From Thermoproteota archaeon (GTDB taxonomy: Archaea > Korarchaeota > Korarchaeia > Korarchaeales > Korarchaeaceae): a stretch of 38,932 nt of DNA. The position numbers were made by a program, and so were the translations under genes. The stretch spans positions 1 to 38,932 of the forward strand of contig JARZZM010000059.1 in assembly GCA_030130125.1 (NCBI GenBank), written 5' to 3'. Position 1 is the stretch's first letter, and every line of letters starts with the position of its first letter. Under the pieces are notes generated by a model. It worked only from the letters and a program-made list of their open reading frames with translations, was not told where the DNA came from and ran no database searches. Of this stretch, positions 1-38,932 are shown piece by piece.

Positions 1-3
1 GCT

Positions 4-369
4 ATGGATGAAGCCACCGACTTCTCACGTCTTCTCGCAGAATGCATCAGGAATGTGGAGCTTGAACTCCTCGAGATGAGGAGGCAGGAGGAGGAAAAAA
101 GGAGGAAAGGGGAGGTGGAGGTTGAGTCCCTAGAGGACGAACTTGAGAATGTGTATGCAGATGCCGTATCTGTGGGCGATGAGATCCTCCTGTTGGAGGC
201 AGAGGGAAAGGACGTCTCCAAAGCCAAGGCAAGGTATGAGATCGCCCTGAAGAACTTGGAGGAGGCCAGAGAATCTTTGAAGATGGGGGACACCTTGATC
301 GCTAGGGCAAAGATCCGATCGGCCTCCAGAATGGTCGAACTGGCAAGAGAGGAGCTCCAGAGGCTTTAA
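4..369 (+). CDS. small charged coiled-coil protein, function unknown
   Basis: I do not recognise a family. The 121-residue product is highly charged and almost entirely helical. Residues about 14-60 are rich in Glu, Arg and Lys with a long acidic stretch, and residues about 60-121 contain Ala/Leu/Glu heptad-like spacing that suggests a helical hairpin or coiled coil. There are no Cys residues, membrane segments or signal peptide. The reading frame is still open at the left edge of the window, so the ATG at position 4 may be internal and the true start may lie outside. Its TAA stop is part of a TATA-like element (about 363-372) that probably serves the next gene. Coding is supported by the regular codon bias; function is unassigned. 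Confidence 0.6.
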   Translation: MDEATDFSRLLAECIRNVELELLEMRRQEEEKRRKGEVEVESLEDELENVYADAVSVGDEILLLEAEGKDVSKAKARYEIALKNLEEARESLKMGDTLIARAKIRSASRMVELAREELQRL

Positions 370-427
370 TAAGTGCGCAATACATCCTTCCCTCTCAGCT
401 TATCTCTCACCACCGTGGTTAGCAGCG

Positions 428-673
428 ATGGCCATACGAATGGATGATGTGATCTCGCTCTTGAATCCATTCGGCGAGGTCCTCCGGTTAAAGGAGTCTG
501 ACGCCTTCCTACCGGGGACTGGTCCTTCAGACTGCTTAGAGGTCCTGATAAGGCTGAATAGGGGGATCGAGGTCTCTAGACTGCTATCCACGCTGGAATC
601 CGTGGGATACTCAATCGGGCTGGTCAAGCTCAGGGGAAGGAGGCTGAAGTTCGTCCTCTTCGAGAGCGGCTGA
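428..673 (+). CDS. small hypothetical protein (81 aa)
   Basis: A short soluble protein with alternating hydrophobic and charged segments, compatible with a small alpha/beta fold. I see no known motif, no membrane segment and a single Cys. It starts at ATG 428; a second in-frame ATG at 440 is also possible, since neither has a strong ribosome binding site. A TATA-like tract at about 363-372 would place a transcript start roughly 30 bases before the ATG. The opposite strand is also open here (400-690), but its product is low-complexity Ser/Pro-rich and lacks an initiation context, so the plus strand is preferred. Confidence 0.5.
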   Translation: MAIRMDDVISLLNPFGEVLRLKESDAFLPGTGPSDCLEVLIRLNRGIEVSRLLSTLESVGYSIGLVKLRGRRLKFVLFESG

Positions 674-739
674 TATGATCCGGGCCTCAAACGACGGGTA
701 CGTTAAAATCACTGACCCTCATCGAGGCGCGGTGACAGG

Positions 740-2068
740 ATGAGGGCAGTTGTCATAGGTGGCGGCCCCGCTGGCATGGCCGCGGCCAGCAGGATCAGGA
801 AGCACAGGCCCGAGAGCGAGATAATAGTCATAGAGAAGACCAAGTACGTGAGCTTCGCCCTCTGCGGCATACCTTACTACGTCGGCGGGGTCATAAAATC
901 GCTGGACGATCTAATGTACTACCCTCCGAGCTTCTTCGTCGAGAAGAGGAGGATAGATCTGGAATTGGAGGCCGTTGCCGAGAGAATCCTCCCGTCTGAG
1001 AAGAAGGTGGTTTACAGGAAGGGGGGTGAAGTGAGGGAACTGGAATACGACGTCCTGATCGTCGCCACGGGTGCCAGATCCAAGTTGCCCCCCATACCGG
1101 GTCTAGACAATGAAGGTGTTCTCTCGGCCCACCATCTGGATGAGGGGGAAGAGATAAGGAGGAGGGTCCTCAAGTCGAGGAGAGTGGCGATTATAGGGGC
1201 CGGGCTAAACGGCATGGAGTTCGCGGAGAACATAGCGAGGCTGGGAAAGGAGGTTCACGTCTTCGAGTACTTCGGATGGCCCCTGCCGAAGGGACTGGAT
1301 GAGGACATGGGGGAGGTAATGAAGGAGCTTCTCTCCTCTGCTGAAGTCAAATTCCACTTCGGTACCCCCGTGAGGGAGGTAGGGCGGACAGGAGAGGCCC
1401 TGAAAGTTGAGGCGGGAGACTCCTCCATGAACGTCGATTTGGTGCTCGTCTTCGCGGGTGTGGAGCCCAATGTCGACCTGCTCAAGGAGGCGGGAGCTGA
1501 AGTGGGTGAGACCGGGGCCATCAAGGTGGACTCCAAGATGAGGACCAACTTGCGGGATGTTTATGCAGCTGGCGACAATGTCGAGGCGGTGAACAGGGTA
1601 ACAGGGAGGCCTGACTGGATGCCTTTCGCCCAGATAGCCAACAAGATGGGTCTGGTTGCTGGCTCCAACGCTGCTGGAAAGGAGACTGATTTTCCAGGGG
1701 CGGTGAGGACTTGGACGGCTGAGGTATTCGGAATAGAGGTAGCAGGCACGGGTTTCACCGAGAGGGAGGCCAAGGAGAAGGGCTTCGATGTGAAGGGAGT
1801 GATGATAAAGGGCAGGAACAAGGCCCACTACATGCCGGGATCAGATTACCTGTGGGTGAAGCTCGTGGTGAGCGAGGATGGTACAGTTATGGGCGTCCAA
1901 GCCATAGGTAAAGGGGCGTTGGCGAGGGTGAACGTAGCTGCCACTCTCCTCCCGTATAAGCCTAAGAGCAGGGATCTCATATTCACTGATGTGGGTTACG
2001 CTCCACCGCTCGCCCCAGTGTGGGACCCGATTGTCGTGGCGGGGAGAAAAATAGATCCGGTGCTGTGA
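740..2068 (+). CDS. CoA-disulfide reductase / NADH oxidase family flavoprotein
   Basis: A 442-residue FAD- and NAD(P)H-dependent pyridine nucleotide-disulfide oxidoreductase. Visible elements are the N-terminal FAD-binding GGGPAG motif (residues 7-12), the family signature SFALCGIPYY with the single redox-active Cys42, a second Rossmann motif for NAD(P)H near residues 150-160 (GAGLNG), and the FAD-contacting YAAGD segment near residue 276. Family members reduce CoA disulfides, polysulfide or oxygen; the single Cys rather than a CxxxxC pair argues for CoA-disulfide reductase, polysulfide reductase or Nox-type chemistry rather than lipoamide or thioredoxin reduction. Start ATG 740 is supported by GGTGAC at 731-736 and a TATA-like TTAAAAT near 705. 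It is convergent with, and abuts, the NifX-type gene at 2069. Substrate cannot be told from sequence. Confidence 0.9.
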   Translation: MRAVVIGGGPAGMAAASRIRKHRPESEIIVIEKTKYVSFALCGIPYYVGGVIKSLDDLMYYPPSFFVEKRRIDLELEAVAERILPSEKKVVYRKGGEVRELEYDVLIVATGARSKLPPIPGLDNEGVLSAHHLDEGEEIRRRVLKSRRVAIIGAGLNGMEFAENIARLGKEVHVFEYFGWPLPKGLDEDMGEVMKELLSSAEVKFHFGTPVREVGRTGEALKVEAGDSSMNVDLVLVFAGVEPNVDLLKEAGAEVGETGAIKVDSKMRTNLRDVYAAGDNVEAVNRVTGRPDWMPFAQIANKMGLVAGSNAAGKETDFPGAVRTWTAEVFGIEVAGTGFTEREAKEKGFDVKGVMIKGRNKAHYMPGSDYLWVKLVVSEDGTVMGVQAIGKGALARVNVAATLLPYKPKSRDLIFTDVGYAPPLAPVWDPIVVAGRKIDPVL

Positions 2069-2446
2069 TCAGACCAGCCCCTCCTCGCCCGATTTTTCAC
2101 CTCTGGGAGGCCTATAAGTCCCGGAGAGGTAGGCATCGAGTATCTCCCTGACCGTCCTGCCCGTGGCGAACACGGCCCTTATCCCCCAAGAGGTGAGGCT
2201 CCTGAGCACATCCTCTGGAAGGGATATAGAGATGAGGACCGTCACCCCCATGTGCTTGAGCCATGACGCCAAGCTGGGCCCCCTGTAAGTGAGGAGTCCC
2301 GAGGCCGGGTTCCTTATCACCTCGACTTTCTTTATCTCGGAGTCCTCCACCGTCACTATCGTGAAGAATGGTGCGTAGGAGGGCTGTCCAAAGGCTATTG
2401 CGTCCAATCCCTCAGGACCCTTCGCGGGAACCGCTATCTTCTCCAA
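2069..2446 (-). CDS. NifX/NifB-C-type dinitrogenase iron-molybdenum cofactor family protein
   Basis: A 125-residue protein of the ribonuclease-H-like fold shared by NifX, NafY and the C-terminal part of NifB, which carry or transfer metal-sulfur clusters. The family layout is visible: an N-terminal KIAVPA strand, a PxxAPFFTIV segment, an EVIRNP motif, then GVTVLIS and a C-terminal TVREILDAYLSG helix. It is one of three family members in this window, but the usual G-Asn-Ala turn is replaced (ISLPEDVLRSL), so cluster binding may differ. The start is TTG 2446, preceded by GGGTGAGGGG and a TATA-like TTATATTTT at about 2473-2482. Its last codon abuts the stop of the convergent flavoprotein gene. 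No nitrogenase genes are present, so a role in nitrogen fixation is not supported. Confidence 0.8.
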   Translation of the reverse strand: MEKIAVPAKGPEGLDAIAFGQPSYAPFFTIVTVEDSEIKKVEVIRNPASGLLTYRGPSLASWLKHMGVTVLISISLPEDVLRSLTSWGIRAVFATGRTVREILDAYLSGTYRPPRGEKSGEEGLV

Positions 2447-2490
2447 CCCCTCACCCGCCTATAATGCCGATCCCAAAATATAAGGGGGTA

Positions 2491-3435
2491 TCAGCCAGAG
2501 ATCCCCTTGAGCTCCTCCAGCTTCATCAGCCTCTCCTTCAGCCTCGGGTGAGTGGAGAACAGGGACATTATCCTCTCGAAGAAGCTCTCCTCCCTCTCCA
2601 TGATCGATCTGAGGTCCTCGTCAAGCTCCCTTTGAGTGGGATCAGTTATCATGAGCGCTTTAGCGCTGGCCAGCTGGGCACCCAGCCTTGGGTCGGTGTT
2701 CTTGGCTATCTTCACCAAGGCGCGCTGGAGCTTCTCGGCGCCCCTCTCGACGGTGAGCGCCGAGTGTGCATCGGCGTAGAACTCCCTCAGCCTGCTGAGC
2801 CTCAGGGCTAGGAGGTACAGGAGCCATCCGATCACGGTGAGCGCTACCCCCAAGAGGTAGAGGGATCCGGCGTTGTCCCTGTCCCTCGAACCTCCATACC
2901 CGAACATCGACCCCCAGATGAACCACCTGCCGATCTGCAGGAATATCGCAGGCAGGGCGGTGGCGATCATCATCACATGCATGTCTCCATGCTTTATGTG
3001 TCCTATCTCGTGGCCCAGCACTGCCTCTATCTCCTCCTCATCCAGTATCCTGAGGAGCCCCTCCGTAACGGCCACGCCGTAGCCGAAGATCGGGCTTCCA
3101 AAGGCGAAGGCGTTAGGCACCTCGGTTGGCGCGATGAATACTTGAGGCATCCTCCTCAAACCGCTCCTCGCTGCGAGCATCTCCACCGTGGAGTACAGCC
3201 AAGGCATCTCGCCTCTACTCACGGGTCTAAGCCTGTACATGGCCTTTATTAGGTAAGGGGATATGAGCCACATGAAGAAGTTGAACAGCAATGCCAGCAC
3301 TACTCCCCCAACCAGACCGACACTGGGACCCAGTAGATAGATGAAAACGAATCCTGAGATAGCTATTATGAGCGATAGGGTCAGCATCATGTCCACTCTA
3401 AGTCCAAGAAGGGGTACACTCCTTCTTACGCTCAT
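2491..3435 (-). CDS. htpX: HtpX-family membrane zinc metalloprotease
   Basis: A 314-residue M48-family membrane protease. From ATG 3435 there are two N-terminal membrane helices (about residues 17-35 and 38-60), the zinc-binding HEIGH motif with ligands His142 and His146 and catalytic Glu143, two further hydrophobic segments (about 155-172 and 185-205), and the third zinc ligand in LREFYAD. HtpX proteins degrade misfolded membrane proteins and are often stress-induced. The longer frame begins at 3483, but ATG 3435 has GGAGGGG 6-7 bases upstream, so it is preferred. The binding site lies inside a perfect palindrome that can form mutually exclusive hairpins (separate entry). The gene is divergent from the conserved-TM-helix protein at 3704. 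Confidence 0.93.
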   Translation of the reverse strand: MSVRRSVPLLGLRVDMMLTLSLIIAISGFVFIYLLGPSVGLVGGVVLALLFNFFMWLISPYLIKAMYRLRPVSRGEMPWLYSTVEMLAARSGLRRMPQVFIAPTEVPNAFAFGSPIFGYGVAVTEGLLRILDEEEIEAVLGHEIGHIKHGDMHVMMIATALPAIFLQIGRWFIWGSMFGYGGSRDRDNAGSLYLLGVALTVIGWLLYLLALRLSRLREFYADAHSALTVERGAEKLQRALVKIAKNTDPRLGAQLASAKALMITDPTQRELDEDLRSIMEREESFFERIMSLFSTHPRLKERLMKLEELKGISG

Positions 3436-3443
3436 ATATTTCC

Positions 3444-3465
3444 CCTCCAATTGGAGGATAATTGG
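3444..3465 (-). promoter_or_regulatory. palindrome and alternative hairpins over the htpX ribosome binding site
   Basis: On the minus strand CCTCC-AATT-GGAGG (3444-3457) is a perfect 14-base palindrome whose right arm is the htpX Shine-Dalgarno sequence. The overlapping stretch CCAATT-ATCCTCC-AATTGG (3447-3465) forms a competing hairpin that leaves the anti-Shine-Dalgarno bases in its loop. A TATA-like CTTATTAAG at 3467-3475 would place the transcript start close to 3445. If transcription starts there, the element acts as a DNA operator; if it starts further upstream, it could be an RNA switch. Confidence 0.5.
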
Positions 3466-3567
3466 CTTAATAAGTCTGCACAAGCCGGACTAAGCAAAGT
3501 TTGACGTTAGAGATCTCGTGAGGAGACCTCCTTTCCTAACGATTCACTTCCTTTTTTCGGAGTATCT

Positions 3568-3614
3568 TGATAATAAAGAATAAATACGTACATTATCAAA
3601 AGTATTATGATAAT
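3568..3614. repeat. three copies of a TGATAAT heptamer (operator-like)
   Basis: TGATAAT occurs at 3568-3574 and 3608-3614, and its reverse complement ATTATCA at 3592-3598, all within 47 bases of the divergent region between htpX and the conserved-TM-helix gene. The last two form an inverted repeat with 9-base spacing. The tract is A+T-rich, so chance contributes, but the arrangement resembles a regulator binding cluster. Confidence 0.35.
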
Positions 3615-3703
3615 TAAGGGATCGAACGTCGCATATTATGGGTCTTACGATCTCCCTAAATAAATTTTAATATAGGAAATATCTAAGGATCGGGGTGATA
3701 TGA

Positions 3704-4381
3704 ATGCAGGTGCTCCAAGTTTACCTCGCCGAGCTGATCAGGTACATTGTCGAGATGACTCCCAAGCTGCTAGGTGCTATAGTGATCTTGGTGATCGGGT
3801 GGGCCGCTGGGAGGGCCTTCGGAAAGGCAGTTAGCTACGTCCTCGATAAGATAGGGGTTGACGATGTCATAAAATCCACCTCCGTGGGTAAGGCCATAGA
3901 GGAGAGGACCCACGTCAGCATAGCCACGATATTCGACGTAATCGCTAGGTGGTTCGTCTATCTGCTAGCAATCGCCGCCGCCTCCGATACCTTGGGGATC
4001 ACCTCGCTAACTAAGATAGTGGCCTGGATCCAGGGATACCTGCCCAATCTAGCCGCTGGAATAGCTATCATAATAGTAGGGCTCGTGGCTGGTGACTTTC
4101 TCGGAGACCTCATCATAGATGTGAGCAAGAAGCAGGGTGTTGAGTGGGCTGAGATAATAGGGAACCTCTTCAAGTTCATGATCTACTTCGTGGTGCTGCT
4201 CATAGGTCTGAGGCAGATGATGATAGATGTGACTCTGCTGGAGGAGATAGTCAGATACTTAGTGCTCGGCGCGGCGATAGGTTCAGCGGTTGGGATCGGC
4301 GTTGCAGTTGGGTGGGGTCTCAAGGACATCGTGAAGAGGTACGCAGAGGAGAAGTACGAGGAGTACCAGAAGAAGAAGTGA
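3704..4381 (+). CDS. conserved-TM-helix (MscS-like, CmpX-type) membrane protein
   Basis: A 225-residue membrane protein made of repeats of the conserved TM helix domain found in CmpX and in the N-terminal part of some MscS-related channels. Residues about 18-40 (LLGAIVILVIGWAAGRAFGK) and 110-132 (NLAAGIAIIIVGLVAGDFLG) are two copies of the same helix motif. Two further helices lie near 80-98 and 155-172, with a last one near 185-208. It ends in a charged KRYAEEKYEEYQKKK cytoplasmic tail. The pore-lining beta domain of true MscS is absent, so mechanosensitive gating is not implied. Start ATG 3704 follows GGGGTGA (3692-3698) and a TATA-like TTTTAATATA near 3665-3674. It is divergent from htpX, so both may respond to membrane stress. 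Confidence 0.75.
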   Translation: MQVLQVYLAELIRYIVEMTPKLLGAIVILVIGWAAGRAFGKAVSYVLDKIGVDDVIKSTSVGKAIEERTHVSIATIFDVIARWFVYLLAIAAASDTLGITSLTKIVAWIQGYLPNLAAGIAIIIVGLVAGDFLGDLIIDVSKKQGVEWAEIIGNLFKFMIYFVVLLIGLRQMMIDVTLLEEIVRYLVLGAAIGSAVGIGVAVGWGLKDIVKRYAEEKYEEYQKKK

Positions 4382-4409
4382 GGACCTCTTCACCCACCCC
4401 TTTATTTAA

Positions 4410-4694
4410 TCATCTCACTATCCTAAAATCATCGAATTCTCCCCTGTAATCCTCCCATCGCACCTCCACCCTCCGCACTCTCGCTAGGGGCGGGCCTTGA
4501 CGGGCCCACTCAACTATCCTCTCCACTTTTTCCCTCTCCCCCTCAACAACGGCCTCGACACTTCCATCCGGTAGGTTCCTTACCCATCCCCTGACTCCTA
4601 GCTCCCTAGCAACATCCCTCATGGTCGACCTGAAGAAGACTCCCTGAACCCTCCCGTATATACGGAGGTGAGCTCTAGCCATCTGGCCGGGCAT
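4410..4694 (-). CDS. acyP: acylphosphatase
   Basis: A 94-residue acylphosphatase that hydrolyses carboxyl-phosphate bonds such as acetyl phosphate or 1,3-bisphosphoglycerate in the cytoplasm. The diagnostic GRVQGVFFR phosphate-binding loop with the catalytic Arg is near residues 14-22, and [17 protein letters not shown] with the catalytic Asn follows near residues 36-52. Length matches the family. Start choice is uncertain: ATG 4694 (with TTG directly before it) or ATG 4682; neither has a clear ribosome binding site. The gene lies about 20 bases downstream of the padR-like stop on the same strand, so the two probably form one transcript. Confidence 0.93.
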
Positions 4695-4715
4695 CAAAGG
4701 GTTAGGGAGGTGTTT

Positions 4716-5081
4716 CTAAAATTCCTTACCCTCGTAGAACCCAACTATCCTATCTATTAGGACCTTCAATCCCCTCAGTTCGGCCATCCCAGCGGCCAAA
4801 AACTGCTCGCCAGCAGGCGTCAGTCTGTAGATCTTCTTCCCCCTAGGATCAGAGGGCATGGAGGTGGAAATAACTAGACCTGAAGCTTCTAACCTACCTA
4901 GGGTTACATAGATGAATCCGGGGGGCATGGGAATGCCAATTATCTCCTCTATCTTCCTCTTCATCTCGTATCCATGATGGTACCCCCTGCGTATCATGAG
5001 AAGCACCAGCAGGGGATAGAGTCCCGATATGCCTAGGCTTGGGCCTCCCGCACCCAAGCCCCTCCTCCATCTCTTTCTCAT
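4716..5081 (-). CDS. PadR-family transcriptional regulator
   Basis: A 121-residue winged-helix regulator. The PadR layout is clear: GLYPLLVLLMIRRGYHHGYE in the first two helices, the recognition segment PPGFIYVTLGRLEASGLV at about residues 52-71, the wing with DPRGKKIYRLTPAGE, and a short C-terminal helix for dimerisation. PadR proteins are usually ligand-responsive repressors that control their own promoter and a divergent neighbour. Here the divergent gene is the Trp/Gly-rich protein at 5150, followed by a NifX-type gene. On the minus strand a strong TATAAAAA lies at about 5111-5118, placing the transcript start within a few bases of the ATG, so the mRNA is probably nearly leaderless. Confidence 0.88.
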   Translation of the reverse strand: MRKRWRRGLGAGGPSLGISGLYPLLVLLMIRRGYHHGYEMKRKIEEIIGIPMPPGFIYVTLGRLEASGLVISTSMPSDPRGKKIYRLTPAGEQFLAAGMAELRGLKVLIDRIVGFYEGKEF

Positions 5082-5102
5082 CCCCTCTCTGGGGGCCCTA
5101 GA

Positions 5103-5124
5103 AGGTTACATTTTTATAGGTTAC
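5103..5124. promoter_or_regulatory. divergent TATA flanked by AGGTTAC direct repeats, candidate PadR operator
   Basis: AGGTTAC occurs at 5103-5109 and again at 5118-5124, a 15-base period, with a TATA element between and overlapping them. The TATA reads TATAAAAA on the minus strand, towards the padR-like gene, and TTTTTATA on the plus strand, towards the gene at 5150. The region is only 68 bases wide between the two starts, so one bound regulator could block both promoters. Confidence 0.45.
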
Positions 5125-5149
5125 TGTGTTATCTATGGTGGTGATATAT

Positions 5150-5578
5150 ATGGCGTGGTGGTATGGTTACGGATGGTGGGGCCCTGGCTGGGGATGGAGG
5201 AGGGGATGGGGCAGAGGATGGGGATGGAGGAGGGGCGGCTTCGGATGGGGCAGAGGATGGGTTTGGTGGGTGGCCCCTCAGGTCATTTCCGCCGCTGCCT
5301 CTAGAGGATACACGTACATCGGTCCCTGCAGGAGCGGTATTGGACCGTGGGCGTTCTACCTATCACCCAGCGGCCAGGTGGTCCACGCTTGGCAGATCTT
5401 CGGATCCGGGATACCGTTCCCAGCTTGGCCGTGGACCTATCCAATCACTGCGACACAGCAATCCGTCACCGCTCCCGTCAGTGAGAGGGAGCAGCTGGAG
5501 AGGGAGAGGGAGTACCTGAGGCGGGAGCTCCAGGAGATCGAGAGAAGACTCAAGGAACTGGAAGGTGGTGGGCATTGA
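5150..5578 (+). CDS. Trp/Gly/Arg-rich DUF5320-like protein with C-terminal coiled coil
   Basis: A 142-residue protein with an unusual composition: 13 of the first 40 residues are Trp, the rest mainly Gly, Arg and Tyr, arranged as repeats of the GWGWRRG / GWGRGW type. A middle part (about 45-100) contains one Cys in YIGPCRSGIGPW. The C-terminal 30 residues form a Glu/Arg/Leu coiled coil (REYLRRELQEIERRLKELE). The overall plan, an aromatic-Gly-Arg head followed by a coiled coil, matches DUF5320-type proteins, which are known as neighbours of NifX and MinD/ferredoxin genes; the assignment is by pattern, not by search. ATG 5150 is preferred over GTG 5126 and ATG 5135 because GGTGGTGA lies at 5138-5145. 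The next gene starts on its stop codon, so the two are translationally coupled. Function unknown. Confidence 0.7.
   Translation: MAWWYGYGWWGPGWGWRRGWGRGWGWRRGGFGWGRGWVWWVAPQVISAAASRGYTYIGPCRSGIGPWAFYLSPSGQVVHAWQIFGSGIPFPAWPWTYPITATQQSVTAPVSEREQLEREREYLRRELQEIERRLKELEGGGH
5191..5259 (+). repeat. imperfect G-rich tandem repeat (about 30 bases, two copies)
   Basis: Copy one covers 5191-5220 and copy two 5221-5259. Both begin GGGATGGAGGAGGGG and end GGGGCAGAGGATG; copy two has a 9-base in-frame insertion. The repeat encodes the GWGWRRG(GF)GWGRG protein repeat. With many GG, GGG and GGGG runs on the coding strand, the DNA or mRNA could fold into G-quadruplexes. Confidence 0.75.
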
Positions 5579-6036
5579 AAATAGCTATCCCGGTGGATAC
5601 CCCGGAGGGGCTGGGTTCTAGGGTCTCCTTCCTCTTTGGGAGAGCCCCCTACATAGCCATAGTGGAGAAGGTTGAGGAGGGAGTGAGAGAGGTAAAGGTT
5701 GAGAGCAATCCTTACGCCCAGCTTCCCGGGGGCGCTGGGCCAGCACTAGCCAACTTCTTGCAAGAAAAGGGAGTCAGTATCGTGCTAGCCAGCGATGTAG
5801 GACCCAACGCGGCCGTGACCCTGACCAGTGCCGGGATCAGATGGATACCGGTCCCAGCGGGAGTCACCGTGGAGGAGGCCTTGGAATTCTTGACCTCTCA
5901 ACCCCAGCTCCCTCCGCCAGCGCCACCGGCATATCCCTTTTCAAGCAAGGAAGAGGAAATCAGGTGGCTGAAGGAAAGAAAGAAGTGGATCGAAAAGAGA
6001 TTAAAGGAGATAGAGGAGGCACTCAGCAGATCCTGA
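5575..6036 (+). CDS. NifX-type protein with C-terminal coiled coil
   Basis: A 153-residue protein whose first 105 residues are a NifX/NifB-C-type domain: KIAIPVDTPEG, RVSFLFGRAPYIAIV, ESNPYA, GGAGPALANFLQEKGVSIV, then DVGPNAAVTL and a final VTVEEALEFL helix. A Pro-rich linker follows (about 112-122), then a charged helix (EEEIRWLKERKKWIEKRLKE) that closely resembles the coiled coil ending the preceding DUF5320-like protein. This suggests that the two products pair through their tails. Translation begins at TTG 5575, whose last bases overlap the previous stop codon (TTGA), with GGTGGTG upstream. The NifX fold is known to hold metal-sulfur clusters; the metal here is unknown. Confidence 0.85.
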   Translation: MKIAIPVDTPEGLGSRVSFLFGRAPYIAIVEKVEEGVREVKVESNPYAQLPGGAGPALANFLQEKGVSIVLASDVGPNAAVTLTSAGIRWIPVPAGVTVEEALEFLTSQPQLPPPAPPAYPFSSKEEEIRWLKERKKWIEKRLKEIEEALSRS

Positions 6037-6081
6037 CCTTAACTCCTCTTTTCCGAGAGCCCCTCAGCTTAAACCTCCACC

Positions 6082-6809
6082 CTACTCCTTACCCATAGCA
6101 CCACTCTTGAGAGCCTCTAGGCTGTTCTTACTGTACGTGTAGATCAGAATAGTGGCCACTACCCCCAGAATTGTTCCCACTATTCCCAAATTGGGGATCA
6201 ATCCCAAGATGACTCCAGCTATGTACAAAATTCCAGCCCACTTGAAACCGGGATCCAAGCCCTTCACCTCAGCGAGTCTCATGATCATTATCCCGAAGAG
6301 AATGCTCCCTATGATTATTAACACGGCGGCAATTATGATCAGGCCTACCAGCGCAAAAATAGTTCCATACCCCCTAGAGCCTGAGGCCCCATTGATGCTC
6401 CGGCTCCCGCCAACAAAGCTATGAGGACCAGTACACCGGTTATTATCACTCCTAGGCCTGCAAGGGAAATGAGTATTCCAGTCCTGCCTATGCCAAGCTT
6501 GGATGGATCGTATTCCTTCAGGTGACCGGTAGCCTTGTAGAACTTGTAGAAGGCTAAGACCGCCAGGACCAAGACTGCAATTCCCGCAACCACTATCAGG
6601 GTCAGCACGCCTAGGAGCGCAGTCATGCTCCTCACTGGAAACACCCTAGGACCGGCCATTCCCGGGATCATGAGACCGGGCATCATGGACATGGCTATTA
6701 GCATGACTACGAACGATAGCGCATACGCAATGAGACTGAATAGAGCCCCAGTCTTGAGGTTGGATAACCCATCAACTAGGGACTTGTCGACAGGATAATC
6801 GAACGACAT
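6082..6809 (-). pseudogene. DUF973-family membrane protein, split by a frameshift
   Basis: Two minus-strand fragments form one DUF973 protein. The first (ATG 6809, stop at 6345-6347) has membrane helices near residues 22-45, 65-92 and 108-135 and the family motif FYKFYKATGHLKEYDPSKLGIGR. The second (ending at 6082) holds the last helices, GSILFGIMIMRLAEVKGLDP onward. Reading the -1 frame upstream of the second fragment restores a helix (LVGLIIIAAVLIIIGSILF) that aligns with the intact paralogue at 14535-15281 (LMIVGSLLFAIMMLRLSREG). One extra base in the five-C run at 6370-6374 (plus strand) would join the halves as one protein of about 240 residues. This is either a real disruption, a sequencing or assembly error in a homopolymer, or programmed slippage. 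GGGGTG precedes ATG 6809. Confidence 0.75.
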
Positions 6810-6910
6810 AAACACCCCGTTCGTAGTACGGACAATACATTTATCCGTTGCCCCCTATATCTGGGAGGCATGTTTATGGTTTTCATTCAACGGGGAGCCT
6901 CGGTGATACC

Positions 6911-7684
6911 ATGAGACTTAAGGTGGCCACCTATAACGTCAACTCCATAAGGTCTAGGCTGCATATCATCGTACCGTGGCTGGAGGAAAACGAACCCGAC
7001 CTGCTCTGCATGCAGGAAACCAAGGTAGACGACACCAAGTTTCCCGTGAAGGCCTTCGAGGACATAGGATACAGGGTGGTCTTCCATGGAACCGGCAGAT
7101 ATAACGGGGTGGCCATCGCTTCCAAGGAGGAGCTGGAGGACGTTAGATTCGGTCTATTCGGCAGGGATCCAGACAGACTGGTCAGGGGAATCTACAGGGG
7201 AATACACGTCATAAACACGTACGTGCCTCAGGGTTACAAGATAGACAGCCCGCGCTACCAGTACAAGCTCCAGTGGCTCAGGGACCTGAGGAGGCTCTTC
7301 GAGGAGGAGTACGATCCCAACTGGATGATCCTCTGGTGCGGCGATATGAATGTCGCCCCTGAGGAGATAGATGTGCATAACCCAAAGAGACTGAAGAACC
7401 ACGTGGACTTCCACATAGAGGCGAGGAAGGCTTTCAAGGAAGTGGTGGAATGGGGCTTCGTGGATGTGTTCAGGAAGCACCACCCTGACGAGCCTCACCA
7501 GTACACCTTCTACGATTACAGGGTTCCCAAGGCGATAGAGAGGAAGCTCGGATGGAGGGTCGATCACATCATGGCCACGAAGCCGTTGGCCGACAGGTCG
7601 GTGGACAGTTACATCGACATGAAGCCCAGGCTAGCGGAGAAGCCCTCAGATCACACGATACTGGTAGCTGAGTTCGAGATCTGA
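6911..7684 (+). CDS. xth: exodeoxyribonuclease III / AP endonuclease
   Basis: A 257-residue member of the exonuclease III (ExoA/Xth) branch of the EEP nuclease family, which incises DNA at abasic sites and removes 3' blocking groups in base excision repair. Motifs are intact: ATYNVNSIRSRL at the N-terminus, CMQETKVDD with the metal-binding Glu36, WCGDMNVAPEEIDVHNP, the substrate-contacting GWRVDHIMAT, and KPSDHT with the catalytic Asp-His near the C-terminus. Length fits the family. The frame is open back to 6848, but ATG 6911 is preceded by GGTGAT (6902-6907) and starts exactly where homologues do. It is divergent from the broken DUF973 gene and convergent with the asparaginase. Confidence 0.95.
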   Translation: MRLKVATYNVNSIRSRLHIIVPWLEENEPDLLCMQETKVDDTKFPVKAFEDIGYRVVFHGTGRYNGVAIASKEELEDVRFGLFGRDPDRLVRGIYRGIHVINTYVPQGYKIDSPRYQYKLQWLRDLRRLFEEEYDPNWMILWCGDMNVAPEEIDVHNPKRLKNHVDFHIEARKAFKEVVEWGFVDVFRKHHPDEPHQYTFYDYRVPKAIERKLGWRVDHIMATKPLADRSVDSYIDMKPRLAEKPSDHTILVAEFEI

Positions 7685-7779
7685 TTCTGCCTACAGATCC
7701 AAGCTAGGCGCTGAGCTGACTCTGATCTGACCTGAAATCAGTGATTCCAACTTTATTCGATTTAACTCAAAGGGGTAGA

Positions 7780-8727
7780 TCAGATCAGGGGCGCCATCCT
7801 CCTCCCCGCCACGCCTACCCCGTAAACTACCTTACTGCCTTCGTTGAAGGCGAAGGACATGGCCGGGGTATTGTACGCCAGCCCCACGTTTCCTCGAGAA
7901 TCTATGAGTATTAGACCGGCCCCTCCCCCGACCCTCTTCTCCATGATCTCGATGGCCCTCTTGGCAGCGCTGGCTGGATCCAAGGCTTGGGAGACGAGGT
8001 CCAGCGCTGTCTTCGACAGGACTACCCTCATTATGGACTCCCCCAGTCCAGTCGCGCTAGCCCCTCCAAGCGTGTTGTCAGCGTATGCGCCGCTACCAAC
8101 CAAAGGGGTGTCGCCCACTCTCCCGGGCATCTTCAGGGGCGTGCCTCCTGTGGAAGTGGCTGCAGCTAAGTTCCCACCTTCATCTATTGCGACAGCTCCA
8201 ACTGTCGAGTACATGAATTCCTTGGAGGGATTCACCCTTCCTGTCCTCATCTCCTCCCACTCCCTCTTACGCCTCTCTGTGAGGAAGTATGAGGGATCGG
8301 CCAGCTCGAGCCCCATGACCTCGGCCAGCCTGTCCGCCCACTCGCTCGCGAACATGTTGTGATCCGTCCTCTCCATCACGACTCTGGCCAACCTGACCGG
8401 ATTCTTCACCCTCCTCACAGCTGCCACGGCACCCATTGAAAGGGAGGAACCGTCGATCACAATGGCGTCCATCTCAATGAACCCCTCGCTATTAAGGACG
8501 GACCCCTTGCCTGCGTTGAAGGTGGGATCATCCTCCATGTACGCCACGGCCTCGACGACCGCGTCCAGAGCGCTTCCCCCGCCCCTCAAGACCTCCAATC
8601 CGATATTCACTGCTTTCTTGACACCCTCTGCATATAGAGGAGCCTTGTCCTCAGGTATTCTACCAGCTCCACCATGGACGACGACCCTGAAAGGCTCGTC
8701 TGTCCTGAGAGAAAGGAGCTGCTCCAC
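7780..8727 (-). CDS. isoaspartyl peptidase / plant-type L-asparaginase (Ntn hydrolase)
   Basis: A 315-residue T2-family hydrolase. It is made as one chain that cleaves itself before a Thr that then acts as nucleophile; it hydrolyses asparagine and isoaspartyl dipeptides, which are frequent damage products at high temperature. Visible are VVVHGGAG near the N-terminus, FNAGKGSVLNSEG at about 70-82, the autocleavage site YSTVGAVAID with the nucleophile at about Thr175, and SGAYADNT plus ATGLGE downstream, which shape the substrate pocket. GTG 8727 is favoured over TTG 8781: GGTGG lies 5 bases upstream, and a TATA box TTTATAAG at about 8756-8766 predicts a transcript start near 8735, which would exclude the longer form. 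Confidence 0.9.
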   Translation of the reverse strand: MEQLLSLRTDEPFRVVVHGGAGRIPEDKAPLYAEGVKKAVNIGLEVLRGGGSALDAVVEAVAYMEDDPTFNAGKGSVLNSEGFIEMDAIVIDGSSLSMGAVAAVRRVKNPVRLARVVMERTDHNMFASEWADRLAEVMGLELADPSYFLTERRKREWEEMRTGRVNPSKEFMYSTVGAVAIDEGGNLAAATSTGGTPLKMPGRVGDTPLVGSGAYADNTLGGASATGLGESIMRVVLSKTALDLVSQALDPASAAKRAIEIMEKRVGGGAGLILIDSRGNVGLAYNTPAMSFAFNEGSKVVYGVGVAGRRMAPLI

Positions 8728-8753
8728 TTTTCCACCTAGGTCATCAATCCATA

Positions 8754-8768
8754 AGATCTTATAAATAA
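8754..8768 (-). promoter_or_regulatory. TATA element of the asparaginase gene
   Basis: TTATTTATAAGA on the minus strand is a good archaeal TATA element. It is about 30-35 bases from GTG 8727 and so predicts a very short leader; this is the basis for rejecting the upstream TTG start. Confidence 0.5.
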
Positions 8769-9010
8769 TCTGCCTAATCAAAAATTTTCCTTATTAATTC
8801 ATGCGAATATTGACATAGAATTCTTATAGATATTTCATTAAATTGATCATAGAACAACGCAGTTTCTATGCAATTCTACCTGCACAGACACGAGAAGAGA
8901 TCTCTCTGCCGACTTCTGGAATCCGAATAAGTTTCTTTTCCGATAGAGCTTATATTTTAGTTGCTTCAAAGAAAATGAGGCCTCAAGGGGCCCGAGAGAG
9001 GTGTCATGGG

Positions 9011-10228
9011 ATGAATACGAAGAACCTAGTGATAGGAATAGTAGTGGTGATCGTGATCGTAGTTGCTGCCTACTTCGCCCTGCAGGGCGGTGCTGGCGCT
9101 CAGGAGATCAAGGTCGGGGCCCTCTACAACATAGGAGGCTTCATGGGATCCATAGACGCTCCGGCCGCCAACGGAGTGAAGCTGGCGGTCAAACAGATAA
9201 ACGAGGCTGGCGGGATCAACGGGAAGAAGATAAAGCTCATCCTGATAGATACTAAGTCAGACCAGACCGAAACGGCCGCAGCCGCCAAGAGGCTGGTGCA
9301 GGAAGGGGTCGTCGCCATGATAGGTTACGGAGACACCAACTTCGCCAGAATAGCAGGGGAGATAGCTCAGGCTAACAAGATACCTTTCATAACCAGCGGA
9401 GCTACTCACCCGCTCCTCCCACAGTGGGTGGGCAACTACATGTTCCTAGCTGCATTTGGAGACAACGCTCAGGCGGCCGCCGTGGCTGAGTACGCGGTGA
9501 AGAAGCTAGGCTACAAGAAGGTCGTTGTCTGGGTCGATGTGGAGATGGACTTCAGCAGAGCCGTCTGCACGTACTTCGTGGACGCATTCAAGCATTACAC
9601 CGGGGATCCCAACTCGATAGTCTACATAGACACCTTCCACACCAACGACAAGGACTACTCCGCTCAGATAGCTAGGTTGAAGGACAAGATGAAGTCCGAG
9701 AAGATCGATGCGATCTACATAGGCGCCACGCCGGGTAACGTGGGCCTCATCATAAAGCAGATAAGGGATGCGGGAATAGATCTGCCCATTCTGGGTGAGG
9801 ACGGTTTCGACACGCCTGAGATGGTGAAGGTGGCCGGGAAGGCCGCTGAAGGAACCATATTCGCGACCCACGTCTCGCTAGACGTGCCGCCCAACGACAG
9901 GGTGAAGAAGTTCATAGAGGCCTACCAGAAGGAGTACGGTAGGAAGCCTGAGAACGCCTTCGCTGCCCTCGGCTACGACGCGATGATGCTGCTGGCAGAG
10001 GCCATAAAGAAGGCCGGAAGCACCGATCCAACAGCGATAAAGAATGCGTTGGAGCAGATAAAGGGCTTCCCCGCCGTCACTGGAACCATAACCTATTCTC
10101 CACAGAGCCACGTGCCCCAGAAGGCTGTATCCGTCCTTCAGGTCAAGAACGGAAAGTTCGTGACCTTGGAGCAGCTTACACCCGAGTACATGCCTCCGGC
10201 CGAGCTGGCCCTGAACCCGATACCTTAA
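9011..10228 (+). CDS. livK: ABC transporter substrate-binding protein, branched-chain amino acid type
   Basis: A 405-residue periplasmic-binding-fold protein (LivK/Peripla_BP_6 type). An N-terminal membrane anchor (residues about 5-25, LVIGIVVVIVIVVAAYFAL) is followed by KVGALYNIGGFMGSIDAPAANGVKLAVKQINEAGGINGKKI in segments, the typical first lobe, then QEGVVAMIGYGDTN and ITSGATHP of the ligand cleft. There is no lipobox Cys, so it is probably held by the uncleaved helix. The open frame extends back to 8843, but ATG 9011 has GAGAGAGGTG (8994-9003) and a TATA-like TTATATTTTA at about 8950-8959. First gene of a five-gene transporter set. Ligand is not determinable; the following hydrolase hints that it may not be a simple amino acid. 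Confidence 0.92.
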   Translation: MNTKNLVIGIVVVIVIVVAAYFALQGGAGAQEIKVGALYNIGGFMGSIDAPAANGVKLAVKQINEAGGINGKKIKLILIDTKSDQTETAAAAKRLVQEGVVAMIGYGDTNFARIAGEIAQANKIPFITSGATHPLLPQWVGNYMFLAAFGDNAQAAAVAEYAVKKLGYKKVVVWVDVEMDFSRAVCTYFVDAFKHYTGDPNSIVYIDTFHTNDKDYSAQIARLKDKMKSEKIDAIYIGATPGNVGLIIKQIRDAGIDLPILGEDGFDTPEMVKVAGKAAEGTIFATHVSLDVPPNDRVKKFIEAYQKEYGRKPENAFAALGYDAMMLLAEAIKKAGSTDPTAIKNALEQIKGFPAVTGTITYSPQSHVPQKAVSVLQVKNGKFVTLEQLTPEYMPPAELALNPIP

Positions 10229-10242
10229 ACCCCTCAACCCAC

Positions 10243-10248
10243 TTTTTT
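10243..10248 (+). terminator. T-run after livK, possible partial terminator
   Basis: A run of six T follows the binding-protein gene in the 33-base gap before livG. Archaeal termination often needs only such T-tracts. Partial termination here would yield more binding protein than transporter core. Confidence 0.35.
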
Positions 10249-10261
10249 ACAGGGTGATTTC

Positions 10262-11023
10262 TTGTCCCTCTTGGAAGTCAGGGGACTGACCAAGAGGTTC
10301 GGTGGACTCTTGGCCGTGGACGATTATCGGTTAGATCTTCCGAAGGGGGAGATTTACGGCCTGATAGGTCCCAACGGCGCCGGGAAGACCACGGTGTTCA
10401 ACCTCATAACGGGCTACATCAGGCCGGACGGGGGCTCGGTCAGGTTCGGGGGTAGGGACATAACAGGCCTGCCACCCAACAGGGTGTCAGAACTTGGCAT
10501 AGCCAGAACTTTCCAGAACCTGCGCATATTCAGGAGGCTCACGGTCATGGAGAACCTCCTGATAGGGAGGCACAAGTCCTTCTCCTACTCCCTGCTGGAC
10601 ACCGTGTTCATGAGCTCCAGATACGCCCGAGAGGAGGAGGTTGGAGGGCGCGAGGTCCACGAGATCATGAGGGAGCTCGGGATCAATGAGTATGCTGATA
10701 GGCTCGCAGGGGAGCTCCCCTACGGGATACAGCGGCTTCTAGAAATAGGGAGGAGCCTCCTCACCAAGCCTAAACTCCTGCTGCTGGACGAGCCCACCGC
10801 CGGGATGAATCCTAAGGAGGCCGAGGGGCTCATATCCAAGGTGAGAGAGATAAAGGAGAGCTTCGACCTCACGGTCCTCATCGTCGAGCACAGAATGAAG
10901 GTGATTCAGGGACTCTGCAGCTGGGTGCAAGTGCTCGATCACGGGAGGATAATCGCCGAGGGGACCTACGACGAGGTGGTCAGTGACCCCAAGGTAATAG
11001 AAGTGTATCTGGGAGGGACCTGA
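10262..11023 (+). CDS. livG: ABC transporter ATPase, LivG type
   Basis: A 253-residue nucleotide-binding subunit of a branched-chain amino acid type importer. Walker A is GPNGAGKTT (about residues 36-44), the Q-loop is in ARTFQNLRIF, the signature is the LivG-type variant PYGIQRLLEIGRSL, Walker B is LLLLDEPTAG and the switch His is in VEHRMK. The C-terminal region (AEGTYDEVVSDPKVIEVYLGG) is the typical LivG tail. Translation starts at TTG 10262 with GGTGAT just upstream (10254-10259). The next gene starts directly after its stop, implying translational coupling. It acts on the inner face of the membrane with the LivF-type ATPase and two permeases. Confidence 0.95.
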   Translation: MSLLEVRGLTKRFGGLLAVDDYRLDLPKGEIYGLIGPNGAGKTTVFNLITGYIRPDGGSVRFGGRDITGLPPNRVSELGIARTFQNLRIFRRLTVMENLLIGRHKSFSYSLLDTVFMSSRYAREEEVGGREVHEIMRELGINEYADRLAGELPYGIQRLLEIGRSLLTKPKLLLLDEPTAGMNPKEAEGLISKVREIKESFDLTVLIVEHRMKVIQGLCSWVQVLDHGRIIAEGTYDEVVSDPKVIEVYLGGT

Positions 11024-11734
11024 ATGACTCTCTTGGATATCAAGGATTTGTTCGTTAGCTACGGTCCTCTAGTAGCTGTTCAGGGGATAAGCTTTCAGGT
11101 GAGAAAGGGTCAGGTCGTGAGCCTGCTCGGGAGCAACGGAGCCGGCAAGACAACGACCCTCCGAGCCATATCCGGCACCATAACTCTGGTAGGGGGGAAA
11201 GTTACGGGAGGCAGCATCTCCTTCGATGGCCAAGAGATAACCAAGGTGCCGCCCCACAGGAGGGTGAGGAAGGGCATCTCTCTAGTCCCGGAGGGCAGGA
11301 AGATATTCCACAGGCTCACGGTCTACGAGAACCTTGTGGCTGGAGGATACACCGTTAAGGACTTCGGGGACAGGCTGGAGTTCGTCTACCAGCTCTTCCC
11401 CATCCTGAAGGAGAGGAGGAACCAGATAGCCGGCTCCCTGAGTGGAGGGGAGCAGCAGATGCTTGCCATAGCTAGGGGACTGATGAGCAATCCCAAACTC
11501 CTGTTGCTGGACGAACCATCACTGGGATTGGCTCCCCGAGTGGTGGATGTTCTCTACGACGCGATCTCCAAGATAAATGAGGAGGGAACGACTGTGCTCG
11601 TGGTGGAGCAACACGTCAAGAAGGCGCTCGACCACTCGCACTACATCTACGTGATCCAGACCGGCAGGATAATCGCGAGCGGAGAGCCCGAGGAGGTCCT
11701 CTCCATGGACATGGTGAAAGCATATCTGGGGTGA
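11024..11734 (+). CDS. livF: ABC transporter ATPase, LivF type
   Basis: A 236-residue second ATPase of the same importer. Walker A is GSNGAGKTT, the signature is LSGGEQQMLAIARGLM, Walker B is LLLLDEPSLGL, and the H-loop His is in VVEQHVKKAL. LivF-specific features include SLVPEGRKIF after the first lobe and the ending MVKAYLG. ATG 11024 follows the livG stop without a gap, with GGGAGGG about ten bases before it. The two ATPases would form a heterodimer. Confidence 0.95.
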   Translation: MTLLDIKDLFVSYGPLVAVQGISFQVRKGQVVSLLGSNGAGKTTTLRAISGTITLVGGKVTGGSISFDGQEITKVPPHRRVRKGISLVPEGRKIFHRLTVYENLVAGGYTVKDFGDRLEFVYQLFPILKERRNQIAGSLSGGEQQMLAIARGLMSNPKLLLLDEPSLGLAPRVVDVLYDAISKINEEGTTVLVVEQHVKKALDHSHYIYVIQTGRIIASGEPEEVLSMDMVKAYLG

Positions 11735-11738
11735 TGCC

Positions 11739-12632
11739 ATGGTCAGCGCAACCTACATTCTGGATCTGTTCATAGGGAGCTTCGTCCTCGGGAGCATGTA
11801 CGCACTACTCGCGATAGGCATGAGCATAATATACGGGATCCTCAGGCTCATCAACTTCGCCCACGGAGCAATGCTGATGGTCGGCGCCTACTTCTACATC
11901 ATGTTCTTGACCATGGGGCTAGATCCAATAACCTCCCTGCCCCTTTCGATGGCGCTGGGGGCCGTCTTGGGCGTGGCGATAGATTTCTTCGCCTACAGGC
12001 CCCTGAGGGGAGGACCGGAGCTATCCATGCTGATCACCTCGCTTGGGGTCTACATATTCTTGGAGAACCTCGTGAGGATCATCGCAACCCCGCAGCCCAG
12101 GGTGTTCCCATTGCCCGAGTTCCTGAAGGGGGTTTACAGGTATGGGGACTTCTCCGTGAGGGTCATAGAGATCTTCACCATAGCCTCCACGCTCGTCCTG
12201 TTCGCCGCCCTAGTCCTCTTCTTCACCAAGACGAAGGTGGGCATAGCCATGAGGGCCACTGCCGATGACTTGGAGGCGAGCGTACTCATGGGCATCGACG
12301 CTAACCGCATCATAATGATCGCTTTCGCCCTCGCCTCAATGGTCGCTGCGCTGACCGGCTTCCTGTGGGGAGGCATGTACGGCCAAGTCGATCCCACCAC
12401 GGGCTTCATGCCCGGTGTGAAGGCCTTCATAGCTGCCGTCGTCGGGGGCATAGGCAGCCTGACGGGTTCCGTGCTGGGGGGCTACATCCTGGGCTACGCG
12501 GAGATATACTCGGTGGGCCTCCTTCCGCCCGAGTATTCCGGGCTCAGGGATGGCATCTCATTCCTGATCCTCATAATAATACTCCTGATCAGGCCCTACG
12601 GCCTCTTCGGCAGGGAGGTGGAGCGAGTATGA
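11739..12632 (+). CDS. livH: ABC transporter permease, LivH type
   Basis: A 297-residue membrane permease with about eight hydrophobic segments. The N-terminal LLAIGMSIIYGILRLINFAHG is the hallmark of LivH, and the cytoplasmic coupling loop KTKVGIAMRATADDLEASVLMGID contains the conserved MRA/ATA-xxxxxA-x-LMGI pattern that contacts the ATPases. The end (ILLIRPYGLFG) is also typical. It starts 4 bases after livF, and its stop codon overlaps the livM start in an ATGA arrangement. Confidence 0.94.
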   Translation: MVSATYILDLFIGSFVLGSMYALLAIGMSIIYGILRLINFAHGAMLMVGAYFYIMFLTMGLDPITSLPLSMALGAVLGVAIDFFAYRPLRGGPELSMLITSLGVYIFLENLVRIIATPQPRVFPLPEFLKGVYRYGDFSVRVIEIFTIASTLVLFAALVLFFTKTKVGIAMRATADDLEASVLMGIDANRIIMIAFALASMVAALTGFLWGGMYGQVDPTTGFMPGVKAFIAAVVGGIGSLTGSVLGGYILGYAEIYSVGLLPPEYSGLRDGISFLILIIILLIRPYGLFGREVERV

Positions 12633-13633
12633 GGGATGCCAAGAGGGTACTGCTAACTGCCTTGATCGGCGCCGCCTTCCTGCTGCTGATCGACAGTTTC
12701 GCCTCCGGCTACCACAAGTATCTGATAGAGCTCATGGGGATATACGCGATCCTCACCGTGAGCTTGGGGCTGACCAATGGCTTCACCGACGTGTTCAGCC
12801 TGGGCCATGTGGGCTTCATGGCCGTCGGGGCATACACGGCCTCTCTACTGACCTTCCCTCTAGAGAAGAGGCCCAGTTACTTTCCTGAGCTTCCTGAGAT
12901 ACTGAAAGGAGCTTATCTGCCCTATCCAGCAGCTCTCATAGTTGGAGGGCTCTTGGCTGCGGCGATAGCTTTCGTTATAGGCTTCCCCGTCCTCAGGCTG
13001 AGGGGGCACTACTTGGCCGTCGCAACCCTAGGTTTTATGGCGGTCGTTTACTCCCTCCTCCTGAACTTGGAGCCCATAACGAGGGGAGCATTGGGGATAA
13101 GCGGCATTCCCGAGTACACCAACATCTGGTGGATCTACCTCTGGCTGGGCCTCACCATCTACGTGACGTGGAGGATAGTCGACTCTTACCACGGTAGAGC
13201 GATGATAGCCATCAGGGAGGACAGCATTGCCGCCCAGAGCCTAGGCATAGACACATTCAGATACAGGCTGGTGGCCTTCGTGATAGGAGCCTTTTTTGCC
13301 GGGGTCGCTGGCGGTCTCTACGCTCATTTGATCACTTTGATAGATCCCAGGGCCTTCTCCTTCGTCCTTACCTTCAACATCATAATAATGCTCATTGTCG
13401 GTGGCATGTACACAATATCGGGAGCATGGCTTGGTGCGGTCCTCTTCACCGTTCTCATGCAGGTATTGAGGCCCGTGGAGGAGTCCACGGGCCTTTACGG
13501 CCTCGTCGAATTGATCTTCTCAGCCCTGTTAGTTGCCATTATGATATACAAACCCAGAGGTATTTTGGAGGAAGAGCTGCCTGCTTTGGTCAGGAGATGG
13601 CTTAAGGCCGGTGAGGGGTCAAAGCGATCTTAA
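12629..13633 (+). CDS. livM: ABC transporter permease, LivM type
   Basis: A 334-residue second permease. Residues about 30-60 (YAILTVSLGLTNGFTDVFSLGHVGFMAVGAY in segments) match the LivM N-terminal region, and GRAMIAIREDSIAAQSLGID is the coupling loop. About nine to ten membrane helices can be counted, and the ending IMIYKPRGIL is typical. The frame is open upstream to 12365, but that part is a shadow of livH; ATG 12629 overlaps the livH stop (ATGA) and is the true start. A T-run (13636-13640) directly after the gene probably ends the transcript. Confidence 0.94.
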   Translation: MRDAKRVLLTALIGAAFLLLIDSFASGYHKYLIELMGIYAILTVSLGLTNGFTDVFSLGHVGFMAVGAYTASLLTFPLEKRPSYFPELPEILKGAYLPYPAALIVGGLLAAAIAFVIGFPVLRLRGHYLAVATLGFMAVVYSLLLNLEPITRGALGISGIPEYTNIWWIYLWLGLTIYVTWRIVDSYHGRAMIAIREDSIAAQSLGIDTFRYRLVAFVIGAFFAGVAGGLYAHLITLIDPRAFSFVLTFNIIIMLIVGGMYTISGAWLGAVLFTVLMQVLRPVEESTGLYGLVELIFSALLVAIMIYKPRGILEEELPALVRRWLKAGEGSKRS

Positions 13634-13716
13634 ACTTTTTCCCATTTATTCTGATGGTCGAATGGCAAAGATTATACTATTCTCATTAGGTATCTAGATC
13701 ACATTAGGTGATATCC

Positions 13717-14481
13717 ATGGGGATAATCCTCGACAAGGATGTGAACCTCCTTTTCCTGAACGGGAAGAAGTTCAGGGAAGGTAATTATGACAAAGCCCTG
13801 ATCCCGGTTGGTAGCTGCGAGAACCACGGGGATCACCTTCCATTCGGCTCAGACACTATAGTCTCCACAAAAATAGCTGAGGAGGTGGCTAAGAGAGTAA
13901 AGGGGGCCTTTGTAGTCCCTCCCCTTCCCTACGGGATGAGCGAACATTACGCCATGTTCCCGATAGCCGTGTCTCTCAAGCCTGAGACCGTCGTAGCGGT
14001 TCTCAGGGATGTGTTCGAGAGCCTTTACAAGCACGGGATCAGGAAGTTCCTCGTCATCAACGGGCACGACGGTAACATCGAGCCCATAGAGATAGCTGCT
14101 AGGCAGTTCAAGGTACAGCATAAGGACGCAAAAATCGCGGTTCTCGATGCTTGGTGGGTGACTGCTGGCAAACTCCTACCTCCCGATACCTTCGAGGTGT
14201 GGGAGGGGCTTGGACACGCTGGAGAGGGGGAGACCTCCATAAACTTGGCCATAGCTCCAGAGCTGGTGGACATGGAAGCCGCGAAGGGCGTGGTTCCGAA
14301 GCTTCCTGAGCACATAAAGATAGTCTGGACCTTCGACGAGCTCACACCGTACGGTGCGACTGGCGATCCCACCAAGGCAACCAAGGAGAAGGGGGAGAAG
14401 ATGCTAAACGCTATCGTGGACTTTCTCGTGAAGTTCATAGAAGAGATGGACGCCAAGAACTGGGAGTACAGGCAGTACTGA
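13717..14481 (+). CDS. creatininase-family metal-dependent amidohydrolase
   Basis: A 254-residue member of the creatininase family, which includes creatinine amidohydrolase and the FAPy deformylase ArfB of archaeal cofactor synthesis. Metal ligands are visible: GSCENHGDHLPFGSDT supplies Glu, His and Asp, NGHDGN supplies His, and GHAGEGETS supplies the His/Glu pair near residue 170. The family acts on cyclic amide or formamide bonds using divalent metals. ATG 13717 has GGTGAT 5 bases upstream; GTG 13708 is less likely. It lies 83 bases after the transporter set with its own TATA-like element (ATTATACT, about 13672-13679), on the same strand. Proximity suggests that it may process the transported compound, but ArfB-type housekeeping is an equal alternative. 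Confidence 0.85.
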   Translation: MGIILDKDVNLLFLNGKKFREGNYDKALIPVGSCENHGDHLPFGSDTIVSTKIAEEVAKRVKGAFVVPPLPYGMSEHYAMFPIAVSLKPETVVAVLRDVFESLYKHGIRKFLVINGHDGNIEPIEIAARQFKVQHKDAKIAVLDAWWVTAGKLLPPDTFEVWEGLGHAGEGETSINLAIAPELVDMEAAKGVVPKLPEHIKIVWTFDELTPYGATGDPTKATKEKGEKMLNAIVDFLVKFIEEMDAKNWEYRQY

Positions 14482-14503
14482 TTACAACACCTATCACCTT
14501 CTC

Positions 14504-14510
14504 TTTTTTT
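14504..14510 (+). terminator. T-run terminator after the creatininase gene
   Basis: Seven consecutive T residues lie 23 bases after the stop codon, in the short gap before the convergent DUF973 gene. Confidence 0.45.
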
Positions 14511-14534
14511 ACCTCATCACGGGTTTGACCATCT

Positions 14535-15281
14535 CTAAGGGGGCTCCCTCGGAATGAAGCCCCTTAAGGAAATTCCCGCTGTCCGATATATCAGAAGCAT
14601 GGAGGTAAATCCTAGTATTCCCCCTAGGAAGGAGATAACATCAGCCGACAGGATCACCATCAGACCCAATGTGGTGAGGGTCCTGAGAACCTCCCTAGCC
14701 AAGTAGAGAAGGCCGCCAATCCCGAATCCCCGACCCAGCCCCTCCCTAGAGAGCCTTAACATCATGATCGCGAAGAGGAGGCTGCCCACGATCATTAACC
14801 CAGATCCCGCAATTGCTACTCCTTTCATAGACAGCGTTAGAGCCGGGGGCACACTTTCTTGCCCGCTTCCATCGGCCGCACTCGTTGCCATTATCGCGAT
14901 CCAGCTACCTAGGAGCGATACTAGCACGCCGCCGATTATGAGGAGAACCCCTATCCTGCCCACATCTAGGCTGGGATCGAATCTCCTGAAATGTGAAGCT
15001 CCTTTGTAGAAGTTGAGGAGTGCTATGATAATGAGCACAAGTATAGTTGCTCCTATTAGCCCCGTAAGCGGACCTACAAGGTCTTCCAGCCAAGTGGGTG
15101 TGGTTGGGGAGGTGTGAACGAAGGACATGAGAATGAAGGTGAGGAGGATACCATCTGCCAGCTCCGAGGCCCACGCTATCGAGCCGAGAAGGGCACCCAC
15201 TCTCACGGCTCTCATCCCCTTTACCAAGGGACTCCCACCATTCCTGTCATTCAATTCAGAAACGTTCTCCTCTATCATCAT
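14535..15281 (-). CDS. DUF973-family membrane protein
   Basis: A 248-residue integral membrane protein of the archaeal DUF973 family, function unknown. About six to seven hydrophobic segments are visible, with the family pattern FYKGASHFRRFDPSLDVGRIG at about residues 88-108 between helices two and three. It is the intact paralogue of the split gene at 6082-6809 and allows that gene's frameshift to be located. The start is one of two adjacent ATG codons (15281 or 15278); no ribosome binding site is visible and a TATA-like GCATATAACTT lies about 35-45 bases upstream, so a short leader is likely. The gene is convergent with the creatininase gene and downstream of aconitase on the same strand. 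Confidence 0.8.
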   Translation of the reverse strand: MMIEENVSELNDRNGGSPLVKGMRAVRVGALLGSIAWASELADGILLTFILMSFVHTSPTTPTWLEDLVGPLTGLIGATILVLIIIALLNFYKGASHFRRFDPSLDVGRIGVLLIIGGVLVSLLGSWIAIMATSAADGSGQESVPPALTLSMKGVAIAGSGLMIVGSLLFAIMMLRLSREGLGRGFGIGGLLYLAREVLRTLTTLGLMVILSADVISFLGGILGFTSMLLIYRTAGISLRGFIPREPP

Positions 15282-15301
15282 GAAAAATAAAACGGTGTTA
15301 C

Positions 15302-15319
15302 AACTTAAAAAGTTAAGTT
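15302..15319. promoter_or_regulatory. inverted repeat in the DUF973 promoter
   Basis: AACTTAA-AAAG-TTAAGTT is a perfect 7-base inverted repeat with a 4-base spacer. It starts 21 bases upstream of the DUF973 ATG and overlaps the TATA-like element on the minus strand, the expected position for a repressor site. The tract is A+T-rich. Confidence 0.35.
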
Positions 15320-15465
15320 ATATGCCCATAAAAGGTAAAAGTAGGACACATTAGTTCACTTCCCCCCCTACTAAGGAGGCTTCCACGCAAGCACCGCAAC
15401 CTCGAGTGGAAAAGGAAAGAAAAGAAGTTGGTGAGAGAAGAGAAGGAGATGCACAGAATCGACCC

Positions 15466-18216
15466 TCATGACTTCAGCATCCTCCTCAGGACGTACTGCA
15501 GTATGCCGCCATGCTTGTAGTATTCCACCTCCACATGGGTGTCGAGCCTCGCCCTCACCTTGAACTCCACCACGCTTCCATCCGGCTTGGTGGCCCTCAC
15601 GGTCAGCACCTTCCCGGGCTCCAGCCCCTCCTCTATCCCCAGTATGTCGTAGACCTCGTCTCCTTTCAACCCGAGGCTGCGCCAGCTCTCGCCCTCCATG
15701 AACTGGAGCGGCAGAACGCCCATCCCCACCAAGTTGCTCCTGTGGATCCTCTCGAAGCTCTCGGCTATGACCGCCTTCACCCCGAGCAGGGCGGTGCACT
15801 TGGCCGCCCAGTCCCTGCTGCTCCCTGTTCCATACTGCTTCCCCGCTATGACTATGAGGGGCGTGCCCTGCTCCCCGTACTTCATGGCCGCATCGTATAT
15901 CCACATCTTCTCTCCCGTGGGCCAGTAGACGGTCTTTCCCCCTTCCTCTTCCACCAGCAGGTTCCTTATCCTGACATTGCTGAAGCACCCACGGTTCATG
16001 ACCTCGTGATTGCCCCTCCTGCTGCCGAATGTGTTGAACTCCTCCGGCTTAACTCCATGCTCGATCAGGTACTTACCAGCGGGGCTCTCGACTGGTATTG
16101 CGCCAGCAGGGCTTATGTGGTCCGTGGTAACCCTGTCACCGAACAGGGCCAGAACTCTAGCTCCCCTTAAGTCTTTCGGCTCAGGGGGCTCCAAGCCCAT
16201 TCCCTCGAAGAACGGGGGCTTCTTTATGTAGGTGCTCCTCGGATCCCAAGAATAGAGGTCACCGCTGGGGGCTTGGAGGGACTCCCACCTCTCGTCCCCC
16301 TTGAAGACATCCCTGTACTTCTCCCTGAAGAGTTCAGGATCTAAGGCGCGCTCCACGGCGTCCTTCAGTTCCTCCTGAGTGGGCCATATGTCTTTGAGGT
16401 AGACCGGCTGTCCGTTGGGGTCGTAGGCTAGGGGCTCCCTAGTGAGGTCCACGTCCATCCTGCCAGCTATGGCGTAAGCGACTACGAGGGGCGGGCTCGC
16501 CAGGAAGTTACCCCTCGAGAGTGGGTGGATCCTCCCGCTGAAGTTCCTGTTCCCACTAAGCACTGAGACGGCGTACAGGTCGTGTTCCCTTACGGCTCTC
16601 TCCACCTCGGGGCGGAGGGGACCGCTGTTCCCTATGCAGGTGGTGCATCCGTAACCCACGACGTGGAACCTCAGGGCCTCTAGGTAGGGGAGCAGGCCCG
16701 TCTGCCTGAGGTAGTCGGTTACCACCCTGCTACCAGGCGCCAAGCTGGTCTTCACCCATGGCTTGGTCCTCAGCCCCCTCTCCACCGCCTTCTTCGCGAG
16801 CAGGCCGGCGCCGAGCATCACGGTGGGGTTGCTGGTGTTGGTGCAGCTGGTTATCGCCGCGATGATGACGCTCCCGTGCTTCAGGAGGACCTCTTCCCCC
16901 TCCAAGGTGATGGGTACTCCCTCTGCTGCTGATTCGCCTGATGGACTGGGTCCTCCCTCCGAGGCGTAGGCGGCATGTTCCTCCGTCTCTACATGATAAC
17001 CCAAGGCCTCTAAGTACGCTTTCAGTATCTTCAGGAACCTCTCCTTCGCCTCCTTGAGCGGTATCCTGTCCTCCGGATGGCTCGGTCCCGATATACTCGG
17101 CTCAACCTGACTCATATCCACCTCAACTACATCGCTGTACACGGGCTCGGGAGCTCCGGGCTCCCTGAACAACATATTCACCTTTGTGTATCTCTCCACC
17201 AGTTCCACGTGCGAGGGATCCCTCCCGGTACGCAGGAGGAAGTCGAGTGTGGCCTCGTCGACCGGGAAGAACCCCATCGTGGCCCCGTACTCTGGGCTCA
17301 TGTTCGCTATGGTCGCCCTGTCGGGGATACTGAGCTTCTCAACTCCAGGACCGAAGTACTCCACGAACTTGCCCACCACACCCTTCTTCCTGAGGATCTC
17401 GGTGATCGTGAGGACCAGATCCGTTGGAGTCGCCCCTTCCGGCAGCTCCCCTACCAGCTTGACCCCTATTACCTCGGGGAGGACCATGTAATAGGGCTGC
17501 CCAAGCATCGCCGCCTCGGCCTCTATGCCACCGACCCCCCACCCCATGACGCCTAATCCATTGATCATGGTTGTATGGCTGTCAGTTCCCAAGACGGAGT
17601 CTGGGTAGAGGGTGGGCTTGCCCTCGAACTCCCTGAGGTGAACGACCTTAGCTAGGTACTCGAGGTTCACTTGATGAATTATCCCCCTCCCAGGGGGCAC
17701 GACCCTGAAGTTCGAGAAGGCCTTCTGGGCCCACTTCAGCAGGTTGTACCTCTCCTTATTCCTCTCGAACTCAAGCTCCATGTTCCTGGCTAGGGCGTAT
17801 AGGGTCCCGAAGAAGTCCACCTGCACACTGTGATCGATTATCAAGTCGGCCGGTATCAGGGGATTGACCTTCTTGGGATCCCCTCCCAGCTCCCTCATTG
17901 CATCTCTCATGGCTGCGAGGTCGACGACAGCCGGCACCCCGGTGAAGTCCTGCATGACTATCCTGGCGGGCATGAACGGGATTTCGGTCTTGCCCTGCTT
18001 CTCCTCCCACAGGGCGACCTTCTCGACATCCTCCCCCCTGACCACATGCCCATCGTAATTCCTCAGGACGTTCTCCAGCAGTATCCTTATGCTGTACGGG
18101 AGCCTGCTGACCTCGACCAGCCCCTCCTCCTCCAAGTGGCGGAGGCTCCAGAACTTGGCCTTCTCCGAGTTGACATCCATGTAATCGACAAGATCGGAGG
18201 GGTTGATGTCCGCCAA
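15466..18216 (-). CDS. acnA: aconitate hydratase, AcnA/IRP type
   Basis: A 916-residue aconitase that interconverts citrate and isocitrate through a 4Fe-4S cluster. The cluster ligands are one Cys in ITSCTNTSNP and two in GYGCTTCIGN. GTDSHTTMINGLGVMGWGVG and GMGVLPLQF are family signatures, and the C-terminal swivel domain carries AGKQYGTGSSRDWAAKG-like sequence (here SSRDWAAKCTALLG). Domain order and length match AcnA (about 890-900 residues) rather than AcnB. The open frame runs to 18381, but that would overlap the divergent TrmO-type gene. TTG 18216 is preferred because AGAGGTGG lies just upstream and TTTTTAGGA (about 18248-18256) would place the transcript start near 18225; ATG 18180 is the alternative. 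It implies a full or partial citric acid pathway. Confidence 0.93.
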   Translation of the reverse strand: MADINPSDLVDYMDVNSEKAKFWSLRHLEEEGLVEVSRLPYSIRILLENVLRNYDGHVVRGEDVEKVALWEEKQGKTEIPFMPARIVMQDFTGVPAVVDLAAMRDAMRELGGDPKKVNPLIPADLIIDHSVQVDFFGTLYALARNMELEFERNKERYNLLKWAQKAFSNFRVVPPGRGIIHQVNLEYLAKVVHLREFEGKPTLYPDSVLGTDSHTTMINGLGVMGWGVGGIEAEAAMLGQPYYMVLPEVIGVKLVGELPEGATPTDLVLTITEILRKKGVVGKFVEYFGPGVEKLSIPDRATIANMSPEYGATMGFFPVDEATLDFLLRTGRDPSHVELVERYTKVNMLFREPGAPEPVYSDVVEVDMSQVEPSISGPSHPEDRIPLKEAKERFLKILKAYLEALGYHVETEEHAAYASEGGPSPSGESAAEGVPITLEGEEVLLKHGSVIIAAITSCTNTSNPTVMLGAGLLAKKAVERGLRTKPWVKTSLAPGSRVVTDYLRQTGLLPYLEALRFHVVGYGCTTCIGNSGPLRPEVERAVREHDLYAVSVLSGNRNFSGRIHPLSRGNFLASPPLVVAYAIAGRMDVDLTREPLAYDPNGQPVYLKDIWPTQEELKDAVERALDPELFREKYRDVFKGDERWESLQAPSGDLYSWDPRSTYIKKPPFFEGMGLEPPEPKDLRGARVLALFGDRVTTDHISPAGAIPVESPAGKYLIEHGVKPEEFNTFGSRRGNHEVMNRGCFSNVRIRNLLVEEEGGKTVYWPTGEKMWIYDAAMKYGEQGTPLIVIAGKQYGTGSSRDWAAKCTALLGVKAVIAESFERIHRSNLVGMGVLPLQFMEGESWRSLGLKGDEVYDILGIEEGLEPGKVLTVRATKPDGSVVEFKVRARLDTHVEVEYYKHGGILQYVLRRMLKS

Positions 18217-18313
18217 ATCGACCACCTCTAGAGGGTGGACCTTACTCCTAAAAATGTATGACACCAGATAGGGTAAAATCCTGCTGTACTCCGTACCATC
18301 GGAGGATGGCTCC

Positions 18314-18805
18314 ATGTCCGATCCCTGCCGCTTCAGGCCTATAGGCGTCATCAGGACCGACGCCAGCGAAGAGGAGGTCAAGTCCAGCTATGAGGGGGTT
18401 AGAGGGTATGTTGAGGTTTTCTCCGAGTTCTCTGAGGGCCTCAAAGGTGTGGAGGGATTCTCCCACTTGATACTCATCACCTGCTTACACAGGGTCTCGG
18501 AGGAGCAGAGGAAGGTGCTCGTGGTCAGGCCAAGGAGGCTGATGAGATTCGGACTATCCCTAGAAGAGCTGCCGGAGGTCGGGGTGTTCGCGTCCGATTC
18601 CCCCCACAGGCCCAATCCCATAGGCCTTCACGTGGTGAGGTTAGAGGGTATTGAGGGTCACAGGCTCCTAGTCTCGGGGCTGGATGCCTTCGATGGAACA
18701 CCTGTACTTGACATAAAGCCTTATACGATCTCAAGACTGGTGGAAAGGCCCAGTTACCCTGAATGGTACGAGGAGCTGAGGAGGAGAACGGGTAGGGAGG
18801 TGTGA
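18314..18805 (+). CDS. trmO: TrmO-like tRNA (N6-threonylcarbamoyladenosine) methyltransferase
   Basis: A 163-residue protein of the UPF0066/TrmO family, which adds a methyl group from S-adenosylmethionine to the threonylcarbamoyl-adenosine at position 37 of certain tRNAs. The family pattern is clear: FRPIGVIRT at the start, GVEGFSHLILITCLHRV, GVFASDSPHRPNPIGLHVVRLEG with the conserved RPNPIG core, and LDAFDGTPVLDIKPY. It uses a beta-barrel SAM fold rather than the usual Rossmann type. ATG 18314 has GGAGGATGG directly upstream. It is divergent from aconitase and convergent with the DNA methyltransferase, from which it is separated by 7 bases. Confidence 0.9.
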   Translation: MSDPCRFRPIGVIRTDASEEEVKSSYEGVRGYVEVFSEFSEGLKGVEGFSHLILITCLHRVSEEQRKVLVVRPRRLMRFGLSLEELPEVGVFASDSPHRPNPIGLHVVRLEGIEGHRLLVSGLDAFDGTPVLDIKPYTISRLVERPSYPEWYEELRRRTGREV

Positions 18806-18812
18806 TGCGAAG

Positions 18813-20777
18813 CTACCTGAAGAGCCTTCCCAAATACTCTACAGCCTCCCCCTCACTCATCTCCAAGTAGTCACCGGGATTCCTCCCCTTGGGATGGGGT
18901 CTCACGGTCGAGTACCTGAGACAGGTTCTCCCCAGCACGTCGAATATCTCGTGGGGACCGAGCAGCCTCCTCAGAGCTTCCAGATCCTCCATGAGGGGTA
19001 GAGATCCCCCGAAGTCCCTCCTGAACCAGTGGCCGACGGTGTGCCTGTAGGAGGAGGAGAAGGCATCCACCACATCCCTAACCCTCAGCCCTCTCTCCCT
19101 CCTCAGGACGTTCAGGTATAGGGCTGCTATCGGCTGATCCACCTTGAAGAGCCTCCCCCTAACGAAATAGTCGCCTATGACGATCTTTCTTGCCCCGGGA
19201 GATGCTCCCCAGTTGATCCTCTCCAGCCCGGAGAACTTGCTGTTCACGGATCCGTTCGCCCCCCTGACCAGCCTGACTGGAGATGTTGGAGGGGTCACCT
19301 CAACCTCTAGCTCAGGCAACGTTTCTACGCTCGTCCATAGCTGGGAGCCGCAGTTGGGACACCTGCCGTTGAGAGGGTCGAACTCCAAGGGTGCGCCGCA
19401 CAGAGGACACCTCAGCTCAACCCTAGCCTCGGATCTGGGGTGCAGGACGAACTCCTTCGTGAGGGATCCGTCCGACCACTCGACCTCAACCTCCCTGACG
19501 AAACCGTCCTCGTATCTGCTCAACACCTTAGCAATGGTTCCCCTCCTCCTGACCTTGGATACCGAATCACTGACCTCCATCCCTATGGGGTCCGCCCTGT
19601 ACCTCTCCTCGGTCTTGGGAGGGGCTCTAAGGGCATCCAAGTTGAACCTGTAGCTGATCCTCTTGGTGTCCCTAGCCATCACGAAGATTGGAAACCACTT
19701 CCCACCTTGAGAGACGACTACCATGTTCCGGAGGACGTACCCGTACTTTAGCATCGCAGATGGAAGGCAGAGATCTCCCAATTCCCACTTCCTAATCCCT
19801 AGGAGGAAGAGAGCGTCCTCCCTGTGGCTAGACAGGAACTCCTCGGTGGTCATGCCCCTGAGTACTGAGGCGAAATCGGAGCTGTTGGAGGCTACGTGAA
19901 TCTCTCCTCTAGGATCGCTCCTCAGCACCACTGGATCCACAGCCGGGAGGTCCACGTTTCCAGCGGGCTCCCATCGGTAGCTCTCCTCGCCAACTCGCAC
20001 CTCCTCGAAGTTCCTTTCCCCTACCCTATGCCTGATGATCTCGACGAACTCCTCTCCCCTCTCTATCATGATCCACTTGGCTTCTATACCCATTCCCTCT
20101 AGAACGGCAGCTACAGTCCCGGTACCGGCGAAAGGGTCTAGGACAACGTCACCTTCCCCCAACCTCACCCTCCTGATCAGCTCCCTCACCAATCCTCCAG
20201 GGAAGATGGCCGTATGCTTCCAAGGCGTCTGCTCCAGCCTGACCTTGATCACCGAGCTGCCACCCCTGTACGCGCTGTTCCCAGACTTGGAGAGCACGAG
20301 CACGGGCTCGTAGGTGTTCGTGAACCTGTCCCTGGCTGGGGAAGGCATGTGGTTGATCTTGTACCAGATGATGATGTCTTGGAGGTACCACCCCCTCCTT
20401 ACCATCTCCCCAGCCAGCCTGTAGGGTATCTGGAGGAGGTGGGATTTACCGTACTTCGGGAGGTACTTGTCCCCAACGTTGAGGAAGAACACCCCGTCGG
20501 GAGTAAGTTTATCCCTCAACAGATCGAATATCGCGACCAATCTCCCTATGTAATCCTCGGGGGTCCTCTCCTGACCTATCTGTCCCTCGAAACCGTAGTC
20601 CCGCTGTTTCCAGTATGGCGGGGACGTCACGGCCAGTTTCACGGATTCCGGAGGAACCTTCTTCAGGGCAGCGTACACATCCCCGTGGAGCAGGAGGTTT
20701 TTCACATCGGGGAGTCGAGGGTCATCCCTAAAAGTGTGATTCGGCTCTCGTCGCAGAGTAACAGTAATTAGCTCCAC
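18813..20777 (-). CDS. orphan DNA methyltransferase (TSPPYW beta class) with zinc ribbon and extra domains
   Basis: About 654 residues. The first 250 form a complete amino-methyltransferase of the beta order: catalytic TSPPYW, then the VGDKYLP and IIIWYK segments, and the SAM-binding DPFAGTGTVAA. TSPPYW suggests N4-cytosine or N6-adenine methylation. Residues about 310-410 resemble a second, degenerate copy (DALFLLGIRKW, MLKYGYVLRNMVVV, YRFNLDALRAPP) without a catalytic motif. A CPLCG...CPNCG zinc ribbon follows near residues 465-490, then a C-terminal domain containing RHTVGHWFRRDFGGSLP, which could read DNA. No restriction endonuclease is adjacent. Start is uncertain: GTG 20777 is chosen because GTG 20816 would overlap the divergent kinase gene; neither has a clear ribosome binding site. 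Confidence 0.85.
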   Translation of the reverse strand: MELITVTLRREPNHTFRDDPRLPDVKNLLLHGDVYAALKKVPPESVKLAVTSPPYWKQRDYGFEGQIGQERTPEDYIGRLVAIFDLLRDKLTPDGVFFLNVGDKYLPKYGKSHLLQIPYRLAGEMVRRGWYLQDIIIWYKINHMPSPARDRFTNTYEPVLVLSKSGNSAYRGGSSVIKVRLEQTPWKHTAIFPGGLVRELIRRVRLGEGDVVLDPFAGTGTVAAVLEGMGIEAKWIMIERGEEFVEIIRHRVGERNFEEVRVGEESYRWEPAGNVDLPAVDPVVLRSDPRGEIHVASNSSDFASVLRGMTTEEFLSSHREDALFLLGIRKWELGDLCLPSAMLKYGYVLRNMVVVSQGGKWFPIFVMARDTKRISYRFNLDALRAPPKTEERYRADPIGMEVSDSVSKVRRRGTIAKVLSRYEDGFVREVEVEWSDGSLTKEFVLHPRSEARVELRCPLCGAPLEFDPLNGRCPNCGSQLWTSVETLPELEVEVTPPTSPVRLVRGANGSVNSKFSGLERINWGASPGARKIVIGDYFVRGRLFKVDQPIAALYLNVLRRERGLRVRDVVDAFSSSYRHTVGHWFRRDFGGSLPLMEDLEALRRLLGPHEIFDVLGRTCLRYSTVRPHPKGRNPGDYLEMSEGEAVEYLGRLFR

Positions 20778-20792
20778 CCTCGCCAGATTCCG

Positions 20793-21653
20793 ATGGACTA
20801 CGTAGCTGTAGGTCACATCACCGTGGACGAGCTAGACGGGCTCGTTAGACTAGGTGGAGGTGTTTCCTACGGATCAGCCTTCGCCGCTGGCTTGGGACTT
20901 GTAGCCAAGGTTGTTTCTAGGGTCGGTACCGACCTGACCGACGAGCTGCTCCGTCCCCTCAGGGAGGCGGGAGTGGACCTGAGTGGCGTGAGGAGGTCAT
21001 GCGAGAGGACGACGAGGTTCGTCATCAGGCTAAAGGAGAGCAGCGAGGTCTCAGGGCTCGCGTACAGGTGCGACCCAATCGCCCCCTCAGATCTGGAGGG
21101 AGTCGAGGCGGGCGTTATCCATCTGGCTCCGGTGGCTAGGGAGGTGAGCAGGGAAGTGGCATACGCGGCGATCAACTCGGGATCCCTAGTATTGCTGGAC
21201 CTGCAGGGCGTGATAAGGACATTCGATGACGGTTTTGGGCTCGATGGCACGCTAGCTGGGGAGTTCGAGGGCCTCGATCTGGTGGTGCACGCTAACCTCC
21301 AAGAGGCGAGGGCCATCACGGGAGAGGATAATCCAATGAACGCGGCGGAGCGCCTCTCCTCGATGTTCTGGATGTCCTCGGTCACCTTGGGGAGGAGGGG
21401 GGCAGTGATATCATCGCCTGAGGGGTTCGTGATGGCTAGGGCTCCGGAGGTAGAGTCCCTAGACGACGTCGGTGCCGGGGATGTCTTCACCGCCGCGTTG
21501 GGGATAGCGCTGTGGAGAGGCTATTCCTTGGAGGATGCTGCCAGGTTCTCCGTGGCGGCGGCTGCCGCCTCGACAAGGAGAAGGGGGCCCGTCCCAGTAG
21601 CTCGGGAGGAAGTGGAGTCACTCATGCCCAAGGTCGAGGTATCATGGCTCTGA
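20793..21653 (+). CDS. PfkB-family sugar or nucleoside kinase
   Basis: A 286-residue member of the ribokinase/PfkB family, which phosphorylates sugars, nucleosides or related alcohols with ATP. Signatures are GGGVSYGSAFAAGLG near the N-terminus (sugar-binding Gly pair), VVSRVGTDL, and the C-terminal DDVGAGDVFTAALG holding the anion hole and the catalytic Asp. The usual Thr of the DTTGAGD motif is Val here. The first strand is short, with the gene beginning at MDYVAVGHIT. ATG 20793 lacks a ribosome binding site; a weak TATA-like AGTAATTAG near 20764-20772 is compatible with a leaderless transcript. Substrate unknown. It is divergent from the DNA methyltransferase with nearly touching or overlapping starts. 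Confidence 0.88.
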   Translation: MDYVAVGHITVDELDGLVRLGGGVSYGSAFAAGLGLVAKVVSRVGTDLTDELLRPLREAGVDLSGVRRSCERTTRFVIRLKESSEVSGLAYRCDPIAPSDLEGVEAGVIHLAPVAREVSREVAYAAINSGSLVLLDLQGVIRTFDDGFGLDGTLAGEFEGLDLVVHANLQEARAITGEDNPMNAAERLSSMFWMSSVTLGRRGAVISSPEGFVMARAPEVESLDDVGAGDVFTAALGIALWRGYSLEDAARFSVAAAAASTRRRGPVPVAREEVESLMPKVEVSWL

Positions 21654-21658
21654 GCTAG

Positions 21659-21688
21659 TAAACTTTAAAGTAGTATACTTTAGAGTAT
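21659..21688. promoter_or_regulatory. tandem palindromic promoter of the DUF234 ATPase
   Basis: Two near-identical dyads, ACTTTAAAGT (21662-21671, perfect) and TACTTTAGAGTA (21676-21687, one mismatch), sit 15 bases apart directly before ATG 21693, with GTATAC between them. CTTTAAAG centred at 21666-21667 is at the right distance to act as the TATA box of a leaderless transcript. The repeats could be an autoregulatory site. Confidence 0.45.
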
Positions 21689-21692
21689 AATT

Positions 21693-23039
21693 ATGATCGC
21701 TAGGTTCGTAAACAGGGAGAAGGAGCTGGAGTTCCTTGAAAGGGCCTACAGATCCCCAGTACCCCAGCTGTTGGTTATCTACGGAAGGAGGAGGATAGGA
21801 AAGACCGAGCTGGTCCTGAGGTTCCTGAGGGACAAGCCCCACATCTACTACTTGGCTGACTTGGAGTCGGGACTTTCCCAGCTGAAGAGGTTCAAGAGGT
21901 CCGCCGAGGTCCTGCTGCAGGACGAGACCTTCAGGAGAGCAGAATTCAGGGACTGGGAGGACCTGTTCGTCGCCCTCTTGGACAGGTGGGGGGGTGAAAG
22001 GAGGCTCATAATAGCCATAGACGAATTCCCGAACTTGGTGAGGGTAAATCCGGCATTTCCCTCCATACTCCAGAGGGTGTGGGACCTCTACCTCTCTAGG
22101 GAAGATGTGATGCTCATACTCACGGGTTCATCCGTCTCCGTGATGGAGGACGAGGTCCTCAGCTCCAAGTCTCCCCTTTACGGCAGGAGAACGGGTCAAT
22201 GGAAGCTGGGACCAATCAGCCCTGAATACCTAGGGGAATTCCTTCCCTATAAGGAGGAAGATCTGGCGAGGACCTATGGGGTGACCGGTGGGGTCCCCCA
22301 CTACCTCAACCTGTTCGATCCCAACCTCCCCTTCTGGGATAATGTGGAGAGGCTAGCCCTGAGCAAGGGAGGGTTCCTGTACGAGGAAGCTGACTTCCTG
22401 CTAAGGGGGGAGCTGAGGGACCCTTCGAACTACAAGAGCATCTTGGAGGCTCTGGCTAGGGGTGCTACTAGACTGGGGGAAGTGTGCAACCTGACGGGAC
22501 TGGACAGGGGGCTCGTGTCCAAGTACCTCAGCGTCTTGGAGAGGTTGGATGTGGTGGCGGGGGAGAGGCCCTACGGCTCAGGCCCCAAGAGTAGGAGGAA
22601 GAGGTACAGGATAAGGGACCCCTACATGAGGTTCTACTTCAGGTACATCCAGCCCAACAAGTGGATGATAGAATCCGGCCTCGGAAGCGAGCTGAGGAGG
22701 GAGGTCGAGGCCGATTACGACAACTTCATGGGTCTCACGATGGAAGAGATATGCAGAGAGGTGCTCCCACGCCGATTCAGCGCCAGGAGGGTTGGGAAGT
22801 GGTGGGGCGGAGAGGGGGATCTGGATCTGATTATGAGGGGCGCGAAAACCGTGATGGTTGAGTGCAAGTGGGGAACGGCCAAGGTGAGGAATGAGGTCCG
22901 AAGGATGAGAAGGCTGACCTCGATAGTGGGAATCAGAGCGGACCTTTACGTGATAGTAGCCAGGAGATTCGAGGGAAGGCCCGAGAGTGGTGTAAAGCTC
23001 ATCTCCTTGAGGGAGCTGCTGAGCCCTCCTAAACTTTAA
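21693..23039 (+). CDS. archaeal ATPase of the ATPase_2/DUF234 family
   Basis: A 448-residue STAND/AAA-like ATPase common in archaea. Walker A is YGRRRIGKTELVLRF at about residues 30-44, Walker B is LIIAIDEFPNL near 108-118, and a sensor segment LTGSSVSVMED lies near 146. A winged-helix part follows (about 250-310; LGEVCNLTGLDRGLVSKYLSVLERL). The C-terminal DUF234 region carries GDLDLIM and VMVECKWG, which resembles the core of PD-(D/E)XK nucleases (Asp ... Glu-x-Lys). Such genes are numerous and patchy in archaea and are suspected to be mobile or defence-related; function is unproven. The transcript is probably leaderless (no ribosome binding site, TATA 26 bases upstream). A 10-base direct repeat flanks the gene (separate entry). 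Confidence 0.87.
   Translation: MIARFVNREKELEFLERAYRSPVPQLLVIYGRRRIGKTELVLRFLRDKPHIYYLADLESGLSQLKRFKRSAEVLLQDETFRRAEFRDWEDLFVALLDRWGGERRLIIAIDEFPNLVRVNPAFPSILQRVWDLYLSREDVMLILTGSSVSVMEDEVLSSKSPLYGRRTGQWKLGPISPEYLGEFLPYKEEDLARTYGVTGGVPHYLNLFDPNLPFWDNVERLALSKGGFLYEEADFLLRGELRDPSNYKSILEALARGATRLGEVCNLTGLDRGLVSKYLSVLERLDVVAGERPYGSGPKSRRKRYRIRDPYMRFYFRYIQPNKWMIESGLGSELRREVEADYDNFMGLTMEEICREVLPRRFSARRVGKWWGGEGDLDLIMRGAKTVMVECKWGTAKVRNEVRRMRRLTSIVGIRADLYVIVARRFEGRPESGVKLISLRELLSPPKL
23030..23039. repeat. TAAACTTTAA direct repeat, second copy (first at 21659-21668)
   Basis: The decamer TAAACTTTAA stands directly before the DUF234 ATPase gene (21659-21668) and again at its end, where it includes the stop codon. 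It may be a duplication left by insertion or a chance match in A+T-rich tracts. Confidence 0.35.
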
Positions 23040-23049
23040 GAAATTTAAC

Positions 23050-23055
23050 TTTTTT
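23050..23055 (+). terminator. T-run after the DUF234 ATPase gene
   Basis: Six T residues follow the stop by 10 bases. The same tract also overlaps the TATA-like element (TTTTTTAGATATA) of the next operon. Confidence 0.35.
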
Positions 23056-23071
23056 AGATATAACTAAGGTG

Positions 23072-23461
23072 ATGGGGACGGGGCTCTCCGGCGAGGAGAA
23101 GGAGGAAATCAGGAGAAGGGTCATAGAGGCTCTCAAAACGGTTTATGACCCCGAAATACCGGTTAACGTCTACGACTTAGGGCTGGTTTATCGGGTAGAG
23201 GTTGACGATGAGGGTAACGTGACGGTGGACATGACCCTCACCTCTCCCGGCTGTCCCGTCGCTGAGATGGTGCTGAACATGGCGGAGGCGGCGATCATGG
23301 AGAGACTGCCCGACAGGGAGGTGAAGGTCAACCTAGTATGGGAGCCCTTCTGGACGCCCGACAAGGTCAATGAGGAGGGTAGGAAGAAGCTAGAGGAGAT
23401 TTACGGTTACGATTTCGTCGGAGAGTGGTTGAAGAGACAGAGGGGTGGTCAGGTTGGGTAG
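23072..23461 (+). CDS. MIP18/SufT-like (DUF59) iron-sulfur assembly protein
   Basis: A 129-residue MIP18-family protein. The family core is intact: VIEALKTVYDPEIPVNVYDLGLVYRVEV in segments, then MTLTSPGCPVAEMV with the conserved Cys at residue 61, and KVNLVWEPFWTPDKVNEEGRKKL at the C-terminus. Relatives (SufT, the N-terminal domain of some ApbC/Mrp proteins, eukaryotic CIA2/MIP18) help deliver Fe-S clusters. It is the first gene of an operon with two ferredoxin-bearing MinD ATPases and a NifX-type protein, supporting a cluster assembly or delivery role. ATG 23072 or GTG 23069 are the only plausible starts, with AAGGTG immediately before and a TATA-like tract at about 23050-23062. The next gene overlaps its 3' end. 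Confidence 0.88.
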   Translation: MGTGLSGEEKEEIRRRVIEALKTVYDPEIPVNVYDLGLVYRVEVDDEGNVTVDMTLTSPGCPVAEMVLNMAEAAIMERLPDREVKVNLVWEPFWTPDKVNEEGRKKLEEIYGYDFVGEWLKRQRGGQVG

Positions 23462-23840
23462 GAACCGGGAATATGTGGCTTACGTGATGAGCCGGCTCGG
23501 CTGCGTTCACCCCTTCAGGATCTCCAGAATACTCTTACTGGCCGACTGGCTTTCAATGGAGAGGAGGAACAAGAGGCTCACTAATCTAACCTACGTGAAG
23601 GAGGAGTTCGGGTTCTACGTGGAGGAGCTCACGGGCATAATGGAAGAGCTACAGGATGAGGGGTGCGTGATCAAGAGAGAGGAGAGGAAGTGCCTAGAGT
23701 ACACATGCAGCGAGCCTGAGATATCGGAGGAGGACAGGGAGATACTTGAGGAGGTCATATCCGAGGTCAAGGACCTAGATGATAGGGAGCTCAACAGGCG
23801 CGTGCTCTCCGATCCGAGGTACAGGGAGGGATCACCATGA
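23445..23840 (+). CDS. small helical protein, possibly Panacea/DUF4065-like
   Basis: A 131-residue, mostly helical protein without membrane segments. The segment RISRILLLADWLSMERRNKRLTN followed by a short spacer and EFGFYVEELTGIMEELQDEGCV resembles the SocA/Panacea (DUF4065) pattern of a helical bundle with a LLxLADWL start and a later glycine-aromatic turn; this is a weak visual match, and a winged-helix regulator is the alternative. The C-terminal 40 residues are strongly acidic. Two starts fit: GTG 23445 (17-base overlap with the previous gene) and TTG 23454, which has GGGGTGGT at 23441-23448. The following gene's ATG overlaps its stop (ATGA). The fixed position within a Fe-S/MinD operon suggests an accessory or regulatory partner. 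Confidence 0.65.
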   Translation: MVRLGRNREYVAYVMSRLGCVHPFRISRILLLADWLSMERRNKRLTNLTYVKEEFGFYVEELTGIMEELQDEGCVIKREERKCLEYTCSEPEISEEDREILEEVISEVKDLDDRELNRRVLSDPRYREGSP

Positions 23841-24703
23841 TCGTCTCTGTGTCAGGCGGTAAGGGAGGCACGGGGAAGTCGACGGTCGCCGTCAACTTGG
23901 CCATACTGCTGGCCGAGGGAAGGAAGCTGGTGATGGCCGACTTGGACGTGGAGGACCCCAACGACCACATCCTGCTGGGGGTGAGCTTGGAGGGGGAGAG
24001 GCCGGTGAACATAATGCTCCCCTTCATAAGGTACGATGATTGCATAAAATGCGGCGAGTGCGGACGCGTTTGCGACACCGGAGCCATGCTGATAAGCCCC
24101 GATGGCCTCCCCTACGTAATTCCTAGGTTGTGCAGCGGATGCAGGGCCTGCTATTTCGTCTGCCCCACGAGGGCGATAGTCGAGGGCGAGAGGACCATCG
24201 GGTACACCTACCACACGGTGGTGGAGAGAGGAAGCAAGTTCGACTTGGTGACGGGGGTGCTCAGGGAGGGAGAGGAGCACACGCCTCCCGCCGTTCTAGC
24301 TGCGAGGGAGAGGGCCTTCTCCTTGCCCGCGGACCTCTACATGGTGGATACATCGGCTGGCACGAGCAACTCGGTAGCCACGGCCATGGACGGCTCTCGC
24401 TTGGTTATAGCAGTGACGGAGCCCACTCCCCTTGGACTTCACGACTTGGAGCTGATACTCAGGTTGACCCAGAAGATGGGAATAGAGACGTGGGTAGTGA
24501 TGAACAGGTCTGGCTTGGGATCGGAGGAGAGGCACGAGGAGGTGGTGAGGCGCTACGGGTCGGAGATAGTGGCTAGAATACCGTATTCTAAGAGAATAGT
24601 CGAGTCCTATGTCAGGGGAGAGCCCATAGTCCTCCTTCATCCCGACTCGGAGGAAGCTCAGGTGTTCAGGGAGCTGGCGTCTATGATCGAGGGGGTGATC
24701 TGA
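23837..24703 (+). CDS. MinD/ParA-type ATPase with two inserted 4Fe-4S ferredoxin clusters (A)
   Basis: A 288-residue P-loop ATPase of the MinD/Mrp group. The deviant Walker A is GGKGGTGKST (residues 7-16). A bacterial-type ferredoxin domain is inserted at about residues 65-115 with eight Cys: 69, 72, 75, 79 (CIKCGECGRVCD, Asp where Pro is usual) and 99, 102, 105, 109 (CSGCRACYFVCP). The second half carries the MinD switch region (ADLYMVDTSAGTSNSV) and VTEPTPLGLHDLEL. Such proteins couple ATP hydrolysis to redox or Fe-S clusters; paired copies occur in the Orange Protein complex of Desulfovibrio. ATG 23837 overlaps the previous stop (ATGA). It is followed without gap by a paralogue, suggesting a heterodimer. 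Confidence 0.92.
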   Translation: MIVSVSGGKGGTGKSTVAVNLAILLAEGRKLVMADLDVEDPNDHILLGVSLEGERPVNIMLPFIRYDDCIKCGECGRVCDTGAMLISPDGLPYVIPRLCSGCRACYFVCPTRAIVEGERTIGYTYHTVVERGSKFDLVTGVLREGEEHTPPAVLAARERAFSLPADLYMVDTSAGTSNSVATAMDGSRLVIAVTEPTPLGLHDLELILRLTQKMGIETWVVMNRSGLGSEERHEEVVRRYGSEIVARIPYSKRIVESYVRGEPIVLLHPDSEEAQVFRELASMIEGVI

Positions 24704-25675
24704 ATGTTGGAGATGGCCATAGCCAGTGGTAAGGGAGGGGTGGGTAAGTCAACGGTGTCGGCCACGATAGCGATCACGCTGGCGAGGAGGAGGAAGGTGA
24801 TAGCGGTGGATGCCGACGCCGATGCCCCGAACATGCACCTAATACTCGGTTTGGGCGAGGAGTGGGAGTGGGAGCAACCATATAGCGAGTCCATGGTGGC
24901 GAGGATAGTGACGGAGAAGTGCATAAAATGCGGCGAGTGCAGGGCCGTCTGTCCTTACAAGGCCATATACGTGGACGAGGAGGGAAACTACATGGTGAAT
25001 CCTGTAATTTGTGAGGGATGTGAGACCTGCTCCCTCGTCTGTCCCGTTAAAGGGGCGATAGTTAGGGAGGAGACGCTCTCCGGGATGCTGAGAATGACCC
25101 GAACAAGGTACGGGTTTCCTTTAATATCGGCGAGGCTGGATCCCGGGAGGCCAAACTCAGGCAAGCTCGTCACAGAGGAGAAGACGAAGGCCAAGGAGAT
25201 GGCCGACGATGATACTGTAATAGTGGTTGACTCCGCAGCGGGCATCGGGTGTCAAGTCGTGTCCAGCCTCGCAGGGGCCAACATGGCCATTCTCGTGGCG
25301 GAACCTACCCCGGCGAGCTTCAACGCCCTGAAGAGGGTCCACAAGCTCACAAAGCACTTCATGCAACCCGCTGCGGTGGTGATAAACAAGTGGGACATGA
25401 ACCCCGATCTAGCGGCGGAGATAGAGGCCTACGCGAGGGAGAACAACCTCGATATGTTGGGCAAGATACCCTTCGACGACAGCATACCGAAAAGCATGGC
25501 CATGATGGTCCCGGTCACCGAAGCGTTCCCCGATAGCCCGGCCTCCAAGGCCTTGCTTGACGTTGCTAGGAGGGTGGAGGCCATCTTGGACGAGTGGTCC
25601 TCCTGGTTCATGAGGTTCAGGCCCAAGAAGCCCGAGCCATATAGGCCCATCATTATAAAGCCGGAAGGCTTCTGA
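24704..25675 (+). CDS. MinD/ParA-type ATPase with two inserted 4Fe-4S ferredoxin clusters (B)
   Basis: A 323-residue paralogue of the preceding protein. Deviant Walker A is SGKGGVGKST (about residues 8-17), DADADAPN is the switch I region, and the inserted ferredoxin domain has Cys 73, 76, 79, 83 (CIKCGECRAVCP) and 103, 106, 109, 113 (CEGCETCSLVCP), both canonical. The ATPase continues with VVDSAAGIGCQVVSSLAG (an extra Cys in the switch II region) and VAEPTPASFNALKRVHKL. It is longer at the C-terminus than its partner, ending in a basic Pro-rich tail (FRPKKPEPYRPIIIKPEGF). ATG 24704 directly follows the stop of the upstream gene, with GGTGAT 5 bases before it. Clusters are likely intramolecular electron or cluster relays; partner proteins would be the NifX-type product and the SufT-like protein. 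Confidence 0.93.
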   Translation: MLEMAIASGKGGVGKSTVSATIAITLARRRKVIAVDADADAPNMHLILGLGEEWEWEQPYSESMVARIVTEKCIKCGECRAVCPYKAIYVDEEGNYMVNPVICEGCETCSLVCPVKGAIVREETLSGMLRMTRTRYGFPLISARLDPGRPNSGKLVTEEKTKAKEMADDDTVIVVDSAAGIGCQVVSSLAGANMAILVAEPTPASFNALKRVHKLTKHFMQPAAVVINKWDMNPDLAAEIEAYARENNLDMLGKIPFDDSIPKSMAMMVPVTEAFPDSPASKALLDVARRVEAILDEWSSWFMRFRPKKPEPYRPIIIKPEGF

Positions 25676-25689
25676 CGGGAGGTGATTCG

Positions 25690-26019
25690 ATGAGGATAGC
25701 GTTCGCTACAGAGGAGAACAACGGCCTGAATTCTGTGGTGAGTAGCAGGTTCGGTAGAGCCCGCTACTTCGTTATAGTGGATTACGAGGGAGGGGAGGTG
25801 AAGAGCTACAGGGTCGAGGTGAACCCCGGATCCGAGGCGCGGAGCGGCGCGGGGATAAAGGCCGTGCAGAAGCTGATAAACGAGAGGGTGAACGTGGCAG
25901 TGGCTGGCTCCTTCGGACCGAATGCCATGACCGCGCTGGAGGAGATGGGGGTAAGGCACGTGGGGATGAGCGGTATAACTGTTGAGGAGGCCCTTAACAG
26001 GTTGAAGAATCAGCTCTGA
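25690..26019 (+). CDS. NifX/ORP-type metal-sulfur cluster protein
   Basis: A 109-residue, single-domain NifX-family protein, the size of the Desulfovibrio Orange Protein and of Methanothermobacter MTH1175. Motifs: RIAFATEENNGLNSVVSSRFGRARYFVIV in segments, EVNPGSEARSGAGIKAVQKLINERVNVAVAGSFGPNAMTAL in segments, and GITVEEALNRL. There is no Cys, so any cluster would be bound non-covalently as in ORP. ATG 25690 has the strongest ribosome binding site in the window, GGGAGGTGAT at 25677-25686, suggesting high production relative to the ATPases. It closes the operon; a pyrimidine-rich tract follows. Confidence 0.9.
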   Translation: MRIAFATEENNGLNSVVSSRFGRARYFVIVDYEGGEVKSYRVEVNPGSEARSGAGIKAVQKLINERVNVAVAGSFGPNAMTALEEMGVRHVGMSGITVEEALNRLKNQL

Positions 26020-26046
26020 AAGTTTTTCTCCTCTCCCCTCCCCTCA
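26020..26046 (+). terminator. pyrimidine/T-rich terminator after the MinD-NifX operon
   Basis: The 31-base gap before the next gene is almost pure pyrimidine (a TTTTT run followed by TCCTCTCCCCTCC). It fits archaeal T-tract termination and contains no ribosome binding site, so the following dehydrogenase gene is probably leaderless or read by through-transcription. Confidence 0.45.
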
Positions 26047-26050
26047 ACTT

Positions 26051-26821
26051 ATGCTGCTGGAGGATAAGGTGGCCCTCGTAACTGGCGGCACATCTGGGAT
26101 AGGTCTCTCTACCGCTGAACTCTTCCTCAAGGAGGGCGCCAGAGTAGCGATCATGGGGAGAAACGAGGAGAGAGGTAGGGGGGCTCTAGAAAGGCTCAAG
26201 AACTTGGGGGAGATCTCCTTCCACAGGGGAGATGTGTCCAAGGAGGAAGACGCTGAGAGAGTCGTTAGGGAGGTGGTATCCAAGTACGGCAGGATCGACG
26301 TACTGGTCAATGCGGCAGGCGTCTTCACTGGAGCCCCGTTAAGTGAGATGAGAGTGAAAGAATGGGACAGGACCATAGCCGTGAACTTGAGGGGGACGTT
26401 CCTCATGACCAAGTTCTCATTGCCCCACATGGGTGAGGCCATAGTGAATGTGAGCTCCACCGCAGGGGTCAGCCCCTACCCCAGAGGAACGGCTTACTGC
26501 TCAGCGAAGGCCGCTGTTATCGCTTTCTCCAAGGCTTTAGCCCTTGAACTAGCTGAAAGGGGTATAAGGGTAAATGTAGTGGCTCCAGGCCTGACAGATA
26601 CGCCCATGCTGAGGGGAATAGCGGGAAGCGAGGAGAGGATGAGGGAATTCGCTTCCCTAGTACCCATGGGGAGGATAGCCACGCCGGAAGAGGTGGCGGA
26701 GGCTATACTCTTTCTAGCTTCCCCCAAAGCTAAGTACGTGACCGGGCAGGTCTTGGTAGTTGATGGAGGTATGACGGCTGGCAGAGTCACAACGGCGGGT
26801 TCTAGGTATGCTGAGCGTTGA
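26051..26821 (+). CDS. short-chain dehydrogenase/reductase
   Basis: A 256-residue classical SDR oxidoreductase using NAD(P). The cofactor motif TGGTSGIG is at residues 12-19, NAAG near 89-92, the catalytic Ser in IVNVSSTAG near 137-139, and the catalytic YxxxK as YCSAK near 152-156. VAPGLTDTPM and the C-terminal TGQVLVVDGGM are typical of the FabG-like group. A basic residue after the second strand (GRNEERGR) favours NADPH. Substrate cannot be assigned. ATG 26051 has no ribosome binding site. The last 20 bases overlap the convergent flippase gene. Confidence 0.92.
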   Translation: MLLEDKVALVTGGTSGIGLSTAELFLKEGARVAIMGRNEERGRGALERLKNLGEISFHRGDVSKEEDAERVVREVVSKYGRIDVLVNAAGVFTGAPLSEMRVKEWDRTIAVNLRGTFLMTKFSLPHMGEAIVNVSSTAGVSPYPRGTAYCSAKAAVIAFSKALALELAERGIRVNVVAPGLTDTPMLRGIAGSEERMREFASLVPMGRIATPEEVAEAILFLASPKAKYVTGQVLVVDGGMTAGRVTTAGSRYAER

Positions 26822-27980
26822 TCCGACCGCTGACCCTACCCTCTATAAACCCCAGCAGGGAGGCCACAGCCCTGTAGGTGAGGAGAGCAATGGCCAGGCC
26901 CACTACACCCATGGAGGAGCCAAGGTAGAGTATTAAGATCACGAATACGGAAAGGGAAAGCGAATTCACCAGCAGCACAGCCTTCGGATCCTCCTCACTA
27001 TACTTCCCAGCTGACCATATTACGAAGGCAGCGTCGAATATTATAGCTAAAGCTGCTATCTGAGCTACCTCTGAGCTCACGGGATAGAACCTCGGGAACA
27101 GTTTCTCAATAACGACAGGGATGATGAAGAAGCCAGCGGTTGCGGTGAGGGCAGAGAGACCCAGCCCCATGAGCTCTACTAGCTTTGTCCTCCTACCCGA
27201 CGATTTCTCTGGCAGGAGATAGCTCCCCAAGCTGGAAGGTATCACTAGCATGGCAGAGTAGAATTGGAAAGCCAGCTGATAGTATCCCAGTGTGGTCTCA
27301 CCATAGAGGGCGCCCACGAGCACTTTGTCCAATCTCGCCCCCATGGTGGCCACAGCCCCGGTGAGTAGCGACATTAGGGAGAAGCCCATATGCCTCCTGA
27401 GCGCCCCAAGGTTCCTGAATCCCCTGACTTCCGAACAGATCCGAAGAGATAACAGCAGGTACACAATAGAGAACCCATAAAGAACCGCGTCGATTCCCCA
27501 GACGGGGACTAGAGCTAGCACTATTACCAGAATCGATAGACGACTAACCCCTTGGAGGATGGCGAAGCTCATGTATTTCCTCCTGCCGAGCCTCTCCTTG
27601 AGAACTAAACCGAATAGGGAGTTGGATAGCACTATCAGCGGGAGGGATGGATGGAAAATCGCTAAGGGAATGCCAGCGGCGAGCGATGTGATCATCACTA
27701 GAACAACAGCGGGTGGAACCAGCTCATCCTCTCCCTTAGGCAGGAAGGTCTGGATAGTAGTAGGGAGACCTAAGCCAGTGAAGCTAGCTACGAGAACTCC
27801 CAGAGAGAGGAAGAAATTCGCTCTACCGTACTCGTTAACAGAAAGGAGCTTAGCTAGTATCAGCCATGTAAGGGCTCCCAAGACCACAACTGCCATGTTA
27901 CCGGCCGTTACCAGCCTCAGCCCTTCTTGACCTAATGCATTCCTCATGAGGTCCCTTGGGGCGAGTACCAACTCGCGCAC
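26802..27980 (-). CDS. Wzx-like polysaccharide flippase (MOP superfamily)
   Basis: A 392-residue integral membrane protein with about twelve hydrophobic segments of the polysaccharide transporter type. The N-terminal LTWLILAKLLSVNEYGRANFFLSLGVL contains the (LA)xYGxxxF-like motif common in Wzx/RfbX proteins, followed by GLGLPTTIQTFLP. These proteins move lipid-linked oligosaccharides across the membrane. It is the left end of the glycan gene set. GTG 27980 is supported by a TATA-like TTTTTTAAT at about 28008-28016 that predicts a start within a few bases; ATG 27947 is an alternative. The protein is slightly shorter than typical flippases (about 400-480 residues), but no break is evident. Confidence 0.8.
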   Translation of the reverse strand: MRELVLAPRDLMRNALGQEGLRLVTAGNMAVVVLGALTWLILAKLLSVNEYGRANFFLSLGVLVASFTGLGLPTTIQTFLPKGEDELVPPAVVLVMITSLAAGIPLAIFHPSLPLIVLSNSLFGLVLKERLGRRKYMSFAILQGVSRLSILVIVLALVPVWGIDAVLYGFSIVYLLLSLRICSEVRGFRNLGALRRHMGFSLMSLLTGAVATMGARLDKVLVGALYGETTLGYYQLAFQFYSAMLVIPSSLGSYLLPEKSSGRRTKLVELMGLGLSALTATAGFFIIPVVIEKLFPRFYPVSSEVAQIAALAIIFDAAFVIWSAGKYSEEDPKAVLLVNSLSLSVFVILILYLGSSMGVVGLAIALLTYRAVASLLGFIEGRVSGRINAQHT

Positions 27981-28352
27981 CGCCCTATTAGCGGTGATTG
28001 GGTGAGGGAATTAAAAAAGCAGATGGAGGGTACGGACATGTCTATGGGGAGGAGATCCTTGAGCTGGCTGATTTCAAATTACTAAGGGGGGGAATTACTT
28101 TTCACGAGGGTCCTCGGGGATAGATGGGTTTATGGATTTTAAGATCCGAGATTCTATTATCGCTGATATAAGGGTCTCTTTAGGTTATCTGAGGTCAGGA
28201 AACTTGTCATGACATGAGCTGCTAATTCTGATGGCGAGTTCTGGTTGAGAATGAGCTAAGTTAAGTGAGTTTGCTAACTCAGCCGTGGCTGTAGTTTTTG
28301 ATTTATTAGTTAGAAGCGCTTGGGAAATCCCTCATGTTGGAGAATAGAGTGA
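27981..28352. other. 372-base gap without a recognisable gene
   Basis: No coding frame of useful length is visible on either strand. The left end holds the flippase promoter (TATA-like near 28008-28016). A perfect 10-base palindrome TGTCATGACA lies at 28205-28214 and a weak GAGTT/AACTC stem at about 28267-28280. I see no tRNA-like fold. It may be the untranslated end of the upstream glycosyltransferase transcript or the remains of a lost gene. Confidence 0.5.
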
Positions 28353-29462
28353 CTACTGCTTCCTCTCAGCTATTTCCCGCACAATACTCTCGAACTCTAA
28401 AGCGCTCCTATCCCAATTGAATTGCCTCGCCCAAGAGAGGGCATTTCTACTCAGTTCTTCTCTTAACTCCTCGTCTACGAGGACTCTCTCTAGCACCCTC
28501 GCCATGGCCTCCGGTTTAGGCGAAACTAGAAAACCATTATATCCATGCTTGATTGAGTCCCTCAGGCCCTTGATATCGTACCCGATGGCTGGTGTCCCGA
28601 GAGCGTTGGCATCCGTGATAACCTGTCCCCATCCCTCCCTGACACCTGGAACCAAGATGACCCAAGATCTCCTCACCAAGAGATCCTTCTCTCTAGAGGG
28701 AAGATAGCCGAAGAATTTCACGATTCTTCCATATCTCCTCTCTAAATCCCTCCTCAAGTATCCTTCGCCCACCATCCATAGACGAATGTCTTTTAATCTC
28801 CTTCTTACTATTAGAAAGGCCTTGATAGCGTCTTCTGGTTTTTTCGCCCTCTTCATCCTACCCACATAAATCACAGTAGGAAAATCGCTCTTCTTTGGGA
28901 CGCTATCTAGGGGATCGACGTTTACTCCATTAAGTACGATTCTGATATCCCTGAATCCCAGATTCCTTAGGTCTTCCTCGGTGGATCTTGATACTGTGAT
29001 CGTTGTGACTCCCCTGTATCTCCTCAACCACCACCTCTCTAGGAAGGCATAGCCTATGACTGCCAGAGGTAGGGGGGTTTCATAAAACCAGAATTCCCTA
29101 GCCAGTTGGTGTATAAGGGCCAGCGTTCTACTCTCCCCTACCCTTTTAACCACCATGAAGGGCCTAGTGTTTATCTCATCTACTATAACGTCGTACTCCC
29201 CGTGATGTCTTTCACAGAACTTTTTAGCCTCTTTGAACACAGAGAGCCCCTTGCCACGCCTAATGATCTCAACTCCATCTATCCTCTCCAGCTCAGAACC
29301 TCCGCTGAAATTGGATGTAAAGAGAGTCACCTCGATCCCTCGTCTAACGAGCCTCTTAGCTATGTTATGGGTATAAATCTCAGCTCCTCCCGACTCCGGG
29401 TTCCTTAAATCTCTCCAATTAAACCAGAGTACTCTAACAACTCCTGATCCGATTCTCCCGAT
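28353..29462 (-). CDS. GT4-family glycosyltransferase with a non-standard start
   Basis: A retaining GT-B glycosyltransferase of family 4. The first standard start in frame is GTG 29330 (325 residues), but the conserved N-terminus clearly continues upstream: the frame reads VLWFNWRDLRNPESGGAE and then YTHNIAKRLVRRGIEVTLFTS, the typical donor-side Gly-Gly loop and first helix. This coding extends at least to 29435, overlapping the end of the preceding gene, yet no ATG, GTG or TTG occurs before the TAG at 29505-29507. The listed start is ATC 29460-29462, which follows GGAGGTGGT; this is provisional. The C-terminal domain is normal: YVGRMKRAKKPEDAI, VPGVREGWGQVITDANALGTP (the E-x7-E-like motif) and GYNGFLV. 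It would add a sugar to a lipid-linked glycan at the inner face of the membrane. Confidence 0.75.
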   Translation of the reverse strand: MGRIGSGVVRVLWFNWRDLRNPESGGAEIYTHNIAKRLVRRGIEVTLFTSNFSGGSELERIDGVEIIRRGKGLSVFKEAKKFCERHHGEYDVIVDEINTRPFMVVKRVGESRTLALIHQLAREFWFYETPLPLAVIGYAFLERWWLRRYRGVTTITVSRSTEEDLRNLGFRDIRIVLNGVNVDPLDSVPKKSDFPTVIYVGRMKRAKKPEDAIKAFLIVRRRLKDIRLWMVGEGYLRRDLERRYGRIVKFFGYLPSREKDLLVRRSWVILVPGVREGWGQVITDANALGTPAIGYDIKGLRDSIKHGYNGFLVSPKPEAMARVLERVLVDEELREELSRNALSWARQFNWDRSALEFESIVREIAERKQ

Positions 29463-30244
29463 CGGGAGACCACCTCCCTCTGGACAATCGAACGCGTTAT
29501 TCTCCTAGTGCGGAGGGATATGGATAGCTTGATCAAAGATATGAGCATAGATAAGATAGTCGTCAGAGTCACAGTGCTTTTGCTGGAGTAGTTCACTATA
29601 ACAGGGACCTCTATCACCCTGAATCCCGCCTTGTGAGCTATAGCGAGCATCTCAGAATCGCTCACGAAACCTGCATCAGTTACTAAGGGGAGTATGTCAT
29701 TTAGCACATATTTCTTAAATATCTTCATTCCAGTTTGGGTATCGCTATAAGGAATCCCCAAAAAGATCCTAGCTAGTGCGGAGAATACTCGGCTAGCCAA
29801 ATATCTGATACGTGAGGGATAGGTGACAACGGAATCTGCATGTCTCTTAGAACCTATGACAACATCTGCTCTACTTTCCGAAAGAACTCTGAGGTATAAT
29901 GGGATCATTGATGGATCTATATCCCCATCAGCGTCTAAGAACATTATTATCTTGCCACGGGATTCCATGAATCCCCTTCTTAAGGCATACCCCTTTCCCA
30001 TGTTAGAGGTTAATCTTACAGCAATCAACTGTGGAAGGACACGTTGCAGGGCCAGTACTACCCCCCATGTGTGATCGTCGCTGCCGTCATCAACTACTAT
30101 AATCTCCCAATCGTTAGTTATATCACTCAATATCGCCGCAAGCTTTTCGATCGTATTTTTGATAGAGAACTCCTCGTTATAAGCCGGGATTATTACAGAG
30201 ATTTCAATGAACCCGGAGCTTGATCCCTTCACCATGGCTCCCAT
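29405..30244 (-). CDS. GT2-family glycosyltransferase, dolichol-phosphate sugar synthase type
   Basis: A 279-residue GT-A enzyme of family 2. Motifs are EISVIIPAYNEE near residues 14-25, IIVVDDGSDDHTW, NMGKGYALRRGF, MFLDADGDIDPSMI with the metal-binding DAD, and DTQTGMKIFKK, the pattern of dolichol-phosphate mannose/glucose synthases. The C-terminal part has a hydrophobic stretch (LSMLISLIKLSISL) for membrane contact. It probably makes a polyprenyl-phosphate sugar used as donor on the outer face. ATG 30244 has GGAGGAT 8 bases upstream. The 3' end overlaps the N-terminal coding region of the GT4 gene by about 50 bases. Confidence 0.9.
   Translation of the reverse strand: MGAMVKGSSSGFIEISVIIPAYNEEFSIKNTIEKLAAILSDITNDWEIIVVDDGSDDHTWGVVLALQRVLPQLIAVRLTSNMGKGYALRRGFMESRGKIIMFLDADGDIDPSMIPLYLRVLSESRADVVIGSKRHADSVVTYPSRIRYLASRVFSALARIFLGIPYSDTQTGMKIFKKYVLNDILPLVTDAGFVSDSEMLAIAHKAGFRVIEVPVIVNYSSKSTVTLTTILSMLISLIKLSISLRTRRITRSIVQREVVSRSGESDQELLEYSGLIGEI
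29454..29469. repeat. 16-base perfect palindrome at the GT2/GT4 junction
   Basis: TCTCCCGATCGGGAGA is identical to its reverse complement. It lies in the coding end of the GT2 gene and covers the putative ATC start of the GT4 gene. About one such palindrome is expected by chance in a window this size, so its position is the only notable aspect. Confidence 0.6.
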
Positions 30245-30405
30245 CTAGCTAAATCCTCCATTAACATTTAAATTTCCATACAGAGCCTCCTTGAGAGCAC
30301 AATATCATATGATGATTTGCCTATTTTATCTACATTTTTTTATCCTCTTACGTTGATTTGCAATATTGGTCTGCTAAAGCCAAGATGTATTTGGATCCTC
30401 GTAAT

Positions 30406-31188
30406 TTAGTGATAGTACCATGATGAACTGATTAGGAGAAGTAGAAGAATTATAAAAGACAGCAAGAAGATAAGTGCGCTTATCTCTCTGAGGGATGACA
30501 GTCCGAATTGCGAGAAGATAACTAGATAAGAGAGCAATGCGGCCACTATGAAGGGTTTGGACTTTTCCATCATTCTGCGAATCGTATTTATCGAGGTAAG
30601 AGTGATTAATCCGATTATCGCCGAGATCAGGAGAATTAAAATAGTTTGAGGGAGTGTCCACCTGCCTTTTTTGACTATAATACAATTCTCTGTGCTAATC
30701 AAATTAATTTCCTCTGGATAATTACTATCCCTTAATATATTTCCTACTATCTCTAGATTTGAGGGCATTCTTTCCATATTATCGTTGATGTCTATATAGA
30801 GGACTGACTTCCTTGGGTCACCAAAAATGGCGAACTCAATGGATTTAACTTTAATTAATCCAGAGAGATTTAATTCGGTCCATGTGAAGTTTCCACTCGC
30901 TATGATAACTAGGACTCTACCCTCATTTGTCTTCGCTACACCATATAATGCGTCGATTTCAACACCAGCTACCCTTAGGTATGGATGTGCTTCCCCGATC
31001 CAATCTCCGTAGATGATTAAACTGCCACTAGTTCCATTCATTAGCCTGACGACCAGCACTCCATTAGCTGTCTCAAATGAGAGGTTCTGGGGTACTACCT
31101 CAAGCTTAGGGGGGAGACATTCTACGAGAGTTAGGGGCAGGGGGGTGATAATAGCAATGAAAAAGATAACGAGGTGTCTAGCGAGCAT
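30406..31188 (-). CDS. secreted/membrane protein of unknown function
   Basis: I do not recognise a family. The 260-residue product has an N-terminal signal sequence (residues about 4-22, LVIFFIAIITPLPLTLVEC), an extracytoplasmic domain of about 150 residues rich in beta-type sequence (LSFETANGVLVVRLMNGTSG, with several N-glycosylation-type sequons such as NGT, NFT and NLS), and three C-terminal membrane helices (about 180-200, 210-228 and 235-255). The layout resembles small archaeal surface or sensor proteins. It starts at ATG 31188, divergent from the GT2 gene at 31262. Codon use is A+T-rich like the rest of the glycan cluster. The position suggests a role in the cell envelope; nothing more can be said. 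Confidence 0.6.
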   Translation of the reverse strand: MLARHLVIFFIAIITPLPLTLVECLPPKLEVVPQNLSFETANGVLVVRLMNGTSGSLIIYGDWIGEAHPYLRVAGVEIDALYGVAKTNEGRVLVIIASGNFTWTELNLSGLIKVKSIEFAIFGDPRKSVLYIDINDNMERMPSNLEIVGNILRDSNYPEEINLISTENCIIVKKGRWTLPQTILILLISAIIGLITLTSINTIRRMMEKSKPFIVAALLSYLVIFSQFGLSSLREISALIFLLSFIILLLLLISSSWYYH

Positions 31189-31261
31189 ATCTTGCTAGAT
31201 AGGATTAAATCAGATAAAAATATAATTCTTCCGAAGATGGGTAATATCGGAGGGAATCCTT

Positions 31262-32185
31262 CTGCCATCTGAAACCCAACTGAAACCTTTAGTTTCAGTG
31301 GTTATACCAACTAAGAACTCCAGTAGGACCCTAGACGTATGCTTGAAGTCTGTCCTAAATCAGACTTACCCAAATCTAGAAATAATAGTCGTTGACAACT
31401 TTAGCGAGGATGGAACCATTAAGATAGCCGAGAAGTACGGGGCTATTGTAATTAAAGCATCCTCAGAGAGGTCTGCTGCTAAGAATATAGGGCTAAGGAG
31501 GGCGAGAGGTGAGTACATAATTTTTATAGACTCGGACATGGAGCTCAGCCCCACTTTAATAGAAGAATGCGTGGAGGTAGCCCAGTCCTCTCCCAACTTT
31601 GGGGGAGCTATTATACCAGAGAGGTCTGTAGGAAGTTCTTGGTGGGTTACCGTCAGGAATTTCGAGAGATCATTCTACTCAGGCACTCAAATTGAGTCAG
31701 CCAGGTTCTTTAGGCGTGATCTAGCCCTGATGGTAGGTGGTTTCGATGAGGATCTGGTATTTTTCGAGGAGGCCACTCTCCCTAGCAAGCTGAGGATGGC
31801 AGGATATAACGTCGATTACAGGGTGGGCAGCTTTATTTACCACCATGAGGAGGACTTCTCTCTAATAAGGTGGCTCAAGAAGAAATACTACTATGGCAAG
31901 ACTCTAGCGCTTTACTTGGATAGATATGGGGAGTACACGGCGGATGATCAGTTAAACCCGTTGAGAAGGGTCTCAATATTCCTTAGAAATAGGAGGTTCT
32001 ACTCTCACCCAGGGTTGGCTATGGGGGTCCTTATCCTCAAGCTGATGGAGTTTATATCCGTTCTAGCGGGTCACATAAATGGAGAGGTTATACCTAGTCT
32101 TCTGAGTGATCTGAGCAGGAAGGTGAGGAAACTCGCTAATAGAGTGAGTAGGGAGAGAGTCAATCCCAGTAGAAACCACTCATAA
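31262..32185 (+). CDS. GT2-family glycosyltransferase, possible CTG start
   Basis: A family 2 glycosyltransferase: VSVVIPTKNSSRTL, QTYPNLEIIVVDNFSEDGT, RSAAKNIGLRRARGEYIIFI followed by DSD (metal-binding) and GGFDEDLVFFEEATLPSKL, where the catalytic base is expected. The C-terminus has one weak hydrophobic segment (about residues 265-285). The first standard start is GTG 31298, but this would begin inside the first beta strand. The frame stays open upstream, and a CTG at 31262 has GGAGGG at 31249-31254 with a 7-base spacer, giving a normal N-terminus (307 residues). No other start candidate exists. The last 115 bases overlap the convergent giant membrane protein gene. It probably extends an exported glycan. 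Confidence 0.8.
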   Translation: MPSETQLKPLVSVVIPTKNSSRTLDVCLKSVLNQTYPNLEIIVVDNFSEDGTIKIAEKYGAIVIKASSERSAAKNIGLRRARGEYIIFIDSDMELSPTLIEECVEVAQSSPNFGGAIIPERSVGSSWWVTVRNFERSFYSGTQIESARFFRRDLALMVGGFDEDLVFFEEATLPSKLRMAGYNVDYRVGSFIYHHEEDFSLIRWLKKKYYYGKTLALYLDRYGEYTADDQLNPLRRVSIFLRNRRFYSHPGLAMGVLILKLMEFISVLAGHINGEVIPSLLSDLSRKVRKLANRVSRERVNPSRNHS

Positions 32186-35100
32186 GGCTTATAAACGATA
32201 TCTATCCTGAGATCCCCCCTTTCATCGATCCAGAAACCATTTATCATGTTATTCACCATTATTGGTGGGACCTCCTTAGTATAGCTGTCAGAGTATACCC
32301 TCGCAGTCCAAAGTGGATCATACTGCTTTGCTAGGATGAGTAAAAAAGGCCCGCTTGAGTTGACCCTGACCCTCCACTCTATCGGAGATATCCTCCTGAA
32401 AGTGATGTTAAGGGGAGGGGGGAATAAGTCCTCTCTTCTCTTCATCTTACCTTCATCAGTCGAGTAGATCCAAATATCATCCAAGCAAGAGGTCCTATAG
32501 CCAATTACTCTAAAATCCTTCAACTCCATGACATTAGGTAAGGGATATGGCGTCATGAAACCATACCATATTTCTAAGCTTAAATACCTAACCGAAGAAT
32601 CGCTCACTTTGTGTTCAACTTTGATCTCTTTCCAGTCGAAAGAGCCATCTCCTATCCATCCCTTATAATACATCCGAACGATCTTACCGTCCGATCCGTA
32701 CTCCGATATCTTGAGGTGAATGGCCGATCCGTTTATAGATCTTATCTTGAATGAGAATCTATAGATCAGAGATCTGTTGACCTGTATTAAGGGAGACTTC
32801 AGGGTCTTCCAGCCCCAAGTAGAACCATGAAGTGAAACCACCAGATTGCCCTTCTCATCCACTGAGTAGCTTATATTCGCTCCAAACTGTCTATTAAAGT
32901 TCCTGTCGAGCCAAGCAGTGAGGTCTTCTCTCCGCCTGAAGTTCCAAGACTTCTCGTAGTATGTTGATTTGAAGAGGACCTTTAAAGTATGGTTTCCTTC
33001 CTCTAGCTTAATAGGACCTATGTACTTAGGTGAGATGCTTTGGGACGAGAGGAAGAATTGCATATCATCTATCCACACAGAGAAGGCTCCTCTAATGCCC
33101 AATGAGAGGATATAATCGCCAGTTGTGGGGACTTTGAGGTCTGTCCAAGCCATTCCTCCTGGGAGTAACAGGAGACACTCGCCGTTACTAGCGTTCCCGT
33201 CATTCATGATCAGTCCACCATTGAAATGAAGGGAACCCTCCGCCTCGATTGGAAGGAGTATTGAACTCTCTTCTGCATCAGATAGTATCTTCCCTAACGT
33301 CTCGTATATAGTTATGGGGACTAGAGCTATCTCACTTACCGCATTAAACCCATCTAAAGCCTGCATTTCTATAAGATAATCCCCAGGTCTCAGCTGAAAG
33401 CTTCCTATCTTGATCCATCTGAACTTATTGGTGTCGTCTTGCGTTTTCAAATTGAAGGTCCTTCCGTTGAAGGAGATCCTGAGGGCGCCTCCCACCTTGC
33501 TTACAAATGCCTTTACCAAGAGGATGTAGTTTCCATCCTCCCTTACTCTCAAAGGGACTCTCAGGATATTCGGCACGGTGAATCTCCTCAGGTCGTAGAT
33601 TCTGATGTCATCTATCCTATAACAGGAGCTTGAGCTCTCATTCTGTCTGATCCAGAACTGGACTTTCACATACCTAGTTCTCTGAGGAGTGAGTACGTTT
33701 ACTGAGAACTCCCTCCAATCGAAGGTTCCTGATCTACCGAGGAAGAGGTAATCTAAACCGAGATAGCTCTTGTTCTCATCGTAGTAATAGATCTTGCCAT
33801 GGAGACCAACTACGTCCCTTCCCTCGACCCATGCTCTCACTTGATACCATCGGTTCGGCTCTACTCTGAGGTAATCAGTGGAAATTATCTTCCAAGGGAT
33901 CCCTTTACCGCGGGAAACCGTGACCAGTAGGCTCCATTTACCGTGCTTAGCAGTGGGGGAGAGGTGGATGGACAGGATATCGGGGTGTTTGACCTCTATC
34001 TTCAACGGTCTTTCGAAATCGATCCTATGGACTATATCTTGCTCGCTAACCTGCGGATCATCGGTGAGCAGTGTGTAGGGGGTCCAAGTGAAAACAACTG
34101 AGTAATCAGAGCTCCAACTTTTCACACCTAACTTATCAATGTAAACGAAAAAGTTATTGAGCCAGCCTCCACCGAACATTCCAGTAGACCAGAAGTTCTT
34201 GGGTCTATGATGATCCGATCTAGGATAGATGAGCAGTACCTTAGGGAGCTTGGGAGGTCCATTAGTGATGATCACCATGTCCTCGAAGTAGGGATAGACG
34301 GTATACCCATTCAGCTTTAAGCCCATCGATGTATCAAGGTAGGTAGAGTAGGCTATCTTGCTTAGGGCATAAATGACAGGCCTTGCCCCTCTAATCTCGT
34401 ATAAGGAGAAATTTCCCTCCTCCGATAATGGATTGAAGAAGGGGGAACGTCTCAGAAAATCTTTTGATTTTTCTACTAGTTTCCTCCCATTTTCTTCTAG
34501 AGCATCGCTTCTTAAAACCAGATACCTAACGGAAAGTCCCTCTAGAATGGATGAAATATCACCAGCCGCGCTTGTATTGAATAGATGGTTAAGAAAGCCC
34601 CCATTCGATTCTCCTATTTCCCTAAAAGAGTTAAGGGAGCTTATGCTCATTTGGGGGATATCAGAATATGTGAGATGATATCCAGTCATAGGAAGAAAGA
34701 ATATTTCGTAGTCTTTCGCCTCTGGCATCGCCTTCACGAGATTCAATGTATCGTTTAGATCCGAGGGGAAGGGATGGAGGTATCTCTCGAAATGGCCATT
34801 GAGATTTCCCGTCATTGCAGGCCATCCGAGGAAGACTATAGATGCTATCATAAGGAGGAATATGGATATTGTTAGGCTCTTACTTCTCCCTCCCCCTCGG
34901 TCAAGATGCCCCCTGCTATGGGACAGGGATCCCGCTAGCAGAGCGTATAGGAAGTTAGCAGCGATGACACTCAAACCGGTGTTCTTGTAAGGATCCCTTA
35001 TTACCCATCCCAGCGGGAACTCCATGAAAAAGGCCTTATACAGATCACCTATGAGGGGATACTTGCTTCCCGTAGATAAGACAGTGCCTATAACCCATAA

Positions 35101-36117
35101 AGTGGAAAAATAAGCGGCATAGCTTGTTTGCTCTCTGTGCCTCCTAACGAAAGAGAAGTACGTTCCAAGGCTTAAAACCAAGACAAGCAGGCTTAAGAGA
35201 CTGAGTGGTTCCCATAGATCCATCCTCATGAAGAGTATGGAGTAGTCTGGGTTAGCTGGCTCGCCCCAAAGCCAGCTTCCTGAGTAACGGAATGCATTAG
35301 TAAGGGAAGCTCTCCTAGAGAGGAGCTCAACGTTCTCTATAACTTTACCATAGCTCTGGAACCCTGTAGGACCTGAAACACCGTAAAATACCGTGAGGAT
35401 CTGTGGAAGGAGTGACCAGCTATCGAGCAAAACCGCGGTGAGAAAACCTAAGAAAATTCTCCAGTCAATGATCCAAGAGATTATTTCCCTTCCGGAAAAC
35501 TTCGCCTGTATGAGGAGATAAAGTCCCAGCATCAGTCCAGCATATATGATCAGCGATTGGACCTGCGTTGATATGAGAGCTATAAGAACCGATAGTCTAG
35601 CGATGCTCCCGAAACTAGGCCCGGAAGGGGACTTAAGTATCTTGTCAATTTCAGAGAGGAGCATATAGGACGATGCTAGAGCTAATACGAGCCAATAGTG
35701 ATGAGCTACCTTATTCGTTGTCCAAGGATTGTAGATGAAGAACAAAACCCCTAGCGCTGATGAGACGCCGTATTTGTACTCCCTCAATCCAGGGAGGGCT
35801 TTTTCCAAAAAATATTTATTAGAGAAGTAAATAATTAGGGAACTAATATATAAAATTGCGACATTAAATAGGATCTCTGATGATACATCATCCAATACAG
35901 TACTAAATAACATTATGAAGAGGAGGAGGGGTATCTTCGGGGCATGAATGAATATTTTATTCAAGTGATGCTGAAGATGCTCGTGAACTGAGAGAGCATA
36001 CCTATTGTCGCCCATAATTAAGATCTTATGAGACATGAGAGGATTAAGAAAATAGACTACTGAAGGGATGGCTAGAACAGCAGCTATGGCTAGATTCATT
36101 ATAAGTGCTCTATTCAT
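32071..36117 (-). CDS. giant GT-C-like membrane protein with carbohydrate-binding-like domains
   Basis: About 1348 residues. The first 450 contain roughly eleven to twelve membrane helices; the first external loop carries MGDNRYALSVHEH, with acidic residues placed as in GT-C glycosyltransferases that use polyprenyl-phosphate sugars. A long external part follows. Residues about 690-840 and 1055-1205 look like two related jelly-roll carbohydrate-binding modules: both have a W(Y/F)-rich core, SGTFDWREFSV / DGSFDWKEIKV and a closing IDDIRIYDL / ELKDFRVIGY. A final membrane helix is near 1315-1340. Function is inferred as surface glycan assembly or a sugar-transferring envelope protein. ATG 36117 overlaps the methyltransferase stop by 8 bases. 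Its 3' end overlaps a convergent gene by 115 bases. Confidence 0.7.
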   Translation of the reverse strand: MNRALIMNLAIAAVLAIPSVVYFLNPLMSHKILIMGDNRYALSVHEHLQHHLNKIFIHAPKIPLLLFIMLFSTVLDDVSSEILFNVAILYISSLIIYFSNKYFLEKALPGLREYKYGVSSALGVLFFIYNPWTTNKVAHHYWLVLALASSYMLLSEIDKILKSPSGPSFGSIARLSVLIALISTQVQSLIIYAGLMLGLYLLIQAKFSGREIISWIIDWRIFLGFLTAVLLDSWSLLPQILTVFYGVSGPTGFQSYGKVIENVELLSRRASLTNAFRYSGSWLWGEPANPDYSILFMRMDLWEPLSLLSLLVLVLSLGTYFSFVRRHREQTSYAAYFSTLWVIGTVLSTGSKYPLIGDLYKAFFMEFPLGWVIRDPYKNTGLSVIAANFLYALLAGSLSHSRGHLDRGGGRSKSLTISIFLLMIASIVFLGWPAMTGNLNGHFERYLHPFPSDLNDTLNLVKAMPEAKDYEIFFLPMTGYHLTYSDIPQMSISSLNSFREIGESNGGFLNHLFNTSAAGDISSILEGLSVRYLVLRSDALEENGRKLVEKSKDFLRRSPFFNPLSEEGNFSLYEIRGARPVIYALSKIAYSTYLDTSMGLKLNGYTVYPYFEDMVIITNGPPKLPKVLLIYPRSDHHRPKNFWSTGMFGGGWLNNFFVYIDKLGVKSWSSDYSVVFTWTPYTLLTDDPQVSEQDIVHRIDFERPLKIEVKHPDILSIHLSPTAKHGKWSLLVTVSRGKGIPWKIISTDYLRVEPNRWYQVRAWVEGRDVVGLHGKIYYYDENKSYLGLDYLFLGRSGTFDWREFSVNVLTPQRTRYVKVQFWIRQNESSSSCYRIDDIRIYDLRRFTVPNILRVPLRVREDGNYILLVKAFVSKVGGALRISFNGRTFNLKTQDDTNKFRWIKIGSFQLRPGDYLIEMQALDGFNAVSEIALVPITIYETLGKILSDAEESSILLPIEAEGSLHFNGGLIMNDGNASNGECLLLLPGGMAWTDLKVPTTGDYILSLGIRGAFSVWIDDMQFFLSSQSISPKYIGPIKLEEGNHTLKVLFKSTYYEKSWNFRRREDLTAWLDRNFNRQFGANISYSVDEKGNLVVSLHGSTWGWKTLKSPLIQVNRSLIYRFSFKIRSINGSAIHLKISEYGSDGKIVRMYYKGWIGDGSFDWKEIKVEHKVSDSSVRYLSLEIWYGFMTPYPLPNVMELKDFRVIGYRTSCLDDIWIYSTDEGKMKRREDLFPPPLNITFRRISPIEWRVRVNSSGPFLLILAKQYDPLWTARVYSDSYTKEVPPIMVNNMINGFWIDERGDLRIDIVYKPYEWFLLGLTLSLLTLLASFLTFLLRSLRRLGITSPFM

Positions 36118-36802
36118 CGATCTTCTCAGCAAGAAGATAAAGCCTCCCCTTTACATGATGGTAGTACCAGCCCAGAAGATATCTAATAGGCTCGCCGATG
36201 GTTAGAATTGGGGTGATGCTAAGTGATGATAACGATTTGAAGTATGAAACTATATCGGATGGTATGTACTTCGACTTAACCTTGAAGCATGAGTCCTCCA
36301 GCAGATCCTTCCAAAATCTTAAGGGTCTAACGTTGATATGGGTGAGATCATATAGCCACCTGCTGGCCTTGCAAGGATTAGCCGTTGTTAGTATGAGGTA
36401 GCCACTAGGTCTCATTATCCTACATATCTCAGATATAGCCTGAAATATATCTCTGGGATGCACGTGCTCAACGACATCTATTGCTGAGACCACATGAAAC
36501 TCAGAATCAATGAAAGGGATCTTTAGAATGGATGCCTCGACTATACGGGATTTAACCTTGGTTGGAGCCATCTCTATGGCCGCCCTCGAGATCTCTATTC
36601 CATAGGCATCTATTCCCAGATCTAAGAGCTCCTTGATCATGCTTCCTGTCCCACATCCGATGTCCAACCATTTAACACTTTCAGGCGATTTTAGCGCTCC
36701 TAATTTATGTAAGATGAACTTTGCCATGTGCTTTTTTGGATAAGCTTTCATATCACGATAATATTCTTCGTTGTAATCGAGCTTAAATTTCCTACTAGGC
36801 AT
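36110..36802 (-). CDS. SAM-dependent methyltransferase (Methyltransf_11 type)
   Basis: A 230-residue class I methyltransferase. Motif I is VKWLDIGCGTGSMIKEL near residues 45-60, the acidic end of strand two is in YGIEIS, motif II-like VVSAIDVVEHVHP follows, and motif III is IMRPSGYLILTTANP. The C-terminal part lacks further known domains. In this setting it could methylate a sugar or lipid carrier in glycan synthesis. ATG 36802 is preferred over GTG 36811 because GGTGAT lies 4 bases upstream; it overlaps the stop of the upstream glycosyltransferase by 8 bases, so the three genes 32071-37922 are translationally coupled. Confidence 0.88.
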   Translation of the reverse strand: MPSRKFKLDYNEEYYRDMKAYPKKHMAKFILHKLGALKSPESVKWLDIGCGTGSMIKELLDLGIDAYGIEISRAAIEMAPTKVKSRIVEASILKIPFIDSEFHVVSAIDVVEHVHPRDIFQAISEICRIMRPSGYLILTTANPCKASRWLYDLTHINVRPLRFWKDLLEDSCFKVKSKYIPSDIVSYFKSLSSLSITPILTIGEPIRYLLGWYYHHVKGRLYLLAEKIDE

Positions 36803-37922
36803 GTCGATCACCTAAGCGGTTGATTATGCTCAGCATTTCATTCATATGGCTGCTCAGGTTATATCGCCTAGTTACCTCCCAACACTTCATTCCCAAGCTA
36901 AGGGGATCACCTCTCATTATCTCGTTTATTCTCTCAACCCACATACTAGTGCTGTGTTTAGGAAGGCATAAGCTCTCTCTTAGGTCGAAGGGCATCAACT
37001 CGCATACACCCGATGTGTCTGCCACTAATACGGGGGTCCCCACGGACATTGACTCCATAGCACTCATATTGAAGTTCTCGTGTCCCGGGTAAACGAATAG
37101 GTTAGCGTTTTTCAGCAGATTAGTGACTTCTCTATCAGAGGGAGAGAGCACTACCCTTACCTCCCTCCCTCTCTTGATTAGATCTCTATAGAGCTCCAGT
37201 ATTCTTCGAAAATTAGGATTCATTTTATTACCATAGCCAGCTATTACGATTTTCCACTTGACTAATCTTGCTATTTTAGCGAGATTTATGAATGCTTCAT
37301 GGTCAATCCTCCCCAAGATGATTATGTAGCCCTCCCTCTCGGTCCTAATCTCTCTCCTGTCGAGTGGGACATTCACAGTGGGATAGAGAACTCTGACCTT
37401 CGAGAGGATACCGCGGCAATGAATCTGTTTTAATTTGTTGAGTGAGGATATGCTGTTAACAAGAACCATATCAATCCGCTTGAGTATATCCTTCTCTGCT
37501 CTCATCATTAGAGCCTTATTACTAGAGAGTATATAGCCTAGGATAGATCCTGTAAGCGAGTATGAATGGGGATCATGGAGGTAGAGTATCTTAATTGATC
37601 GTGTAAGGGCCTTATGTCTCCTTATGATGATTGCGGAGGGTAGATTATGGAGGATCAGATACCTATAACGGTCTAACAAGTTCATCCGCTGGAATGGGAG
37701 TATTCCATGGAAAATCCTTCCGAAGATTTCGTCGCCAAAAAAATATAGTGGTTTGATTCCCCTTTCCTCGAATAAGGGCCATTCGTCTCTGCTCCTAACG
37801 ATAGAGGCTATGGACGCGTTGAAGCCCTCCCTTCTCAACATCTCGGTCTCGGAAATAGCTACCCTTGCCACCCCACCTGGCTGAGTAGAATGAATTATCG
37901 ACAGGATCGAGGCATGGTCCAC
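36795..37922 (-). CDS. GT4-family glycosyltransferase
   Basis: A 375-residue GT-B glycosyltransferase. The N-terminal STQPGGVARVAISETEMLRREG contains the Gly-Gly loop and first helix. Mid-protein KILYLHDPHSYSLTG and VNSISSLNKLK match the acceptor domain end, and the C-terminal domain has IIILGRIDHEAF, VLSPSDREVTNLLKNANLFVYPG and NFNMSAMESMSVGTPVL, where the donor-binding glutamates (E-x7-E) are expected; here the first Glu is HEN and the second MES. The start GTG 37922 lies 28 bases inside the previous gene's end and has only a weak ribosome binding site. Nucleotide-sugar donor and acceptor are unknown. Confidence 0.87.
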   Translation of the reverse strand: MDHASILSIIHSTQPGGVARVAISETEMLRREGFNASIASIVRSRDEWPLFEERGIKPLYFFGDEIFGRIFHGILPFQRMNLLDRYRYLILHNLPSAIIIRRHKALTRSIKILYLHDPHSYSLTGSILGYILSSNKALMMRAEKDILKRIDMVLVNSISSLNKLKQIHCRGILSKVRVLYPTVNVPLDRREIRTEREGYIIILGRIDHEAFINLAKIARLVKWKIVIAGYGNKMNPNFRRILELYRDLIKRGREVRVVLSPSDREVTNLLKNANLFVYPGHENFNMSAMESMSVGTPVLVADTSGVCELMPFDLRESLCLPKHSTSMWVERINEIMRGDPLSLGMKCWEVTRRYNLSSHMNEMLSIINRLGDRHA

Positions 37923-38932
37923 ACGCTTTCACGTACTTTACTTTTTAAAAAGGGTACCAGCCAGTCCTCGTTATAGGGTAACCATCTGAATAGAACGTAC
38001 CTCAATCTCCTGTAAATAGTTAACATCCAATCTAGGATTTCGATAGGCTTTTTTCTAGGAATTAGATCAAGTGGTAGAAAATAGATGGGAGACACTAAGG
38101 ATTCGATCCTCAAGGGGGGGGCTGACTCCAACCCCTCCACCTTGTCCCTGAGATCTATATCCCACATTAAGAGACCTTTAGCCACCACATAACGGAGGAT
38201 ATTCCTGACAGCTGGATGTTTAACGGTCCCTAAGCGTTTCACTTTGCTCAATAATCTCAGCATGATGAGGAAATCCCCCAAGGTAACATAATGGTGTTGA
38301 AAAGCTGAGTGGCCTGCGATGATCAAGAGTTCTCTCTCAGGACTGGGCATCAGAACTGGCTCATCAAAGATCCTAGATTCTACCGCATCTCGCCATACTT
38401 CAAGAGAATCTAGGGCTCTATTACCTGACCAAGATATCTCGTAATGGAGATCGACGGGAACTAGCTCCTCTGAAAGGAAAGTCCTAGCGCTATGAAATCT
38501 ATGTCTCTTCTCGATCATTCCAAGATCTCTTAGGGACTTTCTTACCATATCAAAATCTTCGGGCTTAACTAACACATCTACATCAGTAGGTACGCCTATT
38601 TCATCAGAAGACGTCTTGAAGATGATGAAATCGACGTTCAGAGTTTCTTTGAGGAGCTGGATGGTCCTTCTAATTCTACCCATCATTTCATAGCATATTT
38701 GGAGCCCTATCCTTACGATCTTCTCCATCTCAGGGGGAAGGGAGTCCAAGCGAACGATCCTCTTGAGTAGCGCTAACTCCACTCCATTTCTCGACGCGTC
38801 TCCCAACAAACGGAGCCAATCGATTCCTTCCCATCCGACCGTTACTTCTTCGGAAGGCATTAGGATATATGAAAGCACCCTATCTCCCTGATCAAGTTGT
38901 TCCAATAACTTATCTCTCAGGAGGGAGATAAC
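37895..38932 (-). CDS. nucleotidyltransferase-fold protein (NTP_transf_5 type), 5' end beyond window
   Basis: At least 336 residues from TTG 38905, but the frame stays open to the window edge (VISLLRDK precedes), so the true start may lie outside. The segment FIIFKTSSDEIGVPTDVDVLVKPEDFDMV has the D-x-D pair of the nucleotidyltransferase fold, and VPVDLHYEISW is the typical third acidic strand of the PF14907-type 'uncharacterised nucleotidyltransferase' family. The rest is helical, with a C-terminal basic region. Such proteins often sit in surface polysaccharide clusters, as here; their substrate is not known. The downstream glycosyltransferase overlaps its 3' end by 28 bases. Confidence 0.7.
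   Translation of the reverse strand, partial: VISLLRDKLLEQLDQGDRVLSYILMPSEEVTVGWEGIDWLRLLGDASRNGVELALLKRIVRLDSLPPEMEKIVRIGLQICYEMMGRIRRTIQLLKETLNVDFIIFKTSSDEIGVPTDVDVLVKPEDFDMVRKSLRDLGMIEKRHRFHSARTFLSEELVPVDLHYEISWSGNRALDSLEVWRDAVESRIFDEPVLMPSPERELLIIAGHSAFQHHYVTLGDFLIMLRLLSKVKRLGTVKHPAVRNILRYVVAKGLLMWDIDLRDKVEGLESAPPLRIESLVSPIYFLPLDLIPRKKPIEILDWMLTIYRRLRYVLFRWLPYNEDWLVPFLKSKVRESVWTMPRSCR

Follow-up and report, generated by a model that had tools for sequence, protein, structure and literature searches.

An apparently intact archaeal GT4 glycosyltransferase gene without a standard start codon, and a candidate AUC start behind a Shine-Dalgarno-like site

In the window studied here, by which we mean the whole stretch of 38,932 nucleotides that was analysed, a GT4 glycosyltransferase gene has no ATG, GTG or TTG ahead of its conserved N-terminus, and we tentatively propose that the gene is real and intact and that its translation starts at an AUC codon (29462-29460) led by a Shine-Dalgarno (SD) site, a reading to which we would give somewhat less than an even chance. 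As contig 59, the window belongs to an archaeal draft genome of 1.52 Mb in 66 contigs, 96.05% complete and 3.44% contaminated. The GT4 frame, which lies on the minus strand, runs open for 383 codons, from the TAG that closes it upstream (29507-29505) to the stop at 28355-28353, and translates from that TAG as ENNAFDCPEGGGLPIGRIGSGVVRVLWFNWRDLRNPESGGAEIYTHNIAKRLVRRGIEV and onward to the stop. Reading of the frame bears out the statement of the preliminary description that no standard start precedes GTG 29330, the count of in-frame ATG, GTG and TTG codons between the TAG and this GTG being 0, and VLWFNWRDLRNPESGGAEIYTHNIAKRLVRRGIE lies upstream of the GTG. Two Pfam domains match the frame above their curated cut-offs, PF13439 (from residue 39 of the frame as counted from the TAG) and PF00534, and their presence in one frame with the family positions kept identifies the predicted protein as a GT4 glycosyltransferase whose transferase activity is likewise a prediction. 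The proposed CDS (28353-29462, minus strand) is based on the open frame, the Pfam matches and the alignment with 15 relatives.

We aligned the gene through its N-terminus with 17 homologous GT4 loci of 31-59% identity. In 15 of the 17 an ATG stands directly before the motif [RKN][IV]L; of the other two, L033 has its ATG two codons upstream of this column and L032 has no standard start at the column, with a TTG three codons earlier and a GTG two codons later. Comparison of the junction with relatives had been proposed as a check in the preliminary description, and it places the window codon GTT (29438-29436, minus strand) at the column occupied by ATG in the relatives. The conserved N-terminal part above GTG 29330 comprises about 36 codons (29438-29331), in agreement with the earlier count of some 36 residues of typical GT4 sequence, which both the Pfam match and the alignment of all 17 loci through the N-terminus support, and the 22 codons of the frame above 29438 have no match in the aligned homologous loci. 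The further claim that this N-terminus must be translated is in keeping with its conservation, but translation is something that we infer. A search of the genus, covering its 15 other genomes at E 1e-30, gave no close homologue of the GT4, the phylum being represented by 29 genomes in the collection searched; more distant GT4 relatives start with ATG, and homologues 53-58% identical are present in Thermococcaceae-like genomes.

The gene upstream is a GT2 glycosyltransferase (29405-30244, minus strand; PF00535) which overlaps the GT4, as described earlier, and ends at 29405. A GT2 homologue lies immediately upstream of the GT4 in 13 of the 17 relative loci, with an overlap of the ATGA type in 6 of these 13 pairs, and comparison of the sequences indicates that the overlapping GT2 is a conserved partner of the GT4. 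The pairs of Thermococcaceae and other archaea (L002, L053-L061 and L034) resemble that of the window in order, in adjacency or overlap and in the homology of both proteins, whereas their GT4 genes, unlike that of the window, have an ATG start at the M-[RKN]-[IV]-L column. The end of the GT2 stop in the window lies 57 nt beyond the first base of ATC 29462; the GT2 of L054 reaches 58 nt past the GT4 start.

A Shine-Dalgarno-like GGAGGTG (29477-29471, minus strand) lies upstream of the in-frame ATC at an aligned spacing of 8 nt, while GTT 29438 has no well-spaced SD site, only an AGGAG at the unusual position of -1. Since it is ATC 29462 that the SD site indicates, and not the codon at the ATG column of the relatives, the site supports a non-standard start, which was among the options originally listed. 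Spacing was calibrated on a 209-kb sample of the genome with 193 greedily chosen ORFs of at least 100 aa, taking as the start of each ORF the candidate with the best SD match; a match of at least 5 nt was found in 116 of the 193. After the aligned GGAGGTG the spacings of these 116 ORFs peak at 5-6 (42 ORFs), with 28 at 7-10, and a spacing of 8 counts against the ATC in being off the peak, though it is within the range used by the genome. It also counts against the ATC that the ATG column of the relatives falls at 29438 and not at 29462. The arrangement of GGAGG, ten nucleotides and a start codon occurs as well at the neighbouring GT2 (ATG 30244) and at a 1353-aa ORF (TTG 36132). As a chance null we drew 22-codon segments free of standard starts and stops from ORFs read in their -1 frame, both in this genome and in G009, a same-genus genome in a single contig. 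GGAGGTG followed after 4-10 nt by ATC, ATT, ATA or CTG was present in 8 of 3400 segments, and a looser rule, GGAGG at a distance of 6-12 nt, was satisfied by 121 of 3400 (3.6%), the rule for relating SD site to start having been set after the site had been seen. We consider the argument from the SD site to be useful and not decisive.

Among 47 columns invariant in 15 relatives the GT4 protein of the window keeps 43, the exceptions being E to N, I to V, F to L and V to I; when relatives were left out in turn as controls, L003 kept 47 of 52, L031 47 of 53 and L002 47 of 47 invariant columns. No other lesion was seen in the body. The 3240 single substitutions in the body include 147 that introduce a stop, whereas an ATG or GTG start is destroyed by 7, and random damage would therefore hit the body more often. 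On this comparison the GT4 enzyme looks intact.

As had been noted, the ATC lies inside a perfect palindrome. This 16-bp element, TCTCCCGATCGGGAGA (29454-29469), spans the ATC, and is the longest perfect palindrome in the window and the only one there of at least 16 bp. Its core is found in one place in this genome and in one other among 16 genomes of the genus, for which reason a role as a repeated operator was rejected. It is possible that the palindrome arose by mutation, a near-palindrome having been corrected to a perfect one with a change of the start codon. The predicted fold of 108 nt of RNA, in which GGGAG of the SD region pairs with CUCCC, is somewhat better than those of shuffled sequences (z -2.06; 7 of 200 shuffles at least as good). 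As the GT2 stop at 29405 lies downstream of the ATC, ribosomes translating the GT2 would traverse this structure, and translational coupling of the two genes through its unfolding is possible.

The GC content of the window falls from 0.54-0.58 to 0.44-0.45 at about 28 kb and stays there to the end (28000-38932), and this low-GC part is probably an acquired glycan-assembly island. It holds two GT4 and two GT2 genes, a methyltransferase, a nucleotidyltransferase-like gene and large ORFs without Pfam match, with a flippase-like ORF (weak match) at its edge; eight long ORFs in it are open. The 1353-aa ORF (32071-36132, minus strand), which lacks a Pfam match, has numerous hydrophobic stretches when inspected by eye. 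Scanning the window for Rfam families and tRNAs gave no hits.

The second GT2 of the island, on the plus strand (31298-32185 from its first standard start, GTG 31298), also lacks a standard start upstream of its domain, as judged by frame, motif and domain comparison, and for this gene CTG 31262 is a candidate start that would extend it to 31262-32185. The strand KPLVSVVIPTKN is in frame and GTG 31298 falls inside it, leaving KPLVSVVIPTKN partly above the GTG. Among the 15 GT2 genes found by motif in the loci compared, the longest-ORF start of this gene is three residues before the P of the motif and the next shortest distance is seven. Sequence reading places an SD-like GGAGGGA (31249-31255, plus strand) 6 nt before the CTG. 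Against this, the gene may in truth begin at GTG 31298 and have an N-terminus that is a little short, and an ATG at 31237, out of frame and opening an 11-codon frame, gives room for an indel error. A TATA-like stretch was seen by eye at 31216-31226, upstream of the CTG. Across 37 glycosyltransferase loci retrieved from the genus (34 with PF00535 and 3 with PF13439, leaving out a partial PF00535 match with three stops) only two, this GT2 (L122) and the GT4 (L128), lack a standard start ahead of the domain. The partial match, on contig 19 of the same genome (L126), is a GT2 remnant with three internal stops. A single missing start in a draft genome usually means an error or a gene in decay. That two glycosyltransferases in one island lack a start, each behind an SD site and with eight long island ORFs open, shifts the balance towards near-cognate starts, though not far.

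A general use of near-cognate starts was rejected, since codon counts after GGAGG gave no clear general excess of ATC, and this too we counted against the AUC start. The genome sample contains 33 ORFs with at least 20 open codons before their first standard start, both window genes included, and in the 20 of these that were scanned with Pfam a domain was found above the first standard start in one (L045:352-822, minus strand). This is a truncated archaeal ATPase fragment (PF01637) with an ATG in another frame there, and we counted the occurrence of at least one such frame-damaged fragment elsewhere in the draft against an AUC start. Comparison with a sample of G009 gave homologues for only 21 ORFs (27 in the reverse direction), and the three ORFs flagged each way include an apparent HSP overrun, judged by eye, and the G009 ORF L074:3252-3986 (plus strand), whose match to L042 begins at the upstream stop, 26 codons above the first standard start, possibly through frame damage or a non-standard start. 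The G009 comparison thus neither supports nor excludes a wider use of near-cognate starts. The 16S gene of this genome ends at the contig end, and for the anti-SD we used a pattern that we take to be the 16S tail. This pattern occurs at 11 places in G009, G011 and G001, and 16S-like context was found at none of the eight loci examined (0/8). At four of the eight (L083, L084, L085 and L090) the opposite strand carries the SD site AGGAGGTGATCC followed within 5-7 nt by ATG, so that the full-length SD sequence is used in the genus.

An assembly error or a base from a minority strain is an alternative that we regard as rather unlikely, though still of some weight. The gene would then be an ordinary one with its true start at 29462 (ATG read as ATC), where the SD site would serve the ATG, or at 29438 (GTG read as GTT), where the start would agree with those of the relatives but would have no usable SD site. 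One wrong base is enough in a draft of 66 contigs with 3.44% contamination; however, the eight long ORFs of the island are open, conservation of the GT4 body is good and a second nearby gene has the same defect, and two independent errors at starts with none seen in the bodies are unlikely. A true loss of the start, perhaps when the near-palindrome was corrected to a perfect one, seems less probable again, and would leave the GT4 little translated or not at all, as an early pseudogene in an acquired island. The position of the ATC within the window's one perfect palindrome of 16 bp, the low GC of the island and the presence of gene remnants in the genome (the PF00535 match with three stops and the ATPase fragment) fit such a loss, which is opposed by the lack of any other lesion, by the 43 invariant columns kept of 47 and by the ratio of 147 stop-creating to 7 start-abolishing changes.

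Two further explanations are far less probable than these, and a small remainder of probability goes to readings other than those considered here. The preliminary description had offered frameshifting from the overlapping gene, and a -1 shift taking ribosomes from the GT2 to the GT4 frame somewhere in 29507-29405 would yield a GT2-GT4 fusion. The frames overlap as required, and an SD-like site and a hairpin, which are known stimulators of bacterial -1 shifts, are both present, a feature shared with programmed -1 frameshifting of the dnaX type, where they lie near the frame overlap. Unlike dnaX-type sites, however, the interval 29507-29405 holds no X_XXY_YYZ heptamer in the GT2 frame, and the relatives carry the GT2 and the GT4 as two distinct ORFs, 6 of 13 with an ATGA overlap, so that frameshifting is unsupported and we think it very improbable. 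Further upstream, beyond the TAG bounding the GT4 frame, the GT2 has three slippery heptamers. That the protein simply begins at GTG 29330 and is short is, if anything, more doubtful still: this is the first standard start in frame, but a protein beginning there would lose sequence that the aligned relatives conserve, namely SGGAE and the region of the first strand and helix, along with 20 residues of the PF13439 match. An indel that moved the start from another frame was rejected: the candidates in the GT2 frame near 29473 and 29442, a GTG and a TTG, were inspected by eye and have no usefully spaced SD site.

If translation does begin at the AUC, GGAGGTG would position the 30S subunit there and the initiator Met-tRNA would pair with the near-cognate codon with a mismatch at the third base only, giving a product M-GRIGSGVVRVLWFNW... 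with an N-terminus eight residues longer than in the relatives. Ribosomes from the GT2 would cross the start region and open the small hairpin around the AUC, so that GT4 output would probably be low and tied to GT2 translation. We infer in this that the base is correct, that the AUC is used and that the two genes are coupled. AUU starts are known from infC and pcnB of Escherichia coli, and the GT4 of the window would resemble them in having a near-cognate AUN codon behind an SD site and low expected efficiency, while differing in the codon, AUC instead of AUU and here a proposal, in belonging to an archaeon and in encoding a glycosyltransferase. A 2023 paper cites ATT as ranking seventh among the starts of E. 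coli, at about 0.3% of ATG (PMC10666635). According to a 2021 review, non-canonical translation in archaea had been shown only for elongation and termination (PMC8211752), and no archaeal AUC start appeared among the results of our literature search. A fidelity role against non-AUG complexes is described for Pyrococcus aIF1 (PMC6237735), and we counted this opposition to non-AUG initiation against the AUC start.

A more speculative possibility, which we consider improbable, is that AUC (GT4) and CUG 31262 (GT2), each preceded by a strong SD site, serve the acquired glycan island as starts kept weak on purpose, with the fidelity of aIF1 setting glycosyltransferase output; this, if true, would be initiation outside AUG, GUG and UUG by design in archaea. 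Should a wrong base prove responsible, the case would be a caution about draft genomes. If AUC and CUG truly start archaeal genes, gene finders that admit only ATG, GTG and TTG would truncate or miss such genes, and the strictness of archaeal start selection would become testable on natural sites.
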